Source: an uncultured Prevotellaceae bacterium (GTDB lineage: Bacteria; Bacteroidota; Bacteroidia; Bacteroidales; Bacteroidaceae). Taken from it: a stretch of 64,000 nt of DNA. Location of the stretch: the NCBI GenBank assembly GCA_900315095.1, contig OMXS01000010.1:38495-102494 (forward strand), given 5' to 3'. This document shows positions 1-64,000 of this stretch, piece by piece. Under the pieces are notes generated by a model that saw only the letters and a list, made by a program, of their open reading frames with translations, had not been told where the DNA came from and made no database searches. A program made the position numbers and the translations under genes. The stretch's first letter is position 1. Each line of letters begins with the position of its first letter.

Positions 1-22
1 TCCTAGCAGGGGCGGGGAGTCG
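1..22. repeat. Partial GC-rich palindromic repeat, subfamily B
   Basis: The first bases contain CAGGGGCGGGGAGTC. This is the reverse complement of the core of the two GC-rich elements near 53.48 and 53.57 kb. The copy is cut by the window edge, so its full length cannot be seen. Confidence 0.6.
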
Positions 23-96
23 TTTGTGTTTGTTTTTGCGTTTGCGTAGATAATGTTTTTAATGCTGAAAAATTTGGTTTTTCGGTCTGCTTGCAC

Positions 97-104
97 TATC
101 TTTG
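97..104 (+). promoter_or_regulatory. Bacteroidetes -7 promoter box for the MATE gene
   Basis: TATCTTTG matches the Bacteroidetes vegetative -7 consensus TAnnTTTG. Initiation about 5-7 bases downstream would leave only a few bases before the ATG at 114, so the message would be nearly leaderless. Confidence 0.7.
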
Positions 105-113
105 CACCATAAT

Positions 114-1472
114 ATGGATAACAAGAAAGCGACATTGGCCCTCGGGACTGAACCTGTGGGCAAACTCTTGGTGCAATATGCGACGCCGGCGATAGTGGCG
201 ATGATGGCTTCATCGCTCTATAACACGGTGGACAGCATATTCATCGGACAGGGCGTGGGAGCGATGGCGATATCGGGACTTGCCATCACGTTCCCTTTCA
301 TGAACCTGAGCGCGGCGTTCGGGGCTGCGATTGGCGTGGGCGCTTCTACTACGTTATCGGTGCGGCTGGGCCAGCGCGACTATAAGACGGCGCAACAGAT
401 ACTGGGAAACACGGTGGTGCTGAACACTGTCATAGGCATTTTGTTCGGTGCTGTATGTCTCTTGTTCCTGCATCCTATACTTAGGTTTTTCGGCGCTACG
501 GACAACACTCTGCCGTACGCGAGCGAGTATATGACGGTGATATTGCTTGGCAATGTCATCACTCACCAGTATTTCGGGCTTAACGCTCTGCTGAGGGCGG
601 CGTCGAAACCGCGCATGGCGATGTATGCCACGATATTCACGGTGATGCTGAACACGGCGCTCGACCCGCTGTTCATCTATGTGTTCGACATGGGCATCAG
701 GGGTGCGGCGATAGCGACGATAGTGGCGCAGACCACGGCGTTGCTATGGCAGTTGCGCATCTTCTCGGACAAGCGTGAGATGCTGCATTTCCAGAAGGGG
801 TGTTACAAGTTGCGCCTGGACATCGTGAAGAATATCCTTGCCATCGGCATGTCGCCGTTCTCGATGAATGCGTGCTCGTGCATCGTGGTGATTCTGATAA
901 ACACGGCGCTGGTGAGACACGGCGGCGATATGGCGGTGGGTGCCTACGGCATTGCCAACCGCATAGGTTTCCTGTTCTTCATGGTGATTATGGGCATCAA
1001 CCAGGGGATGCAGCCTATAGTGGGCTATAACTACGGTGCGCTGAAGCTGGACCGTGTGATGCGTGCGCTGAAACTGGCCAGCATCGCCGCCACGCTGGTG
1101 ATGACCGCGGGATGGCTTGTGGGCGAGCTGGTGCCCTACCCTTGCGCGCGTCTGTTCACGAGTGACGAGGGATTGCTGGCGATATCGGTGGATGCTATAC
1201 GCATCAACATGATTTGCTTCCCGTTGATAGGATTCCAGGCGGTGACGACGAACTTCTTCCAGTCGATAGGCAAGGCGAAGGTGAGCATGTTCCTCTCGCT
1301 CTCGCGACAGATGATATTCCTCTTGCCGTTGCTGATTGTGTTGCCTCCGATGATGGGAGTGGACGGTGTGTGGTGGTCGTTGCCGGCCTCTGACACCATC
1401 TCGTTCTTCGTGACGCTGGCGATACTTATAAGATATATGAGAGAGTTTAAGGGAAGGGTGAAGGTGAGTTAA
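114..1472 (+). CDS. MATE family multidrug/cation exporter
   Basis: A 452-residue protein with about 12 hydrophobic segments. The motif PAIVAMMASSLYNTVDSIF near the N-terminus is typical of the MepA-like branch of the MATE family, which exports cationic compounds in exchange for Na+ or H+ across the inner membrane. Two MatE repeats are seen, roughly residues 15-175 and 235-400. The open frame reaches back to a TTG at 102, but that codon lies inside the promoter box, so the ATG at 114 is chosen. No ribosome-binding site fits in the short leader. The substrate is not predictable. A second MATE protein of a different branch lies near 42 kb. Confidence 0.9.
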   Translation: MDNKKATLALGTEPVGKLLVQYATPAIVAMMASSLYNTVDSIFIGQGVGAMAISGLAITFPFMNLSAAFGAAIGVGASTTLSVRLGQRDYKTAQQILGNTVVLNTVIGILFGAVCLLFLHPILRFFGATDNTLPYASEYMTVILLGNVITHQYFGLNALLRAASKPRMAMYATIFTVMLNTALDPLFIYVFDMGIRGAAIATIVAQTTALLWQLRIFSDKREMLHFQKGCYKLRLDIVKNILAIGMSPFSMNACSCIVVILINTALVRHGGDMAVGAYGIANRIGFLFFMVIMGINQGMQPIVGYNYGALKLDRVMRALKLASIAATLVMTAGWLVGELVPYPCARLFTSDEGLLAISVDAIRINMICFPLIGFQAVTTNFFQSIGKAKVSMFLSLSRQMIFLLPLLIVLPPMMGVDGVWWSLPASDTISFFVTLAILIRYMREFKGRVKVS

Positions 1473-1476
1473 ACCC

Positions 1477-1517
1477 AAAGCCTCTCCCCTGCCCCTCCCC
1501 CGTAGGGAGGGGTTGGG
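1477..1517. repeat. GC-rich palindromic repeat, subfamily A
   Basis: The element starts AAAGCCTCTCCCC and ends CCGTAGGGAGGGG, with CCCTCC and GGAGGG arms around CGTA. A near-identical copy in the opposite orientation lies 53 kb away at 54652-54690. The copy here sits just after the MATE stop codon and could act as a hairpin terminator or processing site. Confidence 0.7.
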
Positions 1518-1576
1518 TCACATACTCTTGTGATATGGGGGCTTTAACCTCCTTACAACTACTTTTAAAAAGAAAT

Positions 1577-2206
1577 ATGGAGAAAAAAATAATTATAAAC
1601 ATCGGACGACAGCTCGGTTCGGGCGGCGGAGAAATCGCGAGAATTCTTGCGGAGGAGTTTGGATGCAAGCTCTACGACAAGGAGCTGCTGAACCTTGCGG
1701 CTAAGGAGAGCGGTTTCTCGGAGAAGGTGTTCGAGCAGAACGACGAGCAGAAGGGTTTTCTGCGCTCGTTGTTCCACATGCATGCGCCGCACATCAGCGA
1801 CAACAACTTCTACAAGAGCGATTTCTCGCAGGAGAGTCTGTTCCAGTTTCAGAGTGACGCGATACGGAAGGCGGCCGAGAAGGGCTCGTGCATCTTCGTG
1901 GGGCGTTGCGCCGACTATGTGTTGAGAGACATGAAGGGTGTGGTAAACATATTCATAACTGCCGACATGGACCAGCGCATTCAGGCGGTGTGCAAGAGGC
2001 ACGGATGCGACCGCGCCACGGCACGCAAGATAATAACAAGCAAGGAGGACCAGCGCTCGTCATACTATAACTACTACACGGGACAGAAATGGGGCAACGC
2101 GGAGAACTATCATCTCTGCATCAACTCGTCTGTCTTGGGTATCGAGGGCACTGCTGAGTTTATCAAGAGGTTCATCAAGAATGAAGAAGATAGGAATAAT
2201 AAGTGA
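1577..2206 (+). CDS. Cytidylate-kinase-like family protein
   Basis: A 209-residue protein opening with a P-loop-like segment (INIGRQLGSGGGEIARIL) and carrying the GRCADYVL motif of the cytidylate-kinase-like family (Pfam Cytidylate_kin2). These proteins resemble nucleoside monophosphate kinases, but their substrate is not established. A true CMP kinase, cmk, is encoded at 40.9 kb, so this copy is unlikely to be the housekeeping enzyme. The ATG at 1577 begins the conserved domain; the frame extends upstream to 1535 through unconserved residues. The 3' end overlaps the next gene by 26 bases, so the two are probably translationally coupled. Confidence 0.8.
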   Translation: MEKKIIINIGRQLGSGGGEIARILAEEFGCKLYDKELLNLAAKESGFSEKVFEQNDEQKGFLRSLFHMHAPHISDNNFYKSDFSQESLFQFQSDAIRKAAEKGSCIFVGRCADYVLRDMKGVVNIFITADMDQRIQAVCKRHGCDRATARKIITSKEDQRSSYYNYYTGQKWGNAENYHLCINSSVLGIEGTAEFIKRFIKNEEDRNNK

Positions 2207-2693
2207 CACCCACTCGTTCTGGGACGAGAAGTACCTGCATTACTTCGAGCCGTGCGACGAGATATGGCACGCTGGCGACATCGAGTCGGTGGAGGTGGCG
2301 GAACGACTGGCGGCATTCAGACCTCTAAGGGCGGTGTGCGGCAATTGCGACGGCGGCGACCTGAGACTGATGTTCCCTGAGGTGCTTCGATGGAAATGCG
2401 AGGAGGTGGACGTGCTGATGAAGCATATCGGAGGCTATCCGGGGAAATATGACCCGAGCATCAGGGAGAAGATTATGGCTAACCCGCCACAAATGTTCAT
2501 CAGCGGCCACTCACACATACTGAAGGTGCAATACGACCGCAACCTTAACCTGCTGCACATCAATCCAGGGGCGGCGGGAATGCAGGGATGGCAAAGGGAC
2601 CGCACGCTGGTGCGCATCACCATTGACGGCAATATGTTCCGCGATGCCGAAGTAATTAAACTGGCGGAACGCGGACAAGGCAATTTATTTTAA
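2181..2693 (+). CDS. YfcE/MJ0936-type metallophosphoesterase
   Basis: A 170-residue calcineurin-like phosphodiesterase. The metal-binding blocks appear in the expected order: ISDTHS near residue 7, HAGDIES near 31, CGNCD near 54, SGHSH near 109 and HINPGA near 126. Family members hydrolyse phosphodiesters with two divalent metal ions, and cytosolic YfcE-type enzymes have no firmly known physiological substrate. The gene begins inside the 3' end of the kinase-like gene and ends 32 bases before rmlB, so it may be read through into the sugar operon. No separate promoter box is visible before rmlB. Confidence 0.85.
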   Translation: MKKIGIISDTHSFWDEKYLHYFEPCDEIWHAGDIESVEVAERLAAFRPLRAVCGNCDGGDLRLMFPEVLRWKCEEVDVLMKHIGGYPGKYDPSIREKIMANPPQMFISGHSHILKVQYDRNLNLLHINPGAAGMQGWQRDRTLVRITIDGNMFRDAEVIKLAERGQGNLF

Positions 2694-2725
2694 TATTCCA
2701 CGTTATTAATAAAAACAACATAATT

Positions 2726-3859
2726 ATGAAGACAATCGTTATCACCGGCGGTGCCGGATTTATTGGAAGTCATGTGGTAAGACTTTTCGTGAACAAGTAT
2801 CCCGACTACCACATCATCAACCTGGACAAACTGACTTATGCAGGCAACCTCGCCAACCTCAAGGACATCGAGGACAAGCCTAACTATGAGTTCGTGAAGA
2901 TGGACATCTGCGACTTCGACGCATTCTACAAACTGATGCAGGAGAAGAAGGTGGATGGTATCATACACCTCGCCGCCGAGAGTCATGTGGACCGCTCCAT
3001 CAAAGACCCGTTCACCTTCGCACAGACCAACGTGATGGGTACGTTGTCATTGCTCCAGGCCGCTAAGCTCTACTGGGAGTCGTTGCCGGAGAAATATGAG
3101 GGCAAGCGTTTCTATCACATCTCTACCGACGAGGTGTACGGCGCGCTGGAACTGACTCACCCCGAAGGCATCGAGCCTCCATTCACAACAACGGCATCAT
3201 CGGCAGAGCATCATCTGGCTTACGGCGACAAGTTCTTCCTCGAGACAACAAAATACAACCCTCACTCGCCATACTCGGCGGCGAAGGCTTCGAGCGACCA
3301 CTTCGTGCGCGCATTCCACGACACCTACGGAATGCCGGTGGTGGTGACCAACTGCTCTAACAACTATGGTCCTTATCAGTTCCCAGAGAAGCTGATTCCG
3401 TTGTTCATCAACAACATCCGCCACCGCAAACCGCTGCCAGTATATGGCAAGGGCGAGAACGTGCGCGACTGGCTGTTCGTGGAGGACCACGCCCGTGCTA
3501 TCGACCTCATTTTCCACAAGGGTAAGATTGCCGAGACATATAACATCGGCGGTTTCAATGAGTGGAAGAACATCGACATCATCAAGGTGGTTATCAACAC
3601 CGTTGACCGTCTGCTGGGACGCAAGGAAGGCGAGGACATGGACCTCATCACCTTCGTTACCGACCGCGCCGGACATGACCTCCGCTATGCTATCGACTCT
3701 TCTAAACTCCAGAGAGAACTGGGATGGGAACCCTCACTCCAGTTTGAGGAAGGCATCGAGAAAACCGTTCGCTGGTATCTGGACAACCAGGAGTGGCTCG
3801 ATAACGTAACAAGTGGCGACTATCAGAAGTATTACGAGAAAATGTATAAGGACAGATGA
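2726..3859 (+). CDS. rmlB: dTDP-glucose 4,6-dehydratase
   Basis: A 377-residue short-chain dehydrogenase of the RmlB type. It has the NAD-binding GGAGFIGSH at residues 7-15, the STDEVYG catalytic segment and the YSAAK motif. The enzyme converts dTDP-glucose to dTDP-4-keto-6-deoxyglucose, the branch point for rhamnose and for 3- or 4-amino-deoxyhexoses. Downstream genes (3,4-ketoisomerase and PLP aminotransferase) point to a 3-amino-3,6-dideoxyhexose here rather than rhamnose. No rmlA, rmlC or rmlD is in the window, so the thymidylyltransferase must be elsewhere. The stop codon overlaps the next start (ATGA). Confidence 0.95.
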   Translation: MKTIVITGGAGFIGSHVVRLFVNKYPDYHIINLDKLTYAGNLANLKDIEDKPNYEFVKMDICDFDAFYKLMQEKKVDGIIHLAAESHVDRSIKDPFTFAQTNVMGTLSLLQAAKLYWESLPEKYEGKRFYHISTDEVYGALELTHPEGIEPPFTTTASSAEHHLAYGDKFFLETTKYNPHSPYSAAKASSDHFVRAFHDTYGMPVVVTNCSNNYGPYQFPEKLIPLFINNIRHRKPLPVYGKGENVRDWLFVEDHARAIDLIFHKGKIAETYNIGGFNEWKNIDIIKVVINTVDRLLGRKEGEDMDLITFVTDRAGHDLRYAIDSSKLQRELGWEPSLQFEEGIEKTVRWYLDNQEWLDNVTSGDYQKYYEKMYKDR

Positions 3860-4326
3860 AGCCATTAATATCATTACTTCTTTTAATATCATGCATATCA
3901 ACTCATGCACAAGACATTGAGTTGAAGACACATAATGATTCCTTGTCGTATGCTGTGGGAATAGTAATGTCAAATGTTGTTTTTCCAGGATATGCGGACT
4001 ATATTAAAACTGAAAATGATATCGAGAGTTTTTTTGAGGGAGCGGAAGAGTCTCTTAATGATACAATAAGTGACATAAATACGATTCCTCATCAAACAAT
4101 AAATCCGCAAATAATTGGCAAGGTATACGGTCTGACACTTAAAATGTTCAGTTCAGCAATTGAGGGACATCCAGAAATACAATTAAATCCCTCCTTTATT
4201 CTGAATGGACTAAAAGATAAAGTAAGAGGTCGACGACTGCAATTATCTGATATGCAAGTATATAAATTGTATCATTCCTTATATAAAGATTCTACGGAAT
4301 TAAAAGAAATAACTGAGGATAAATGA
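3856..4326 (+). CDS. Small exported protein resembling an FKBP N-terminal domain
   Basis: A 156-residue protein with a clear signal peptide ending near residue 18 (STHAQ). After it comes [13 protein letters not shown], which resembles the start of the N-terminal dimerisation domain of Bacteroidetes FKBP-type isomerases. No isomerase domain follows, so if the likeness is real this is a free-standing N-domain. The gene is visibly more AT-rich than both neighbours, suggesting a different origin. Yet it is joined by ATGA overlaps to rmlB and to purT, so it is built into the translational chain of the operon. Its function is unknown. Confidence 0.7.
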
Positions 4327-5504
4327 AAAAAATATTATTACTAGGCTCAGGCGAACTGGGCAAGGAATTTGTGATTGCGGCAAAACGCGCAGGACAGTAT
4401 GTCATTGCATGCGACCGCTATGAGGGTGCTCCCGCTATGCAGGTGGCAGACGAGCGCGAGGTGTTCTCAATGCTCGACGGCGACGCCCTGGAGGCTGTGG
4501 TGCGCAAACACAAGCCAGACATCATCGTGCCGGAGATTGAGGCTATACGCACCGAACGTCTTTTCGACTTCGAGAAGGAGGGAGTGCAGGTGGTGCCCTC
4601 TGCTCGTGCGGTGAACTTCACCATGAACCGCCGCGCAATACGCGACCTCGCTTCAAAGGAACTGGGACTGCGCACGGCAAAATATTTCTATGCTAAGACC
4701 TTTGAGGAGTTCAAGAAGGCAGCCGACGAGATAGGATTCCCATGCGTGGTGAAGCCTCTGATGTCATCGTCTGGCCACGGACAGAGTTACGTTCATAACG
4801 ACGACGAACTGGAGCAGGCTTTCCGCGAGGCTATGGAAGGCAGCCGCGGCGATGTCAAGGAGGTGATTATCGAGGAGTTCATTGACTTCGAGTCGGAGTT
4901 CACTCTGCTTACGGTGACTCAGAAGAACGCCCCCACCATCTTCTGCCCGCCCATCGGACATGTTCAGAAAGGTGGCGACTATCGTGAGTCGTGGCAACCA
5001 TACAAGATTAGCGACGAGGCTCTGAAGCAGGCGCAACACATGGCCGACGAGGTGACACGCGCCCTTACAGGTTACGGCATCTGGGGAGTGGAGTTCTTCC
5101 TTACACGACAGGGCGAGGTGATATTCTCTGAACTGTCTCCACGTCCGCACGACACGGGTATGGTGACACTGGGGCACACCACTAACCTCTCGGAGTTTGA
5201 ACTGCATTTCCGCGCCGTGATGGGACTTCCCATCGCAGGCATTCACCTGGAACATGCTGGCGCTTCTGCCGTAATCCTCTCGCCAGAGGACAAGGTGGGC
5301 CAGCTGGACTATAACTTCGAGGATGCTCTTAAAGAAGACCGCACCCGCATCCGCATCTTCGGAAAGCCCGAGGCACACTTCGGCCGCCGCATGGGAGTGG
5401 TATTGTGCTATGGTGATATTGACGAAGACACCACAGCACTTCGCGACAAGGCAAAGCGCCTGGCAAAGACCGTGCTAGGCACAGAACCATACATGAAGAA
5501 ATGA
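4323..5504 (+). CDS. purT: Formate-dependent GAR transformylase (ATP-grasp)
   Basis: A 393-residue ATP-grasp enzyme that follows the PurT pattern along its length: [10 protein letters not shown] at the N-terminus, [30 protein letters not shown] in the ATP-binding loop, GDYRESWQP and [10 protein letters not shown]. PurT makes formylglycinamide ribonucleotide from GAR, formate and ATP in purine synthesis, independently of folate. It starts within the stop of the preceding AT-rich gene and ends in an ATGA overlap with the sugar ketoisomerase gene. A purine enzyme in the middle of an amino-sugar operon is unusual. All family motifs seem intact, so the simplest reading is a housekeeping role with shared transcription. 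Confidence 0.93.
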
Positions 5505-5905
5505 TAGGAAAAATTATCGACCTGCCAAAGATTGTTGACCCGCGCGGTAATCTGACCGTCACGGAGCAGATGAGGAATGTGCCTTTCGACATTGCGCGTG
5601 TCTACTGGACCTACGACGTGCCTTCTGGTGAACGGCGTGGCGGTCATGCTCACCGTACCTGCGAGGAGCTTATCATTGCCGTCAGCGGTTCGTTTGACGT
5701 GATACTTGATGACGGGAAGGGCAACAAAGAGACATACCACATGAATCACCCTTACCAGGGACTTTATGTAGGAACAGGAGTATGGCGTACGCTTGAGGAT
5801 TTCTCCAGCGGCGCCGTATGTCTGGTGCTGGCCTCTGAGTTTTTCGACGAAGAAGAGTATATTTACGATTACGATGAGTTCATAAGGCTGAAAAAGAGTG
5901 TTTGA
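5501..5905 (+). CDS. dTDP-4-keto-6-deoxyhexose 3,4-ketoisomerase (FdtA/QdtA family)
   Basis: A 134-residue single-domain cupin of the WxcM/FdtA type. The HAHRTCEE segment around residue 48 holds the histidines used for proton transfer in this family, and DPRGNLTV near the start is characteristic. FdtA and QdtA move the keto group of the RmlB product from C4 to C3 and differ in C4 stereochemistry. That difference decides between Fuc3N and Qui3N products and cannot be read with confidence here. It works between RmlB and the PLP aminotransferase encoded further down the operon. It overlaps purT by 4 bases and the next gene by 8. Confidence 0.88.
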
Positions 5906-6836
5906 CATTGTAAGATACACAAGCAACAAGGCTGACGAATGGAATGCGTTTGTGGCGCAGTCAAAGAACGGGACATTCCTCTTTGACCGCCATTACATGG
6001 ACTACCATAGCGACCGCTTCGAGGATTATTCCCTGATGTTCTATTTGCGTGGCAGGCTTTATGCTTTGCTGCCTGCCAACAAAAAAGAAGACAGATTGCA
6101 GTCGCACATGGGACTTACCTACGGAGGGCTGGTCATGGACGCAAAGACCACCGCTGCCCTGACGGTATCATTGTTTAATGAGTTAAACGATTATCTGCGA
6201 CAGCATGGTTTCAGCAAAGTGCTGTATAAGTGTGTGCCTTGGATTTACCATCAGATGGCGTCCGAGGAAGATCTTTATGCAATGTCAAGAACTTGCAACG
6301 CCCGACTCGTAAGCCGTGATTTAGGCACAGTTATTATACAACGAAACACCATAAGATGGGAGCGTGTTAGGCGCCGCGCTCTGAAAAGGGCCGAAGAAGC
6401 AGGGCTTGTAGTTGAGAAGTCGGAAGACTATGCCGGTTTCTGGCATGTTCTCGAAAATAACCTTGAAACAAAATACGGTTCTAAGCCCGTACACACACTA
6501 CAGGAAATGGAATTGTTGCATTCTCGTTTTCCCGACAATATAGTTCTTTATGTATCTAAGAAGGGCGACGAGATACTTGCTGGCATCGTAATATATGTTT
6601 CTTCTCAGGTCGTCCGGGCGCAGTATAGTTCGGCAACACCATTAGGCAAGCAGTTGGGTGCCATTGACGTTATTTATGACCGCATCATCAATCACGATTA
6701 CAGCGGATTCCCCTACTTCGAGTTTGGCACATCAGCAGTAGGACACACCAATGTCATCAACGAATCGCTGGTTTTCCAGAAAGAAGGCTTCGGGGGACGA
6801 TGTATATGCTTCGACCAATATGAATGGGAACCTTAA
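5898..6836 (+). CDS. FemAB/GNAT-like acyltransferase of the sugar locus
   Basis: A 312-residue protein opening at a GTG that overlaps the ketoisomerase stop. The C-terminal half (about 150-290) carries a GNAT-type fold signature of the FemAB-like branch (Acetyltransf_6), with YGSKPVHT and LAGIVIYVSSQVVRAQYS. Such proteins accompany FdtA/FdtB sugar genes in Bacteroidetes and probably acylate an amino group of the sugar. No hexapeptide-repeat acetyltransferase is present in this operon, which makes this protein the best candidate for N-acylation of the 3-amino sugar. The acyl donor cannot be told. Confidence 0.7.
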   Translation: MFDIVRYTSNKADEWNAFVAQSKNGTFLFDRHYMDYHSDRFEDYSLMFYLRGRLYALLPANKKEDRLQSHMGLTYGGLVMDAKTTAALTVSLFNELNDYLRQHGFSKVLYKCVPWIYHQMASEEDLYAMSRTCNARLVSRDLGTVIIQRNTIRWERVRRRALKRAEEAGLVVEKSEDYAGFWHVLENNLETKYGSKPVHTLQEMELLHSRFPDNIVLYVSKKGDEILAGIVIYVSSQVVRAQYSSATPLGKQLGAIDVIYDRIINHDYSGFPYFEFGTSAVGHTNVINESLVFQKEGFGGRCICFDQYEWEP

Positions 6837-8600
6837 ATGCCTATGACCGTCGTTGAAAGAATAAAGAAAATATCTGCGGTGTTGATGAAACCTCTGCTTA
6901 AGAACAGCAGGTTTTTCATCGTCATGTTCTGCATCGGACTGTTGTCGGTGATGGTGGTTCATCGCGGAATGCGGCACATCAGCGTTTTCGAGTTATTCTT
7001 TGAGACTTATCTTCTAACGGCATTGGTGAGTTGCTTCCCACGCTGGCTGAGCAACATCACTAAGGGCGTGTGCTATGTGCTGGCTTATGTGCTGGGCATT
7101 GTTGACATGTTCGTGTTCTACCGACTTGACTTTCCGCTCGGCCCTGCATTTCTCAGACTCTGCTTGCAGACCAACAAGCAGGAGGCAAGCGAGGCAATAC
7201 AGTCATATGTCACATGGGACTCGATAATGTCACCGGTACTTCTGTTCTTGGTTATACTTGCCTTGCATCTGCTTTCCTACCGCATAAACATAAAGGAGTT
7301 CCGAATACCTCATAAACTGAATAATGTTATATTGCTGTGCCTTGCTCCGCTATTGCTCTTCTCTGGCGTGTTGAGCCTTAAGAACGAGTGGTTTATCGTC
7401 AGAAACATGCTTGCATACGACGGCGACGATATGGAGAGACAGGCTCAGTTGCCGTATGACGGCGGATTCTATCTTCCCATTTACCGATTCCTCTATGCCT
7501 CAAAGGCAATGAATATCGATGAGTTGAAGATTCGACGACTGATAGATAATTCCTCGCGAGTGAAAGTGGGACGATGCGCCTATACCGTACCGAACATCGT
7601 GCTCATCGTGGGAGAGTCGTACAACCGCCACCACTCGTCACTTTATGGTTACCCGCTGAAGACCACACCTCTTCAGGAAGAGTTGGCTAAGAAGGACGAG
7701 TTGATTGCTTTCACCAATGTTATAAGCCCAGCCAACAACACGTCGCAGTCGTTCCACCTTGCGTTCTCGCTCTATGCCACAGGGTGCGAGGGGCAATGGG
7801 AGAGTTACCCTTTGCTGCTGCAATTGTTCAAGCAGTCGGGATATAACGTGACGTTCATCACAAACCAATATGTCAATGACATCAAGGCTGTGATATGGGA
7901 TTATAACGGGAGCCGTTTCATGAACACTCCCGAACTGAGCGAACGCCAATTCTCACATCGCAACACGAAAAAGCACCCATACGACATGGGGTTGTTGGAG
8001 GACTACGACTCGCTGAAGCGATTCGAGACAGACCATAACCTAACGGTGTTCCACACCTATGGACTGCATTTCATGTATGATGTGCGCTATCCCAAGGACC
8101 AGCGGCGATTCTACCCTCGCCATTACAAGCGTCCTGACTTGAGCGAGTTCGACGTGGACAACCTGTCGCACTACGACAATGCTGTGCTCTATAACGACAA
8201 GGTGCTTGCGGAGATTGTGAAACGCTTCGCCGACCGTGATGCTGTTGTCATCTTCATGCCCGACCATGGTGAGATGGTTTACGACAACTGCGACCAATAT
8301 GCACGCAACCTGAACCCCAAAACACGCAACGAGATAACGCAGCAATTCGATATTCCTTTCTGGATTTGGTGCTCGCCAATGTTCAAAGAGCAACACGAAG
8401 AATTGTTCGAGAAAATAAAGAAGGCGCGCAACCTGCCGTTTATGACCGACAACATTGACCAGCTTCTGGTTTTCCTGGGTGGCATATCTACCGAATATTA
8501 CCGCCCAGAGGACAATCCGCTGAGCGAGAAATATGACAAGAAGCGCAAGCGCATCATAATGGACGGAATTGATTACGACAAGATAATAAAACAACCATGA
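6837..8600 (+). CDS. Phosphoethanolamine-transferase-like membrane sulfatase-fold enzyme
   Basis: A 587-residue protein. Five hydrophobic segments (about 25-43, 51-67, 73-98, 129-148, 161-181) precede a periplasmic alkaline-phosphatase-fold domain. It has IVLIVGESYNRHHSSLYGY at 254-272 with metal ligand E260, the likely nucleophile T302 in NTSQS, HTYGLHFMY at 406-414 and the metal site DHGE at 476-479. This matches the EptA/CptA group, which moves phosphoethanolamine from phosphatidylethanolamine to lipid A or core sugars. Its place in a sugar operon suggests decoration of a surface glycan. It abuts the previous gene with no gap and overlaps the next by 4 bases. Confidence 0.85.
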   Translation: MPMTVVERIKKISAVLMKPLLKNSRFFIVMFCIGLLSVMVVHRGMRHISVFELFFETYLLTALVSCFPRWLSNITKGVCYVLAYVLGIVDMFVFYRLDFPLGPAFLRLCLQTNKQEASEAIQSYVTWDSIMSPVLLFLVILALHLLSYRINIKEFRIPHKLNNVILLCLAPLLLFSGVLSLKNEWFIVRNMLAYDGDDMERQAQLPYDGGFYLPIYRFLYASKAMNIDELKIRRLIDNSSRVKVGRCAYTVPNIVLIVGESYNRHHSSLYGYPLKTTPLQEELAKKDELIAFTNVISPANNTSQSFHLAFSLYATGCEGQWESYPLLLQLFKQSGYNVTFITNQYVNDIKAVIWDYNGSRFMNTPELSERQFSHRNTKKHPYDMGLLEDYDSLKRFETDHNLTVFHTYGLHFMYDVRYPKDQRRFYPRHYKRPDLSEFDVDNLSHYDNAVLYNDKVLAEIVKRFADRDAVVIFMPDHGEMVYDNCDQYARNLNPKTRNEITQQFDIPFWIWCSPMFKEQHEELFEKIKKARNLPFMTDNIDQLLVFLGGISTEYYRPEDNPLSEKYDKKRKRIIMDGIDYDKIIKQP

Positions 8601-9706
8601 TAGAATACTTATCACTGGAGCGCATCAACGCAATGCACGGAGACGAGATACAAGATGCCGTAAGACGTGTTGTCAAGAGCGGATGGTATCTGAGAGGCGA
8701 GAGCGTAAGGCAGTTCGAGCACGACTTTTCGCGATATGTGGGAAGCAGACACTGTGTCGGCGTAGCTAACGGACTGGATGCGCTGACGCTTATTTTGCGC
8801 GCTTACATTGAGATGGGTGTGATGAGCGAGGGCGACGAAGTGATTGTCCCGGCAAACACCTACATTGCTTCCATACTTGCGATTACGGAAAACCGTCTGC
8901 GCCCGGTGCTTGTGGAGCCGCGCATAGACACGTTCCAGATTGACGACGAGAAGATAGAACAAGCCATCACTAAACGCACACGCGCCATAATGATAGTGCA
9001 TCTTTACGGTAATCAGGCCTACACGGAAAAGATAGGAGACATCTGCCAGCGTCACGGGCTGGCACTTATTGAGGATTGCGCACAGGCTCACGGACTAAAG
9101 AGAATCACACAACACCTGTCTATTCCATCCGCTTCAGCTTATAGTTTCTATCCAGGAAAGAATCTCGGGGCACTGGGTGATGCCGGTGCTGTCACTACAG
9201 ACGACGATGCGCTTGCCGATATTGTGAAAGCGCTGGGCAACTATGGTTCATCTGAGAAGTACGTGTTCAGATATAAGGGAAGGAACAGCCGCATGGACGA
9301 GATACAGGCTGCAGTACTCAGCGTGAAACTCAAATATCTCGATGAAGAAAACAAGAGGAGACGAGAGATAGCACATTACTATCAAGAACATATCAACAAC
9401 GACGCGGTCATAGTGCCTTCGCGTGATTATTGCGAACGTAGCGTGCATCACATTTTCCCAATTCTATGCCACAAGCGTGACATGCTACAACAATGTTTAA
9501 AGGAACAAGGAGTGATGACATTGATACACTACCCTATCCCACCTCATCTCCAGCAATGCTATAGCGAATGGAATGATTTGAGTCTGCCCATAACAGAAAG
9601 AATTCACCGAGAAGAACTAAGTCTGCCATGTAACCAAGCAATGACTGAGGCAGAGGTGGAGAAAGTGGTGGCGGCGGTTAATAGCTTCAACGTCACCACA
9701 TTATAA
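8597..9706 (+). CDS. DegT/DnrJ/EryC1/StrS sugar aminotransferase (FdtB-like)
   Basis: A 369-residue PLP enzyme. The lysine expected to form the Schiff base is K188 in FYPGKNLGALGDAGA. VIVPANTYIAS and LIEDCAQAHG match the cofactor pocket of the family. Together with RmlB and the 3,4-ketoisomerase it should make a dTDP-3-amino-3,6-dideoxyhexose from a 3-keto precursor, using glutamate. It overlaps the phosphoethanolamine-transferase-like gene by 4 bases (ATGA). The exact sugar isomer is not determined by sequence alone. Confidence 0.9.
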   Translation: MIEYLSLERINAMHGDEIQDAVRRVVKSGWYLRGESVRQFEHDFSRYVGSRHCVGVANGLDALTLILRAYIEMGVMSEGDEVIVPANTYIASILAITENRLRPVLVEPRIDTFQIDDEKIEQAITKRTRAIMIVHLYGNQAYTEKIGDICQRHGLALIEDCAQAHGLKRITQHLSIPSASAYSFYPGKNLGALGDAGAVTTDDDALADIVKALGNYGSSEKYVFRYKGRNSRMDEIQAAVLSVKLKYLDEENKRRREIAHYYQEHINNDAVIVPSRDYCERSVHHIFPILCHKRDMLQQCLKEQGVMTLIHYPIPPHLQQCYSEWNDLSLPITERIHREELSLPCNQAMTEAEVEKVVAAVNSFNVTTL

Positions 9707-9711
9707 TAACA

Positions 9712-9758
9712 ATGTCATTATCACGTTATAACGTTGTTATGTAATAACGATAAAAAGC
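9712..9758. repeat. Imperfect inverted repeat between operon genes
   Basis: TTATC...GTTATAAC on the left is mirrored by GTAATAACGATAA on the right around a central AACGTTGTT. The element lies between the aminotransferase stop and the ribosome-binding site of the next gene. It may be a hairpin that sets the relative expression of the last gene; it has no run of T. Confidence 0.4.
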
Positions 9759-9772
9759 ATAAGGAGGAAACC

Positions 9773-11569
9773 ATGCTAAGACTATTTAACAACAACGAGA
9801 GCGCCAATGTGGAGGTGCATGGAACGAGATGGTTTGTCACTTATCTCGTAGTGGCAGCATTGTTTCTCACGGTCACATCGTTGCAAGGCATATCGTATTA
9901 TGACATTGGCTTCTATCTATCTGGTTATCAGTACTTCAACGATGATCCGTTCGCGTCTTACTTCTTGGCACAATGGTATCTTACATTCCGCTTCTTAGGC
10001 TTCGTTTGCAATGTTCTTGGCATAGATACCTATCTTGGCCTGCGCATCCTGCGCACTATTTTCCTGCTCGTTTTTCAAACCATTATTTACTTATATCTGC
10101 GCAAGAGCATAAAGACAAAATACATTATTGCAGGCATGGCAATGACTACGCTGGCGCAATATGGAGCCTATAGCGAAATCAACTATAACGACCTCTCCAT
10201 TTTTATGCTCGTATGCGCCATTCTATTATATCACAAAGGACTAACTTCTAACACCCCGCTCGACCCTAAAGGACGCTTTGCTTGCAAAGAACACCCAACA
10301 CTCATCCTCCTGTCAGGTCTCCTCATAGGCATCTCATTCTTCATGCGAATGGTTAATCTGACATTTACTCTCCTACCGTTCGCTGCGATAATAGCATGTA
10401 AGGTATACAATGTAAGAGTGTCATGGTGGAGACAGTTGGTTTACTTCTTCCTTGGTGTCGTCGTTGGTTGTCTTCTTGTCTTGGGCATAGCGTGGGCAGA
10501 CGGAACGCTCAGCGTGTTGCAACAAACATTCACCGACCTCATATCGATAAGCACCGACAAGACCGACAAGCATAGTTTCGGTATGATTGCGAGGTTCTAC
10601 CTCTATGATGTACTGGCAGAAGTGAAGATGGCACTCTTCGTTGCCTTTGTGATGTATGGCTTCATCCTGGCTCGCATGCAGGTAAGCGGACGACTCCTTC
10701 ATGTCGCTTATGCGTTACTGGCGGCTATCATCGCCTACGTTGTCTATCGTGACGGCAAAGCTGGAAACATTGCCGTAGGTTTCTGTCTTGCGGTATTCTT
10801 GCTCGACTTCTTCACGCAAAAACTCATACGCAAGCATCCAAAAAGAAACACCTCTTTATATTCAGAGTGGCGCTTGAATAGCGAAACGAAGAAAGAACTC
10901 CCAACATCTGACGCCCAGAGAGGATTACTCTTCGCCCTCGCGATGTTCATCCCTCTCGTTTTCCCCATTGGAAGTAATGGAACAAATCAATTCTATGGTC
11001 AGATGATATGCATCGTGGCTCTGCCTATAGCTGTAGCGGCGCTAATGAAAGGTTCAGACAATCCTTCATTCCATACCGGAAAACTCGCAGGGATATACAT
11101 CATAGCCGCCATTTGTATAGGAATGACCGTTACAAACGTGCTCCGCCCGATGATGGAAGACGGCAACCGACTACAGTGCAGATATACAATTGACAGTCAT
11201 GCCACGGGTTTCTTGTTGACAAACGAGGACAACGCCGCGATACACAACCGCATGGTGCACGAGGTAAAGCCGCTGATACCTCAGGGCAGCCACCTCATCT
11301 GCAATTTCTCGATAACCATGATTTCGGTGCTGGATTGCAAGCCATACGCCATATTTGCTGACGGGTACTCTACTCCTGAACGTGCCGAGAGATATCTGCA
11401 TGCAGCATACGAGCGCAGCCGAGACGGCAAGCAACTGCCGTTCTTGCTTGTAGATGAGGAAAAGGAAAGCGAATGCTTCAGTCACATACGCACCGTTCTC
11501 TCCACATTCTCACCATACGAAGAAATATGGCGTAGTGAAAACTACGTGCTACTAAAACCCAAAAACTAA
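9773..11569 (+). CDS. Polytopic membrane protein, GT-C glycosyltransferase-like
   Basis: A 598-residue protein with about ten membrane segments and a soluble C-terminal part of about 130 residues. The first external loop begins YYDIGFYLSGYQYFND, with acidic residues where GT-C enzymes (PMT/ArnT type) hold their catalytic aspartate. The family was not recognised with certainty. A role in moving a lipid-linked sugar on the periplasmic side would suit the operon. The ATG at 773 of this kilobase is preceded by AAGGAGG at a good distance, a strong Shine-Dalgarno that is rare in this window and decides the start. An upstream TTG frame is ignored. Confidence 0.65.
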   Translation: MLRLFNNNESANVEVHGTRWFVTYLVVAALFLTVTSLQGISYYDIGFYLSGYQYFNDDPFASYFLAQWYLTFRFLGFVCNVLGIDTYLGLRILRTIFLLVFQTIIYLYLRKSIKTKYIIAGMAMTTLAQYGAYSEINYNDLSIFMLVCAILLYHKGLTSNTPLDPKGRFACKEHPTLILLSGLLIGISFFMRMVNLTFTLLPFAAIIACKVYNVRVSWWRQLVYFFLGVVVGCLLVLGIAWADGTLSVLQQTFTDLISISTDKTDKHSFGMIARFYLYDVLAEVKMALFVAFVMYGFILARMQVSGRLLHVAYALLAAIIAYVVYRDGKAGNIAVGFCLAVFLLDFFTQKLIRKHPKRNTSLYSEWRLNSETKKELPTSDAQRGLLFALAMFIPLVFPIGSNGTNQFYGQMICIVALPIAVAALMKGSDNPSFHTGKLAGIYIIAAICIGMTVTNVLRPMMEDGNRLQCRYTIDSHATGFLLTNEDNAAIHNRMVHEVKPLIPQGSHLICNFSITMISVLDCKPYAIFADGYSTPERAERYLHAAYERSRDGKQLPFLLVDEEKESECFSHIRTVLSTFSPYEEIWRSENYVLLKPKN

Positions 11570-11599
11570 GCAACAAGTCCCTGTATAAATAACATGAAT

Positions 11600-11640
11600 C
11601 GACTCTCATTTCATGAATTGGGAGTCGTTTTTCATTTTTT
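11600..11640 (+). terminator. Intrinsic terminator of the sugar operon
   Basis: CGACTC pairs with GAGTCG across a 16-base loop, followed by TTTTTCATTTTTT. It lies 31 bases after the stop of the last operon gene and before the next promoter. Confidence 0.75.
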
Positions 11641-11667
11641 GGTAGTGTGTGTTTTCGCTATTTATAC

Positions 11668-11675
11668 TATATTTG
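11668..11675 (+). promoter_or_regulatory. Bacteroidetes -7 promoter box
   Basis: TATATTTG, 31 bases before the ATG of the lipoprotein gene, fits TAnnTTTG. It follows directly on the terminator of the sugar operon. Confidence 0.65.
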
Positions 11676-11705
11676 CGCAACATACTAAACCTATCTATAA
11701 ACATT

Positions 11706-12170
11706 ATGAAGAATATTATCCTGATTACATTCTGTTCACTACTGATGTGTTCATGTTTCTTTCTTCCCAAAAAGAGTCCTGAACAATCAGTTGCCAAGGA
11801 TTCCTCTTGGGACTACTGGCTCATAGGCTCGTGGCACTATCAAGACGCCAACGAAGGCGAGCAATCTGCATGGCCGGAGGGCATAGAGTGCTTCTATGGG
11901 AATGGAGACTACGAGAACTACACCCAGACCAGCGACGGAAAGAAAGTCCTTGTTAGCGGACAGTGGAAACTCGACCGTAACGAAGACTTTGTTGTTTTAG
12001 TGCATACAACAAGTGTGAGGACCTCTGAAGGCATCGTAAGTAAAAACGAAAAAACGGTGAAATACGTTATTTACAGTCTCAAACCAAATTCGGCCCTTAC
12101 TTACATGGCAGGAAAAACCTTCCGCACAGCCGCGTGGGCTGATGACGATTCAAACGAAAGCAAGAGATAA
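11706..12170 (+). CDS. Small lipoprotein of unknown function
   Basis: A 154-residue protein whose N-terminus (MKNIILITFCSLLMCSCFF) is a lipoprotein signal with the modified cysteine at about residue 15 or 17. The mature part has WLIGSWHYQD and a later GQWKLDRNEDFVVLVHT, like the strands of lipocalin-type domains in Bacteroidetes. That likeness is weak. The ATG at 706 is chosen because the frame upstream crosses the promoter box. The next gene starts 3 bases after the stop, so the two form an operon. Confidence 0.7.
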   Translation: MKNIILITFCSLLMCSCFFLPKKSPEQSVAKDSSWDYWLIGSWHYQDANEGEQSAWPEGIECFYGNGDYENYTQTSDGKKVLVSGQWKLDRNEDFVVLVHTTSVRTSEGIVSKNEKTVKYVIYSLKPNSALTYMAGKTFRTAAWADDDSNESKR

Positions 12171-12173
12171 GCT

Positions 12174-13208
12174 ATGAAAAAATACAATTCAAACACCAAC
12201 TATCGTCGGCATCTATTGCTGATGCTGGCATTAGTCATACCATTCATAACCATGTTGGCACAAGGTTACAACCAGGATCTTTACAAGCAAGGTGACGATG
12301 GCGGCACGGTATATGTGAACACCAAGGCTCCTGGCGTTCACAAAGAATATGACGCCAAATATGGAGGAGTTGTGTGGAAGAACAGCATGGGCAGTTACAT
12401 ATGTCGCGATGAGAACATGAAACCCATACACGACATAGACAAAAACGTTTTCTTCAATGGAGACAAGAATAACAGCTGGGTTCATAAGGAGTACGACAAA
12501 GAGCGCAAGTGCTACATCTGGAAGGACAACACCGGCAACTTCTTAGGTCGTGACAAACCAGAAAAGCAAGATATAAAAAACTGGCTTGACTCTGACGACG
12601 AGAACTGGATGGCAAAAGGAAACGTGCCAAAGGGTACGCTTTCGGAAAGCAGTCAGTTAACAAGAAAAGAAATCAAGAAAAGACTGGAGAATCTTGAGAT
12701 AGCACAATACGATGCACAGAAAGACCGTGCTAAACAAGAGAATGACGTGGACATGAACAGCCGGCGAGGCGGTTCTATCAGCCTCAACGAAGAAAGCGAA
12801 GGAGGCGGTTCTGTTTCCGGTGTCAAGTATGAAGATGTTGACTATGCCGACATCGAGAACCTATTGAATTATCTTGATGGGCAGGTGGCTGTAATGTCAG
12901 GTGAATTGGCAAATGCTAAGAAGATGTTGCACAAGAACGGCTACACGGAATATAGCACTCTAATTGGCAATGCTCAGGCAACACTCAACCATTACAAGCA
13001 GAGGCGCCAGTCAACACGCGACCTCGCAAAGATGGTTCGCTATGCCGATGCCTCGGTGGAAGAGATGGACCAACAGCTGAACATCATTTATCAAGCACTT
13101 GTCGATGCCGGCACAGTCAAATATTATGGCAGTACCATCAAGCAAATGAAAAGCGGACTGAACAAATATCGCGCAGACCGCAAGAAGATACGTTTCTGGG
13201 GCGAATGA
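12174..13208 (+). CDS. Exported protein with a two-copy WK/RD repeat
   Basis: A 344-residue protein, not recognised, with a signal peptide to about residue 30. Two copies of a 25-residue motif lie at 55-79 and 103-127, offset by 48 residues. Both begin VHKEYD, have WK(N/D)-x2-G in the middle and end RD. The centre (about 155-215) is rich in charged residues and glycine. The C-terminal part (about 218-335) looks helical, with NLLNYLDGQVAVMSGELA and periodic hydrophobics. It is probably periplasmic or surface-linked and paired with the lipoprotein upstream. No catalytic motif is seen. Confidence 0.65.
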   Translation: MKKYNSNTNYRRHLLLMLALVIPFITMLAQGYNQDLYKQGDDGGTVYVNTKAPGVHKEYDAKYGGVVWKNSMGSYICRDENMKPIHDIDKNVFFNGDKNNSWVHKEYDKERKCYIWKDNTGNFLGRDKPEKQDIKNWLDSDDENWMAKGNVPKGTLSESSQLTRKEIKKRLENLEIAQYDAQKDRAKQENDVDMNSRRGGSISLNEESEGGGSVSGVKYEDVDYADIENLLNYLDGQVAVMSGELANAKKMLHKNGYTEYSTLIGNAQATLNHYKQRRQSTRDLAKMVRYADASVEEMDQQLNIIYQALVDAGTVKYYGSTIKQMKSGLNKYRADRKKIRFWGE

Positions 13209-13234
13209 CAAGTATGCTTACATAACTTTTTTTA

Positions 13235-13280
13235 GGGAGAGATTCTCTACACTTACACGAGAAATTCTCTCCCATTTTTG
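13235..13280. terminator. Bidirectional terminator between convergent genes
   Basis: GGGAGAGA pairs with TCTCTCCC. The stem is flanked by ATTTTT on one side and by a run of T followed by A on the other (ACTTTTTTTA). It lies between the stop of the repeat protein gene and the stop of the reverse-strand anti-sigma gene. Confidence 0.75.
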
Positions 13281-13289
13281 TGTGTAGGG

Positions 13290-14534
13290 TCACTTCTTTC
13301 CGATGTTCCAGCGGGCACCTACCTGCAGGTTAAAGTTCAACTTCTTGTCCTTAAAATAGTTCTGCACATTGCTCCCGTTATCAAAATAATAACGGGCGCC
13401 GGGCTCGACATAAATGCCTAGATGCGGCGTCAGTTTCACCTGTGCGCCAAGTGCGGCGTTGGCGGAGAACTGCACATCGTCTTTAACAGCTTCGGTCTCC
13501 ACGCCTTCTGTACTGCTTTTAGCCTTCACATTGAAGTCTGCCTGAGCACCTGCAATGCCATAGAACGACAACGGACCGACATCAAAAATCCTATAGCCCA
13601 CGCCCAACGGAACGCCCACATAATGCAGCGCTTGCTCGGAAGTGAGTTCGCTACCGCGCATCTCGCGCACGAAAGTTGATGACAACTTACTGTACTGAAC
13701 GCCTGACTCAACCCACATTCTCGGCGTTATGCTGTATCCTAGTTTAAGTCCGAACGTAAGCGGTGCCTTGTGTTCAGTACGCTCCTCGAAGTCAGGGAGA
13801 TATTGCGGTGCCTGTTTTATCATGTTCCCGCCGTTGCCCATAGTGCTAAGACCGGATGGACTGAGCATCACCTGCGGCACTAGGACACCCGCTGCACTCT
13901 TACTGTTAGCCATTGCCAGGCTGCTTGCCATCACTCCTGCCGAGAAACGTTGGAAGAAATGGGGTTTCCTAACATATATTTGCTGATGGTTTTCAGTTGT
14001 CTGCGCACGTCTCGATGTCATCATAGCCTCATTACGTTGCTCCATTCTTACAGGTTCGCTTGCCGCTGGCAACTCTTCTTTAATCTTTTCCTCCACCTTT
14101 ATCGACACCGCAACAGGTTCGCCGTCAACAACCTGCTTTGTAACAACATAGTTCTTATTGCCAAGACTGAAGTGGAAATCCTCCGTGCCGTTTAACGTTG
14201 CCTGTGCCACCAAAGACTCACTCTCGTCTGCAGTCTCTTTTATTTCTTGAAGGTCATTGGAAGCACTCTCCGACACATTATTTATAATATTTGAAGCATC
14301 GCTTGTATGTACAGCATCGTCAACGCTACTTTTATTCCACAGCAATCCCAGCCCCACTCCACCGACAAGCAAAGCAGCGGCAGCAGCGGCATTCCATCGC
14401 CTCAACGGTCTCACCTTAGCCTTGCGTTCAGCAGGAAGCGACTGCTCTATCTGCTGCCACAAGCCCTCGGGGGCCGGAGTCTCATGCTCTTCCAGCCTCT
14501 CTCTAAGTCTCGATGTCCAGTCTTCCTGCTTCAT
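13290..14534 (-). CDS. Anti-sigma factor with outer-membrane barrel (dual-membrane type)
   Basis: A 414-residue protein with three parts. Residues 1-45 are a charged cytoplasmic helix region as in anti-sigma factors (DWTSRLRERLEEHE, APEGLWQQIEQSL). Residues 48-66 form one transmembrane helix. A linker runs to about 190, and from there to the end lie alternating strands typical of an 8-stranded outer-membrane barrel (FGLKLGYSITPRMWVESGV, GVPLGVGYRIF, ending in ARWNIG). Such a chain would span the whole envelope. This architecture matches the dual-membrane-spanning anti-sigma factors described in Bacteroides thetaiotaomicron. Its start shares one base with the stop of the ECF sigma gene. Confidence 0.82.
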   Translation of the reverse strand: MKQEDWTSRLRERLEEHETPAPEGLWQQIEQSLPAERKAKVRPLRRWNAAAAAALLVGGVGLGLLWNKSSVDDAVHTSDASNIINNVSESASNDLQEIKETADESESLVAQATLNGTEDFHFSLGNKNYVVTKQVVDGEPVAVSIKVEEKIKEELPAASEPVRMEQRNEAMMTSRRAQTTENHQQIYVRKPHFFQRFSAGVMASSLAMANSKSAAGVLVPQVMLSPSGLSTMGNGGNMIKQAPQYLPDFEERTEHKAPLTFGLKLGYSITPRMWVESGVQYSKLSSTFVREMRGSELTSEQALHYVGVPLGVGYRIFDVGPLSFYGIAGAQADFNVKAKSSTEGVETEAVKDDVQFSANAALGAQVKLTPHLGIYVEPGARYYFDNGSNVQNYFKDKKLNFNLQVGARWNIGKK

Positions 14535-15073
14535 CAGTTGTTTCGTTTTATATAGTCGTTAATCTCCTTAGCCAATATCCTCTTCGCCCTAAGCAGTTGT
14601 GATGCCGACGAACTGACGCCTATACCCAGTTGCCGTGCTATCTCCTTGTGCCCCATTCGCTCCATGACGAACATGTTGAACACCGTTCGATAGCCATCGG
14701 GGAGTCGTGCTATCATATTCATCATGACCTGCAGCGGAACTTTTTCCACATCCGGCTCCTCTGTCTCGGGAACATCCGCCATTGTCTCAACATCATCGAA
14801 ATATACCTTTCGGCGCAAGGCGGTCAGCGCCTCGTTAACAGTAACCCGCAATATCCAACTTTTAAGTGTTCCCTCACCGCGATAACTTACCTCACCTATG
14901 CGTGTCAGCACCTTGATGAAAGTTTCCTGCAACACATCAGCAGCATCGTCCCTGTTACCCATATAGCGCATGCACACGGACATCGCCATGCCCGAGTAAC
15001 GGTCATAAAGGCGTCGCTTCGCCTCTTTCTTGCCGTCCTTTATGTCTCGCAGAATCTGCTCTTCCGTGCCCAC
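14534..15073 (-). CDS. ECF RNA polymerase sigma factor
   Basis: A 179-residue sigma-70 protein of the extracytoplasmic type with regions 2 and 4 only. Region 2 has DAADVLQETFIKVL and the -10 recognition helix around GTLKSWILRVTVNEAL. Region 4 has LPDGYRTVFNMFVMERMGH and the helix-turn-helix IARQLGIGVSSSASQLLRAK. It should be held at the membrane by the envelope-spanning partner encoded directly downstream (TGATG overlap) and released by an envelope signal. A lipoprotein gene precedes it by 27 bases on the same strand. Confidence 0.93.
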   Translation of the reverse strand: MGTEEQILRDIKDGKKEAKRRLYDRYSGMAMSVCMRYMGNRDDAADVLQETFIKVLTRIGEVSYRGEGTLKSWILRVTVNEALTALRRKVYFDDVETMADVPETEEPDVEKVPLQVMMNMIARLPDGYRTVFNMFVMERMGHKEIARQLGIGVSSSASQLLRAKRILAKEINDYIKRNN

Positions 15074-15100
15074 TGCCTGTATGATACTGATGCTTAGGGG

Positions 15101-15724
15101 TTACAACTGAGCCACGCACACCAGTTTTAGAGGCGACTTGAGCGCTTTCTCTACTCCGTTGTCGTTGATTTTCGCAATCATGAGGTTTGATGTTATAGTA
15201 TGGCTGGGCGTGACAGTCACCACTACCGAGCCCGTAATCTGTGCCGTTATGATATGTTCCTCACCATCAATGACCACCTTGAAACTGTGGCCAGCAGGCT
15301 CTACGTCGTAATATGTAGACGCATAGTTGTTCGTGTAGCCCAGAACAGAGAGTGCAAGAGTGAGGTTTTCTGTCTGATTAGCGTCGCTTTCATTCATGAG
15401 TGTAGCACTCTGAAGCACCTTGTCAGCAAGCAGTTTGTTGCAGATGTCAAGCCAAGGAACATTTGAGAAAGTCATGCTCAACGCACCAAGCACATCATTA
15501 GACGATGTGTAGGTTCCGCTACTGATGGTCACAGCACATCCGCCAGCATCGCTTCCGTCAACAATCCAATAACCGTTTTTCATCGTAACGTTATTAGAAT
15601 TATAATCGGATACTATCGTCTTGTCCCCCTGAGTATCGTCATCAACAGAGCAACTTACGAGCATCACAGATGCCAGCACAACCGTAAAGAGTGATAAGAA
15701 ATATGTTTTATATGCCTTATTCAT
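15101..15724 (-). CDS. Lipoprotein, possibly DUF4840 family
   Basis: A 207-residue protein with a lipoprotein signal (VVLASVMLVSCSVDD, modified cysteine near residue 25). The mature part is rich in Ser, Thr and beta-strand patterns (AVTISSGTYTSSNDVL, FKVVIDGEEHIITAQITGSVVVTV). It resembles the Bacteroidetes DUF4840 lipoproteins, but this is from memory and weak. It is the first gene of the sigma / anti-sigma unit, so it may be a target or a sensor for the envelope signal. A conventional TAnnTTTG box is not seen upstream. Confidence 0.65.
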   Translation of the reverse strand: MNKAYKTYFLSLFTVVLASVMLVSCSVDDDTQGDKTIVSDYNSNNVTMKNGYWIVDGSDAGGCAVTISSGTYTSSNDVLGALSMTFSNVPWLDICNKLLADKVLQSATLMNESDANQTENLTLALSVLGYTNNYASTYYDVEPAGHSFKVVIDGEEHIITAQITGSVVVTVTPSHTITSNLMIAKINDNGVEKALKSPLKLVCVAQL

Positions 15725-15841
15725 TTATTCCTCTTTTAATGATATCATTACGAGTGACATGCCCAAGTTTCATTCATGCCTACATTATAATAACACGTCA
15801 CTTCATAAAATCTTGCATCGGAAGACAAACTTTTTTCTTTT

Positions 15842-15973
15842 TTTCACTAAAAGGGTCGATTCGATTGCCAACTATGGGTGTTTGAGGATGCAAGAGATGG
15901 CTTTTCGCCTCCCAAAAGGTGCTTAATGGCATCCCCACTTATGGTCTTTCAGAAAGGAAAAGAGCGCTTTTGA
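15842..15973. repeat. Array E of the 22-23 bp intergenic repeat family
   Basis: Six consecutive degenerate 22-base units begin at 15842, 15864, 15886, 15908, 15930 and 15952. Well-preserved unit ends are GGTGTTTGA, GATGGCTTTTCG, GTGCTTAATGG and GAGCGCTTTTGA. The 345-base gap holding this array, between the lipoprotein start and lutC, contains no open reading frame of note. Confidence 0.6.
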
Positions 15974-15988
15974 GAAATAAAAAACATA

Positions 15989-16056
15989 GGCACAGGTTTC
16001 ACGGATGAGAACAAACAGCAATGTCGACCATCTGTCTTTTCCGTGCAACCTGTGCC
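15989..16056 (-). terminator. Terminator of the lutABC operon
   Basis: GGCACAGGTTTCACGGA (left) pairs with TCCGTGCAACCTGTGCC (right) with one mismatch over 17 bases, enclosing about 34 bases. On the reverse strand the hairpin is followed by a T-rich stretch (ATGTTTTTTATTTC) 14-30 bases after the lutC stop. Confidence 0.75.
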
Positions 16057-16069
16057 TGTCGCCTGCCGT

Positions 16070-16654
16070 TTACGGCATTAGCACTACTGTGGCACTACGC
16101 GCTGCCTGCGCTCCCATTACGAGCACCTGCGCGATGTCGGCAGTCTTAGACGGACCGCTGATGAATGTGCCATAGCCGTAGTCGTTGAACTCTATGCGCT
16201 TGTAAGCCTCATGCATATTGTTCACAATCTCTGATTTCTTCAATAGAATGACAAGATTCTCAGAGATGAAACATACGGCTTTTTCAACCATCTGCTGCGG
16301 TATCCAGATGCATCCGTTCTCTGCAACGCCGAACATACCTCGAATCACTCCCACATCGGTGTTGTTAAGCGCCTGGGGCGAACCGATAGTATCGGGATTG
16401 CGCGTGGCAATGGTTATCTCAGGCAGATTGCTTGCTATCTCCTTTGCCTCGGGATATAGTTCGCGAATCAGATCGTTAATGTCTTTTCCTGGTTCCAGTT
16501 CAACCACCTTGCCACCAACGCCTTCACTTATCGAAATGAACTGCACCAGCGGGTCGGGATAGGTAATGCCCTTGATGTCGTCAAGATTTGGCATGTCGAA
16601 CTGCTGTTTTATATTTGCTCTGTAACGTGACAGAATATCTTCTTTCTTGCTCAT
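16070..16654 (-). CDS. lutC: Lactate utilization protein C (LUD domain)
   Basis: A 194-residue LUD-domain protein beginning MSKKEDILSRYRANIKQ. It has the ITIATRNPDTIGSPQALN and GVIRGMFGVAENGCIWI segments typical of LutC/YkgG. With LutA and LutB it forms the cytosolic complex that oxidises L-lactate to pyruvate. The longest frame starts 24 bases earlier, but the ATG chosen here fits the family N-terminus. It is the last gene of the operon, about 51 bases after lutB; the gap carries repeated AAGTTCAAAG heptamers. Confidence 0.9.
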   Translation of the reverse strand: MSKKEDILSRYRANIKQQFDMPNLDDIKGITYPDPLVQFISISEGVGGKVVELEPGKDINDLIRELYPEAKEIASNLPEITIATRNPDTIGSPQALNNTDVGVIRGMFGVAENGCIWIPQQMVEKAVCFISENLVILLKKSEIVNNMHEAYKRIEFNDYGYGTFISGPSKTADIAQVLVMGAQAARSATVVLMP

Positions 16655-16671
16655 AAACTTGTGAGTATTTA

Positions 16672-16700
16672 AGTTCAAAGTTCAAAAATCAAAGTTCAAG
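16672..16700. repeat. AAGTTCA heptamer repeats between lutB and lutC
   Basis: TTCAAAGTTCAAAAATCAAAG is a short run of the AAAGTTC heptamer that recurs in intergenic DNA near 27.89 and 55.01 kb. Confidence 0.6.
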
Positions 16701-16705
16701 GACAC

Positions 16706-18076
16706 CTATTTCACCATTCCGCTCTTGAACATATCGTGGAACGATTTCTTCGGGAAGGTCATCATCTTGTGTCCCTTAGCCCAAGGATTGATTCCGCATT
16801 CGAGTATGAACGACGGCACATAGTTGGCTATCGGGGCAAACTTCAGCGCCGTGTTGTAGATTCCTGTGTTGCCATAAAGGAACGACATACCCTTGCACAT
16901 CAACTTCTTCTCCTTGTTGGCGGTGCCGTACTCGTCAAGATGCTGTCGCCATTGATATACCTGATCGCCGAGGTTTACCTTAACAGGACATACGGTCTGA
17001 CAACTCAAGCATAGCGTGCATGCAGAAACGTTGCCCGAATGTATCTGCTTGTTGCGAAGCATTCCGAGGTTGATACCGATAGGACCAGGAATGAAATAAC
17101 TATAACTGTAACCTCCTGAACGGCGATATACGGGGCAGGTGTTCATGCACGAACCGCAGCGTATGCACTTCAGCACCTCCCAATGCTCTGGGTCGGCAAT
17201 CCACTCCGAACGCCCGTTGTCAACAAGCACTATGTGCATCGGCTGTGCCGTTGGGCGTGCCTTGCGGAAGTGACTGGTGAATGTAGTCGTTGGCTGACCT
17301 GTTCCAGCACGGCACAACATACGTTGGAACACGGCAAGACAGTCGTAATTAGGGATTACCTTCTCAAGGCCTATTGCCGCAATGTGCAGTTTGGGGCACG
17401 ATGTGCTCATGTCAGCGTTGCCCTCATTAGTGCAAACCACGATGTCGCCAGTCTCGGCAATACCGAAGTTGGCTCCAGTCATACCGGCATCGGCTGTAAG
17501 GAACTCGTTGCGCAGGCTGAGTCGCGCCATATAAGTAAGGTATGTTGGGTCGTGGTTGCCTGGTTCGGTGTTGAGTTTCTTCTCAAACAGCTCTCCCACG
17601 TCGTCGTGATTAAGGTGGATAGCAGGCATCACGATATGGCTGGGCTTCTGTCCCTTCAACTGAATGATGCGCTCGCCGAGGTCGGTCTCCACTACCTCAA
17701 TGCCGTGCTTCTCAAGGTATGGGTTCATCTCGCACTCCTCTGTGAGCATCGACTTCGACTTCACTATTTTCTTCACGCCATGCTCGCTCAGAATGCCATA
17801 GACAATCTCGTTGAACTCACGTGCGTCCTTTGCCCAGTGAACGATACAACCGTTTTTCTCCGCATTGGTTGCGAACTGGTCAAGATACTTGTCCAGATGG
17901 GTTATAGTGTGACGCTTTATCTGAGAAGCTTTCTCGCGCAGCTGTTCCCATTCATCGAGTCCCAATGCCATTTTGTCTCTCTTTGTGCGCACCGACCAGA
18001 ATGTTGCGTCGTGCCACGCTGCATATTTCTGATTCTTCAGAAACTGCTCTGCTGCTAATGAATGTGATGTACTCAT
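16706..18076 (-). CDS. lutB: Lactate utilization iron-sulfur protein B
   Basis: A 456-residue protein with an N-terminal LUD domain (about 60-300) and a ferredoxin part with two 4Fe-4S motifs, CIRCGSCMNTCP and CTLCLSCQTVCP (about 305-375). LutB passes electrons within the LutABC lactate oxidase. Preserved spacing of all eight cysteines suggests both clusters form. It overlaps lutA by 4 bases, indicating coupled translation. Confidence 0.95.
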   Translation of the reverse strand: MSTSHSLAAEQFLKNQKYAAWHDATFWSVRTKRDKMALGLDEWEQLREKASQIKRHTITHLDKYLDQFATNAEKNGCIVHWAKDAREFNEIVYGILSEHGVKKIVKSKSMLTEECEMNPYLEKHGIEVVETDLGERIIQLKGQKPSHIVMPAIHLNHDDVGELFEKKLNTEPGNHDPTYLTYMARLSLRNEFLTADAGMTGANFGIAETGDIVVCTNEGNADMSTSCPKLHIAAIGLEKVIPNYDCLAVFQRMLCRAGTGQPTTTFTSHFRKARPTAQPMHIVLVDNGRSEWIADPEHWEVLKCIRCGSCMNTCPVYRRSGGYSYSYFIPGPIGINLGMLRNKQIHSGNVSACTLCLSCQTVCPVKVNLGDQVYQWRQHLDEYGTANKEKKLMCKGMSFLYGNTGIYNTALKFAPIANYVPSFILECGINPWAKGHKMMTFPKKSFHDMFKSGMVK

Positions 18077-18810
18077 AATCCTGCTGCTAAAATTTCTACT
18101 ACGTGTTTAAACTGAATAGGCATCATGCGTTTCTTAGCGATGCCTGCCATGTGCATGAGACAAGAACAGTCGGGACCAGTGACATATTGCGCACCAGTAT
18201 CCTGATGGCGCTTAGCCTTATCGTAACCCATCTGCTCGCTGACAGCGGTTTCCTCAATAGAGAACATTCCGCCAAAACCACAGCACTCGTCGGGACGTTC
18301 TGGCTCAACAACCTCGAGTCCCTCAACGAGAGAGAGGAGGTCTTTAATCTTATTGAACTTCGGTTCGTTATGCTCCGATGGAGACGAAAGACCGAGTTCG
18401 CGCACTCCGTGACAAGAATTATGAAGACTCACCTTTGCCTCGAACTTCCCGAGGGGTTGGTTCACCTTCAGCACATCATGCAGAAACTCCACGACATCCA
18501 TAACCATATCTGCAGTTAGACACTCATGGCGCCCTTTCAGCAGTCGAGGATAGTTGAGCTTGACGAATGCCGCACAACTAACAGAAGGTGCAACGACATA
18601 GTCAAACCCCTTAAACATAAGTTCGAATTTTTCTGCCAAAGGCACCGCCATTTTCTCGAAGCCAGCATTGGCCATAGGCTGCCCGCAGCATGTCTGATTT
18701 AGCGGATAGGTTACATCGACGCCCAAGTGCTTTAGCAACTTGTATGTTGCCACACCCACTTCAGGGAATACGGCATCAACATAACAGGGTATGAACAAAC
18801 CTACTTTCAT
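18073..18810 (-). CDS. lutA: Lactate utilization protein A (CCG-domain Fe-S protein)
   Basis: A 245-residue protein with two cysteine-rich CCG domains: CYVDAVFPEVG leading to CCGQPMANAGF near the N-terminus, and LHNSCHG leading to CCGFGGMFSI in the second half. It is the first gene of the lactate operon. The order lutA-lutB-lutC is the standard one. A promoter box on the same strand lies about 70 bases upstream. No dedicated regulator (LutR/LldR) or lactate permease is adjacent. Confidence 0.94.
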   Translation of the reverse strand: MKVGLFIPCYVDAVFPEVGVATYKLLKHLGVDVTYPLNQTCCGQPMANAGFEKMAVPLAEKFELMFKGFDYVVAPSVSCAAFVKLNYPRLLKGRHECLTADMVMDVVEFLHDVLKVNQPLGKFEAKVSLHNSCHGVRELGLSSPSEHNEPKFNKIKDLLSLVEGLEVVEPERPDECCGFGGMFSIEETAVSEQMGYDKAKRHQDTGAQYVTGPDCSCLMHMAGIAKKRMMPIQFKHVVEILAAGL

Positions 18811-18881
18811 AATGTTTAATTTGATAATTATATAAGTTGTTAATATGTAACAAAAAGGATTTCTAATTAAAGTTAACTCTG

Positions 18882-18889
18882 CAAAGATA
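18882..18889 (-). promoter_or_regulatory. Bacteroidetes -7 promoter box for lutABC
   Basis: Reads TATCTTTG on the reverse strand, about 72 bases before the lutA ATG, and is back to back with the topB promoter. Confidence 0.75.
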
Positions 18890-18951
18890 AAAAAATAATT
18901 TCATATCGCAATGCTTTTGCTGATTTTTATTCATCTTTCCGTAAAAATTAT

Positions 18952-18959
18952 TACCTTTG
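18952..18959 (+). promoter_or_regulatory. Bacteroidetes -7 promoter box for topB
   Basis: TACCTTTG, 52 bases before the topB ATG. A TTG codon inside this box opens the longest frame but cannot be the start. Confidence 0.75.
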
Positions 18960-19010
18960 CACAGATTTAAAGTTGGCAAAGTAAACAGCACGTCAACTAA
19001 AAGAATATAT

Positions 19011-21032
19011 ATGATTGTTTGTATAGCAGAGAAACCGAGCGTAGCTCGTGACATCGCACGCATTATTGGCGCCACATCACAGAAGCAGGGTTACATGGAA
19101 GGCAACGGCTACCAGGTGACCTGGACCTTCGGACACCTGTGTGAGTTGAAGATGCCTGACGACTATTCGCCTATGTGGAAGGCATGGAGCCTTGCCTCGC
19201 TGCCCATCATACCTCAACGCTTCGGTATAAAGCTTATTGAACAGGACAGCATAAAGAAACAGTTTGCTGTGATACAACAACTGATGCTGGCTGCCGACGG
19301 CATAATAAACTGTGGTGACGCAGGACAAGAGGGAGAATTGATTCAGCGCTGGGTGATGCAGAAAGCAGGTGCCACATGCCCTGTGAAACGTCTTTGGATA
19401 TCATCGATGACCGACGAAGCGATACGCGAGGGATTCGCTACGCTTAAGGACCAGGCAGAATATCAACCTCTCTATCTGGCAGGACTGTCGCGTGCCATCG
19501 GCGACTGGCTCTTAGGCATCAACGCTACACGCCTGTATACCGTGAAATACGGACAGAACCGTCAAGTGCTCAGCATCGGAAGAGTGCAGACACCGACATT
19601 AGCTATGATAGTGAACAGGCAGAAGGAAATAGACAATTTCAAGCCTGAGCCTTACTGGGTGCTTGCTACCATCTATCGTGACACGCAGTTCACCGCCACT
19701 AGCGGGAAATTCACATCGAAAGAGGAAGGCGAGAAGGCATTCCAAACCATTGCCGACAAACCGTTCACCGTGACTGATGTGCAGAAGAAAAACGGAACTG
19801 AAGCACCACGACAGCTCTACGACCTCACTTCGCTTCAGGTGGACTTGAACCGTAAGTATGGCTATTCAGCAGAGATGTCGCTGAACCTCATCCAGAGTCT
19901 TTATGAGAAGAAGTTCACCACCTATCCGCGTGTGGATACCCAATATCTTCCTGACGATGTATATCCAAAGTGCCCGCAGATTATGAACGGACTCTTCCAA
20001 ACCTCATTTGCAGGGCAAAGACCATACGCAGAAATAGTAAAACCGCTGGGAGGAAAACCATTGAAGAAGTCGAAACGCGTGTTCGACACATCCAAGGTTA
20101 CCGACCACCACGCCATCATTCCCACGGGAGTGCCACCCCATAACCTCACCGATGCCGAGCAACATGTGTTCGACCTCGTGGCACGTCGTTTCATCGCCGT
20201 GTTCTATCCCGACTGTAAGTTCGCCACGACAACGGTGCTTGGAAAGGTGGAGGACGTAGAGTTTAAGGTTACGGGCAAAGTCATTCTCGACCCAGGGTGG
20301 CGCGTAGTGATGCCCGCCCCCACCCCATCGCAGAAAGAAAGCGACACAAGCAACGACGGAACCAAGGAGGAGGAAGGGCAACTGCCGCTGTTCACCAAAG
20401 GAGAGAGCGGTCCTCACACACCTACTCTAACCGAGAAAATGACTACTCCGCCGAAGCATTACACCGAGGCATCACTTCTACGTGCAATGGAGACGGCAGG
20501 AAAATTCGTTGAAGACGAGGAGTTGCGCTCTGCAATGAAGGAGAATGGCATCGGCCGACCATCATCGCGTGCCGGAATCATCGAGACACTCTTCAAGAGG
20601 CATTACATCCGTAGGGAGAAGAAGAACCTCGTGGCAACACCAACTGGAATAGAACTAATCGATATTATTCACGAGGAACTGCTGAAGAGTCCTGAACTAA
20701 CGGGTATATGGGAGAAACGCTTGCGTGATATTGAGCGCAACGGCGGTTCGCCTGAGGAGTTCATCAACGGACTGAAAGAGCAGGTGAAGCAGATAGTTCG
20801 CCAAGTTCTTTCAGACAACAGCAATCGGCATGTGGCCGTTGCACCTGCCGAACAGAAAAAGAAAGGTGCCGAAAAAGGCGAGAAGACAACGGAACAGAAA
20901 ACCAAGCGTATACGCGTGGGCATGAAGTGTCCTGTCTGCGGAAAGGGAAAAGTCATCAAAGGCAAGACCGCCTACGGCTGCTCACGTTGGAATGACCCGC
21001 AGGAGCCGTGCCAGTTCCGAAAAGTGTTTTAG
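19011..21032 (+). CDS. topB: DNA topoisomerase III
   Basis: A 673-residue type IA topoisomerase. It has an N-terminal Toprim domain (IAEKPSVARDIARIIGA, DAGQEGELIQRW), the active-site tyrosine in KKFTTYPRVDT near residue 300, and a C-terminal zinc-ribbon-like segment with CPVCGKG and CSRW...C. The enzyme relaxes and decatenates single-stranded-gapped DNA. The ATG at 011 of this kilobase is selected because the longer frame begins within the promoter. The topB message ends in a long purine-rich hairpin. Confidence 0.96.
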   Translation: MIVCIAEKPSVARDIARIIGATSQKQGYMEGNGYQVTWTFGHLCELKMPDDYSPMWKAWSLASLPIIPQRFGIKLIEQDSIKKQFAVIQQLMLAADGIINCGDAGQEGELIQRWVMQKAGATCPVKRLWISSMTDEAIREGFATLKDQAEYQPLYLAGLSRAIGDWLLGINATRLYTVKYGQNRQVLSIGRVQTPTLAMIVNRQKEIDNFKPEPYWVLATIYRDTQFTATSGKFTSKEEGEKAFQTIADKPFTVTDVQKKNGTEAPRQLYDLTSLQVDLNRKYGYSAEMSLNLIQSLYEKKFTTYPRVDTQYLPDDVYPKCPQIMNGLFQTSFAGQRPYAEIVKPLGGKPLKKSKRVFDTSKVTDHHAIIPTGVPPHNLTDAEQHVFDLVARRFIAVFYPDCKFATTTVLGKVEDVEFKVTGKVILDPGWRVVMPAPTPSQKESDTSNDGTKEEEGQLPLFTKGESGPHTPTLTEKMTTPPKHYTEASLLRAMETAGKFVEDEELRSAMKENGIGRPSSRAGIIETLFKRHYIRREKKNLVATPTGIELIDIIHEELLKSPELTGIWEKRLRDIERNGGSPEEFINGLKEQVKQIVRQVLSDNSNRHVAVAPAEQKKKGAEKGEKTTEQKTKRIRVGMKCPVCGKGKVIKGKTAYGCSRWNDPQEPCQFRKVF

Positions 21033-21041
21033 AGAGGAGAG

Positions 21042-21112
21042 AGGAAGGAGGAGGGAGAACAGTCCTGAGACACGGTAACATATTCTTGATGGTGTTCTCC
21101 CTCCTCCTTCCT
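21042..21112 (+). terminator. Purine/pyrimidine hairpin after topB
   Basis: A perfect 20-base stem: AGGAAGGAGGAGGGAGAACA pairs with its complement about 31 bases on. One arm is almost wholly purine and the other pyrimidine. The pyrimidine run CTCCTCCTTC continues past the stem. No clean T-run follows, so termination is inferred from position only. Confidence 0.6.
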
Positions 21113-21184
21113 CCCTCCTCCTTCTTCCTCCTCAAAAAGTAAAACTCAATGTAATAAACTGCCATTTTGTGCGTTTATTTAGTA

Positions 21185-23278
21185 ATGAATTACATTAATA
21201 ATAGAAAGAGAGAGAGCATTGTTGTACTGTTGTGGTGCATGGTGTTGGGTGCTGGATGCGGCTTATTAGTATCCTGCGGCGCCGACCGTGCATTGAAAAA
21301 AGGAGACAAGTATTTCGCACTTGGAGAGTATTTCGATGCTGCAACACAATACAAACGCGCTTATCAGATGACTCCACCAAAGGAGCGTGAGAAGCGAGGA
21401 CAGATTTCAAGGAAATTAGCTACATCTCACGACCGTATAAATAGTTCTCAGAAAGCCATCGCAGCCTACCGTAACGTGATACGTTACAAGCAAGACGACC
21501 TTCAGACTCATCTCGACCTGGCACGGCAGTTGCTCACTAACGGCAACTATAAAGAGGCGGCTGCGGAATACCAGATTGTGCTCGACTCCATGCCTGATAA
21601 TCTGTTGGCAAAGAGTGGTCTGAAGAGTGCACAGACAGCAGCCGACACGAAGAAACGCGGTTCACGGTACACGGTGAAGAAGATGGACGTGTTTAACTCA
21701 CGCCGTGCGGAATATAGCCCGATGCTGTTGGGCGATGAATACGAATATCTTTACTTCACTTCAACTCGCAACGAAGCAGAGGGAGACGAGCTGAGCGGGA
21801 TAACAGGAGCAAAGCCTGCCGATATATTCTTCTCGAAAAAGGATGACAAGGGCAAGTGGACAAAGCCAGAGCCTGTATCGGGAGGACTGAATAGTGCGTT
21901 CGAAGAAGGTGCCTGCAGTTTCTCTGCAGACCAGCGTGTGATGTACCTAACGCAATGTGCCGTTGACCCTTCATATCCCCGCTATGCCACAATCATGACG
22001 AGCAATCGCTCGGATGCGGCATGGGGAAAACCAAGTATGCTCAACATAACACGCGATACGCTCTCAAGTTATGCCCATCCTGCGGTATCGCCAGATGAGC
22101 GATGGCTATACTTTACAAGTGACATGCCGGGCGGAAAGGGTGGCTTCGATATCTGGCGCGCACGCATCACACCTGCAGGACTTGGTGGTGTGGAGAATCT
22201 CGGCGAGCCAATCAACACCGAAGGCGATGAGATGTTCCCAACATTCCGTCCTAACGGAGATCTTTATTTCTCGTCCAACGGACACGTTGGAATGGGTGGT
22301 CTTGACATCTTCATTGCCACAATGAAGAACGGCAAAATAGCATTGGAGCATCCTGGATATCCACTTAACTCGCAAGGCGACGACTTCGGCATGACTTTCG
22401 AAGGCCCGCACAACCGAGGTTACTTCTCCTCGAACCGTGGTGACGGGCGTGGATGGGACCACATATATAGTTTCGAGAAACCTGAGATTGTGCAGACAGT
22501 TAAAGGATGGGTGTATGAAATGGACGGCTACGAACTCCCTGCGGCACAGGTATATCTCGTGGGTAACGACGGAACAAACAAGAAACTCAGCGTTAAGGGC
22601 GACGGGTCGTTCACAGAGGTGATAGAGCCAGGTGTCAACTACATCATGCTTGCCACCTGCCGAGGATTCCTCAACCATAAGGAGGAACTGATGGTGGGAC
22701 CTGTTGAGGAGTCGGAGGAATATACATTGCAGTTCCCGCTGGCATCTATCCGTGTGCCCGTGCTCATCGATAACATCTTTTACGACTTCGACAAGGCAAC
22801 TCTGAGACCAGAATCGACAGCGGCGCTCGACGACCTCGTGAAACTGCTGAACGAAAACCCCAACGTAACCATCGAACTTAGCGCCCACTGCGACTACCGC
22901 GGTTCGGCGGCATACAACAAGAACCTGTCACAACGAAGGGCTGAGTCGGTGGTCAACTACCTCATAGCACACGGCATTCCCAAAGACCGTCTCACACCGA
23001 TGGGATATGGCAAGGAGAAGCCCAAGACCATCCGCAAGAAACTCACCGAGAAATACAAATGGCTCAAGGAGGGCGACGTGCTAAGCGAGGAGTTCATCAA
23101 GAGCCGCGACGAGAAAGAGCAGGAGATATGCAACCAACTCAACCGCCGCACCGAGTTCATCGTTCTGCGCACCACCTACGGCATGTTCGACGACAAAGGT
23201 AACCTCAAGAACCCGCCACAGCCAAAGCAAAAGGAGGACATTGAGGACGATGATGACGGCTTCGAGATAGTGTTCTAA
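21185..23278 (+). CDS. porE: Type IX secretion OmpA-family lipoprotein PorE
   Basis: A 697-residue lipoprotein (LLVSCGA, modified cysteine near residue 31). It has TPR helices (about 35-155), a PD40 beta-propeller (about 165-435, with YLYFTSTRN and RWLYFTSDMPGGKGG), a carboxypeptidase-D-like regulatory domain (about 445-535) and a C-terminal OmpA peptidoglycan-binding domain (FYDFDKATLRPES ... NLSQRRAESVVNYL). This domain order is that of PorE, which anchors the type IX secretion machine to peptidoglycan. The ATG six codons inside the longest frame precedes the signal peptide. porQ is encoded 18 kb away. Confidence 0.85.
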   Translation: MNYINNRKRESIVVLLWCMVLGAGCGLLVSCGADRALKKGDKYFALGEYFDAATQYKRAYQMTPPKEREKRGQISRKLATSHDRINSSQKAIAAYRNVIRYKQDDLQTHLDLARQLLTNGNYKEAAAEYQIVLDSMPDNLLAKSGLKSAQTAADTKKRGSRYTVKKMDVFNSRRAEYSPMLLGDEYEYLYFTSTRNEAEGDELSGITGAKPADIFFSKKDDKGKWTKPEPVSGGLNSAFEEGACSFSADQRVMYLTQCAVDPSYPRYATIMTSNRSDAAWGKPSMLNITRDTLSSYAHPAVSPDERWLYFTSDMPGGKGGFDIWRARITPAGLGGVENLGEPINTEGDEMFPTFRPNGDLYFSSNGHVGMGGLDIFIATMKNGKIALEHPGYPLNSQGDDFGMTFEGPHNRGYFSSNRGDGRGWDHIYSFEKPEIVQTVKGWVYEMDGYELPAAQVYLVGNDGTNKKLSVKGDGSFTEVIEPGVNYIMLATCRGFLNHKEELMVGPVEESEEYTLQFPLASIRVPVLIDNIFYDFDKATLRPESTAALDDLVKLLNENPNVTIELSAHCDYRGSAAYNKNLSQRRAESVVNYLIAHGIPKDRLTPMGYGKEKPKTIRKKLTEKYKWLKEGDVLSEEFIKSRDEKEQEICNQLNRRTEFIVLRTTYGMFDDKGNLKNPPQPKQKEDIEDDDDGFEIVF

Positions 23279-23299
23279 ATGCTAAATTACCTATGACCT

Positions 23300-24229
23300 A
23301 TGAAAACAAAACGCTCGTTCATCGCATTCAGAGATGCTTATACTCCTTTTAAGCGAATTGCAAATCCGCTTAAACATCCGGGTTGTCTAAGAGTAAAACA
23401 AACGAAATTCAGTTCATATATTATTTTACTTATATGTATTCTGTTTCTTTCTTCATGCAAAAAAGAAATAGTTTCAGAAGACATTTATGGAGTATGGGTT
23501 ATGCAAAAACAATCCACAGAGGATGGACCGCAATACAATAAACTTCTAATGGACAAAGGGGATTATAATTGGATTGACCCTGTTGTCAATGATACCATAT
23601 TCTATTTCAAGAAAGTTGCGGTTAACGGCGACACATTGTTGTTGACTGATGGTTTAAATCATCCATCTATATGCATTATCAAGGAACTTCATGATAGCGT
23701 ATTAACTTTATCGAATATTGCCGGATTTGATAAAGAGATAACCTATAAAAAAGTGCTCGACTTTAATAATGGACCATTCCCTCCAGAAACTTGCAATGTA
23801 TCTAATATCTCTAAAGACTCTTTAGATGTGATTGTTAAATCATTTTTGGTTTGGGATTACTTTAAATATCTCAATGAAGAATTAAAAGAAGAAAAGTTTT
23901 ATCATAGTCTTACGAAGGCTGAAATGATTCAGGCTAGAGAATTGTTACGACAATACATGACTGATGGATCGCTTGAAAAAAATCATGGTAATAATGATGC
24001 CTATCCGCTTGATCAATACATCCGTCAATATGTATCATATACTGAGAAAGGGCATTTATATGTAAGAATAACTCTAAATAAATATATTTATTTAAACAAG
24101 AGTATTGCCTATACTGCTTTGAAGCAAGATGTTTACGATATGCAAGACGGTGGTCCTATTCATGCCGAAGCAGACATAGATTTGACCGCAAAAAAAGTTA
24201 TTTCATTTATAACCAATGGAGAAGCATAA
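23300..24229 (+). CDS. AT-rich lipoprotein of unknown function
   Basis: A 309-residue protein, not recognised. The lipoprotein signal (IILLICILFLSSCKK, cysteine near residue 53) is preceded by about 35 extra hydrophilic residues, so the true start may lie later or the leader may be unusual. No ATG is available between. The mature part opens EDIYGVWVMQKQ, like lipocalin-type stress proteins, and ends with ADIDLTAKKVISFI. Base use is visibly AT-rich compared with porE just upstream, suggesting acquisition by transfer. Confidence 0.6.
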   Translation: MKTKRSFIAFRDAYTPFKRIANPLKHPGCLRVKQTKFSSYIILLICILFLSSCKKEIVSEDIYGVWVMQKQSTEDGPQYNKLLMDKGDYNWIDPVVNDTIFYFKKVAVNGDTLLLTDGLNHPSICIIKELHDSVLTLSNIAGFDKEITYKKVLDFNNGPFPPETCNVSNISKDSLDVIVKSFLVWDYFKYLNEELKEEKFYHSLTKAEMIQARELLRQYMTDGSLEKNHGNNDAYPLDQYIRQYVSYTEKGHLYVRITLNKYIYLNKSIAYTALKQDVYDMQDGGPIHAEADIDLTAKKVISFITNGEA

Positions 24230-24332
24230 CCCTGCTAAATTTCGTTCTAAAAAACAATAGTAGTAGGAGCAATAAAATATTCTTCCAGCATTACCACTTA
24301 TGCCTTATGGGCGAGTGAACAGGTACTAACCA

Positions 24333-24425
24333 CTATCTCACTTGTACCTCCTGACCATCTCACTTGTATACACTTGAGGATGCCAGAAGTGCTTCCTGAC
24401 AACCTCAGGAAGCACTTCTGGCATC
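24333..24425. repeat. Array A of the 22-23 bp intergenic repeat family, with hairpin
   Basis: Units at 24333 (22), 24355 (23), 24378 (22) and 24400 (22 bases) end CTCCTGA, ACACTTGA, CTTCCTGA and CTTCTGG. The last two are reverse complements of each other and give a perfect 21-base stem with a 5-base loop (24379-24425). This hairpin sits between convergent genes and probably terminates both. Confidence 0.75.
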
Positions 24426-24449
24426 TTAAAAAGATAGTTATGGCGGTTC

Positions 24450-24815
24450 TTATCCTCTCTCCTTTGCTAATGAATAGCCCATAAGGGCGCTGATAATGAG
24501 CATTGCGAGGATATACGGAGCGAGGTTGATGTGTGAGAGATGTTCGAGATTGATGCCGAGGAGCATGTTCTTGAGCAGCATGTATATGGTGAGCCACGAC
24601 TTGGTGGCTATGAGGAACACCACGCCGGCAATAGCGCAAAGCCATGTCCAGATACGTGCCAGACGGTTGCTGCGCTCTGGAAGGTGCTGCATCACACTCT
24701 CGGTGAAATCATCTTCGGGAACATTAATGGGGTTCTCCGTGAAGAACGAGGCGAGCAGTTGGTCGTCGTCGTTCATGTCTATCATCATTTTCTTGTTATC
24801 TTCTTCCATATCCAT
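24450..24815 (-). CDS. Small membrane protein after ECF sigma factor, possibly DUF5056
   Basis: A 121-residue protein. A soluble acidic N-terminus (DDDQLLASFFTENPINVP, DDFTESVMQHLP) is followed by two or three hydrophobic helices (about 52-72, 75-88, 99-116). It resembles the DUF5056 proteins that accompany ECF sigma genes in Bacteroides and probably acts as the membrane-bound anti-sigma factor. Its start overlaps the sigma gene by 20 bases. The assignment rests on position and topology more than on motif. Confidence 0.7.
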   Translation of the reverse strand: MDMEEDNKKMMIDMNDDDQLLASFFTENPINVPEDDFTESVMQHLPERSNRLARIWTWLCAIAGVVFLIATKSWLTIYMLLKNMLLGINLEHLSHINLAPYILAMLIISALMGYSLAKERG

Positions 24816-25338
24816 TTTGTCTTAAGTAGTTAGCCAGCTTTGTCTTTCCGCGTGAGAGGTGCGACTTCACCGTGCCTTCCGCCATCTGCATTATGTCTGC
24901 AATCTGGTCGACGGGATAGCCGTCGATGAGTTGCAGGGCTATGCATGTGCGCTCAGTAGGCTTCAGTTGCCCCATAGCGTTATATATATCGAGACTCAAC
25001 TGCGTGTCACGCTCCACCGAAGAGAGGCTTGAAACTGCAATATTGTCTATCTCATCTGTGATGTGATGCGCGCGTCGATAGTCGTACATCACGTTATATG
25101 CTATTCTGAAGAGCCACGTCTTGAACGATGACCGGCTCTGAAATGAAGAAATCTTAGTGTATGCTTTGATGAAAGTATCTTGCGCCAGGTCGTCGCTGAG
25201 CTGCCCGTCTCCGATGGTTTGTGCGAGGAAGAACCTCCTCACGGGTGACTGGTATTTCCTCACAAGCGCGTCGAAAGCGCGCCTGTCTTGGAATACAGCC
25301 ACCCGTGACACCAGAGATATGTCGCTCAGATTATCCAT
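24796..25338 (-). CDS. ECF RNA polymerase sigma factor
   Basis: A 180-residue sigma factor with region 2 (LSDDLAQDTFIKAYTKISSF, SFKTWLFRIAYNVMYDYRR) and region 4 (LKPTERTCIALQLIDGYP, then helix-turn-helix VDQIADIMQMAEGTVKSHL). It is closer to the SigW-like group than the first sigma factor of the window and is not its duplicate. It overlaps the small PspC gene upstream by 8 bases and the putative anti-sigma gene downstream by 20. Confidence 0.93.
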   Translation of the reverse strand: MDNLSDISLVSRVAVFQDRRAFDALVRKYQSPVRRFFLAQTIGDGQLSDDLAQDTFIKAYTKISSFQSRSSFKTWLFRIAYNVMYDYRRAHHITDEIDNIAVSSLSSVERDTQLSLDIYNAMGQLKPTERTCIALQLIDGYPVDQIADIMQMAEGTVKSHLSRGKTKLANYLRQNGYGRR

Positions 25339-25525
25339 TCAGTCGTTTTTCGGGCATTATAATCCACAATATTGGATAAAGAATCACGCCACTAAACGCG
25401 GTGAAGAATGTGAGTCCTGCATAGAGCAGGCGCACAGCTGTTGGATCTGTGTCCAGATACTCTGCCAAGCCAGCACATACGCCGCCCAGCATCTTGTCGT
25501 CGGAACGATAAAGTTTCTTTGTCAT
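25331..25525 (-). CDS. PspC-domain small membrane protein
   Basis: A 64-residue protein consisting of one PspC domain (MLGGVCAGLAEYLDTDPT, then a hydrophobic stretch through YPILWIIMP). PspC proteins take part in envelope-stress signalling at the inner membrane. Overlap with the sigma gene suggests a signal-input role in the same unit. Confidence 0.9.
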   Translation of the reverse strand: MTKKLYRSDDKMLGGVCAGLAEYLDTDPTAVRLLYAGLTFFTAFSGVILYPILWIIMPEKRLNG

Positions 25526-25565
25526 TTTTATATTTATGTTTTAAATGGTTTATAGTTTATGTTGT

Positions 25566-25593
25566 GTATGCTGCGATGATTATCGCAGCATAC
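25566..25593. terminator. Perfect 12-base palindromic hairpin
   Basis: GTATGCTGCGAT and ATCGCAGCATAC flank a 4-base loop. It lies between the DUF6249-like gene and pspC on the reverse strand. No T-run follows, so it may be a processing or partial-termination site rather than a full terminator. Confidence 0.6.
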
Positions 25594-25607
25594 TGAACGA
25601 GATTGGT

Positions 25608-26336
25608 TTATCCTTCCATAGGTGGAGGCGGCGGTGTGCTGTTGTCTGATGATGACGGAGCACCCGGTTCAGAGGCAGGAGGCTCGATGTTGTTGCTCTT
25701 CTTCTTTGTTGTCTTCGCAATCACAGCCTGTCCTGCTCCGCAGATGAGTATTAGCCATCCGATGCCTGCCAGCGAGTTGGCACCGAGACAGTAGCAAAGC
25801 ACAGCTACTCCGAGTCCGAGGAAGACATTCTTAAGTCCTCTGCGCCACATCTCATCATCAGTCTCCACCGGCTCTTTCACGATGTTTTGCGGTATCGGCT
25901 GTCCTGACATTAACGCGGCACGCGCCAACCGTTGCTTGTCATTATGATGTTTCACGATAAGGAAAATCAACAGACCGAAAATAACAAATGGCATAATCGA
26001 AAGGAAAATTATGGCAACTATTGCAATGATAGCAATAAACACTCCGAGCACGCCAATGCCAATTAGGTCTTTCAGAGGTCCCATCAGTCTGCTGATGTCC
26101 TGATCGTCGAGAGTAAAATGCACCGTTCGCGAGTAGGTGTTGCCGTTGGCAAGCGAGTCGAAGGCAAGTGAGTCGGTTGCGAGCGATGTGGTGTCGCTAT
26201 AGGCCACTACTCCTGCGGTGTCTTGATCAATCATCGTTATTGGATGATTCTTCATCTTTGAATGATGGCGTTTCTTTGCTGTGACAGGTGCTGTCAGTAG
26301 CAGCAGCGCCATGAAAAACACTATAAATTTCTTCAT
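25608..26336 (-). CDS. DUF6249-like exported membrane protein
   Basis: A 242-residue protein with a signal peptide ending near VTAKK and two hydrophobic regions, one very long (about 92-130) and a pair near 180-215. A proline-rich C-terminus (STPPPPPMEG) follows. The pattern MWRRGLKNVFLGLGVAVL matches DUF6249 proteins, which are often found next to PspC/ECF genes in Bacteroidales. The start is set at MKKFIVFF, ten codons inside the longest frame. Its own promoter box is 64 bases upstream. Function unknown. Confidence 0.75.
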   Translation of the reverse strand: MKKFIVFFMALLLLTAPVTAKKRHHSKMKNHPITMIDQDTAGVVAYSDTTSLATDSLAFDSLANGNTYSRTVHFTLDDQDISRLMGPLKDLIGIGVLGVFIAIIAIVAIIFLSIMPFVIFGLLIFLIVKHHNDKQRLARAALMSGQPIPQNIVKEPVETDDEMWRRGLKNVFLGLGVAVLCYCLGANSLAGIGWLILICGAGQAVIAKTTKKKSNNIEPPASEPGAPSSSDNSTPPPPPMEG

Positions 26337-26399
26337 TTCTTTTCTGTTTTGTTTTTTGTTACACAACTGTTAGACGTAAGTTGTTTCCAAAAAGTTGCA

Positions 26400-26407
26400 C
26401 AAAGATA
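26400..26407 (-). promoter_or_regulatory. Bacteroidetes -7 promoter box for the DUF6249/pspC/sigma unit
   Basis: TATCTTTG on the reverse strand, 64 bases before the ATG of the DUF6249-like gene and divergent from the rsmF-like promoter. Confidence 0.7.
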
Positions 26408-26460
26408 AACATTTTTTCTAAAACTTACTAAAAAGTTTCGTTTCTTACATCTATAATATG

Positions 26461-26468
26461 TATCTTTG
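26461..26468 (+). promoter_or_regulatory. Bacteroidetes -7 promoter box for the RsmF-like gene
   Basis: TATCTTTG begins just after an ATG at 26458, which therefore cannot be the translation start. The message would have a leader of roughly 10 bases. Confidence 0.75.
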
Positions 26469-26484
26469 CGAGGCAAAAAGAGAA

Positions 26485-27852
26485 ATGTTGATGCTACCAA
26501 AGGATTTCATAGAAAGCACGAGAGCAACCTTCGGCAAGGCGCTGTGGGAGCAATATCTTGGTGCATTCGACGTGCCGGCACCTGTCAGCATACGCCTAAA
26601 CAGGAGGAAAGCGGCTGCCGACATGATTGTATATGAGAAAGAGAAAGTAGCATGGTGCGCCGATGGCTTCTACCTCAGCGAACGGCCACAGTTCACCTTC
26701 GACCCTCTGATGCATGCCGGAGCATATTACGTTCAGGAAGCATCGTCGATGTTTCTTCATCATGTGTTGAAGCACGTTGTTGGCAAAGAGCCTGTTCTGA
26801 TGATTGACATGTGTGCCGCTCCGGGTGGTAAATCGACACTCGCTTGTTCGATATTGCCCGAGGGAAGCATGCTGGTGAGCAACGAACCGGTGCCTCAACG
26901 CGCAAGCATTCTTGCCGAGAACGTACAGAAATGGGGAATGCCAAACATGGTGGTTACCAACAACTACCCTCGCGACCTGCGCCGCACGGGCATCATTGCC
27001 GACATTGTGCTGTGTGATGTACCATGCTCTGGTGAGGGCATGTTCCGTAAAGACGAGGCTACAATCAGCGAATGGAGCCTGCAGAACGTAGAGAAATGCA
27101 GCGCGCTTCAGCGCGAGATAGTAAGCGAAGCGTGGCAATGCCTCAAGCAAAACGGCATAATGATTTATTCCACCTGCACCTTCAACACCCACGAGAACGA
27201 GGAGAACGTGAAGTGGATTTGCGACAATCTCGACGGAGAAATTATCGAAATACCGATAGAAAAGGAGTGGAACATCACAGGTTCGCTGCTCGAAGGCTTC
27301 GACAAACCTGTGTATCGTTTCATCCCTGGACACGCTCGAGGCGAGGGACTATTCATGTGCGCGATACGAAAGAAAGGCGAATGCACCCAGCGGATGCCTA
27401 AGATGAAGCCTCAGAACAAAGAAAAAGCCACCACCGAATGGTTAACGAGCCCTCAAGAATATATCGTTGAGCAAAATGGACAAACGGTATCGGCGACGCC
27501 AAAGGCTTGGCTGCCGTTGGTGAAGCATCTCACAAATGAACTGAGAGTGATTCATGCAGGCATACGGCTCGGCACCGTGAAAGGAAAGGACATCATACCC
27601 GACCAATGTCTTGCACTCTCTACAGAACTCAAAAGCGATGCTTTCGCAACGTCAGAGGTTGACTGGCATACAGCAATAGCATACCTGCGCAAAGAAGCAA
27701 TCATGCTTCCTGCCGACACACCGCGAGGACATGTGCTGCTCACCTACCGCCAGATGCCGCTCGGTTTCGTGAAGAACTTAGGCAACCGCGCAAACAATCT
27801 CTACCCTGCTGAATGGAGAATAAAGACTACGCACATACCGAATTGGAGTTAG
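26485..27852 (+). CDS. RsmF/RsmB-like rRNA cytosine-5 methyltransferase
   Basis: A 455-residue enzyme of the NOP2/Sun family. The S-adenosylmethionine site is DMCAAPGGKS, the catalytic cysteines are in DVPCSGEGMFRK and YSTCTFNTHENEEN, and the C-terminal third (HLTNELRVIHAGIRLGT) matches the PUA-like extension of RsmF. It should methylate a cytosine of 16S rRNA. The frame runs back to an ATG upstream of the promoter box, so MLMLPKDF is the likely N-terminus (ATG at 26485 or 26491). Confidence 0.88.
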   Translation: MLMLPKDFIESTRATFGKALWEQYLGAFDVPAPVSIRLNRRKAAADMIVYEKEKVAWCADGFYLSERPQFTFDPLMHAGAYYVQEASSMFLHHVLKHVVGKEPVLMIDMCAAPGGKSTLACSILPEGSMLVSNEPVPQRASILAENVQKWGMPNMVVTNNYPRDLRRTGIIADIVLCDVPCSGEGMFRKDEATISEWSLQNVEKCSALQREIVSEAWQCLKQNGIMIYSTCTFNTHENEENVKWICDNLDGEIIEIPIEKEWNITGSLLEGFDKPVYRFIPGHARGEGLFMCAIRKKGECTQRMPKMKPQNKEKATTEWLTSPQEYIVEQNGQTVSATPKAWLPLVKHLTNELRVIHAGIRLGTVKGKDIIPDQCLALSTELKSDAFATSEVDWHTAIAYLRKEAIMLPADTPRGHVLLTYRQMPLGFVKNLGNRANNLYPAEWRIKTTHIPNWS

Positions 27853-27912
27853 GAGTTAGAAGTTAGGAGTTAAAAACAATGTTCAAAGATTAAAGTTTAA
27901 AGTTCAAAGTTA
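27846..27912. repeat. GGAGTTA and AAAGTTC microrepeats before thyA
   Basis: GGAGTTAGGAGTTAGAAGTT is followed by GTTCAAAG and TTTAAAGTTCAAAGTT. Both repeat types recur in other gaps of this window (38.65, 55.01 kb). The run ends right at the thyA ATG. Confidence 0.65.
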
Positions 27913-27913
27913 T

Positions 27914-28708
27914 ATGAAACAATATCTTGACATTCTCGACCGCATCCTTAAGGAAGGCGTGAAGAAAGAAGACCGCACGGGAACGGGAACGCTGAGCATC
28001 TTCGGAACACAGAGCAGATACTCGCTGAAAGACGGATTCCCGCTACTGACAACAAAGAAACTGCACCTGAAGTCAATAATCTACGAACTGCTGTGGTTTC
28101 TCAACGGAGACACCAACGTGAAATACCTGCAAGAGCACGGCGTGAGGATATGGAACGAGTGGGCTGATGAGAATGGAGAACTAGGGCCTGTTTATGGTCA
28201 CCAATGGCGCTCATGGCCCGACTATCAGGGTGGAACTATCGACCAAATAAAGAACGTTCTCAACCAGATAAAGAATAATCCCGACTCTCGACGCATGATT
28301 GTCAGCGCGTGGAACGTGGCCGAGGTGGAGAAGATGGCGCTGCCCCCATGCCACACGATGTTCCAATTCTATGTAGCAGACGGCAAACTTTCGCTGCAAC
28401 TATACCAACGCTCGGCTGACACATTCCTCGGAGTGCCGTTCAACATCGCATCGTATGCCCTGCTGTTGCAGATGATGGCGCAAGTGACAGGACTTGAAGC
28501 AGGCGACTTCATACACTCCACAGGCGACACACACCTATATCTGAACCACTTGGAACAGGCCAAACTGCAACTTACAAGGACGCCAAGAAAACTGCCGGTA
28601 ATGAAGTTGAACCCCGATGTTAAGGACCTTTTCAGCTTCCAATATGAAGACTTCCAACTGGAAGGATATGACCCTTGGGACCACATAAAAGCGGAGGTGT
28701 CGGTATGA
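27914..28708 (+). CDS. thyA: Thymidylate synthase
   Basis: A 264-residue protein, the standard length for ThyA. The catalytic cysteine is in [31 protein letters not shown] and the N-terminal [12 protein letters not shown] are also conserved. It makes dTMP from dUMP using methylene-tetrahydrofolate, producing dihydrofolate for the reductase encoded next. The stop overlaps the folA start (ATGA). Confidence 0.97.
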
Positions 28709-29193
28709 GGATTTCTATCATTGCTGCCGTAGCGCAAAACCGCGCCATCGGAAAGGACAACAAACTGATTTACTGGTTGCCAAACGACCTAAAACGATTT
28801 AAGCAACTGACCACCGGGCACACCATTATCATGGGCAGAAAGACCTTTGAGAGTCTGCCCAAAGGTGCCCTGCCTAACCGACGCAACATCGTTCTGACTC
28901 GCTCACAAGCCACATTCCCCGGTTGCGACACGTTCCGTTCGCTGAAAGAGGCGTTGAAGAACTGCCGCGAGGATGAAGACATATATATAATAGGTGGAGC
29001 GAGTGTCTATGCTCAGGCGTTGGAAGTGGCCGACCGTCTGTGCCTTACAGAAATTGCAGACACGCCTAATGATGCTGACACTTTCTTCCCTGACTATAGC
29101 GAATGGCACGAAGTGTGGCGCGAGGAACATGAGAAGGATGAGCGCCATGAACACTCTTACGCCTTCGTTGACTATGAACGGGATAGTCATTGA
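28705..29193 (+). CDS. folA: Dihydrofolate reductase
   Basis: A 162-residue enzyme opening [19 protein letters not shown]. It has the active-site aspartate in [22 protein letters not shown] and the [14 protein letters not shown] loop. It regenerates tetrahydrofolate after ThyA. The open frame extends upstream into thyA, but the overlapping ATG fits the family start. The last codons and stop lie inside the first unit of a 22-23 base repeat array, so the array forms the very end of this gene. Confidence 0.95.
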
Positions 29194-29270
29194 TGCTTAA
29201 TGAGAGTCCCATTGATGCCTAATGAGAGTGTCATTGATGCCTAATGGGAACGCGATTGATATACTTTTGA
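29181..29270. repeat. Array B of the 22-23 bp intergenic repeat family
   Basis: Units at 29181 (23), 29204 (22), 29226 (22) and 29248 (23 bases) share CATTGATGCCTAATGA-like cores; the second and third are nearly identical. The first unit overlaps the folA stop codon. Confidence 0.78.
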
Positions 29271-29299
29271 GGAAACCACAGGTTACTATAAGCACAACA

Positions 29300-29373
29300 A
29301 ATTTCACGAATTATACGATTATCTTAATTGCATTGCATTCCGCTCTGCCAAGATTCGTATAATTCGTGAAATT
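29300..29373. terminator. Bidirectional hairpin between folA and lrp-like gene
   Basis: AATTTCACGAATTATACGA is repeated as its exact reverse complement 36 bases later, giving a perfect 19-base stem between convergent genes. Flanking runs are A/T rich but no long T-run is present. Confidence 0.65.
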
Positions 29374-29399
29374 CTTTGTATGCAAATATAAGCATTGAT

Positions 29400-29885
29400 T
29401 TATTCCTCGTCTTCCTCAACAGGAATGTCAACTACTGGCAACTGGCGGTCGAAAGCCGAGTTGAACGAGATGATGGTCTCGCTACGAGCAAGTCCCAGAG
29501 GCTGCAGCTTGTCATGTATTATAGTAAGCAGATGATGGTTGTTCAACGCATATATCTTGATAAACATGTCATAATCACCTGTGGTGTAATGACATTCCAC
29601 AATCTCAGGAATTTTCCTCAGTTCGTTAACAACCTCATCGAAAGTCTCTGGAGTTCTAAGATTAAGTCCGATATAAGCACATGTCTCATAGCCAATCTTC
29701 TCTGGATCGATGATGAACTGCGAGCCCTTAATCACTCCAAGGTTAGTAAGTTTCTGTATGCGCTGATGAATTGCAGCACCACTAACATTACATGTTCGCG
29801 CTACTTCAAGGAAAGGAACGCGAGCATCATCTGCTATCATTCGCAGAATCTTCTTGTCTAATGAATCTAAACTGTGATGTCCCAT
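29400..29885 (-). CDS. Lrp/AsnC family transcriptional regulator
   Basis: A 161-residue protein with an N-terminal winged helix (LDKKILRMIADDARVPF, recognition helix SGAAIHQRIQKLTNLG) and a C-terminal ligand-binding RAM domain (about 65-145). It probably senses an amino acid and acts as an octameric DNA-bending regulator. The acidic tail (VEEDEE) is longer than in E. coli Lrp. It stands alone with its own promoter; targets cannot be inferred. Confidence 0.92.
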   Translation of the reverse strand: MGHHSLDSLDKKILRMIADDARVPFLEVARTCNVSGAAIHQRIQKLTNLGVIKGSQFIIDPEKIGYETCAYIGLNLRTPETFDEVVNELRKIPEIVECHYTTGDYDMFIKIYALNNHHLLTIIHDKLQPLGLARSETIISFNSAFDRQLPVVDIPVEEDEE

Positions 29886-29907
29886 TTCGTTTTCGTTTAA
29901 TTTTCGA

Positions 29908-29915
29908 CAAAGATA
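29908..29915 (-). promoter_or_regulatory. Bacteroidetes -7 promoter box for the Lrp-like gene
   Basis: TATCTTTG on the reverse strand, 23 bases before the ATG. Confidence 0.7.
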
Positions 29916-30076
29916 ACAATAATATTCGATTTTACAAGAATTTTATTGAAGTTTTTCTCATTTTGTCATGAAAAACAGAATAATTATAATTACCTTTACA
30001 AAAAATAGACAATATTATTAAGGTTTCAATATAATAAAAAAGAATTAAATGTTTTTGTATTCCCAACGATTTACAC

Positions 30077-30084
30077 TACCTTTG
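30077..30084 (+). promoter_or_regulatory. Bacteroidetes -7 promoter box for the exbB operon
   Basis: TACCTTTG, 40 bases before the exbB ATG. The leader between them repeats TAAACAT/TAAACAC. Confidence 0.72.
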
Positions 30085-30123
30085 CAAACACGAAACGCTA
30101 AACATTAAACACTAAACATAATT

Positions 30124-30933
30124 ATGTTGAGAAGAATAAAGATTGTGCTGATGATGCTAACGCTCGTTCTTAATGTCAGCATGGCACAGACAGACAGTAT
30201 GGCGATTACCGACCGCCTTGACTCAATTGCCAACGAGCAACTGATGATTGGTGTTGACAGCGACTATGCCGACATAGCAGCACAACCCAAATCGCTACAC
30301 CAGCAACTGAAGACGAAGTTCATTGAAGGTAACGCTGGTTTCATGGCACTCGTGGCATTGGCACTTGTCCTCGGTCTGGCATTCTGCATCGAGAGGATAA
30401 TCTACCTCAGCCTTAGTCATATCAACGCAAAGAAACTGATGGCCGACATCGACAAAAAAGTGGAGGAAGGCGACATCGAAGGGGCTAAAGACCTATGCCG
30501 CAACACACGAGGACCCGTTGCTTCCATTTGCTACCAAGGACTGATGCGCATCAACGACAGTATTGACGAGATAGAACGCTCGATAGCATCCTACGGCTCT
30601 GTGCAGTCGGCAAATCTTGAGAAGGGATGTTCGTGGATTACTCTTTTCATCGCCATTGCACCATCGTTGGGATTCCTCGGAACGGTGATAGGTATGGTGA
30701 TGGCATTCGACCAGATACAAATGGCGGGCGACCTCAATGCAACTCTTGTGGCAGCGGGAATGAAAGTGGCACTTATCACCACCATCTTCGGTATCATCGT
30801 GGCGCTGATTCTTCAAGTGTTCTACAACTATATACTCTCTAAGATTGAACATCTGGTAAGCCAGATGGAAGAGTCGGCAATAACGATGCTCGACATAATC
30901 ATGAAGTATAAACTAAGGAACAACAAACACTAA
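30124..30933 (+). CDS. exbB: MotA/TolQ/ExbB proton channel protein
   Basis: A 269-residue protein with a cleavable-looking N-terminus ([11 protein letters not shown]) and three membrane helices (about 72-92, 172-195, 213-235). The conserved channel segment is [20 protein letters not shown]. With the two ExbD proteins it would use proton flow to drive a TonB protein in loading TonB-dependent receptors. The order exbB, 4-helix protein, exbD, exbD is common in Bacteroidales. Confidence 0.92.
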
Positions 30934-30940
30934 GCGAGAA

Positions 30941-31414
30941 ATGAAGACACAAGTCATATCGTCACGCGTGCTGATGGTGCTTGTAGGCATCATTGCAATA
31001 GCATTCGGCGCCTTCTACCTCATAGGTTACGACAACCCTTATGAGGAGAACCCCGCATTCAATGCTCCGAAGCTGACGAATATCATACTCATCATCACCT
31101 ATCTGCTCATCATCGGCACAATAGGACTCACCGTCTTCTCGCTTGTTATGGCTTACCGCAACCGCAACAAAAGTGCAGCGGTGGTCAACAATGTGCCTGC
31201 TGCACGCATAGCATATATTATCTCTGGAAGTGTGGTGTTGCTGCTCGTACTGACATTCCTGCTCGGCTCATCGGCTCCAATGACCATCAATGGAGTGCAA
31301 TATGCCCAGACATTGTGGTTGAAGACGGCCGACATGTTCATATACACCGCGCTAATAATGCTTATTGCGGCAATTGTGGCGGTGGCATACACATCTTTAA
31401 ACATTAAGCGATAA
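30941..31414 (+). CDS. Four-helix membrane protein of the exb operon
   Basis: A 157-residue protein with four hydrophobic helices (about 8-28, 45-70, 87-107, 130-152) and no recognised domain. It starts 7 bases after exbB and ends 3 bases before the first exbD gene, so it is part of the same message. It may be an accessory subunit of the energiser. Confidence 0.75.
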
Positions 31415-31417
31415 AAG

Positions 31418-31933
31418 ATGCACTTATTCAGGAGAAAACGCGAGGTTCCCTCACTAAACACAACAGCAACAGCAGACATATCGTTCATGTTGCTTATTCT
31501 GTTCCTTGTCACAACATCAATGGATGCCGACAAGGGACTGCAGAGGCAGTTGCCACCGATGGACAACCGCGAAGAGGCAACCGTTGATGTAAGCAAGGGA
31601 AACATACTTCAACTGGAGCTAACAGCAGACAACCAGTTGATAATCGATGAGAAAACATCATCAACAAAACAACTGAGACAAAAGGTTATCGATTTCGTTG
31701 AGAACAGCCGCGACCGCGAGCACCACATCATTTCTCTGAAAGCTAACCGCGATGCCACCTATGAAGCATATTTCAACATTCAAAACGAGATAGTAGCAGC
31801 ATACCGGGCTATGCGTAACCATGCAGCTAAACAATATTACCATCGTTCATATGACGAATGCTCGAAAGAGCAACGCGAGAAGCTCAGACAACTATATCCA
31901 CAACGCATCGCAGAAGGATATGGAGGTAATTGA
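31418..31933 (+). CDS. exbD: ExbD/TolR biopolymer transport protein (copy 1)
   Basis: A 171-residue protein with one N-terminal membrane helix that holds the conserved aspartate (TATADISFMLLILFLVTTSM) and a periplasmic domain. This Asp carries protons in ExbB-ExbD motors. The C-terminal stretch (SYDECSKEQREKLRQLYPQ) is extra compared with short ExbDs. Confidence 0.9.
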   Translation: MHLFRRKREVPSLNTTATADISFMLLILFLVTTSMDADKGLQRQLPPMDNREEATVDVSKGNILQLELTADNQLIIDEKTSSTKQLRQKVIDFVENSRDREHHIISLKANRDATYEAYFNIQNEIVAAYRAMRNHAAKQYYHRSYDECSKEQREKLRQLYPQRIAEGYGGN

Positions 31934-31957
31934 CAAATGACAATTGATAATTAATAT

Positions 31958-32425
31958 ATGTTTCGCAGACATAAAAAAAAGGTGCCAGGACTGAATACCG
32001 CATCGCTGCCAGACCTGATATTCACCGTACTGTTCTTCTTCATGATCGTGACGCATATACGTCATGATGCACCGAAGGTGGAATACCGTATTCCACAAGG
32101 AACAGAACTGCAGAAACTTACGAAGAAGTCAGCCGCAACATATATCTATATAGGAAAACCTATAGAACAATTGCAAAAAAGTGAAGGAACGGCTGTGAAG
32201 GTGCAGATGAACGACAAATATGTCACACCTGACGAGATTACAGACTATGTTATAGATGAACGCAGCCGCATGATGCCTGAGGACAGGCAACAAATGACGG
32301 TCAACCTTAAGGCTGACCGCAATGCCGACATGGGAACAATTATCGACGTAAAGCAAGCGCTTCGCCGTGCAAATGCCCTCCGCATAAGTTATTCTGCAGA
32401 AAGAGCACCGAAAAACAAAGAATAA
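31958..32425 (+). CDS. exbD: ExbD/TolR biopolymer transport protein (copy 2)
   Basis: A 155-residue paralogue of the preceding protein. Its helix reads LPDLIFTVLFFFMIVTHI, with the functional aspartate kept. Two unlike ExbD proteins may form a heteromeric pair in one motor. A short AATTGATAATTAA-type repeat lies in the 24-base gap before it. The stop is one base from the stop of the convergent gene. Confidence 0.9.
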   Translation: MFRRHKKKVPGLNTASLPDLIFTVLFFFMIVTHIRHDAPKVEYRIPQGTELQKLTKKSAATYIYIGKPIEQLQKSEGTAVKVQMNDKYVTPDEITDYVIDERSRMMPEDRQQMTVNLKADRNADMGTIIDVKQALRRANALRISYSAERAPKNKE

Positions 32426-32426
32426 A

Positions 32427-32804
32427 CTACTTCTTCAGAAAGTCTAAACTGAAGAGTTTTTCCTTCATCTTTTCCTTGTCGGTAGTGAAAACATGGTTGA
32501 AAACACCAACAGAAGTTGTAGATGTCTTACCGTTGAATGTAATCTGACAAGTGCTGAACACAAAATAATTGTTGTAATACAACTGCGACTCCAGATAGTT
32601 TTGTGCAAGTGAGCCAATGGCCATCTTGCCAACCATGCCCCAGCCAGAGTCAGTATCGAGACCTACGTCAGAGGCAGCGTCGCTCATCAGTCCGTTCACC
32701 TCATTCATCACAGCATCCACATGCTGCTGCTTTGTGGGACATGTGAATACGAGTCCTACAACAATCACAGCCAAGAAAAGTATAAATACCAGGAACTTTT
32801 TCAT
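32427..32804 (-). CDS. DUF4359-like small exported protein
   Basis: A 125-residue protein with an N-terminal membrane or signal segment (FLVFILFLAVIVVGLVF). A domain with CPTKQQHVDAV and NNYFVFSTCQITFNGK follows, resembling DUF4359. The two cysteines could form a disulfide. Function unknown. Only one base separates its stop from that of the second exbD, so the convergent transcripts must overlap. Confidence 0.7.
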   Translation of the reverse strand: MKKFLVFILFLAVIVVGLVFTCPTKQQHVDAVMNEVNGLMSDAASDVGLDTDSGWGMVGKMAIGSLAQNYLESQLYYNNYFVFSTCQITFNGKTSTTSVGVFNHVFTTDKEKMKEKLFSLDFLKK

Positions 32805-32834
32805 ATATTCGTTTAGTGTTTACAGTTTATGTTG

Positions 32835-32842
32835 CAAAGATA
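32835..32842 (-). promoter_or_regulatory. Bacteroidetes -7 promoter box for the DUF4359-like gene
   Basis: TATCTTTG on the reverse strand, 31 bases before the ATG. Confidence 0.68.
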
Positions 32843-32893
32843 TATATTTTTATGAACAATACAAAAAAGAATGGCTGTTTACGTATTATTTAT

Positions 32894-32901
32894 TATCTTT
32901 G
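32894..32901 (+). promoter_or_regulatory. Bacteroidetes -7 promoter box for the acetyltransferase gene
   Basis: TATCTTTG, 26 bases before the chosen ATG. The longer open frame starts upstream of this box and is rejected. Confidence 0.72.
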
Positions 32902-32926
32902 CAAAAACAATTACCGCATCACGATT

Positions 32927-33478
32927 ATGACAGAGAAAGAAAAAATGCTGAAAGGCATGACATATCAGGCAACTGACAAGCAGTTGATTTTAGAGTTGAA
33001 TCAAACCAAAGACCTCATCTGGAAATATAACAACATTCAACCTACGAAGTTAGACGAGCGCAAGGCGATGATAAAAGAGATTCTCGGAGAATGCGACGAT
33101 GACGTGTTCGTAAACCAACCGTTCTATTGTGACTACGGCAAACATATCCGCGTTGGCAAAAGATTCTTTGCGAACTTCAACTTCACCGTGCTCGACGAGG
33201 CGCTGGTAACCATAGGAGATGATTGTTTTGTGGGACCTAACGTAAGCATCTACACAGCTTGTCACAGCACAGATCCTGTGGAACGTAACACACGCAAGGA
33301 ATGGGCTGAGCCCGTGAATATCGGTGACAACGTGTGGATTGGTGGTAGTGTCACCATTCTGCCTGGAGTAAATATAGGAAATAATGTGACCATCGGCGCA
33401 GGAAGTGTAGTTGTTCACGACATCCCGGACAATTCTGTAGCAGCAGGCAATCCTGCAAGGGTTATAAAGAGAATATAA
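32927..33478 (+). CDS. Maltose/galactoside O-acetyltransferase (Maa/LacA/NodL type)
   Basis: A 183-residue hexapeptide-repeat acetyltransferase. The N-terminus MTEKEKMLKGMTYQATD is the family's capping domain. The repeats (VGPNVSIYTACHSTDP, IGDNVWIGGSVTILPGVNIG, IGAGSVVVHDIP) hold the catalytic His in ACHSTDP. It moves acetyl from acetyl-CoA to a sugar hydroxyl. The length is typical of Maa. It is followed after 6 bases by a GNAT gene. Confidence 0.92.
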   Translation: MTEKEKMLKGMTYQATDKQLILELNQTKDLIWKYNNIQPTKLDERKAMIKEILGECDDDVFVNQPFYCDYGKHIRVGKRFFANFNFTVLDEALVTIGDDCFVGPNVSIYTACHSTDPVERNTRKEWAEPVNIGDNVWIGGSVTILPGVNIGNNVTIGAGSVVVHDIPDNSVAAGNPARVIKRI

Positions 33479-33484
33479 CAGAAA

Positions 33485-34003
33485 ATGGAAACAGACAAAA
33501 TACTATTGCGTCCATGGCATGATAGTGATGCTGAGACGCTCTATAAATATGCTTCTGACCCTGATGTGGGACCACGGGCAGGCTGGCCTCCACATAAGAG
33601 TGTTGAGGAGAGTCGTGAGGTAATTCGAACTGTGTTTAATGATATCACAAACACCTGGGCCATTGAATTGAAAGAGACAAAGGAGGCTATCGGGGCCATG
33701 GGTTATGGTCCGTCGTGCGAATGTAAATTACCAGCTCGGGAAGGAGAACCTATTGTGGGTTATTGGGTGGCTAAGCCTTATTGGAATCAAGGCATATGCA
33801 CCGAGGCGTTGCGGATGATGATAGACCACATCCGTCAGACCACAGATATCAAATCCCTCATCAGCGGTCACTTCATTGACAATCCAGCCTCTGGACGCGT
33901 TATGGAGAAATGCGGTTTCATCGCCACAGGTGAGACTTGCATCGACGAAAACATGTATCAAGGCAAAGACCGCCCCATAAGAGTTTTGAGACTAGAACTC
34001 TAA
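33485..34003 (+). CDS. GNAT N-acetyltransferase (RimJ/RimL-like)
   Basis: A 172-residue protein with the RimJ/RimL-type opening (KILLRPWHDSDAETLYKYA) and the acetyl-CoA loop region (VGYWVAKPYWNQGICTEALR). The family acetylates protein N-termini or small amines. The substrate is unknown. It is probably co-transcribed with its neighbours. Confidence 0.88.
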   Translation: METDKILLRPWHDSDAETLYKYASDPDVGPRAGWPPHKSVEESREVIRTVFNDITNTWAIELKETKEAIGAMGYGPSCECKLPAREGEPIVGYWVAKPYWNQGICTEALRMMIDHIRQTTDIKSLISGHFIDNPASGRVMEKCGFIATGETCIDENMYQGKDRPIRVLRLEL

Positions 34004-34028
34004 TGGGATTCCTAAATGAAAACTTATT

Positions 34029-34829
34029 ATGTCTGAGCATTGGGAAATATACGCCGACTGGAATCCATGGCACGGCTGCACCAAGATAAGTCCTGGGTGC
34101 AAGTATTGCTATGTTTATCGTCAGGATGAGATGTACGGTAGCGAGATATCGAGCAGCGTATGCAGAAAGACAGGAAACTTCAACTTGCCAATAAAAAGAA
34201 GACGTGACAAGTCATGGAAAATAGAGAGCGGTAAGATTGTATTTACCTGCTTCACTTCCGATTTTCTCTTAAAGGATGCCGACCCGTGGCGTCCGGAATG
34301 TTGGCAGATGATAAAGCAGAGAAGTGACCTCTGGTTTTTCTTTTTTACTAAACGCATCGATCGTTTCATGGAATGCGTGCCCAACGACTGGGGTGACGGA
34401 TATGATAATGTCATCGTGGGATGTACGGTTGAAAATCAGGAGATGGCGGACTATCGTTTACCCATCTTCCTTTCTCTCCCTATAAAGCATAAGAGCATCA
34501 TCGTGGCTCCTATGCTTACAGCCTTAGACATTACCCCATATCTAAATGAAACGATAGAGGAAGTGTCGGTAGGTGGGGAGTCAGGGGTTTATGCAAGACC
34601 ATGCAACTACGACTGGGTGTTGGCACTTAGAGAGCAATGTGTATCAAAAGATGTTGCCTTCCGTTTTCACCAAACGGGTGCACATTTCATAAAGGACGGA
34701 AAGATGTATCGTGTGCCGAGGTGCTACCAACTAAGTCAAGCCCACAAGGCAAACATCGACTATAAGATAGGCAAGTACCTTGTTCCTGAAACAGTAAAAT
34801 ATGAATGGAAAGAAAGTGACTATCATTAG
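34029..34829 (+). CDS. DUF5131 family protein (phage Gp37/Gp68 type)
   Basis: A 266-residue protein with the cysteine motif HGCTKISPGCKYCYVYRQ near the N-terminus. It also has TCFTSDFLLKDADPW, WFFFFTKRIDRF and SVGGESGVYARPC, all typical of DUF5131. The C-x2-C arrangement recalls radical-SAM enzymes, but activity is not established. Such genes occur on phages and mobile DNA as well as chromosomes. Together with the preceding two small transferases it forms an accessory-looking block. Confidence 0.85.
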   Translation: MSEHWEIYADWNPWHGCTKISPGCKYCYVYRQDEMYGSEISSSVCRKTGNFNLPIKRRRDKSWKIESGKIVFTCFTSDFLLKDADPWRPECWQMIKQRSDLWFFFFTKRIDRFMECVPNDWGDGYDNVIVGCTVENQEMADYRLPIFLSLPIKHKSIIVAPMLTALDITPYLNETIEEVSVGGESGVYARPCNYDWVLALREQCVSKDVAFRFHQTGAHFIKDGKMYRVPRCYQLSQAHKANIDYKIGKYLVPETVKYEWKESDYH

Positions 34830-34883
34830 ATCATCCTCGCCATTCCTATCCGTTTAAGTATATAAGAATCACATTGTTAAACT

Positions 34884-35834
34884 TTACACAGTATTTTGCG
34901 GCTGCCCTGAAATGAAAGCACAGAGGTTCTGAGCAGCAACATGTATAAGTCGAGCACGCGCCTCATGCGATGCCCATGCTATATGAGGAGTGATAAAGGC
35001 ATTAGGACAAGAGAACAGCGGATTGTCTGCAGATGGTGGCTCCACAGAAAGCACATCCGCACAAAATGCGCCCACCCTACCCTCTTTAAGGGCTGCAGCC
35101 ATATCTTGCTCGTTGACTAAGGGACCGCGACCTGTATTAACCACAATCACACCCTTTTTCATCTTTCCGATGCTCTCGGCGCATATCATTTCGCGTGTGT
35201 TATCAGTCAAAGGACAATGCAGCGTTATAATATCTGAACTCTGAAATAGTTCTTCATCCGTTACCTTATTAATATATATAGGCAGTTGCTCTTGCGCTTT
35301 TGATGTCTGGGCAATCACTTTCATGCCAAACGCATGGGCGATGCTCGCAACAGTACTGCCAATATTACCAAGCCCCACGATGCCAAGTGTCTTCCCGCAG
35401 AGTTCCATGACAGGAGTATCCATCCAGCAAAAATCTTCTGAACGTGCCCATCTCCCCATGCGGTTCTCTTCTGCATAATGGTTCACTTGCATCGCTGCGT
35501 TAAGAATATGAGCGAAAACCATTTGCGCCACACTCTGTGTACTGTATGCCGGGATGTTAGTAACCACTATTCCGCGCTTATGCGCCGCCTCTATATCCAC
35601 GACATTATATCCCGTAGCCAGCACACCAATGTATTTCAGACTTGGCAGATGATTAATAACATCTTCAGACATTATTACTTTATTCGTAAGCACCGCCTCT
35701 GCACCCGCGCAACGGTCAACTGTTTCCTCGGGACATGTACGGTCATAAACCGTGACATCGCCCAACGTCTCTATCTCTTTCCACGACAAATCGTTCTGAA
35801 CAGCAGTATAACCGTCAAGTACAACTATCTTCAT
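34884..35834 (-). CDS. D-2-hydroxyacid dehydrogenase (hydroxypyruvate/glycerate type)
   Basis: A 316-residue NAD-dependent enzyme. The Rossmann motif is GIVGLGNIGSTVA. The catalytic Arg is in VVNTGRGPLVNE, the Glu in DVLSVEPPSADNPL and the His in ITPHIAWASHEAR. It resembles glycerate dehydrogenase HprA, which reduces hydroxypyruvate. Lactate- or phosphoglycerate-type substrates cannot be excluded. It is monocistronic. Confidence 0.88.
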   Translation of the reverse strand: MKIVVLDGYTAVQNDLSWKEIETLGDVTVYDRTCPEETVDRCAGAEAVLTNKVIMSEDVINHLPSLKYIGVLATGYNVVDIEAAHKRGIVVTNIPAYSTQSVAQMVFAHILNAAMQVNHYAEENRMGRWARSEDFCWMDTPVMELCGKTLGIVGLGNIGSTVASIAHAFGMKVIAQTSKAQEQLPIYINKVTDEELFQSSDIITLHCPLTDNTREMICAESIGKMKKGVIVVNTGRGPLVNEQDMAAALKEGRVGAFCADVLSVEPPSADNPLFSCPNAFITPHIAWASHEARARLIHVAAQNLCAFISGQPQNTV

Positions 35835-35891
35835 AATATTAATTTGGCAAAAAAGACTTCCTGCTGAGGGAAGTCTTTTAATGATTACTTG

Positions 35892-35979
35892 CGGAGAGAC
35901 GGGGATTCGAACCCCGGATACGCTTTTGACGTATACACGCTTTCCAGGCGTGCCTCTTCAGCCACTCGAGCATCTCTCC
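35892..35979 (-). tRNA. tRNA-Ser (anticodon GGA)
   Basis: The reverse strand folds as an 88-base tRNA. The acceptor is GGAGAGA/TCTCTCC with discriminator G. The anticodon stem ACGC/GCGT holds loop CTGGAAA, so the anticodon is GGA. There is a long variable arm and the T-loop GGTTCGAATCC. CCA is not encoded. The long variable arm is expected for serine. Confidence 0.95.
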
Positions 35980-36067
35980 TTTTGTTTTGTGGTGCAAAAT
36001 TACTGTTTATCTTTCAAAAAACATAACGAATGTGGAGATTTTTTTGTTTTCACCAGATAAAAACAAG

Positions 36068-36874
36068 TTAAATGTCAATAGCAAACACTCTCTTTACATT
36101 TTCGTTTGTCTGACGGGCAACTTCCTCTTCTGTAACGCCTAGACTCTCTGCCAGTTTCTTAAGAACATAAAGAACGTATGCACTCTCGTTTCTCTTTCCG
36201 CGCATTGGAACTGGCGCCATATACGGACTGTCGGTCTCAAGCACGATGCGCGACAAGGGAACGGTCTGCAATACCTCGGGCAAATGACTTTTCTTGAACG
36301 TCAACACTCCACCAATGCCAAGAACAAAACCATCAAACTGCAACAGTTCTGCTGCCTCTTTATCGTTCCCCGTAAAGCAATGGAACACGCCGCCAGGGAG
36401 TTCCGACGCGTATTTCTTCAACACATGAACCATCTCGTTCTGTGCCTTACGGCAATGAATCATCAACGGAAGGCGTGTCTCGACAGACCATTTGACCTGT
36501 TCCTCGAATGCATCCAACTGTTCATCGGCAAACTCACGGCTCCAATAATAGTCGAGGCCGACCTCGCCAACGGCAATGAAACGTGTATCAGACGCAAGCG
36601 AAGAATCAAGTATCTGCTTCATCTCGACTAGCACTTCCTTATAGTCGGCACGCACTTCCTCAGGATGAAGACCTATCATAGGATAGCAATAGCCGGAATA
36701 TTCCTTACTCATTGCCACCACCCTATCCACCGAGGGCAGGTCGATAGCAGGCAAGAAAACTTTTGAGACGCCCGCTTCACGAGCGCGCTCAATCATCTCC
36801 TTGCGGTCTTCCGCGTATTCCTCACCATCAAGATGGGCGTGAGTGTCTATGAAATTAATAAAGGTGTTCTTCAT
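36068..36874 (-). CDS. TatD family metal-dependent hydrolase
   Basis: A 268-residue protein of the TatD/YcfH group. The first metal motif is FIDTHAHLD. AVGEVGLDYYW, PLMIHCRKA, GVFHCFTGND and LETDSPYMAP follow in order. Members are magnesium-dependent 3'-5' exonucleases or deoxyribonucleases. The start MKNTFINFIDTHAH is 15 codons inside the longest frame. It overlaps the end of the upstream unknown gene by 20 bases. Confidence 0.92.
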   Translation of the reverse strand: MKNTFINFIDTHAHLDGEEYAEDRKEMIERAREAGVSKVFLPAIDLPSVDRVVAMSKEYSGYCYPMIGLHPEEVRADYKEVLVEMKQILDSSLASDTRFIAVGEVGLDYYWSREFADEQLDAFEEQVKWSVETRLPLMIHCRKAQNEMVHVLKKYASELPGGVFHCFTGNDKEAAELLQFDGFVLGIGGVLTFKKSHLPEVLQTVPLSRIVLETDSPYMAPVPMRGKRNESAYVLYVLKKLAESLGVTEEEVARQTNENVKRVFAIDI

Positions 36875-37553
36875 GACGACGGTAATAATAAACCACACCA
36901 TACTTTCGGCACTCGTCATAACGCACCTCAGGAGGTTCGTTCTCGAAATGCTTCTCTACTTGATTCCACAAATCAAGCAATATGTCATCCACCTCAGGGC
37001 GCAGCATCTGTATGTTCTCAAGAGCCTTAGCCGACTGTTCTTGCAACGCCTTTTGCGAGTTATACTCCTCTCGGAAAATGTCAAGATGCGTAGAAACCAT
37101 GCCTATAGAAGGATTGTATATCGGCCTGCCACCCGCCTTCACGCGGCGTTTCTCGCCCTCAACGATTTTCTCTCCCCAAGAGATAACGCTCTCTGCCGAC
37201 TTCAGCGAGGGCACAGCCGTCTGGTCTTCGTTCATGCCATAATATGAGAGCATTGTGCGTTTCATCTCTCCACGCTCAATGGTCATCAGCAGGACCTGAA
37301 TGAAATGACTGACATAAATAGTGGCATTACGCATCAGACGGTCCATCTTAGGAGCGTTTCTCGTCTGTGCTGCCATCCTCATTTTATACTGTTCGGATGC
37401 CGTCAGCAGTTTGTCGTATGCTGGTTGAGCACGGTTCAGCGTTTTCCAGTCGATGAAACGGTTCTGAACAGTATAAACATTATTGTTCTCAAGCACCGTC
37501 TTCAATGCTTTCAGACGTGCGGAGTCGGTTTTGGGGAGTCGTCGGTAAGGCAT
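36855..37553 (-). CDS. Conserved protein of unknown function upstream of tatD
   Basis: A 232-residue, mainly helical cytosolic protein, not assigned to a named family. It begins MPYRRLPKTDSARLKALKT and has no signal peptide or membrane helix. QNRFIDWKTLNRAQPAYDKL and VSHFIQVLLMTIERGEMKR are the best-patterned helices. It lies in the same order (prenyl synthase, this gene, tatD) on one strand and overlaps tatD by 20 bases. I believe similar proteins occur widely in Bacteroidales next to these genes. Confidence 0.75.
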   Translation of the reverse strand: MPYRRLPKTDSARLKALKTVLENNNVYTVQNRFIDWKTLNRAQPAYDKLLTASEQYKMRMAAQTRNAPKMDRLMRNATIYVSHFIQVLLMTIERGEMKRTMLSYYGMNEDQTAVPSLKSAESVISWGEKIVEGEKRRVKAGGRPIYNPSIGMVSTHLDIFREEYNSQKALQEQSAKALENIQMLRPEVDDILLDLWNQVEKHFENEPPEVRYDECRKYGVVYYYRRHEEHLY

Positions 37554-37630
37554 TTCTAATTACGAAGGTTGAATTACGAGTTATCGCGCTTGCGCGACTA
37601 TCAATTGTCAATTTTCAATTATATATTTAC

Positions 37631-38605
37631 CTACTTTTCTCTTTTCATCATATCGTGGGTGTAGGCGATAAGTTCCTGCTTGCGCTCTTCAGGCACATTT
37701 ACACGTGCAAGATACTGAGTGCTCTGGGCAAAGTAATACTCTATCTTCTCCTTTGCCATGCGGTCGATGCCTATCTCGTTGTAAAGGCGAGTAACTGCAG
37801 CAATTTTCTCGGCGGCGTCAAACTGCTCTGCGGTAATCCATCGCGTAAGTTCCTCGCGCTGTTCTGCCGTAGCATGATTAAACGCGTTTATCAACATGAA
37901 AGTCTTCTTGTTGCTTGTGATGTCGCCTCCAATGGCCTTTCCGAACACAGCAGGGTCGCCATAAACGTCAAGGAAATCGTCCTGCAACTGGAACGCGAGT
38001 CCTATCTGCTCGCCAAACTTATATAGATTGTCTGCATCCTCGGCAGAAGCATCGGCAAGGATGGCACCCATCTTCACGGCACATGCAAGCAATACACTTG
38101 TCTTGAGACGAATCATCTCTATGTATTCTGCCTCGGTTACGTCGGTACGATTCTCAAACTCCATGTCATACTGCTGACCTTCGCCTATCTCAAGTGCCGT
38201 CTCGGTGAACAAATGAAGCACCTCCGCAAGTTTCTCCTTGGGACATTGAGCCATACGCTCGTATGCAAGCACCAGCATCGAGTCGCCCGAGAGTATTGCC
38301 GTGTTGGCATCCCACTTGCGGTGCACCGTCTCGTGTCCGCGTCTCAGGTCGGCGTTATCCATGAGGTCGTCGTGCAGAAGCGTGTAGTTATGGTATGTTT
38401 CGAGCGCGCATGCCGACGAGAGTATGCTCTCAGGATTCTCCTTATACATATTATAAGCGAGCAGCATGAGCACGGGGCGAACTCGCTTTCCGCCCATAGA
38501 AAGCACATATTTTATCGGTTCATACAGGCTCTGAGGCTCACGGTTGTATGGCAACTGAGCCAGATAGTCATTCACTAATTTCAGTATTTCTTCTGAAGTC
38601 TTCAT
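37631..38605 (-). CDS. Polyprenyl (trans-isoprenyl) diphosphate synthase
   Basis: A 324-residue enzyme with both aspartate-rich motifs, LLHDDLMDNADLRRG (first) and FQLQDDFLDVYGD (second), and GGKRVRPVL for substrate binding. It condenses isopentenyl diphosphate onto an allylic primer, for farnesyl/geranylgeranyl or longer chains used in quinones or carriers. The chain length is not deducible by eye. AATTGTCAATTTTCAATT-type repeats lie between it and the next gene on its strand. Confidence 0.93.
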   Translation of the reverse strand: MKTSEEILKLVNDYLAQLPYNREPQSLYEPIKYVLSMGGKRVRPVLMLLAYNMYKENPESILSSACALETYHNYTLLHDDLMDNADLRRGHETVHRKWDANTAILSGDSMLVLAYERMAQCPKEKLAEVLHLFTETALEIGEGQQYDMEFENRTDVTEAEYIEMIRLKTSVLLACAVKMGAILADASAEDADNLYKFGEQIGLAFQLQDDFLDVYGDPAVFGKAIGGDITSNKKTFMLINAFNHATAEQREELTRWITAEQFDAAEKIAAVTRLYNEIGIDRMAKEKIEYYFAQSTQYLARVNVPEERKQELIAYTHDMMKREK

Positions 38606-38645
38606 ATAATTGTGAGTTTATGATGTTTGTTTTCTTAGGAGTCAG

Positions 38646-38754
38646 GGAGTTATGGAGTTAAGGAGTTATGACATCAGTTTTGCTCTTTTCTCCTCTCTCT
38701 TAAGGAGTCTGGCATCTCGGAAGTGCTGTCTTAACTCCTTGACTCCATAACTCC
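38646..38754. repeat. Long inverted repeat made of GGAGTTA units
   Basis: A 23-base arm starting GGAGTTATGG and ending AAGGAGTTA is repeated in reverse complement 63 bases later with one mismatch. The arms consist of GGAGTTA-type microrepeats. It lies between tonB and the prenyl synthase gene on the reverse strand and probably ends the tonB message. Confidence 0.7.
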
Positions 38755-38774
38755 TAAACTCCTTTCCCTATGTG

Positions 38775-39491
38775 CTAAATCTTAAACACCACAGGGATGA
38801 TGAAGAGAGTGCGGCATTTCTTGCCGTGATCTTCGCCTGGAGTCCACTTCGGCATCATGCGCATTACGCGCAAGGCCTCGTTGTCAAGAGCCGTGCCAGC
38901 CGACTTTGTCACCTTGAAATCGGTAAGAGTGCCGTCGCGGTTGATTATGAACTGCACCACCACCTCGCCCTGTTGTTTCTGCGACAGAGCCTGCGATGGA
39001 TATCGAAGGTTCTTGGTGAGCCATTTCATCAGTTCCATCGGGCCTCCAGGAAACTCCGGCAGACGCTCAACCACCTGAAAATGAAGCGGGTTGTTGGGGT
39101 CGTCTTCAAGTGTTGGTGCTGTGGGGTCGTCGGGCGGAACCATCTCATTCTTAGGTCCTTCGGTCTCGGTGTTAGAAATCTCCTGCGTCTTCTCGCCCTC
39201 TTCCTTTATGTCCGTCGCCACCTCTTCCTCAACTATATTAAGCCGTTCGGTTAATGCCGGGGCTGGCACCAAGGGCGCTGGAGCTTCATACTCCTGCTGT
39301 TCCTCTGGCGGCATCATCTCGTAGTCCTGCGCCATCTCGTCAAACTCGGTGTCGGCATTGCTTTCTTCAGGGGGATTGGAAGTAAACTCCAATGCCACCA
39401 ACAGCAGCGCGAGAGCCACTATCAGGCCAAGAAGAAAACCCGTAGGTTTTCGGCGTTCGAGGTCGGCTTGTGCCGATTTCTTTACTTCCAT
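38775..39491 (-). CDS. TonB family energy transducer
   Basis: A 238-residue protein with a cytoplasmic N-terminus, one membrane helix (about 18-36), a proline- and glutamate-rich periplasmic spacer (about 40-130) and a C-terminal TonB domain (RLPEFPGGPMELMKWL ... GEVVVQFIINRDGTL ... ALRVMRMMPKWTPG). It would carry energy from an ExbB-ExbD motor, possibly the one encoded at 30-32 kb, to outer-membrane receptors. The spacer has more Glu than Lys-Pro, as is usual for the phylum. Confidence 0.92.
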   Translation of the reverse strand: MEVKKSAQADLERRKPTGFLLGLIVALALLLVALEFTSNPPEESNADTEFDEMAQDYEMMPPEEQQEYEAPAPLVPAPALTERLNIVEEEVATDIKEEGEKTQEISNTETEGPKNEMVPPDDPTAPTLEDDPNNPLHFQVVERLPEFPGGPMELMKWLTKNLRYPSQALSQKQQGEVVVQFIINRDGTLTDFKVTKSAGTALDNEALRVMRMMPKWTPGEDHGKKCRTLFIIPVVFKI

Positions 39492-39611
39492 AACACTAAA
39501 CTACGTTTTTCTGCGTTATTATAATGTGTTCAGTCGCATCATGACAGGCGCAGAAAGTTAAGAATGCGATTCTCGCAGACATCCTCCGAGGCTATTCGCA
39601 CTATTTTTCTG

Positions 39612-39619
39612 CAAAAATA
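39612..39619 (-). promoter_or_regulatory. Possible -7 box for tonB
   Basis: TATTTTTG on the reverse strand fits TAnnTTTG, 120 bases before the tonB ATG. A/T-rich surroundings make a chance match possible. Confidence 0.4.
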
Positions 39620-39642
39620 ACACACTTATTTGAAAAAAGATA

Positions 39643-39650
39643 TATCTTTG
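39643..39650 (+). promoter_or_regulatory. Bacteroidetes -7 promoter box for porQ
   Basis: TATCTTTG, 22 bases before the porQ ATG. Confidence 0.72.
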
Positions 39651-39671
39651 TATTAAAATTATAGAAAGTAG

Positions 39672-40622
39672 ATGAAAAAAGTTGTTTTTTCAGTTCTGAT
39701 GACCCTTTTTGCCACCATTGCGATGGCACAAGAGAGCCAGACAGAATATAATTTCCTGCGACTGCCTGTCAGCGCTCATGCTGGTGCGCTCGGAGGAGAC
39801 AACATCACTATAATAGAAGACGACCCCTCGCTGATGTTCAACAACCCGGCCTTGCTCGGTTCGGTAAGCGACAAGACCATAAATCTTAACTTCATGACTT
39901 ATATGAAGGGTTCTTTCACGGCCAGCGCATCATTCAACAAGGCAATAAACGAGCGCGCAGAAGTGGCTGTCATGGGACAGTTTGTCAACTACGGAAGCAT
40001 GAAAGAGATGGACGAGCACAACGTGCAGACGGGAGAGTTCTCGGCAAAGGACATTGCCATTAGCGGCGCCTTCAGTTACGAACTCACCCAACGGCTCGTG
40101 GGAGGTATCACAGCCAAGTTCATCACTTCTTATATCGGCGACTACAACTCCATTGCTATGGGAGTGGATTTAGGACTCAACTACTACGACCCCGACCGCG
40201 AATGGTCCATCTCGGCAGTTGCGAAGAACCTCGGAGGACAGCTGAAAGCCTACGACGACAACTACGAGAAGATGCCTATCGACGTGCAGGTGGGTGTGTC
40301 GAAGCGACTTGTTGGCTCGCCGTTCCGCCTCTCGGCAACGTTCGTTGACCTTAACCATTGGGACTATAAGTTCATCAATCACCTTGTGGCAGGCGTTGAC
40401 ATCATACTCTCACCACAGATATATTTCGCAGCAGGTTACAACTTCCGCCGCGCCGACGAGATGTCAATCATCGCCACAGACGAGGAGAAAGGCAGCAGCC
40501 ACATGGCTGGATTGTCGCTCGGAGCAGGTCTTATGCTCGACCGTTTCAAGCTTTCTCTCGCATACGCAAAGTATCATGTGTCGTCAAGTTCGCTAATGGT
40601 GAACGTCTCATTCAGCCTTTAA
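39672..40622 (+). CDS. porQ: Type IX secretion outer-membrane protein PorQ
   Basis: A 316-residue protein with a signal peptide (ATIAMAQ, cut near residue 19) and then the PorQ hallmark YNFLRLPVSAHAGALGG and DDPSLMFNNPALLG. The rest alternates as barrel strands to the terminal MVNVSFSL. PorQ belongs to the type IX secretion attachment complex. The next gene is cmk; the porQ-cmk pairing also occurs in Porphyromonas gingivalis, which strengthens the call. Confidence 0.9.
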   Translation: MKKVVFSVLMTLFATIAMAQESQTEYNFLRLPVSAHAGALGGDNITIIEDDPSLMFNNPALLGSVSDKTINLNFMTYMKGSFTASASFNKAINERAEVAVMGQFVNYGSMKEMDEHNVQTGEFSAKDIAISGAFSYELTQRLVGGITAKFITSYIGDYNSIAMGVDLGLNYYDPDREWSISAVAKNLGGQLKAYDDNYEKMPIDVQVGVSKRLVGSPFRLSATFVDLNHWDYKFINHLVAGVDIILSPQIYFAAGYNFRRADEMSIIATDEEKGSSHMAGLSLGAGLMLDRFKLSLAYAKYHVSSSSLMVNVSFSL

Positions 40623-40712
40623 TTTTCGTCCACTCGCAACTCCCTGGTTTTCAAGAAGTACCAAATGGGGCAACAAAGTTAATAAGATTGTTCAACAAAG
40701 TTATTAACTTTG

Positions 40713-40800
40713 TCTCCTCACTTGTACCTCCTGACAACCTCACATGTGCTTCCTGACCATGCCATGAGTGCTTCCTGACACTCTCACTTGTACCTTTTGA
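40713..40800. repeat. Array C of the 22-23 bp intergenic repeat family
   Basis: Four units of exactly 22 bases start at 40713, 40735, 40757 and 40779. They end CTCCTGA, CTTCCTGA, CTTCCTGA and CTTTTGA. It lies between porQ and the cmk promoter, after a small palindrome (AAAGTTATTAACTTT). Confidence 0.82.
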
Positions 40801-40862
40801 CAAAACAAGGAGATAAAAGTGAAATAATAAAGTGCCAATTATGAGTTATCATTTTTTTTCAT

Positions 40863-40870
40863 TACCTTTG
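40863..40870 (+). promoter_or_regulatory. Bacteroidetes -7 promoter box for cmk
   Basis: TACCTTTG, 24 bases before the cmk ATG. cmk therefore has its own start in spite of following porQ. Confidence 0.72.
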
Positions 40871-40893
40871 CAGAAAAATAAACTTTTAGGGAT

Positions 40894-41583
40894 ATGAAAA
40901 AGATTACTATCGCAATTGACGGGCACTCTTCGTGCGGAAAATCGACAATGGCTAAAGACCTTGCAAAAGCCATTGGATATGTATATGTTGACACCGGCGC
41001 CATGTACCGTGCCGTTACTCTCTATGCTCTGCGCAACAATCTCTATACCGAAGACGGCGAGATAATGACAGAGGAGCTGCAGGCAAAGATGCCGGAGGTA
41101 GAGATTTCGTTTAAGTTTAATGCTGAGACAGGCAAGCCCGACACATACCTTAACGGCGAACTGGTGGAAAAAGACATCCGCGGAATGGAGGTTTCAAACC
41201 GTGTGAGCGCCGTGGCGGCATTGCCATTTGTGCGCGAGGCACTCGTTGCTCAGCAGCAGCGCATGGGCAAGGAGAAAGGCATTGTGATGGACGGTCGCGA
41301 CATTGGAACCGTTGTTTTCCCTGATGCAGAACTTAAAGTCTTTGTCACGGCATCGGCAGAAGTGCGTGCCCAGCGCCGCTACGACGAACTGAAAGGCAAG
41401 GGAATGGAAGCTGATTACGACGAGATTCTGAAGAATGTGCAGGAGCGCGACTATCTTGACAGCCATCGTGAGGTGTCTCCTCTGCGCAAGGCAGATGATG
41501 CTTTAGAACTTGACAACAGCAACATGACCATTCCAGAGCAAAACGAATGGCTCATGGAAAGATACTTGGAGAAAGTGAAATAA
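40894..41583 (+). CDS. cmk: Cytidylate kinase
   Basis: A 229-residue enzyme with P-loop GHSSCGKST at residues 9-17. [34 protein letters not shown] and [15 protein letters not shown] also follow the Cmk pattern. It phosphorylates CMP and dCMP with ATP. This is the true Cmk; the protein encoded at 1.6 kb is only a distant relative. Confidence 0.96.
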
Positions 41584-41615
41584 TCGCGCTTTCTGCTTAA
41601 TGTAGAATGGAGAGT

Positions 41616-41697
41616 GTAGAATGGAGAATTATGATTACCTTTCAAGAACTTGCGCTTTAGCATGAATAATAGTTGTAATCACAATTCTCCATTCTAC
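41616..41697. terminator. Bidirectional hairpin between cmk and MATE
   Basis: GTAGAATGGAGAATT and its exact reverse complement flank about 52 bases. Additional copies of TGTAGAATGGAG flank the left arm, so the stem can slip. It lies between convergent genes. Confidence 0.65.
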
Positions 41698-41707
41698 ATT
41701 TTACATT

Positions 41708-43084
41708 CTACACTATTGTTTTCATCCACTTCCCTTTGAATATTCTAATAAGGAAAATGGTGCCACGGAACGTGAGTTCTATCGCCATTGCAAACCAGAC
41801 ACCTTGCAAACCGTAGCGCGGGGCAAGGTATGCTGCAAGCGTAAGACGTACAAGCCACATTGACCCAAGGTTCATCAAAGCGGGGCGAAGGGTATCTCCT
41901 GCACCTACGCATATGCTGTAACTAACTATGGCAGCAGCAAAGAAAGGCTCGGCAAACGCCTCTATGCGAAGCACGGTGGTACCCAATTGGCGTATCTCCT
42001 CTACAGGAGAAAGGAACCCAATCATCTCTGGCGCAAAGACAAACATCACCACTCCCATGAATGCCATCACTCCCATGCCGAGAAAAACGGTCATGCGGGC
42101 AAACGACTTGGCAAGACTGCTCTGTCCGGCACCTATGCTCTGCCCTACAAGTGTGGTCGCTGCCTCGCCAATTCCATATCCTGGCATATAGCAAAGACTC
42201 TCGGCTGTGACAGCAAACGAGTTGGCGGCAATGGAGAAAACGCCAAGTGGCGCCACGATTATTGTGCTCACAATCTGCGCTCCGCCCATAAGCATCGACT
42301 GTGCCGCCATCGGCGAAGCAATCTTTAGCGCGTTGCGAACGTAGTCGCCCACCCAACGGAAGGGTTCGTTGTCACGATTCAGAGCCAGTATCTTGCTTCG
42401 GAAAATCGCGAAATAGGCTTGTCCGAGCGCTCCAATGGTAACTGCTATTGCCGTTCCGATGGCCGCTCCAAGCACGCCAAAGCCGAAAACGAATATAAAG
42501 ATGTAGTTGAACGCCACGTCAAGGATGCACATCAGGATGCTCATAACACTCGGAATGCGCATGTCGCCAGAACTCTTTAGCATCGCGCCCGATAGGCTTG
42601 ACAACTGGAAAAAAGGCATAATGAACATGAACACCATAAAATATATGGTGGCATCGTGTGCTATTTCCTCCCCTCCCCCGAGCCAGTAAGGCAAATGGGG
42701 GCTGATGATGACTCCCGTAAGGGCAATGCAAAGGCTGAGAAGAAGTGTGCAGATGATGGAATGACGGAACACGGCGCGCGCCTTAACAAAGTCGTTTGCG
42801 CCAATGAAATGCGCTACCTGAACCGAGAAACCCATAGAGGTAGCACCCGTGATGCTGCCGAAAAGCCACGTAGAAGACTCAACAAGACCGATGCTCGCTG
42901 ACTCGTTGGCTCCAAGATGACCCACCATAGCGGCGTCGATGTAGAACATCAGCACGCTGGTCATCTGCGCAAGGATGCCAGGCACACTAAGAAGGACAAT
43001 CAGACTCATCTTCTGACCGCCCGACATCTGCTGCTTATTGCGTATCATCTCAAGCAGAGCGTCACTCTTCTTTTTTGAGAACAT
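41708..43084 (-). CDS. MATE family efflux transporter (second, divergent)
   Basis: A 458-residue protein with 12 hydrophobic segments in two MatE repeats (about 25-190 and 250-415). VPGILAQMTSVLMFYIDAAMVGHLGANESASIG is read in pieces as the first helices; PGYGIGEAATTLVGQSIGAG is the matching part of the second half. It differs clearly from the MATE protein at 0.1 kb, being nearer to the NorM/DinF branch. About 85 bases upstream on the same strand is a terminator that may close a short leader transcript. Confidence 0.9.
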   Translation of the reverse strand: MFSKKKSDALLEMIRNKQQMSGGQKMSLIVLLSVPGILAQMTSVLMFYIDAAMVGHLGANESASIGLVESSTWLFGSITGATSMGFSVQVAHFIGANDFVKARAVFRHSIICTLLLSLCIALTGVIISPHLPYWLGGGEEIAHDATIYFMVFMFIMPFFQLSSLSGAMLKSSGDMRIPSVMSILMCILDVAFNYIFIFVFGFGVLGAAIGTAIAVTIGALGQAYFAIFRSKILALNRDNEPFRWVGDYVRNALKIASPMAAQSMLMGGAQIVSTIIVAPLGVFSIAANSFAVTAESLCYMPGYGIGEAATTLVGQSIGAGQSSLAKSFARMTVFLGMGVMAFMGVVMFVFAPEMIGFLSPVEEIRQLGTTVLRIEAFAEPFFAAAIVSYSICVGAGDTLRPALMNLGSMWLVRLTLAAYLAPRYGLQGVWFAMAIELTFRGTIFLIRIFKGKWMKTIV

Positions 43085-43117
43085 CAGTATTAGGTTTGAG
43101 CTGCGAAGTTACGACTT

Positions 43118-43163
43118 TTCGTTTGAATTACAAAATATAATTCGTTTGAATTACAAAATATAA
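43118..43163. repeat. Perfect 23-base tandem duplication upstream of MATE
   Basis: TTCGTTTGAATTACAAAA plus TATAA occurs twice without a gap. The duplication falls in the leader of the reverse-strand MATE gene, where it could double an operator. No regulator binding is known. Confidence 0.75.
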
Positions 43164-43168
43164 GATGT

Positions 43169-43206
43169 AAAAAAACGGGCGACATCCTTTGAAGAAGCCG
43201 TCCGTT
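43169..43206 (-). terminator. Intrinsic terminator of the small-peptide transcript
   Basis: On the reverse strand AACGGACGGC pairs with GTCGCCCGTT (one mismatch, one G-T pair) around a 13-base loop and is followed by seven T. It is the strongest classical terminator in this part of the window. Confidence 0.78.
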
Positions 43207-43248
43207 GTTTTATGTTCCTGAAAAAACCTTACCTAAATGGAATATGGT

Positions 43249-43332
43249 TTATCGGTTCTCTACTTTCTTGTCCATTATGAAACCGGCTGCAGCAAAAAGC
43301 GTAAGCACGGCACAAAGTGTTGAAATACTCAT
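43249..43332 (-). CDS. 27-residue single-helix membrane peptide
   Basis: The frame encodes a short peptide beginning MSISTLCAVLTLFAAAGFI and ending MDKKVENR: a hydrophobic helix with a positively charged end. An AAAGGA sequence lies 8 bases before the ATG. A promoter box (43600-43607) and a terminator (43169-43206) on the same strand frame it with no other gene, which supports a real monocistronic message. The family is not recognised. It could be a small membrane protein, or a leader peptide for the MATE gene beyond the terminator. Confidence 0.55.
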   Translation of the reverse strand: MSISTLCAVLTLFAAAGFIMDKKVENR

Positions 43333-43599
43333 TTTATATATCCTTTCTTTACTTCTAACGAGTGACTGCGCCTCTCGGTGCAGTCGTATATAGTTCACAA
43401 TCTTTTCCTTTTAAAAGCTGTAGGGCTCCCCCCCAGCATCATGTTATCCTTAATCCAATCTTCGCTTTTACCTTATCAACTATCAACCTACTGTCTTAAA
43501 CAATCTTCTTTACCTATTCACTAACCTAAATCTATGCTTTCTCTATAACTAATCCTTAATCTTTCTACCTTACTAATACCTTTCTTCTGAATTGCAATG

Positions 43600-43607
43600 C
43601 AAAGTTA
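43600..43607 (-). promoter_or_regulatory. Bacteroidetes -7 promoter box of the small-peptide transcript
   Basis: TAACTTTG on the reverse strand. The transcript would have about 260 bases before the peptide start. That leader contains a GACTGC/GCAGTC hairpin (near 43365-43386) and a G-run (GGGGGGG) but no other frame. Confidence 0.6.
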
Positions 43608-43632
43608 AGAATGTTTCGCCGACGCGCAATAA

Positions 43633-43701
43633 AAAAGTAGCAGAATCATCAGAAACTGCCACTTTTATTGATATAAATCAACGTTGTGTGCGAACACAAC
43701 G
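43633..43701 (-). terminator. Two hairpins after the FKBP gene
   Basis: CGTTGTGT/ACACAACG (43682-43701, perfect 8 bases) comes first on the reverse strand. It is followed by AAAAGTGGCAG/CTGCTACTTTT (43633-43666, one mismatch), which ends in a T-run. They close the glyS-FKBP message. Confidence 0.72.
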
Positions 43702-43734
43702 CTCATTTTTGCTATTTTATGCGCTTATTTTATC

Positions 43735-44316
43735 CTAATGACTGAATGACACCAATGTTACGTCGAACACCAAAGTGCTGTAAGCAGGTATCGAAGCATT
43801 GGACGTGCTGTTCTTATAGCCAAGAGCGTATGGAATATAAACGCGCCAACGGTCACCCACATGCATCTTTTGGATTGCTGTAGCGAAACCATTGACAAAA
43901 CCTGATACCAAACTTGTGGATGGCACCATTGCCTCAAGGTTATACTCCCCATACCAAGAAGAGTCGAACTGAAAGCCCTGTGGGAAATTGGTTGACGGCA
44001 TCAGGTTGCCACGATAGTGGATTTTCACTTCGTCGGTAGAAAAAGGACTCTCTGTCCCTGTGCCCTCTTTGAGCACCTCAACCACGATATAGTCGTCGGG
44101 AGAAGTTGCTGCTGCCGCCTCCTTTGTCCACGTGTGGTAAGTTCTCCATGTGCCTGTTGTAGAGCCCTTCGCCTTGTTGTAGAGATTGTTAAAATAGGTC
44201 TCGTTGCGCTCTTTCCAGTTGTCGAACTCTCCTTCATTGCTGTCTTCCTCGCTACATGAGAACATGCAGAGAGACAAGAGGGCAACGAATATTGCTATGG
44301 TTTTTTGCTTTTTCAT
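43735..44316 (-). CDS. FKBP-type peptidyl-prolyl isomerase lipoprotein
   Basis: A 193-residue lipoprotein (LCMFSCSEE, modified cysteine at residue 21). A spacer precedes an FKBP domain (about 75-193) that keeps VKIHYRGNLM, FQFDSSW, LVSGFVNGFATAIQKMHVGDRWRVYIPYALGY (seen in parts) and IPAYSTLVFDVTLV. It should speed proline isomerisation in exported proteins at the outer membrane or in the periplasm. It starts 13 bases after the glyS stop and is co-transcribed with it. Confidence 0.92.
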   Translation of the reverse strand: MKKQKTIAIFVALLSLCMFSCSEEDSNEGEFDNWKERNETYFNNLYNKAKGSTTGTWRTYHTWTKEAAAATSPDDYIVVEVLKEGTGTESPFSTDEVKIHYRGNLMPSTNFPQGFQFDSSWYGEYNLEAMVPSTSLVSGFVNGFATAIQKMHVGDRWRVYIPYALGYKNSTSNASIPAYSTLVFDVTLVSFSH

Positions 44317-44329
44317 TTTGCTTAGCTAT

Positions 44330-45871
44330 TTATTGCAATTTCTTCAGCAGCGAAGCCAGACTCACCTTGTCTTCGATGAGGTTGTTAAGTTGGTCGATGC
44401 TTACGCGCTCCTGCTCCATAGTGTCGCGGTTGCGAAGTGTTACGCAGTTGTCATTCAGCGTGTCATAGTCAACGGTAACGCAGTAAGGAGTGCCTATTGC
44501 GTCCTGACGGCGATAGCGCTTACCTATGGTGTCCTTCTCGTCATATGTGCAGTTGAAGTGGAACTTCAGCGAGTCGATAATCTCACGAGCCTTCTCTGGC
44601 AGTCCGCCTTTCTTGACGAGAGGCAGCACGGCGAGCTTGATTGGAGCGAGGGCAGCGGGCAATTTCAGCACAACGCGTGTCTCTCCGTTCTCCAGTTGCT
44701 CCTCTGTGTATGCGTGACACATGATAGAAAGGAACATACGGTCAACTCCAATAGAGGTCTCGATGACATACGGAGTGTAGCTCTCGTTGGTTACTGGGTC
44801 GAAATATTTAATCTGCTTGCCAGAATACTTCTCGTGTTGCGAGAGGTCGAAGTTGGTACGTGAGTGAATACCCTCAACCTCCTTGAAGCCGAACGGCATG
44901 TGGAACTCGATGTCGGTAGCGGCGTTTGCATAGTGTGCCAGCTTCTCATGGTCGTGGAAACGATAGTTCTCTGCACCGAAGCCCAGCGCCTGATGCCACT
45001 TCATTCGTGTCTCCTTCCACTTCGGGAACCACTCAAGCTCGGTTCCAGGCTTTACGAAGAACTGCATCTCCATCTGCTCGAACTCGCGCATACGGAAGAT
45101 GAACTGGCGTGCAACAATCTCGTTGCGGAACGCCTTTCCTATCTGTGCGATACCGAAAGGAATCTTCATGCGTCCCGTCTTCTGCACATTCAGGTAGTTA
45201 ACGAAGATACCCTGAGCGGTCTCCGGGCGCAGGTAAACCTTCATTGAGTTCTCAGCAGAAGCGCCCATCTCGGTAGAGAACATCAGGTTGAACTGGCGAA
45301 CGTCGGTCCAGTTCTTTGTTCCTGAGATAGGACAAACGATACCTTCGTCGAGTATAATCTGCTTCAGTCCCTCCAGGTCCATTGCATTCATAGCAACAGA
45401 ATAGCGCTCGTGCAGAGCGTCGCGCTTCTGCTGGTTCTCCAGCACGCGTGGATTGGTCTCGCGGAACTTCTGCTCGTCGAAGCTGTCACCAAATCGTTTG
45501 GCTGCCTTCTGAATCTCTTTCTCTATCTTATCTTCATACTTTGCGATTTGCTCCTCAATGAGAACATCCGCACGATAACGCTTCTTTGAGTCGCGGTTGT
45601 CGATGAGCGGATCGTTGAAAGCGTCAACGTGACCGCTGGCTTTCCATATTGTGGGGTGCATGAAGATGGCGCTGTCGATGCCCACGATATTATCGTGCAG
45701 AAGCACCATTGACTTCCACCAGTATTGCTTGATATTATTCTTCAGTTCAACGCCATTCTGTCCGTAGTCGTAAACTGCGGCAAGGCCGTCATAAATCTCG
45801 CTTGAAGGGAACACAAAGCCATATTCCTTGCAATGAGATACAATCTTCTTAAAAACGTCTTCTTGTGCCAT
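44330..45871 (-). CDS. glyS: Glycyl-tRNA synthetase, single-chain type
   Basis: A 513-residue class II synthetase of the dimeric (archaeal/eukaryotic-like) type rather than the alpha2-beta2 type. Motif 2 is FRNEIVARQFIFRMREFEQMEMQ, seen in parts. ETAQGIFVNYLNV and the C-terminal anticodon-binding domain (LAPIKLAVLPLVKKGG) are present. It charges tRNA-Gly. The length is normal and the reading frame is intact. Confidence 0.95.
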   Translation of the reverse strand: MAQEDVFKKIVSHCKEYGFVFPSSEIYDGLAAVYDYGQNGVELKNNIKQYWWKSMVLLHDNIVGIDSAIFMHPTIWKASGHVDAFNDPLIDNRDSKKRYRADVLIEEQIAKYEDKIEKEIQKAAKRFGDSFDEQKFRETNPRVLENQQKRDALHERYSVAMNAMDLEGLKQIILDEGIVCPISGTKNWTDVRQFNLMFSTEMGASAENSMKVYLRPETAQGIFVNYLNVQKTGRMKIPFGIAQIGKAFRNEIVARQFIFRMREFEQMEMQFFVKPGTELEWFPKWKETRMKWHQALGFGAENYRFHDHEKLAHYANAATDIEFHMPFGFKEVEGIHSRTNFDLSQHEKYSGKQIKYFDPVTNESYTPYVIETSIGVDRMFLSIMCHAYTEEQLENGETRVVLKLPAALAPIKLAVLPLVKKGGLPEKAREIIDSLKFHFNCTYDEKDTIGKRYRRQDAIGTPYCVTVDYDTLNDNCVTLRNRDTMEQERVSIDQLNNLIEDKVSLASLLKKLQ

Positions 45872-45903
45872 GTTTAAATTAGGTTTATTCGAATAATTGG
45901 GTG

Positions 45904-45911
45904 CAAAGTTA
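45904..45911 (-). promoter_or_regulatory. Bacteroidetes -7 promoter box for glyS-FKBP
   Basis: TAACTTTG on the reverse strand, 33 bases before the glyS ATG. Confidence 0.68.
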
Positions 45912-45955
45912 CAAATAATAATTGAAAATTGACAACTGATAGTTGATAATTAAGA
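45912..45955. repeat. AATTGA/TTGATAATTA microrepeats
   Basis: AATTGAAAATTGACAACTG then TTGATAATTAAG fill the space between two divergent promoters. The same type occurs near 31.94 and 37.60 kb. Confidence 0.55.
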
Positions 45956-45964
45956 AATATTTCA

Positions 45965-45972
45965 TATCTTTG
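45965..45972 (+). promoter_or_regulatory. Bacteroidetes -7 promoter box
   Basis: TATCTTTG, 47 bases before the first ATG of the cysteine-cluster gene. Confidence 0.72.
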
Positions 45973-46018
45973 TAGCGAAATGAAGGCCATCAAAATTAAA
46001 ACTAAAACCAAATAAGAC

Positions 46019-46609
46019 ATGAAAAGACTATTATTTATCGCATTTATGACATTGTTTATTGCAAGCGCAGCCAATGCTCAAGACGACTGTTGCGGCAATA
46101 AAAAGTGCTGCAAGGAGTGCTGCAAGGGCAAGAAATGCTGCGAGGGAGAGGCACAGGCAGCCGCTCCGAAGGCAGTAAGTTTCGAGTTTAACCAGCCCTC
46201 TGGCATGAGGATGTTCGCGGACAACGAGGGCAACCGCTACACCACCCCAGGCGAACTGTCGCTGAAGAAAGAGGCCGACGGCAACAAACTCTTCGTGCGC
46301 CGAGGCATCAAGAAGGCCACCATCATGGTTGACGACAGCGTGATGTGTCGCGTTGGCGAAATGATTGTGCGCTACAAGGTGGAGGAGAACCGTGGAAACT
46401 ACAACGATTCAGAAGTTTTCGTGACCGACGTGGGCAGTTATGGCTTCTCCGCAAAACTTGAAGGCGGAAAACTGTTTTGGGGCAGTTTCCCCAGTTTCTA
46501 CGAGGTTAAAGACAAAGAAAAGATGGAACGCTACCAGGCATTAAGAAGTGGCGTGAATGTGATTAGCGGCTACTTGCAGTCGCTGGTGCCCGAAGAGATG
46601 CTGAAATAG
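46019..46609 (+). CDS. Exported protein with a cysteine-pair cluster
   Basis: A 196-residue protein with a signal peptide cut near residue 20 (SAANAQ). Directly after it lie four CC pairs, at 24-25, 30-31, 34-35 and 40-41, with lysines between. This looks like a metal-thiolate (metallothionein-like) patch at the mature N-terminus. The rest (about 55-196) is a domain shared with the next protein: SGMRMFADNEGNRYTTPGE, VRYKVEENRGNY, EVFVTDVG and an ending VISGYLQSLVP. The domain is not recognised. Confidence 0.72.
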   Translation: MKRLLFIAFMTLFIASAANAQDDCCGNKKCCKECCKGKKCCEGEAQAAAPKAVSFEFNQPSGMRMFADNEGNRYTTPGELSLKKEADGNKLFVRRGIKKATIMVDDSVMCRVGEMIVRYKVEENRGNYNDSEVFVTDVGSYGFSAKLEGGKLFWGSFPSFYEVKDKEKMERYQALRSGVNVISGYLQSLVPEEMLK

Positions 46610-46667
46610 GTCACAGGCAGACATTCAAGGACATTAAACCCTACACTTAAACCAAAAAGAAAACAAT

Positions 46668-47246
46668 ATGAAAAGAATGATTTATGTAGTTTCTTTGATA
46701 GCACTTGCCCTGCTGGTTTTCTCTTGCTGCTCTCTGAAGAAAGGCAAGGACGGCGGCAAGGGCGGAGATACCGATGTGGTAAATATCAACGATGTGAAGG
46801 TGACGCCTGAGGAAATGGTGACTCGATACCACTACTCTTCGTCGTCAGGAATGATGTGTTATACCGACGACAACGGCGAGAGATACACCAATGAAGGTGA
46901 AATGACGCTTGAGAAGACCGACAAAGGAGGCATGCTCTACTTAAGATACGAGTATGTGAAGCACGACTCTGTGGCCGTCGATGATGAGGTTTTCGAGCAT
47001 ATCAGCAAGTTGGTGAAGGCCTACAAACTCGAGGAGAACAGCGGAAGTTATACCGACTCAGACATGTTCGTGACTGATGTGGGGCCTTGGAGTTGCAGCG
47101 TCGAGCTTAAGAACGGCACGAGTGTCTTCGGCTCCGTCATAATGGCGTTCGAGGTGAAGGACAAGAAGCGCATGAAGAGATGCGACAATTTCGTAAAGGG
47201 AGTAAGCGCTATCAACTCCTACTTGCGCCCGATGATTAAGCATTAA
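46668..47246 (+). CDS. Lipoprotein paralogue of the preceding protein
   Basis: A 192-residue lipoprotein (LLVFSCCSL, modified cysteine near residue 20) whose domain matches its neighbour: SGMMCYTDDNGERYTNEGE, YKLEENSGSYTDSDMFVTDVG and VSAINSYLRPM. In place of the cysteine cluster it has a Lys-Gly-Asp stretch (KKGKDGGKGGD). The pair arose by tandem duplication, followed by change in the anchor and linker. Function unknown. Its stop is 11 bases before a repeat array. Confidence 0.75.
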   Translation: MKRMIYVVSLIALALLVFSCCSLKKGKDGGKGGDTDVVNINDVKVTPEEMVTRYHYSSSSGMMCYTDDNGERYTNEGEMTLEKTDKGGMLYLRYEYVKHDSVAVDDEVFEHISKLVKAYKLEENSGSYTDSDMFVTDVGPWSCSVELKNGTSVFGSVIMAFEVKDKKRMKRCDNFVKGVSAINSYLRPMIKH

Positions 47247-47257
47247 GTGGCAGCCGT

Positions 47258-47415
47258 CACTCTCTAAGACATGCTTTGGTACCGCGAAAGATGCCTTTTG
47301 ACGATGCCAGAGATGCCTTTTGACAACCTCATTGATATACATTTGACCACCTCAGAGGTATACATCTGACCACCTCAGAGGTATACATCTGGCACCCTCA
47401 AAGATATGTTTTTGG
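47258..47415. repeat. Array D of the 22-23 bp intergenic repeat family (seven units)
   Basis: Units begin at 47258, 47280, 47302 (22 bases each), 47324, 47347, 47370 and 47393 (23 bases each). The fifth and sixth differ only in their last base (ending ATACATCTGA and ATACATCTGG). A GGCACC/GGTGCC stem closes the last unit (47391-47421). The array fills about half of the 320-base gap before parC; the rest holds the parC promoter. Confidence 0.85.
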
Positions 47416-47522
47416 GGTGCCATTTCATATTGTATGCATACTTAGTGATTAAAAGTGGCGCCCTCAGAACACACGTTTTATACAAAAAAACATAATCTTT
47501 CGTTTGTTTCGAAGATTTTTAT

Positions 47523-47530
47523 TAAATTTG
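47523..47530 (+). promoter_or_regulatory. Bacteroidetes -7 promoter box for parC
   Basis: TAAATTTG, 38 bases before the parC ATG. Confidence 0.68.
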
Positions 47531-47567
47531 CACTCGCAACATTTTTCTTGAGAACAACTAATCAATC

Positions 47568-50336
47568 ATGGACGACGATATAAAGGATATTACCCCAAAC
47601 GAAGAGAACGAAGCCGTGGAGGACGGCAACAACGAAGAGAACAACGAGGCTCAGGAAGAGCAGGAAGCCACTGACGACGTCACGAGTATCCACTCCGACT
47701 ACCGCCCCGTGAACCGTTTCGACGCCTCCGCGGTGCACCATCTGAGCGGAATGTACCAGAACTGGTTCCTCGATTACGCATCTTACGTAATCCTGGAGCG
47801 TGCCGTGCCACACATCGAGGACGGCTTGAAACCTGTTCAGAGACGCATTCTGCACTCGATGAAGCGTATGGATGACGGCCGTTATAATAAGGTGGCGAAC
47901 ATCGTGGGACACACAATGCAGTTCCACCCTCACGGCGATGCCTCCATCGGAGACGCCCTGGTGCAGCTCGGACAGAAAGACCTGCTGGTGGATACTCAAG
48001 GAAACTGGGGTAACATTCTTACCGGTTCGTCGGCAGCAGCACCACGATACATCGAGGCACGTCTGTCGAAATTCGCCCTCGATGTGGTGTTCAATCCCAA
48101 GACAACGGAGTGGAAGATGAGCTACGACGGGCGCAACAAGGAACCGATAACGCTGCCCGTGAAGTTCCCGCTGCTGCTGGCGCAAGGCGCAGAGGGCATC
48201 GCCGTAGGTCTTTCCTCAAAGATTCTGCCACATAACTTCAACGAACTGTGCGACGCCGCGATAAGTTATCTTCGCGGAGAGGACTTCGTGCTCTATCCCG
48301 ACTTCCCAACAAGCGGAAGCATAGACGTGTCGAAATATAACGACGGCCAGCGCGGAGGCTCGGTCAAGGTGCGCGCCAAGATAGAGAAACTCGACCAAAA
48401 GACGCTTGTCATCCGCGAGATACCGTTCTCCAAGACATCCGAGACGCTGCAGGACTCGATAGTGAAAGCCATCGAGAGAGGCAAGATAAAGGCGCGCAAG
48501 GTGGAAGACCTGACCGCCGCAGAGGTGGAGATTCAGGTGCATCTGGCGCCGGGAGTGTCGAGCGACAAGACAATAGACGCGCTCTATGCCTTCACCGATT
48601 GCGAGATAAGCCTGTCGCCCAACTGCTGCGTCATAGAGAACAACAAGCCCTGTTTCCTTACCGTTAGCGATGTGCTTCGCCATTCTGTCGACCGCACGAT
48701 GGCACTTCTGCGCAAGGAACTCGAGATACGTCGCGGCGAACTTGAGGAACAGTTGTTCTTCGCCTCGCTTGAGAAGATATTCATAGAGGAGCGCATCTAC
48801 AAGGACAAAGGCTTTGAAACGGCGGAGAATCTCGATAAGGTTGTGGCTCACATCGACAAGCGACTGGAGCCTTTCAAGCCAAAACTCATACGCGAGGTGA
48901 CACGCGACGACATCCTGCGTCTGCTGGAGATAAAGATGCAGCGCATACTGAAGTTCAGCAAAGACAAGGCTGACGAACTGATGGCCCGCATCAAGGCAGA
49001 GCTGAAGGAGATTGCTCACGACCTGGCGCACATGACCGATGTGACCATCAACTGGTTCACCTACGTCAAGGAGAAATACGGGAAAGACTTCCCACGCCGC
49101 ACCGAGATACGCAACTTCGACACCATCGAGGCGGCAAAGGTGGCAGAGGCCAACGAGAAACTCTACATCAACCGCACCGAAGGATTCATCGGAACGGGCT
49201 TGAAGAAGGACGAGTTCGTGTGCAACTGCTCCGACATCGACGACGTGATACTGTTCTATCGCGACGGAAAGTTCAAGGTGGTGAAGGTGGCAGAGAAGAT
49301 TTTCGTGGGCAAGAACGTTATCCACGTCGGCATATTCAAGCGCGGCGACAACCGTACCGTATATAATATGGTGTATCGCGACGGCAAGGCGGGAGCCTAC
49401 TACATCAAGAGATTCTCCATCCCTTCTGTAACCCGCGAGCGCGAATACGACACCACGAAGGGCACAGCGGGCAGCAAGGTGGTTTATTTCACAGCTAACC
49501 CGAACGGCGAGGCAGAGGTGATAAAGGTGGCTTTGCAGCCTTCTGCATTCCGCAAGAAACTCTTTATGGACAAGGATTTCAGCGAGATAAGCATCAAGGG
49601 ACGCGGCGCGGCAGGACGACTGCTGACGAAGGTGCCCGTGACACGCATCACCCTGAAGAGTCACGGACACTCTACGCTGGGCGGCCGCAAGGTGTGGTTC
49701 GACGAGGATGTTCAGCGACTGAACTACGACGAGCATGGACGCTATCTCGGAGAGTTCAACGACAACGACCAGATACTTGTGGTTCTCGACAACGGAGACT
49801 TCTATACAACAAACTTCGACCTTAACAACCACTACGAGACAAACATCAAGGTGATAGAGAAGTTCGACCCCAACAAGGTGTGGACGGCCGTGCTTTTCGA
49901 TGCAGAAAACAACGGTTATCTCTATCTGAAACGCTTCCTTTTCGACGCAAAGAAGAACAAGCAGAACTATCTCGGCACCGAAGGGGAGTCAAAGGCGGAA
50001 CTCCTGACCTGTCAGGTTTATCCTCGCGTGAAGGTAACCTTCGGCGGAGGCGACGCGTTCCGCGACCCGATGGAGATTGAGGCAGAGGAGTTTGTGGGCG
50101 TGAAAGGCTTCAAGGCTCACGGCAAACGCATCAGCACATGGACCATCGAGAAAGTTGAAGAACTCGAACCGCTACGCTTCCCTGAGCCAGAGAATGACGA
50201 GGAAGACGGCGAGAACGAAGAAACCGAAGCTGAGGAAACCGCTGGCGAGGAGGTTCAGTCAACCGATACGGAGCCGCAACCGAAGCATTTCGAGGACGAG
50301 ACAGGACAACTAAGCCTTTTCCCTGATGAAGAATAA
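47568..50336 (+). CDS. parC: DNA topoisomerase IV subunit A
   Basis: A 922-residue type IIA topoisomerase A subunit. An acidic N-terminal tail (about 1-40) precedes the breakage-reunion domain with catalytic R160-Y161 (SAAAPRYIEARL). A C-terminal propeller follows, and then a long acidic tail from about 870. The quinolone-pocket segment reads HPHGDASIGDALVQL, so the position matching E. coli ParC Ser80 is Ala125 and that of Glu84 is Asp129. The last residues include QLSLF (914-918), which looks like a sliding-clamp-binding peptide. parE is not in the window. Confidence 0.94.
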   Translation: MDDDIKDITPNEENEAVEDGNNEENNEAQEEQEATDDVTSIHSDYRPVNRFDASAVHHLSGMYQNWFLDYASYVILERAVPHIEDGLKPVQRRILHSMKRMDDGRYNKVANIVGHTMQFHPHGDASIGDALVQLGQKDLLVDTQGNWGNILTGSSAAAPRYIEARLSKFALDVVFNPKTTEWKMSYDGRNKEPITLPVKFPLLLAQGAEGIAVGLSSKILPHNFNELCDAAISYLRGEDFVLYPDFPTSGSIDVSKYNDGQRGGSVKVRAKIEKLDQKTLVIREIPFSKTSETLQDSIVKAIERGKIKARKVEDLTAAEVEIQVHLAPGVSSDKTIDALYAFTDCEISLSPNCCVIENNKPCFLTVSDVLRHSVDRTMALLRKELEIRRGELEEQLFFASLEKIFIEERIYKDKGFETAENLDKVVAHIDKRLEPFKPKLIREVTRDDILRLLEIKMQRILKFSKDKADELMARIKAELKEIAHDLAHMTDVTINWFTYVKEKYGKDFPRRTEIRNFDTIEAAKVAEANEKLYINRTEGFIGTGLKKDEFVCNCSDIDDVILFYRDGKFKVVKVAEKIFVGKNVIHVGIFKRGDNRTVYNMVYRDGKAGAYYIKRFSIPSVTREREYDTTKGTAGSKVVYFTANPNGEAEVIKVALQPSAFRKKLFMDKDFSEISIKGRGAAGRLLTKVPVTRITLKSHGHSTLGGRKVWFDEDVQRLNYDEHGRYLGEFNDNDQILVVLDNGDFYTTNFDLNNHYETNIKVIEKFDPNKVWTAVLFDAENNGYLYLKRFLFDAKKNKQNYLGTEGESKAELLTCQVYPRVKVTFGGGDAFRDPMEIEAEEFVGVKGFKAHGKRISTWTIEKVEELEPLRFPEPENDEEDGENEETEAEETAGEEVQSTDTEPQPKHFEDETGQLSLFPDEE

Positions 50337-51228
50337 TCACGTCATATCATTGCTCGTAGTGCTTGCATCATCGATGCAGGCACTATGCGCTTTCGCCCAA
50401 AGCGAGGACAAGGAGCCGCGCACCGACATCACGCACACCACGATGCTGGGCGTAGGACCTACGCAAATACTCGACACATACATCTCTCCCGAGCATTACA
50501 ACGGCATAGAACTGCGCTTCATCGACAACACCCAGCGCCGCAAAACCACCAGTCCCCTATACAGCGACGCCGTCGCTGCCTCTTCATCAGCAGGTCCCGC
50601 ATGCAGCGACGCCGTCGCTGCCTCCCTCTCCTACCGCAAATGGAGCACCGACATCACCCACCAGGCATACATCTCGTTCACATCTCCACGCAGCGATGAC
50701 AACGACAACATGGCTGGCCTATACACTCTGACCATCGGGAAGCATCGCCATTGGGAATTCCTCGGCAACCGTCTGCACATCAAGGCCGGTGCTGCCGCCG
50801 AGGCAGGCATTGGCTTCCTGTATAACACCCGCAACGGAAACAATCCCGCTCAACTGCGCCTGGGACTAAACATCGCCCCTTCGGCCTCCGCATCCTACGA
50901 CTTCACGGCTTTCCGCAAGAGGTTTACGGTTGACTATGGCGTGCAGGTTCCGCTGCTCGGAGTGATGTTCACGCCACATTACGGACAGTCGTATTACGAG
51001 ATATTCACACGCGGCAACTACGACCACAACGTGGTGCTCTCCCACCCTTTCAACACTCCCTCGATGCGGCATGCGCTCACCTTGCAACTGCACCTGAAGA
51101 AAGTGTCCTTACGACTGGGTTATCTCGGCGATTATCAACAGGCCGACGTGAATAACCTGAAGTATCACAACTACTCGCATCTTGTGGTCTTTGGCATCAC
51201 GCGCCGTTTCCATATAGTAAATCACTAA
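50326..51228 (+). CDS. DUF3316-like exported beta-barrel protein
   Basis: A 300-residue protein with a signal peptide (cut near CAFAQS, residue 25) and a strand-rich body. It has HTTMLGVGPTQILDTYISP near the start and ends VVFGITRRF, as in DUF3316 proteins, probably an outer-membrane barrel. Residues about 80-97 read YSDAVAASSSAGPACSDAVA: two copies of SDAVAAS, each encoded by a perfect DNA palindrome, seem to have been inserted in frame. The gene starts 11 bases inside the parC end. Confidence 0.75.
   Translation: MKNNHVISLLVVLASSMQALCAFAQSEDKEPRTDITHTTMLGVGPTQILDTYISPEHYNGIELRFIDNTQRRKTTSPLYSDAVAASSSAGPACSDAVAASLSYRKWSTDITHQAYISFTSPRSDDNDNMAGLYTLTIGKHRHWEFLGNRLHIKAGAAAEAGIGFLYNTRNGNNPAQLRLGLNIAPSASASYDFTAFRKRFTVDYGVQVPLLGVMFTPHYGQSYYEIFTRGNYDHNVVLSHPFNTPSMRHALTLQLHLKKVSLRLGYLGDYQQADVNNLKYHNYSHLVVFGITRRFHIVNH
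50563..50624. repeat. Two palindromic repeat copies inside a coding sequence
   Basis: CAGCGACGCCGTCGCTGCCTC occurs twice (from about 50562 and 50602), spaced by 40 bases. Each includes the palindrome GCGACG-C-CGTCGC. The element looks like the intergenic GC-rich hairpins of this genome but keeps the reading frame. Confidence 0.7.
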
Positions 51229-51232
51229 CGAC

Positions 51233-52234
51233 ATGAAACGCATCATTATATATATAGCAATGCTCGGAATGCTCTGCTCATGCGTCGACGAAGAGCAGTA
51301 CTCCGACTCTCCGCGAGGCAACTTCGAGGCATTGTGGCGCATCTTCGACGAGCACTACTGCTTCTTCTCATATAAAAAGGCGGAGTATGGGCTCGACTGG
51401 GATGCCGTATATCAGAAGTACTCTCCACAGTTCTCCGACAAGATGAGCAACGCTCAGATGTTCGAGGTGATGGCAAACATGCTGTCGGAACTTCGCGACG
51501 GGCACGTCAACATATACAGCACTTTCGACGTGGCACGCAACTGGTCGTGGCACGAAGACTATCCCCAGAACTACAGCGACTCGCTGATGCGCATATATAT
51601 GGGCACCGATTACAAGATTGCCGCTGGCCTGGAGTATCGCACTCTCGACGACAATATCGGCTTCGTGAGGTACAGTTCGTTCTCCAACGGCATCGGCGAG
51701 GGGAACCTGGACGCTGTCCTCTCCGAGCTTGCCACATGCAACGGCCTGATAATAGACATCCGAAACAACAGCGGAGGCAATCTTACCAATGCCGAACAAC
51801 TGGCGGCTCGCTTCACCAACAAGGAGATTCTGGTGGGCTACATGCAGCACAAGACAGGGCGAGGCCACGACGATTTCTCGGCTATGGAAGAGCAACGGCT
51901 GAAGCCCTCAAACGGCATGCGATGGCAGAAACCTGTGGTGGTGCTCACCAACCGCACGGTGTTCAGCGCCGCCAACGAGTTCGTGAAATACATGAAGTGC
52001 TGCCCTAACGTCACCATCGTGGGCGACAAGACCGGCGGAGGAGCGGGAATGCCCTTCTCGTCGGAACTGCCTTGCGGATGGGCTGTGCGTTTCTCGGCAT
52101 GTCCGATGTACGACCGCAACAAGCAACCTACCGAGTTTGGCATCGAGCCCGACCATAATGTAGCCATCACCACGGCCGACTTCCTCAACGGGAAGGACAC
52201 CATCATCGAGTTCGCCCGCACACTTTTTAAATAA
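51233..52234 (+). CDS. S41 family serine protease lipoprotein
   Basis: A 333-residue lipoprotein (LGMLCSCVD, modified cysteine at 15 or 17) with a tail-specific protease fold. The Ser/Lys dyad is S245 in TVFSAANEF and K266 in GDKTGGGAG. LRDGHVNIY near residue 88 and IDIRNNSGGN near 174 are conserved. No PDZ domain is evident between them, as in the short Bacteroidetes group. It probably trims peptides in the periplasm. It starts 4 bases after the DUF3316-like stop. Confidence 0.9.
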   Translation: MKRIIIYIAMLGMLCSCVDEEQYSDSPRGNFEALWRIFDEHYCFFSYKKAEYGLDWDAVYQKYSPQFSDKMSNAQMFEVMANMLSELRDGHVNIYSTFDVARNWSWHEDYPQNYSDSLMRIYMGTDYKIAAGLEYRTLDDNIGFVRYSSFSNGIGEGNLDAVLSELATCNGLIIDIRNNSGGNLTNAEQLAARFTNKEILVGYMQHKTGRGHDDFSAMEEQRLKPSNGMRWQKPVVVLTNRTVFSAANEFVKYMKCCPNVTIVGDKTGGGAGMPFSSELPCGWAVRFSACPMYDRNKQPTEFGIEPDHNVAITTADFLNGKDTIIEFARTLFK

Positions 52235-52239
52235 TAAGG

Positions 52240-52416
52240 TGGAAGGTTCTTTGCAAGCAAAGCGGCAAAGCCGAGCGGAGGGTGGAAGGTTGACGTGTGC
52301 GCTTCGCGCAGGGGGAGGGATGATGTAAGATGGAAAATAAATACCTCGTAATTCAACCTTAACACTCGCCTTTGGCGACACTTCAACCTTCGTAATTCAA
52401 AATTCATAATTCAAAA
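52240..52416. repeat. Mixed intergenic repeats between S41 and ABC genes
   Basis: GGTGGAAGGTT occurs twice. GCAAAGCGGCAAAGCCGAGCG and GCGCTTCGCGC are palindromic GC-rich pieces, and TAATTCAA-type units run up to the ATPase start. The GCGCTT/AAGCG pieces recall the 48-base tandem repeat near 55.03 kb. Confidence 0.55.
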
Positions 52417-53190
52417 ATGATTACACTCGAGAACCTATCAATAGGATATACATCGAAGAACAACCGAAAGGTGGTGGCAGAAGGCATCAACGCCACACTT
52501 AACGACAGCGAGCTGACATGCCTCATCGGGCCCAACGGCATAGGCAAGAGCACCCTGCTGCGAACGCTCAGCGCTTTCCAGCCGCCCCTCGAAGGCAACA
52601 TCACCATCGACGGGAAACGCCTTGAGACACTCTCTGACAAAGAGGTGTCGCGCCTCATAGGCGTGGTGCTCACCACCAAGCCCGACGTCCAGAACATCAC
52701 CGTCACCGAGCTCGTGGGCCTGGGGCGCTCTCCCTATACAGGCTTCTGGGGCACCCTGAACGAGAAAGACAGCGAGATAGTGGAGGAAAGCATAGCGAAG
52801 ACAGGCATCACTCACCTCGCAGAGCGCATGATACAGACGCTTAGTGACGGCGAGAGGCAAAAGGTGATGATAGCCAAGGCACTGGCTCAGCAGACGCCCG
52901 TAATCTATCTCGACGAGCCAACGGCATTTCTCGACTATCCCTCGAAGGTGGACATGCTGATGCTCCTGCGCCAGCTGGCTCACGATACAGGCAAGACCAT
53001 CTTCCTCTCCACCCACGACCTCGAACTGGCTCTGCAACTCGCCGACCGTCTGTGGCTGCTCTCCGCCGCCACAAGCCTTGAGGTGGGAACACCCGAGGAA
53101 CTCGCCGCCACAGGCTCCCTCACAAGGTTTATCGAGGGACGGGGCATCCATTTCCACCCCGAAACACTTACAATAAGCGTAGACAAATAA
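52417..53190 (+). CDS. ABC transporter ATPase (FecE/BtuD type), without permease
   Basis: A 257-residue ATPase: Walker A GPNGIGKST at 38-46, signature LSDGE at 142-146, Walker B with LDEPTA at 165-170 and the switch histidine H200. Sequence style (VTELVGLGRSPYTGFWG) is that of iron-siderophore/cobalamin importers. No FecCD permease or binding protein gene lies on either side, which is unusual because these are nearly always together. Upstream is a repeat-filled gap and downstream more repeats, so a rearrangement may have split the operon. Confidence 0.9.
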   Translation: MITLENLSIGYTSKNNRKVVAEGINATLNDSELTCLIGPNGIGKSTLLRTLSAFQPPLEGNITIDGKRLETLSDKEVSRLIGVVLTTKPDVQNITVTELVGLGRSPYTGFWGTLNEKDSEIVEESIAKTGITHLAERMIQTLSDGERQKVMIAKALAQQTPVIYLDEPTAFLDYPSKVDMLMLLRQLAHDTGKTIFLSTHDLELALQLADRLWLLSAATSLEVGTPEELAATGSLTRFIEGRGIHFHPETLTISVDK

Positions 53191-53330
53191 TATCATAACT
53201 CAAGTTTCGCATGTTAACATGTTAGCATGTTAAGGAGATATAGGAAGATAAAAGGAGATAGTCGCCTACGGCGACGGGAGATAGAGGACATCACTCAGCT
53301 TGCGGTAATCCCGTATCAAATCTAATGTCT

Positions 53331-53390
53331 TATATCTCCATCTATCTCCCTCTAACTCCATCTATCTCCCTCTAACATCATCTATCTCCC
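53331..53390. repeat. 20-base tandem repeat, three copies
   Basis: Each unit ends CATCTATCTCCC; the variable part is TATATCTC, TCTAACTC or TCTAACAT. A further degenerate copy follows to about 53400 and the motif reappears near 53523-53559. Confidence 0.75.
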
Positions 53391-53474
53391 TCTATCTACA
53401 GGGCAAGCGCGATGCATCGAAGGTGAAGTTCATTAAATAAAAGGAAGTATATACAATTAGACCCCATTGCTAAC

Positions 53475-53516
53475 GACTCCCCGCCCCTGAAGGGGAGGGG
53501 ACGGGGGTGGGGACTG
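53475..53516. repeat. GC-rich palindromic repeat, subfamily B, copy 1
   Basis: Core GACTCCCCGCCCCTGAAGGG then GAGGGGACGGGGGTGGGG. It is inverted relative to the copy 53 bases further on. Confidence 0.75.
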
Positions 53517-53568
53517 TGTTATACTCTATCTCCATATATCTACCTCTATCTCCTTTCCCTTGATTACT

Positions 53569-53608
53569 GACCCCACCCCTATCCCCTCCCCTACAGGGGC
53601 GGGGAAGC
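53569..53608. repeat. GC-rich palindromic repeat, subfamily B, copy 2 (inverted)
   Basis: The reverse complement reads CTTCCCCGCCCCTGTAGGGG then AGGGGATAGGGGTGGGG, almost the same as copy 1. The pair forms a large inverted repeat. Confidence 0.75.
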
Positions 53609-53718
53609 AATGATTGCTGGCCAAAAGGGGTAAAGCAATTGTGCATGGATAGGTCAAACAGTATACAGTTCCCAATAAAAAAACGGGCGCATAATTTGGT
53701 TTTTATCTAAAAACACAC

Positions 53719-53726
53719 TACCTTTG
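53719..53726 (+). promoter_or_regulatory. Bacteroidetes -7 promoter box for tRNA-Leu
   Basis: TACCTTTG, 33 bases before the mature tRNA end. Confidence 0.75.
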
Positions 53727-53759
53727 CACCGCATTTCAAACGACATGCACTTGTTGTCT

Positions 53760-53841
53760 GCGCTTGTGGCGGAATTGGTAGACGCGCTAGACTTAGGATC
53801 TAGTGACACCTGTCGTGTAGGTTCGAGTCCTATCAGGCGCA
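53760..53841 (+). tRNA. tRNA-Leu (anticodon UAG)
   Basis: An 82-base cloverleaf: acceptor GCGCTTG/CAGGCGC with discriminator A, D-loop GGAATTGGTAGAC, and anticodon stem CTAGA/TCTAG with loop CTTAGGA (anticodon TAG). A variable arm and T-loop GGTTCGAGTCC are present. The -CCA end is not encoded. Confidence 0.96.
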
Positions 53842-53848
53842 CAGAAGA

Positions 53849-53896
53849 GAAATGGCTAAGCGGCTTCGCTGGAAGCGTTTAGCCATTTTCTTTTAT
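53849..53896 (+). terminator. Intrinsic terminator of tRNA-Leu
   Basis: GAAATGGCTAAGCG pairs with CGTTTAGCCATTTTC (one mismatch) and is followed by TTTTATT. Confidence 0.85.
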
Positions 53897-54312
53897 TGGC
53901 AACTATTTAGCGTTTAGGCTTTACTATTTGGACCAGATGTGTCATTCACATAAAGGCCTCTAGAGGGAAAGTGAACTATCAGCAACAATCTCAAATCTCA
54001 ATTAAAAAAATGACACTATAAACATCATCAAAACCATCTTCTTTTATTTATAACTACTTAATAATCAATAATATATATAATATATATAGTATATAAGAAG
54101 AGTTGTGGGATACCTTTTAAAACGATTGAGATTTGAGATTTGAGATTAATGGCAGTATAGATAGTAATTATCTTTTTCGTAAGAAGCTATGTATCAACAC
54201 GTTACAACGTTGCTAAAACAAACTCAGTCAATCTCAATCCCTGTAACAGTCACAAACAACAGCATTTTTCTTCTCTATAAGGCATCAAAAAAACACGCTT
54301 GAGACGCTTGTT

Positions 54313-54411
54313 TTAGCGTTTTTCCACTCTTCTTTCGCTCATAACTGCATTATAGAATTTCATCATCTCATCATCAATTTGTGAGTTTTTTGCAAGATAA
54401 TGACCAAACAT
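54313..54411 (-). pseudogene. 32-codon orphan frame, possible gene remnant
   Basis: The frame begins MFGHYLAKNSQIDDEMM and ends SERRVEKR, with amphipathic, protein-like composition. It has no clear ribosome-binding site or promoter and no homologue I recognise. It may be the tail of a lost gene or a chance frame. Confidence 0.25.
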
Positions 54412-54555
54412 GTGAGATTTATATGAGAATAATATAAAAAAAGGCACATGTTACAACCTCAGCTGAGACTTGTGAGACTGGTAACTGAGATATGTGGCAA
54501 TGTGATTTTCATCTTTTGTTTATAATAGATAACGGAAGAGACGCACATCTCCAAC

Positions 54556-54580
54556 CATCCCTACCCCGCAAGGAGGGATG
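54556..54580. repeat. CATCCCT/AGGGATG hairpin
   Basis: A perfect 7-base stem around ACCCCGCAAGG. A second hairpin (TTTCCTCC...GGAGGAAT) follows near 54600-54626. Both belong with the GC-rich intergenic elements. Confidence 0.55.
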
Positions 54581-54651
54581 TTGAAAAGAGGGCTGAATAT
54601 TTCCTCCATTTAGTAAGGGGAGGAATGTAATGACTCTCGAGCATGTGACAT

Positions 54652-54690
54652 CTCCCCTCCCTACGGGGGAGGGGTCGGGGGAGAGGCTTT
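54652..54690. repeat. GC-rich palindromic repeat, subfamily A (inverted copy)
   Basis: The reverse complement reads AAAGCCTCTCCCCCGACCCC then TCCCCCGTAGGGAGGGG, almost the same as the copy at 1477-1517. It touches the STAS stop codon, so it may terminate the reverse-strand operon. Confidence 0.75.
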
Positions 54691-54996
54691 TTAATTCCTG
54701 ATGTCAAACAGCTTGAAGAAGCCCGTGAGGGTGAACACCTTGCGTATCTCGTCGTTGATGTTCCTGATTACCAGACTGCCGCCGTCGGCAGCCACCTTCT
54801 TCCTCAGCGTGAGCAGCAGGCGCAGCCCCGAACTGCTGATGTACGCGAGGTTCTCGCAATCGAGCACTATCTGCCTGTCGGCACTCTCCAGCAGAGGCGC
54901 CATCTCCCTGCCCAGCTCTTCCGACGCCAGGGTGTCGATATGTCCCGACAGAATGCCTGTCAGAACGCCTTCGTTTTCTTTGATTTCTAAATACAT
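54691..54996 (-). CDS. STAS-domain anti-anti-sigma factor antagonist
   Basis: A 101-residue single STAS domain, the usual SpoIIAA size. ENLAYISSSGLRLLLTL matches the phosphorylation loop, with Ser55 at the place of the SpoIIAA phosphoserine. The aspartate that normally precedes it is serine here. It should be the substrate of the SpoIIE-type phosphatase encoded two genes upstream and a partner of its kinase-like domain. The frame continues upstream through repeat DNA, but the STAS fold starts at MYLEIKENEG. Confidence 0.9.
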   Translation of the reverse strand: MYLEIKENEGVLTGILSGHIDTLASEELGREMAPLLESADRQIVLDCENLAYISSSGLRLLLTLRKKVAADGGSLVIRNINDEIRKVFTLTGFFKLFDIRN

Positions 54997-55003
54997 ATAA
55001 CTT

Positions 55004-55035
55004 TGAACTTTGAACTTTGAACTTTGAACTTTGCG
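55004..55035. repeat. TTTGAAC heptamer tandem repeat
   Basis: CTTTGAA repeats about four times (ACTTTGAACTTTGAACTTTG in part), directly before the STAS gene on the reverse strand. Confidence 0.8.
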
Positions 55036-55173
55036 CTCGGCTCTGCCGCTTTCACAAAGCGAAGCGACTGAAAGAACATTGCGCTCGGCTCTGCCGCTTT
55101 CACAAAGCGAAGCGACTGAAAGAACTTTGCGCTCGGCTCTGCCGCTTTCACAAAGCGAAGCGACTGAAAGAAC
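55031..55173. repeat. 48-base tandem repeat, three copies
   Basis: Copies at 55031-55077, 55079-55125 and 55127-55173 are identical over 47 bases and differ only in the single joining base. Each starts TTGCGCTCGGCTCTGCCGC and ends GCGACTGAAAGAAC. The period is a multiple of three, so a peptide repeat (SVASLCESGRAER) appears in the reverse frame. It is upstream of the STAS start and probably not translated. Confidence 0.92.
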
Positions 55174-55181
55174 ATTTAACT

Positions 55182-56984
55182 TTACTGATTCAGCGGAGTG
55201 AGCGGGAACACGAGGTTGACGGCGATGATGTTGGCTGCGAGGATGATGAGGTTCATCCACAGCCCCACTTTCAGGAAGTCGGAGAAGCGGTAGCCGCCAG
55301 CGGCGTAGACGAGCATGTGGGTGGGCGAGCCGATAGGTGTGGCGAAGCTCGACGACACCGATATCATGAGGGCCACGCAGAAGGGGAAGGGGTCGTAGCC
55401 GAGGCTCAATGCCGCATCATATATAATAGGATAGAACATGGCTCCCGTGGCGGTGTTGCTGATGAACTCGGTGATGAATGTGCCCACGAAGCACACCGAA
55501 GCCATCACCAGTATGGGGTTGTCGCCACAGACGCTGAGGATGCCGTTGGCGAGCATCTGCGCCAGGCCTGTCTTCTCAATCGCCGTGCCCAGCACCACCG
55601 AGCCGGCGAACACCATGAGGATGTTCCAGTTGATGCTCTTAAAGGCCTGCGACACCGAGCAGCAGCGGAGCAACACCATGACGAGGGCGGCGAGGAAGGC
55701 TGCCTCGAGAAGGGTCATCACCTTGAGCGACGAGAGCAGTATCATGCCTATCATGATGAGTGCCGAGAGCAGCGTCTTCTTGCCGATGTTGGGGATGTCG
55801 CTCGACTCGAAGAAATGCAGCTGGCGCTTCACGTCGTCGCTGATGTTCTTGGCCGAGGGAGGGCACTCCAGAAGCACGGTGTCGCCTGCCTGCAGCACTA
55901 TCTCGCGAGGGCTCTGCTCCATGCGCTCTCCGCGACGGGCAACGGCCACCAGAGTGAGGTTCTCATGCTCGGAGAATCCCGTATCGCCCCAGCGCTTGCC
56001 TATGGCCTTGCTGCCGAAGCTGACGTAGGCCGTCTTCAGCTGGCGGTTCTTGTCCATCTCGTTGATAGAGAACACATGATGGTCGGCATTCACCAACCCG
56101 TGCGACTTCTTCAGCTCCAGTATGTCGTTTATCTGTCCCGAATAGATGAGCCGGTCGCCTCCAAGCACGAATTCGTCTGAAGGCACAGGCGATATGACCT
56201 CCTTGTCGAAGCGCACTATCTCGATGAGATTGCCGCCCTTCACCTCGTCAAGGCCTGCCTCGCGGATGGTCTCGCCCACGCAGCTGCAGTCGGTGGGCAC
56301 AAGCAGCTCGACGGTGTAGTCGCCAGTCGACTCGAAGCTCTCCTCAGGCGACTTCCTCACGGGCAGCAGACGGCTCATGAGTATCATCGAGAGCACTCCC
56401 ACGCAGAGGCAGAAGAAGCCCGGCACCAGCGGCGTGAGGATGTTCATCGGGGTGCCTGTCTGCTCGGCATACATGCCCGAGATAATCATGTTCGGAGGTG
56501 TTCCTATCAGGGTGCAGATGCCGCCCATTCCCGAGGCATAGCTCAGGGGGATGAGCAGTTTCGAGGGCGTGATGTTCAGCTTCTTGCCCCACATCTTGAC
56601 CACATTCACGAAGAGTGCCACCACCGTGGTGTTGTTGAGGAACGAACTGAGCACAGCCACAGGAACCATCAGACGGACAATGGCCTTCCAGTAGGCCCCA
56701 GGCGCACCCAGCAGATGCTTCGTTATCCATTGCAGCACACCCGTGTTCACCAGTCCGGCAATGACGATGAACAAGGCTCCGATGACCACCACCGACGAGT
56801 TGCTGAAGCCCGCCGTGGCCTCCTTGGCATCGAGGGTGCCCGTGACCAGAAGCACGGCTATGGCTCCGAGGAATGCCGCCTCGGCTGGCACCTTGGTGAA
56901 CAGCAGCACGGCAAACATCGTGAGAACCGTCACTATCGTAATCCATGCATACAGGCTAAGGCCTAAGAATATTATTTCGCTCAT
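55182..56984 (-). CDS. SLC13/DASS-type permease with two RCK-C domains
   Basis: A 600-residue protein. Membrane parts at about 1-200 and 395-600 flank two cytosolic TrkA-C (RCK_C) domains (about 215-300 and 305-385). The transport motifs FLNNTTVVALFV and FISNTATGAMFYPI are at re-entrant loop positions, with GTPPNMIISG and GSPTHMLVYAAGG. Relatives carry sulfate, dicarboxylates or citrate with Na+. It is placed between the SpoIIE-type protein and the STAS protein with short gaps, so transport and partner switching are probably linked. Confidence 0.9.
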   Translation of the reverse strand: MSEIIFLGLSLYAWITIVTVLTMFAVLLFTKVPAEAAFLGAIAVLLVTGTLDAKEATAGFSNSSVVVIGALFIVIAGLVNTGVLQWITKHLLGAPGAYWKAIVRLMVPVAVLSSFLNNTTVVALFVNVVKMWGKKLNITPSKLLIPLSYASGMGGICTLIGTPPNMIISGMYAEQTGTPMNILTPLVPGFFCLCVGVLSMILMSRLLPVRKSPEESFESTGDYTVELLVPTDCSCVGETIREAGLDEVKGGNLIEIVRFDKEVISPVPSDEFVLGGDRLIYSGQINDILELKKSHGLVNADHHVFSINEMDKNRQLKTAYVSFGSKAIGKRWGDTGFSEHENLTLVAVARRGERMEQSPREIVLQAGDTVLLECPPSAKNISDDVKRQLHFFESSDIPNIGKKTLLSALIMIGMILLSSLKVMTLLEAAFLAALVMVLLRCCSVSQAFKSINWNILMVFAGSVVLGTAIEKTGLAQMLANGILSVCGDNPILVMASVCFVGTFITEFISNTATGAMFYPIIYDAALSLGYDPFPFCVALMISVSSSFATPIGSPTHMLVYAAGGYRFSDFLKVGLWMNLIILAANIIAVNLVFPLTPLNQ

Positions 56985-57016
56985 AGTGTTTGATTTTTGA
57001 GTTTAGAGATTAGAGT

Positions 57017-59038
57017 TTATGACATTATCGTTTTTTTCATCGTGAGGATATTGGTGTTGCCGTCTCTGCGATACTCCACGATGTCCATCATTTCCTTCGT
57101 GAGGAATATGCCGAGCCCGCCTATCTGACGCTCGTCAAGGTCGGAGGTGGTGTCGGCCTCGCCCACCTTCGTGGGGTCGAAGGCTATGCCCTGGTCTTTC
57201 AGCTCGAAGACAACGCTATCCGAAGTCTTGTAGGCGCACAGCTCGATGTCGCCCTCCACACCCTCGGGGTAGGCATAGTTGATGACATTGACCACAGCCT
57301 CCTCGACGGCGAGGTTAAGGCTCAGCAGCATGTCCTCGGAGAAGCCTATCATGGAGGAGGTCTCGCGCATGAATCCCTTCAGCCGGGCCACCTCTTTCAT
57401 GTCGTTCTTCAGCACTATGCGGTTGACGTTCTTCACCTTACTGATGCAGAGGATGGTGAGGTCGTCGCTCTGCTCCGTGCCGTCGGTGAACCGCTTCACA
57501 TAGCCGTTCAGCGACTCTATGATTTCCCTCGGCGACGACTTGCCTATCTTCTGCATGATGCTCGTTAGACGGTCCTCGCCGAAGAGCTTCCTCTCCTCGT
57601 TCTCAGCCTCGGTCAGTCCGTCGGTATATACCAGCAGCTTGCTGCCTTCGGGGAAATCCATGGTGTAGCCCTCATAGTCGAAGCGCTCAAGGATGCCCAG
57701 CGGGATGTTCGTCTCCGACTTCAGGTAGGAGCACTTGCCCGAGGGGCTTACCAGCATGGGAAGGTTATGGCCGGCATTGCAATAGCCCAGCTGGTGGGTC
57801 TTCATGTCGAGCACACCTATGAAGGCCGTGATGAACATGTCTGACACATTGTTCTCGGCCATCGTGCGCCCTAATGCCTCGGCTATCTCCTCAGCGCTGT
57901 TGATGTGGTGGCGGCAGGCTATGCGGAACACTCGCATCGTCATAGCCATATACATGGCGGCAGGCACTCCCTTGCCCGACACATCGCCCACGATGAAGCA
58001 TATCTTGTCCTGATAAACAAAGATGTCGTAGAGGTCGCCGCCCACCTCCTTGGCAGGCAGCAGAGTGGCGTAGAACTCTATGCCCGCGTAATCGGGGATA
58101 TGCATGAAGGTCTTCGGGATCATGTCCAGCTGAATCTTCCTCGCAATGGCCAGCTCGCTCTTTATGCGCTCGTTGTTGGCCGTGGTTTCGGTCAGCTCCT
58201 TGATATACTTGCGCAGAGACTCCTGCATGTAGGCAAACGACTCGCGCAAATGCCACATCTCGTCCTTCACCTTTATCTCAGGAAGAGTCACATTGAGGTC
58301 GCCCTGGGCTATGCGAGTGGCCGAGCTGGATATTTGCTCCAGGGGCGACGTGAAATGACGGATGGCGAGAAAACTGCTAATGCCCATAGCAATGAGTCCA
58401 AGGATGAAGGCAAGCAGGGCATACTTGAACACATCGGCAAGCGAGGCGAACACATCAAGACGAGGACAAACCACAGCCATAGACCATCCCGTTTCGCCCA
58501 AAGGAGCGTAGATGGCCATAGACGTATGGTTGCCCGAGGACACCTCCTTCATGCCCTCCGCGCCAGAAGTCATCCTCACGCCAAGCGAGTCGAGCGATGG
58601 CTCGTTCAGCGTTTCAGCCCTCTGGAATATAGTGAGTTTACCCTCAAAACTCTTGTCGGGACATATAATATACTTGCCATCGTTGTCGAGCAATATATTA
58701 TAGGAATGATGGTAGGGATGCATCTTGTCCATGATATGCCGGATGCTGTCTATCACCATGCTGTCTTGAAGCAAGGCATTCATGGGGAGGCCCTCTCTGT
58801 TGTACTGCTCCCTGACGAGGTATTTCTCCACATTGAGCGCTGTCTCCTTAAGACTGTAATGGGCCGTAATAACCGCTTCCTCCTTCACACGGTCTTCCTG
58901 AATGCTGATGTAAGCCACCAGTCCGATTACAAATACAGCAATAGCAATGCCCAGAATCGTCAGTCCGATACGCACAGCGATGGAATTCTGAGGCATCATA
59001 GAATCGCTAAACTTGATATAATCGTTTTCGGTATTCAT
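57017..59038 (-). CDS. Membrane SpoIIE-type phosphatase fused to an RsbW-like kinase domain
   Basis: A 673-residue protein. It has TM1 (22-44), an extracytoplasmic sensor region (45-203), TM2 (205-226), HAMP (227-281), a SpoIIE-type PP2C phosphatase (about 312-532; GGDLYD 333-338, GDVSGKG 351-357, SDDLTIL 524-530) and a GHKL ATPase (545-670; N-box EEAVVNVINYAYP, G1 DQG 615-617, G2 GGLG 640-643). An external signal should set the phosphorylation of a STAS protein, such as the one encoded two genes on. Both opposing activities lie in one chain. Confidence 0.93.
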   Translation of the reverse strand: MNTENDYIKFSDSMMPQNSIAVRIGLTILGIAIAVFVIGLVAYISIQEDRVKEEAVITAHYSLKETALNVEKYLVREQYNREGLPMNALLQDSMVIDSIRHIMDKMHPYHHSYNILLDNDGKYIICPDKSFEGKLTIFQRAETLNEPSLDSLGVRMTSGAEGMKEVSSGNHTSMAIYAPLGETGWSMAVVCPRLDVFASLADVFKYALLAFILGLIAMGISSFLAIRHFTSPLEQISSSATRIAQGDLNVTLPEIKVKDEMWHLRESFAYMQESLRKYIKELTETTANNERIKSELAIARKIQLDMIPKTFMHIPDYAGIEFYATLLPAKEVGGDLYDIFVYQDKICFIVGDVSGKGVPAAMYMAMTMRVFRIACRHHINSAEEIAEALGRTMAENNVSDMFITAFIGVLDMKTHQLGYCNAGHNLPMLVSPSGKCSYLKSETNIPLGILERFDYEGYTMDFPEGSKLLVYTDGLTEAENEERKLFGEDRLTSIMQKIGKSSPREIIESLNGYVKRFTDGTEQSDDLTILCISKVKNVNRIVLKNDMKEVARLKGFMRETSSMIGFSEDMLLSLNLAVEEAVVNVINYAYPEGVEGDIELCAYKTSDSVVFELKDQGIAFDPTKVGEADTTSDLDERQIGGLGIFLTKEMMDIVEYRRDGNTNILTMKKTIMS

Positions 59039-59063
59039 AGAAGAGGATTAACAGAATGTTCCG

Positions 59064-59071
59064 CAAATATA
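59064..59071 (-). promoter_or_regulatory. Bacteroidetes -7 promoter box for the partner-switching operon
   Basis: TATATTTG on the reverse strand, 26 bases before the ATG of the SpoIIE-type gene. Confidence 0.65.
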
Positions 59072-59123
59072 CAAAAATAATTGAACACTTCTCTTTTTTC
59101 GGGACAAAAAGTTGTATAAACAA

Positions 59124-59160
59124 CAAAAAAATGGCCAAACGCCGAGAAGCATTTGACCAT
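59124..59160 (-). terminator. Terminator of the lipocalin-like gene
   Basis: On the reverse strand ATGGTCAAA pairs with TTTGGCCAT (one mismatch) around 12 bases and is followed by TTTTTTTG. Confidence 0.78.
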
Positions 59161-59193
59161 TGTATATTCAAATTATAGATGTCGGGGAGACTC

Positions 59194-59679
59194 TTAATCC
59201 AGCACTTTGTTGAACACGACATTCTTTTCATCGCCTTCGACTTTCAGCTCCAGAGTGACGTCGGTAAGAGACACGATAGTAACCTTCTCGAATTCAAGGT
59301 CAGAGAAGAGCTCTTCCTGTTCCGCTTCCATTGCCTTCATAAGAAGACTTTTAACCATTTCCTCTTTTCCTTCAAGCTCGCCTGAGAGCTTAAGGTCTCC
59401 GATTTCAATTTCCGGCTCTTTCTTGTTAATGTCGAAAGTGAGTGTGCTGCCATTAAGTTTATAAGTGCCATGCACTCCTGCATACACCTTTGCAGATATG
59501 TCTTCTTCCTTGATGTCGCCTGCTACGACTAACGATACTTGAGAGCTCTCGTCAAACTCCATAAAGATCTCGTACTCGTTTGAAGGGATGTCAGCCTTCC
59601 ACATACCTATAATACTCTGTGCATTCATTGTGACAGCAGCCATCAGGAGGACTGCCAATGTCATTAGTTTCTTTTTCAT
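59194..59679 (-). CDS. Lipocalin-like exported protein
   Basis: A 161-residue protein with a signal peptide cut near residue 20 (VTMNAQ). IIGMWKADI directly after it is the usual first strand of Bacteroidetes lipocalin-like proteins, and TYKLNGSTLTFDINKKEPEI is the matching later part. A helical insert (KEEMVKSLLMKAMEAEQEEL) sits near 105-125. No lipid-anchor cysteine is present, so it should be soluble in the periplasm. It has its own promoter and terminator. Confidence 0.78.
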   Translation of the reverse strand: MKKKLMTLAVLLMAAVTMNAQSIIGMWKADIPSNEYEIFMEFDESSQVSLVVAGDIKEEDISAKVYAGVHGTYKLNGSTLTFDINKKEPEIEIGDLKLSGELEGKEEMVKSLLMKAMEAEQEELFSDLEFEKVTIVSLTDVTLELKVEGDEKNVVFNKVLD

Positions 59680-59739
59680 GAGCTGTGATTTTGTTTATGA
59701 TTTTTTAATAAATTATTTCACATAATGATTATTCAACGG

Positions 59740-59747
59740 CAAAAATA
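59740..59747 (-). promoter_or_regulatory. Bacteroidetes -7 promoter box for the lipocalin-like gene
   Basis: TATTTTTG on the reverse strand, 61 bases before the ATG. The surroundings are AT-rich, so a chance match is possible. Confidence 0.5.
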
Positions 59748-59896
59748 CTAAAAAATTACATTATAGAAACCTTTTTGCTAAAAAAAGCGACATTTAAAAG
59801 AGGGAATAACGCTATATGTCGCAAAAATAGATAGTTGTCGTAACAATACATGTAAAAATTTTCAATAAAACAAAAAGAGTTTTACCATTTTATTTA

Positions 59897-59904
59897 TATC
59901 TTTG
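59897..59904 (+). promoter_or_regulatory. Bacteroidetes -7 promoter box for the RND operon
   Basis: TATCTTTG, 35 bases before the ATG of the adaptor gene. Confidence 0.75.
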
Positions 59905-59938
59905 CAACGAAAACAAAGACATTAATAATTTTTACAAA

Positions 59939-61102
59939 ATGGAAATCAAAAATTTGGTATTATCTGCTTCTATTTTATGCATGTGCGGATGTATCACATC
60001 ATGCGGACTAGACATTCCAAAAGAAGAACCTTCATCTTTCGAGACAATGAAGGTGGAAAAACAAGATATCGAAATGCCCATGAAATTCAGCGCGAAACTG
60101 AAAGGACAGTCTGATGTCACCATAACTCCACAGGTGAGCGGACAGCTGATGAGAATATGCGTAACCGAAGGTCAGCAGGTAACAAAGGGACAGACTCTCT
60201 TCGTTATCGACTCGCGAAACGCTCAGCACGAGGTGGAGGCTGCTCGCGCAAACCTTCAGGCAGCACAGGCTAACCTCACAGCAGCACAGGCACAGGCTAA
60301 CAGCGCCAAGCTGGAATTTGAGAGCAACAAGAACCTGTACGACAAAAACATCGTGAGCAGTTATATGCTGGAGAACTCACGCAACAGTTACAACCAGGCA
60401 TTGGCAGCAGTAAGCCAGGCAAGGGCAGCTGTAACCCAGGCACAGTCGTCAGTCAACCGCGCAAGGGTGAACCTCGGTTTCTGCACCATCACAGCACCTG
60501 TGACAGGTGTCATCGGAGAGATTCCTGTACGCACAGGCGACCAGGTGTCTCCCGCCACTTATCTTACCATCGTCAGCGGAAACACCAACATGGAGGCTGA
60601 ATTCTCTGTGACAGAGGCCATTATCGAGTCGCAGGTGAAGGCTGGCATGTCAGCTGCCGACAAGGATGCGTACTTAGCCGCCCTGCCCGAAGTGATATTC
60701 ATGATGAAGAACGGTACTGAATATCCGCACAAGGGACGCATCACCAGTCTGACGGGCGTAGTGGATGCCGCTACAGGCTCGCTGGGTTGTAAGGCATCCT
60801 TCCCCAACCCAGACGGCCACTTGTTCTCAGGCATTCAGGGAACAGTAGTGCTCCCGCTTCAGCAGCAAGGAGTAATGGTTATTCCACAGAATGCCGTGGT
60901 TCGTCTGCAGGACAAGTCGCTGGTTTATAAAGTGAAGGCCGACAGCACAGCAACAGCTGTAACAGTTACAACGACAGCAACAGGCAACGGAAAGGACGTC
61001 ATCGTGAAATCAGGCCTCAATGTAGGCGACAGAATCGTGACCGAAGGCGCCAACAATGTTCAGGAAGGACAGCGAGTGCTCTTCCCGAAGAAAGAGAAAT
61101 AA
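59939..61102 (+). CDS. RND efflux periplasmic adaptor (AcrA/MexA type)
   Basis: A 387-residue membrane-fusion protein with a lipoprotein-like start (CMCGCITSCGL). Biotinyl-lipoyl halves VTITPQVSGQLMRI and RVNLGFCTITAPVTGVIGE flank an Ala/Gln-rich coiled-coil hairpin (about 95-175). A beta-barrel and a membrane-proximal domain follow, ending in DRIVTEGANNVQEGQRV. It links an inner-membrane RND pump to an outer-membrane channel. The pump gene follows after 31 bases; no TolC-like gene is reached before the window ends. Confidence 0.94.
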   Translation: MEIKNLVLSASILCMCGCITSCGLDIPKEEPSSFETMKVEKQDIEMPMKFSAKLKGQSDVTITPQVSGQLMRICVTEGQQVTKGQTLFVIDSRNAQHEVEAARANLQAAQANLTAAQAQANSAKLEFESNKNLYDKNIVSSYMLENSRNSYNQALAAVSQARAAVTQAQSSVNRARVNLGFCTITAPVTGVIGEIPVRTGDQVSPATYLTIVSGNTNMEAEFSVTEAIIESQVKAGMSAADKDAYLAALPEVIFMMKNGTEYPHKGRITSLTGVVDAATGSLGCKASFPNPDGHLFSGIQGTVVLPLQQQGVMVIPQNAVVRLQDKSLVYKVKADSTATAVTVTTTATGNGKDVIVKSGLNVGDRIVTEGANNVQEGQRVLFPKKEK

Positions 61103-61133
61103 TGATTATTGAAAATTTCGACTGAGATTATTC

Positions 61134-64000
61134 ATGAAGAACAACATATTCATCAACAGATACGTGATGGCATGCGCCATCTCTATTGTGATAGCGCTGG
61201 TGGGCTTTATCTGCATGAAGACCCTGCCCATCGAGCAATATCCTAACATTGCTCCGCCAACGGTACGCGTCATCACAAGCTACACCGGTGCCGATGCCAA
61301 CACCATCATGAAGTCGGTGGTGCAGCCGCTGGAGGAGAACATCAACGGTGTGCCCGACATGACTTATATGACGAGTTCTGCTTCGTCTTCGGGCGACGTC
61401 AGCATCGTGGTTTATTTCAAACAGGGAACCGACCCCGACATTGCTGCCGTGAATGTTCAGAACCGCGTGAGCCGAGCATCCGCATTACTGCCTGCCGATG
61501 TGACCAAGGTGGGTGTGCAGGTGATGAAGCAACAGAGCAACATTTTGCAAATTGGAGCCATACGGAGCGTTGACGGCAAGTACGACGACGACTTCGTGGC
61601 CAACTATATAGACATCAACCTGAAGCCGCGACTGATGCGTATCACCGGCGTGGGTGATGTCATGGCACTCGGTAACACCTACGCCCTGCGCATCTGGCTC
61701 AAGCCTGATGTGATGGCGCAATATGGTTTGGAGCCTAACGACGTCTTCGCAGCTATCGGCGGCCAGAGCTTCGTCTCGGCCACAGGTTCGCTGGGCGCAC
61801 AGTCGGAAAATTCCTACCAATACACTATGGAGTACAAGGGTACGCTGAAGACCATCGAGGAGTTCAACGACATCGTGCTCAAGACCAGCGACGGCGGTCA
61901 CCTGCTCCATCTGAGCGACGTGGCCGACGTGGAGATCGGTGCCATGAGCTACAACTTCATCTCTAACATCGGCGGCAAGCCGGGCACCATCTTCATGGTG
62001 TTCCAGGCTCCGGGCGCCAATGCCACCGAGGTGAATGCCCGCATCGACCAGCTCTACGAGGACCTGAAGCCCCTGATGCCGGCCGGACTGGAGTTCGTGA
62101 AGCTCGAGACCAGCGACGACTTCCTCTATGCCGCCATCGGCAACGTGGTAGAGACGCTCATCATCGCCATCATCCTGGTGATTCTCGTGGTGTTCTTCTT
62201 CCTGCAGAACTTCAAGGCAACGATTATCCCTTCAATATCGATTATCGTTTCCTTGCTGGGAACCTTTGCCATCGTCTCGCTGGCGGGATTCTCGCTCAAC
62301 ATCCTGACGCTCTTCGCCCTCGTGCTGGCCATCGGTACGGTGGTGGACGACGCCATTGTGGTGGTAGAGGCCGTGATGGCGAAGATGGAGGGCGGCATCA
62401 CCGATGCCAAGCAGGCCACCCGCGAGGCCATGAGCGATGTGTCGGTGGCCGTCGTATCGTGTACACTCGTATTCATGGCCGTATTCATCCCCGTGGCCTT
62501 CATGCCCGGCACGTCGGGCTCGTTCTTCACCCAGTTTGGTGTGACAATTGCCTCGGCCGTTGGTCTGTCGTGCGTATCAGCCCTGACGCTCTGCCCTGCC
62601 CTCTGTGCTATCATGCTGAAGATCACGGAGAAGAAAAGCGAGCGCAAGAGCCTCACCTATTATACGAAGAAAGCATATACCGTAAGTTATAATGCCATCT
62701 ACAACAAGTACTCCAAGGCTGTGCAGAAGTTCATCAAACGCCCCGTGCTGGCATGGAGTCTGCTGGCCATTGCTGCCGTACTGCTCATCTTCTTCATGAA
62801 GAACCTGCCTTCAGGACTGGTGCCACAGGAGGACCAGGGCGTTATCCTTGCCGAAATCCGTGCCCCGGAGGGTACCACGCTCCACGAGACGCGTGAGATT
62901 GTTAAGAAGGTGGAGGCCAAGGTTCAGGAGATTCCCGAGATGGAGAGCTTTGCCACAGCCTGCGGCTACGGTATGATGTCGGGCTCGGGCTCCAACTATG
63001 CCACCATGATTATCCGCCTGAAAACCTGGGAGGAGCGTGAGGGCTTCAACCACTACGTGGACCTGGTCATCGGCCGCCTGTATTTCGCCTGCAAGGAAAT
63101 CAAGAACGTTCAGGTGATGCCGTTCCAGCTGCCGCAGGTACCAGGCTACGGTTCTAACAACAGCGTCAACTTGGTGCTGCAGGACCTCAACGACGGTGAC
63201 CTCTCGGAGTTTGCCAAGTTGGCCACCAACTTCCTTACCAAGCTCGGCGAGCGTCCTGAAATCAGTATGGCTATGACATCATACTCTGAACGTTTCCCGA
63301 AATATGAAGTCAATGTAGAAGCCACCCAATGCGACCGTGCTGGTGTTTCGCCGGCTACTGTGCTGAGGACGCTTGGTTCCTATTGCGGCGGCTCCTACGT
63401 AGGTAACTTCAACCAGTTTGGTAAGGTGTACCGCATCATGGCCAGCGCCTCACCCGAATACCGCCTCGACCCCTCGTCCCTGAACAACATCTTCGTGAAG
63501 GTGCGCGGCGGCAAGATGGCTCCTATCTCGGAGTTCGTCACGCTGAAGGAGATTGTGGGAACGTCGAGCGTTGAGCACTTCAACCTGTTCCAGAGCATCA
63601 CCTGCTTCGTGCAGGCTGCCAGCGGATACACCGAGGGCGACGCCCATGAGGTGATTGCCGAGGTGTTCAAGGAAACCATGCCTAACGGCTACAGCTACGA
63701 ATATAGCGGCATGTCGCGAGAACTGGAGGAAGCCTCCGGCTCTAACACCACAGCCCTCATATATATAATATGTATCATTCTCATCTACCTCATTCTGGCT
63801 TCGCTCTACAACTCATGGTTCACCCCGTGGGCCGTGTTGCTCAGCGTGCCGTTCGGACTGATGGGAGCCTTTGTCTGCGCCTACCTGGGTTCACTACTCC
63901 ACTTGCCAGGCATGGACAACAACATCTACCTGCAGACGGGTGTCATCATGCTCATCGGTCTGCTCTCCAAGACCGCCATCCTGATTACGGAGTTCGCCTC
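61134..64000 (+). CDS. RND efflux inner-membrane pump (AcrB/HAE1 type), cut by window end
   Basis: The first 955 codons are open and continue past the window. It begins MKNNIFINRYVMACAISIV, has the usual first-helix ending IEQYPNIAPPTV, and carries the paired proton-relay aspartates in GTVVDDAIVVVEAV. ANTIMKSVVQPLEENINGV and the second-half motif SGMSRELEEASG match AcrB. It expels drugs, bile salts or detergents with the adaptor encoded upstream. A TolC-type gene is probably next, as usual. Confidence 0.93.
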   Translation, partial: MKNNIFINRYVMACAISIVIALVGFICMKTLPIEQYPNIAPPTVRVITSYTGADANTIMKSVVQPLEENINGVPDMTYMTSSASSSGDVSIVVYFKQGTDPDIAAVNVQNRVSRASALLPADVTKVGVQVMKQQSNILQIGAIRSVDGKYDDDFVANYIDINLKPRLMRITGVGDVMALGNTYALRIWLKPDVMAQYGLEPNDVFAAIGGQSFVSATGSLGAQSENSYQYTMEYKGTLKTIEEFNDIVLKTSDGGHLLHLSDVADVEIGAMSYNFISNIGGKPGTIFMVFQAPGANATEVNARIDQLYEDLKPLMPAGLEFVKLETSDDFLYAAIGNVVETLIIAIILVILVVFFFLQNFKATIIPSISIIVSLLGTFAIVSLAGFSLNILTLFALVLAIGTVVDDAIVVVEAVMAKMEGGITDAKQATREAMSDVSVAVVSCTLVFMAVFIPVAFMPGTSGSFFTQFGVTIASAVGLSCVSALTLCPALCAIMLKITEKKSERKSLTYYTKKAYTVSYNAIYNKYSKAVQKFIKRPVLAWSLLAIAAVLLIFFMKNLPSGLVPQEDQGVILAEIRAPEGTTLHETREIVKKVEAKVQEIPEMESFATACGYGMMSGSGSNYATMIIRLKTWEEREGFNHYVDLVIGRLYFACKEIKNVQVMPFQLPQVPGYGSNNSVNLVLQDLNDGDLSEFAKLATNFLTKLGERPEISMAMTSYSERFPKYEVNVEATQCDRAGVSPATVLRTLGSYCGGSYVGNFNQFGKVYRIMASASPEYRLDPSSLNNIFVKVRGGKMAPISEFVTLKEIVGTSSVEHFNLFQSITCFVQAASGYTEGDAHEVIAEVFKETMPNGYSYEYSGMSRELEEASGSNTTALIYIICIILIYLILASLYNSWFTPWAVLLSVPFGLMGAFVCAYLGSLLHLPGMDNNIYLQTGVIMLIGLLSKTAILITEFA

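Follow-up and report, generated by a model that had tools for sequence, protein, structure and literature searches.

The intergenic tandem arrays of an uncultured Prevotellaceae bacterium are one lineage's member of a wider class of repeats, which are unrelated to each other in sequence and have a period of nearly always 22 bp. As extragenic repeats are usually recognised by their sequence, a class that shares period and symmetry alone is easily overlooked, and this family-wide class is apparently undescribed so far; no description of such arrays was found in the open-access literature that we searched.

Arrays of the window and of its genome

The window, by which we mean the whole stretch of DNA that was analysed, comprises 64,000 nt of contig OMXS01000010.1 (GCA_900315095.1, positions 38,495 to 102,494, forward strand), and the coordinates of its features are window-based. 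We refer to the assembly as the source genome and to its sister species, Prevotella sp. UBA4330 (G239), as UBA4330. A preliminary description had placed five arrays in the window; three are confirmed here (24.3, 40.7, and 47.3 kb) and the one at 29.2 kb is a real repeat of other sequence, but the one at 15.8 kb is unsupported. The features are as follows.

15842–15973, no strand assigned: claimed array, unsupported; Tandem Repeats Finder (TRF) has no row of 20–24 bp and profile R1 has no match.
24330–24429, + strand: array of the same family as that at 47.3 kb, matched by R1; the array is present in UBA4330 too.
29188–29260, + strand: 22-bp tandem repeat in the TGA-N5-TCA frame, of different sequence; TRF 22 bp x 3.3, score 97; boxes TGAGAGTCCCA and TGAGAGTGTCA.
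40671–40713, + strand: second, unrelated palindromic family of 22-bp period, CAACAAAGTTAATAACATTGTT x 2 (AACAAAGTTAATAACTTTGTT type), from TRF; it abuts the 40.7-kb array.
40710–40808, + strand: array of the same family as that at 47.3 kb; boxes at 40710, 40732, 40754, and 40776, followed by a weak box at 40798; matched by R1 and the box chain.
47292–47419, + strand: largest array; boxes at 47299, 47321, 47344, 47367, and 47390; three 23-bp units of RTATAY type; TRF 23 bp x 3.1.

The sequence-only profile R1 spans three boxes and two spacers and was aligned from 53 rows, all from the source genome. In an unfiltered search of the window it scored 40.6 and 22.5 bits at 24332–24424, 40.9 and 24.2 bits at 40714–40803, and 37.4, 18.2, and weaker bits at 47292–47419, scores that are not independent because 5 of the 53 model rows came from these three arrays. 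Outside them the top score in the window was 8.5 bits, and the 29.2-kb array, unlike the three, reached only 3.3 bits. When 47250–47425 was the sole blast query, 45 places were found in the source genome. Pairs of perfect boxes at 22 or 23 bp occurred twice in the window and never in twenty second-order Markov copies of it. Read by eye, 15842–15973 holds one decayed unit at most.

The 47.3-kb array is flanked by two co-directional genes, one ending at 47246 and the next starting at 47568, and its UBA4330 ortholog has about two units fewer; the 40.7-kb array sits upstream of a gene at 40894, and its ortholog also lacks about two units. Ortholog alignment placed no array at the UBA4330 site corresponding to the 29.2-kb array. 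Within the 24.3-kb array is a box-centred perfect inverted repeat of 21 bp (24379–24425). Sequence related to the 40671–40713 family recurs at many places in UBA4330 and in genome G240, which holds 22-bp x 3 arrays. At the Rfam gathering score the window yielded a single tRNA and no match to an array.

Other repeats were seen in the window as well. About 120 bp at 41598–41718, holding short 7-bp repeats, recur at several places in UBA4330 and G240; TRF also reported a 48-bp tandem repeat at 55026–55176 (3.1 copies, 97% identity) and tandem arrays of 7 or 8 bp at 27877–27911, 54999–55033, 38638–38764, and elsewhere. A lag of 7 is likewise common in the intergenic DNA of the source genome, UBA4330, and G240.

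Each unit of the source family consists of an 11-bp box, TGA-N5-TCA (often TGACCACCTCA), and a spacer of 11 or 12 bp, and it is in this phase that the rough consensus of the preliminary description, otherwise approximately correct, went wrong. Spacers of 11 bp have GTGCC/GTGCT-type and similar middles, while a 12-bp spacer gives the 23-bp unit; the middle is of RTATAY type in 52 of the 53 units of 23 bp. Across 241 kb of source-genome loci, distances of up to 80 bp between perfect boxes fell only at 22 (42 cases), 23 (41), 44–46 (50), and 66–69 bp (22). With one mismatch allowed there were 148 units of 22 or 23 bp (95 and 53), along with two of 21 bp and two of 24 bp. Judged by its spacers, which recur in a few types rather than being unique, the repeat does not fit a CRISPR.

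Across the source genome, R1 gave 139 matches, grouped into 76 arrays. The profile scan proposed earlier thus exceeds chance, with these 139 matches set against 0–1 per genome in 238 relatives, the model itself having been built from the source genome. At E 0.01 there was no match in 200 other genomes of the family, under stricter filters that reduce the source count to 44; among 38 relatives, five had a single match each at E 0.04 to 0.09, which is background. R1 matched 105 times in UBA4330, 18 times in Prevotella RGIG7809, and twice in Prevotellaceae RUG11392. A pattern scan of 84,980 genomes, from which records very near the source genome were possibly excluded, returned 20 stretches, of which 17 were in UBA4330 and one each in RGIG7809, RUG11392, and a Treponema, the last being a different tandem array. 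That stretch, in Treponema sp. MAG JAITAN010000154.1 (L086:380–660), is a palindromic-looking array with units of about 22–23 bp (TGAGAGGATCACATAGCTATATG type) in another phylum. Viral contigs contained no array for the one pattern tried.

None of the 76 arrays lies within a called gene, such that the family is strictly intergenic; genes were called with a purpose-made codon-usage caller, and for 8 of the 76 arrays one of the two neighbouring genes was not called. Of 37 arrays in co-directional gaps, 31 had both distances under 700 bp and were kept; the upstream stop was the nearer gene end for 24 of these 31 (p = 0.003), and the array strand agreed with the gene strand in 14 of 31, i.e., arrays were strand-neutral. 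A further 21 arrays were in convergent and 10 in divergent gaps, which did not differ significantly from background gaps (p = 0.23). Many copies of a longer repeat that contains the palindrome GTGATTAGGGCCTAATCAC, not identical in all of them, include an array (L027, L028, and L020, and in UBA4330 L081–L083, L087, L088, L092, and L097).

A 22-bp period across the family

A lag test free of any sequence model found lag 22 also in relatives that do not carry the source array family. A larger sample examined in the same manner, for lags of 8 to 60, comprised 158 kb of intergenic DNA in 447 gaps from 12 further genomes of the GTDB family to which the source genome and Prevotella belong. The gene caller was retrained for each genome, and before counting we discarded matches of low complexity, lags shorter than 8, any lag that is a multiple of a shorter one, and gaps containing N. 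Lag 22 appeared in 31 of the 447 gaps and in 9 of the 12 genomes, against 2 gaps for lag 21, 1 for lag 23, and at most 3 for every other lag; it led with the threshold set anywhere from 24/40 to 30/40 matches, and Markov copies of the same intergenic DNA gave none. The 31 arrays fall into 18 sequence clusters, one spanning genomes G056 and G092, one spanning G005 and G056, and the others each confined to one genome. Lag 22 was absent from the control intergenic DNA (34.5 kb from E. coli and six Bacteroidales outside the family), where about 7 cases were expected at the family rate; six small or N-rich genomes of other families (G227, G228, G233, G235, G237, and G238) were left out of these controls, and the sole lag-22 hit in them was a run of N. 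The preliminary description had missed this period common to the family across unrelated sequences.

The units of the class are frequently symmetric. Circular dyad symmetry at p < 0.05 was found in 17 of the 31 lag-22 arrays (mean z 2.2), compared with 6 of 150 random 22-mers (mean z 0.1), a null made of exact copies and thus slightly unlike real arrays. A dyad-symmetric unit implies half-sites that alternate about every 11 bp, as is the case in about half of the sampled arrays. The resembling halves and 11-bp step proposed earlier are thus upheld for the class, where two dyad axes lie 11 bp apart in each 22-bp period, but the symmetry is weak in the source family itself. Outside the source genome the stop was again the nearer end, in 19 of 25 co-directional arrays (p = 0.003; 25 of 29 kept, under 800 bp), and 2 of 51 classified arrays lay inside a called gene.

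Three families were followed genome-wide, namely that of the source genome, that of G008, and that shared by G092 and G056; they are dispersed at many loci and restricted to one or a few close species among the genomes compared. In G008, a member of another genus, the consensus is a perfect palindrome, CGTCAAACAATATTGTTTGACG, with at least 113 blast matches in that genome and none in seven others among the matches listed. Exact pairs of its core spaced 22 bp apart number 37, whereas the reversed pattern yields 0; under a looser pattern the reversed control was high (181 against 287), because, we think, the second dyad axis of the arrays fits the reversed pattern. The G092 and G056 family has the form GCAC-N5-GTGC, with at least 54 and at least 52 matches, respectively, and none in six others among the matches listed. 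Strict sites up to 75 bp apart pair only at 22, 44, and 66 bp in both families (27, 17, and 6 pairs in G008; 12, 5, and 1 in G092 and G056 together), although many of these loci had been retrieved in similarity searches with a 22-bp consensus, a choice biased towards 22-bp pairing.

The G008 sites are unevenly placed along its chromosome: only 1 of the 37 exact pairs lies in the 1.1 Mb at C1:1.82–2.91 Mb, a sparse stretch that may contain the replication terminus, and the sampled GC skew switches sign between 1.6 and 2.4 Mb. We set aside terminus depletion as a nucleoid-occlusion-like sign, as it was post hoc. Among the matches listed, G056 C2 has none from 0.71 to 1.37 Mb, and on G092 C1 two of the 12 places lie below 0.8 Mb; skews sampled on the C1 contigs only do not place the G092 gap at a terminus.

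Explanations for the arrays

One explanation, which we favour tentatively while granting it somewhat less than an even chance, is that the arrays are contiguous two-turn dimer sites for a putative, fast-diverging DNA-binding protein. The regular step, the dyad symmetry accompanied by little hairpin covariation, the strand neutrality, and the stop-side placement fit such putative sites, and, judged from sequence, the phased protein-binding array would remain the best single reading of those offered in the preliminary description. Each array would be a row of contiguous two-turn sites at which a dimeric protein binds side by side, on one helix face and close to the ends of transcripts, where it might serve as an insulator, buffer supercoils, or organise the nucleoid. 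The specificity of this protein would diverge fast, such that one repeat sequence gives way to another from species to species and the step is retained; copy number would shift via unequal exchange or slippage between units, and dispersal would occur partly through longer MITE-like elements containing the array.

Several observations count against this reading. Consensus units of the source genome have weak dyad symmetry and those of the CTT type have none, and the GTAA-N5-TTAC sites of G150 pair at 22 bp (2 of 6 pairs) and also at 25, 47, 50, and 72 bp. Array families are not always private, because one cluster joins G005 and G056. The residence of arrays in longer repeats, in G008 and at part of the source loci, is what would be expected of a selfish element, and purifying selection is not evident, as array substitutions and small indels occur near the flank rates.

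These rates derive from the comparison of sister species, in which 27 of the 76 source arrays were placed with both flanks in the retrieved UBA4330 loci. Substitutions affected 15.1% of array positions (316/2094) and 18.4% of flank positions (936/5097), and small indels per substitution were equal (6/316 and 17/936). The earlier argument that units keep their length through selection on spacing gains no support from this ortholog test, whose power is low given 6 small indels in arrays. Box arms differed at 10% of positions, spacers at 14%, and the N5 core at 20–22%, a suggestive sign of constraint on the arms that is biased by the selection of boxes on the arm letters themselves. Array length differences above 12 bp were 20, 22, 23, 23, 23, 44, 44, 46, 88, and 93 bp, i.e., mostly whole units; flank lengths differed by 21–23 and 43–45 bp as well as by other sizes, and we think that the former are units past the borders of the R1 profile.

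Ranking close behind the dimer-site reading is the possibility, also rated below even, that the arrays are selfish or neutral minisatellites residing in or derived from MITE-like elements, which grow and shrink by slippage and whose 22-bp step reflects a copying mechanism without use to the cell. The whole-unit length changes and near-neutral rates favour it, as do a source array (C41:10546) that has no counterpart in UBA4330 and the precedent of BrickBuilt, described with a leader, a tail, and terminal inverted repeats (TIRs) (PMC4596501). So do the flanks: all 22 G008 arrays of at least three units have flank matches of at least 40 bp to other loci, and 18 of the 76 source arrays share flanks with other loci, compared with 0 of 72 control regions 850–1100 bp away. 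The suggestion of a decayed replicating element thus fits this part of the data. No common flank was found for 58 of 76 source arrays and 16 of 18 G092/G056 arrays among the loci compared, the other two G092/G056 arrays matching each other. No TIRs or target-site duplications were seen by eye at the arrays. Slippage, moreover, should by our inference yield arbitrary periods, yet nearly all arrays of the 18 clusters have a period of 22, and in G008 the dyad is better kept than the spacers (pairwise identity 0.84 and 0.51 among 15 middle units). A selfish minisatellite therefore fits the shared flanks and the near-neutral rates and leaves one period across unrelated clusters unexplained. A mixture is possible, in which selfish elements carried arrays that were later used by the cell.

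We consider it improbable that the arrays form hairpins, in RNA or in a single strand, where transcripts end, acting as terminators or mRNA stabilisers, and the transcript-end structure of the preliminary description is weakened. Palindromic candidate RNAs limited to Bacteroidetes are on record (PMC8040213), and the stop-side placement in the source and other genomes would suit such a role, as would one covarying position pair in G008 and the folding of some arrays, for instance that at 24.3 kb (z −8.4 for 24325–24440); six other folded arrays reached z −0.3 to −3.8. There is no overall excess of complementarity on either axis of the source family, with 119 observed against 119.6 expected for arms of 22-bp units, 52 against 59.9 for 23-bp units, and 112 against 111.7 across the box, although 66 non-CTT units, taken as a subset, pair above shuffles (116 against 104; 43 of 2000 shuffles). 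The G092/G056 family gives 102 against 100.3 expected. The strand neutrality of the source arrays (14 of 31) also argues against hairpins, and an exact 22-bp step would, we infer, be unnecessary for RNA.

Mobile promoters, with units that carry promoter elements, seem a slightly poorer prospect again. The 23-bp unit contains TACATTTG/TACATCTG, which resembles TAnnTTTG, the −7 box of Bacteroidetes. Promoter elements are reported in BrickBuilt units (PMC4596501), but our arrays are nearer to stops than to starts, and the units of other families look different by appearance. Least probable is a REP/RAYT system, in which a Y1 tyrosine transposase (RAYT) would mobilise the arrays as palindromes outside genes, and we rejected it: the arrays share with REPs (PMC2817692) a high copy number, palindromic form, extragenic location, and restriction to species, and Y1_Tnp matches exist (one in the source genome, one in UBA4330, and two in G240), but three RAYT loci (source, UBA4330, and one of the two in G240) have no R1 array in the surrounding 6 to 9 kb and bear another repeat (GGGC..ACAC..GCCCCTAC type) instead, and G241 has 2 R1 matches but no Y1_Tnp hit.

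Returning to the class as a whole, we would give a little less credence than to the dimer sites to the view that one family follows one rule, in which contiguous 22-bp dyad units stand near gene ends and their sequence is replaced per lineage. This would be a new element class with a conserved step, either read by a fast-diverging chromosomal protein that binds side by side or made by a putative 22-bp copying enzyme. If the rule holds family-wide, it would point to a common machine, either a protein that binds in a two-turn register or a copying process of fixed step, and in each lineage the arrays themselves could serve as bait to isolate it. The rule would also explain some of the DNA between genes in rumen and gut bacteria and could supply loci for strain typing.

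Comparison with known systems

Plasmid iterons are direct repeats of about 22 bp, or two helical turns, that are bound by protein. Unlike them, the source arrays occupy dozens of chromosomal loci, and the window array had no match in plasmid and phage collections, in which neither its parent element nor that of the G008 arrays was found.

The REP/RAYT system is expected to place a Y1 gene between two copies of its repeat, which is not what the arrays do at the three RAYT loci of the source genome, UBA4330, and G240, and exact 22-bp contiguous units are, to our knowledge, not the REP plan. REPs and BIMEs (PMC2817692) resemble the arrays in being palindromic (weakly so in the source family), extragenic, high-copy, species-specific, and regularly spaced. 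A different repeat accompanies the RAYT-like Y1 transposase genes. In the source genome (L146:3849–4388, on C26) and UBA4330 (L147) the gene is accompanied by GGGCGCACAC..GCCCCTAC-type repeats, which occupy only its upstream side in the former and both sides in the latter, and in G240 (L148) it is enclosed by copies that have diverged (GGGCTAACAC..GCCCCTAC); gene and GCCCCTAC-type repeats together look as for a co-evolving REP/RAYT pair. Copies of the GGGCGCACAC..GCCCCTAC-type repeat also adjoin some arrays (L020 and L027).

PINSR of Prevotella intermedia and P. nigrescens, reported as a single 188-bp repeat (PMC4755523), is like the arrays intergenic, lineage-specific, and high-copy, with no TIR reported and positions mostly conserved between strains. 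The source arrays are set apart from it, by description and not by sequence, in being tandem.

The closest described relative is BrickBuilt of Porphyromonas gingivalis, a minisatellite/MITE of spacer-free 23-nt units (consensus AGAYCATARTATCCTCTCRTRTG) that is intergenic, differs between strains by whole units, and has leader and tail flanks with the TIR of an IS5-type element (PMC4596501). Its sequence is unrelated, as similarity of this published consensus to source and other units was no better than that of shuffled units. Source units mix 22 and 23 bp (95 and 53) and other families have nearly all 22 bp, unlike the 23 nt given for BrickBuilt, and most source arrays showed no flank sharing and belong with many unrelated families of one period. 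BrickBuilt (PMC4596501) matches the source arrays in being tandem, spacer-free, imperfect, intergenic, present at many loci, and lineage-limited, and in changing copy number by whole units, there between strains and here between sister species. Its array is also embedded in longer leader and tail sequence, much as the G008 arrays sit in longer repeats, and its consensus unit, by our own computation, is circularly dyad-symmetric too (p = 0.006).
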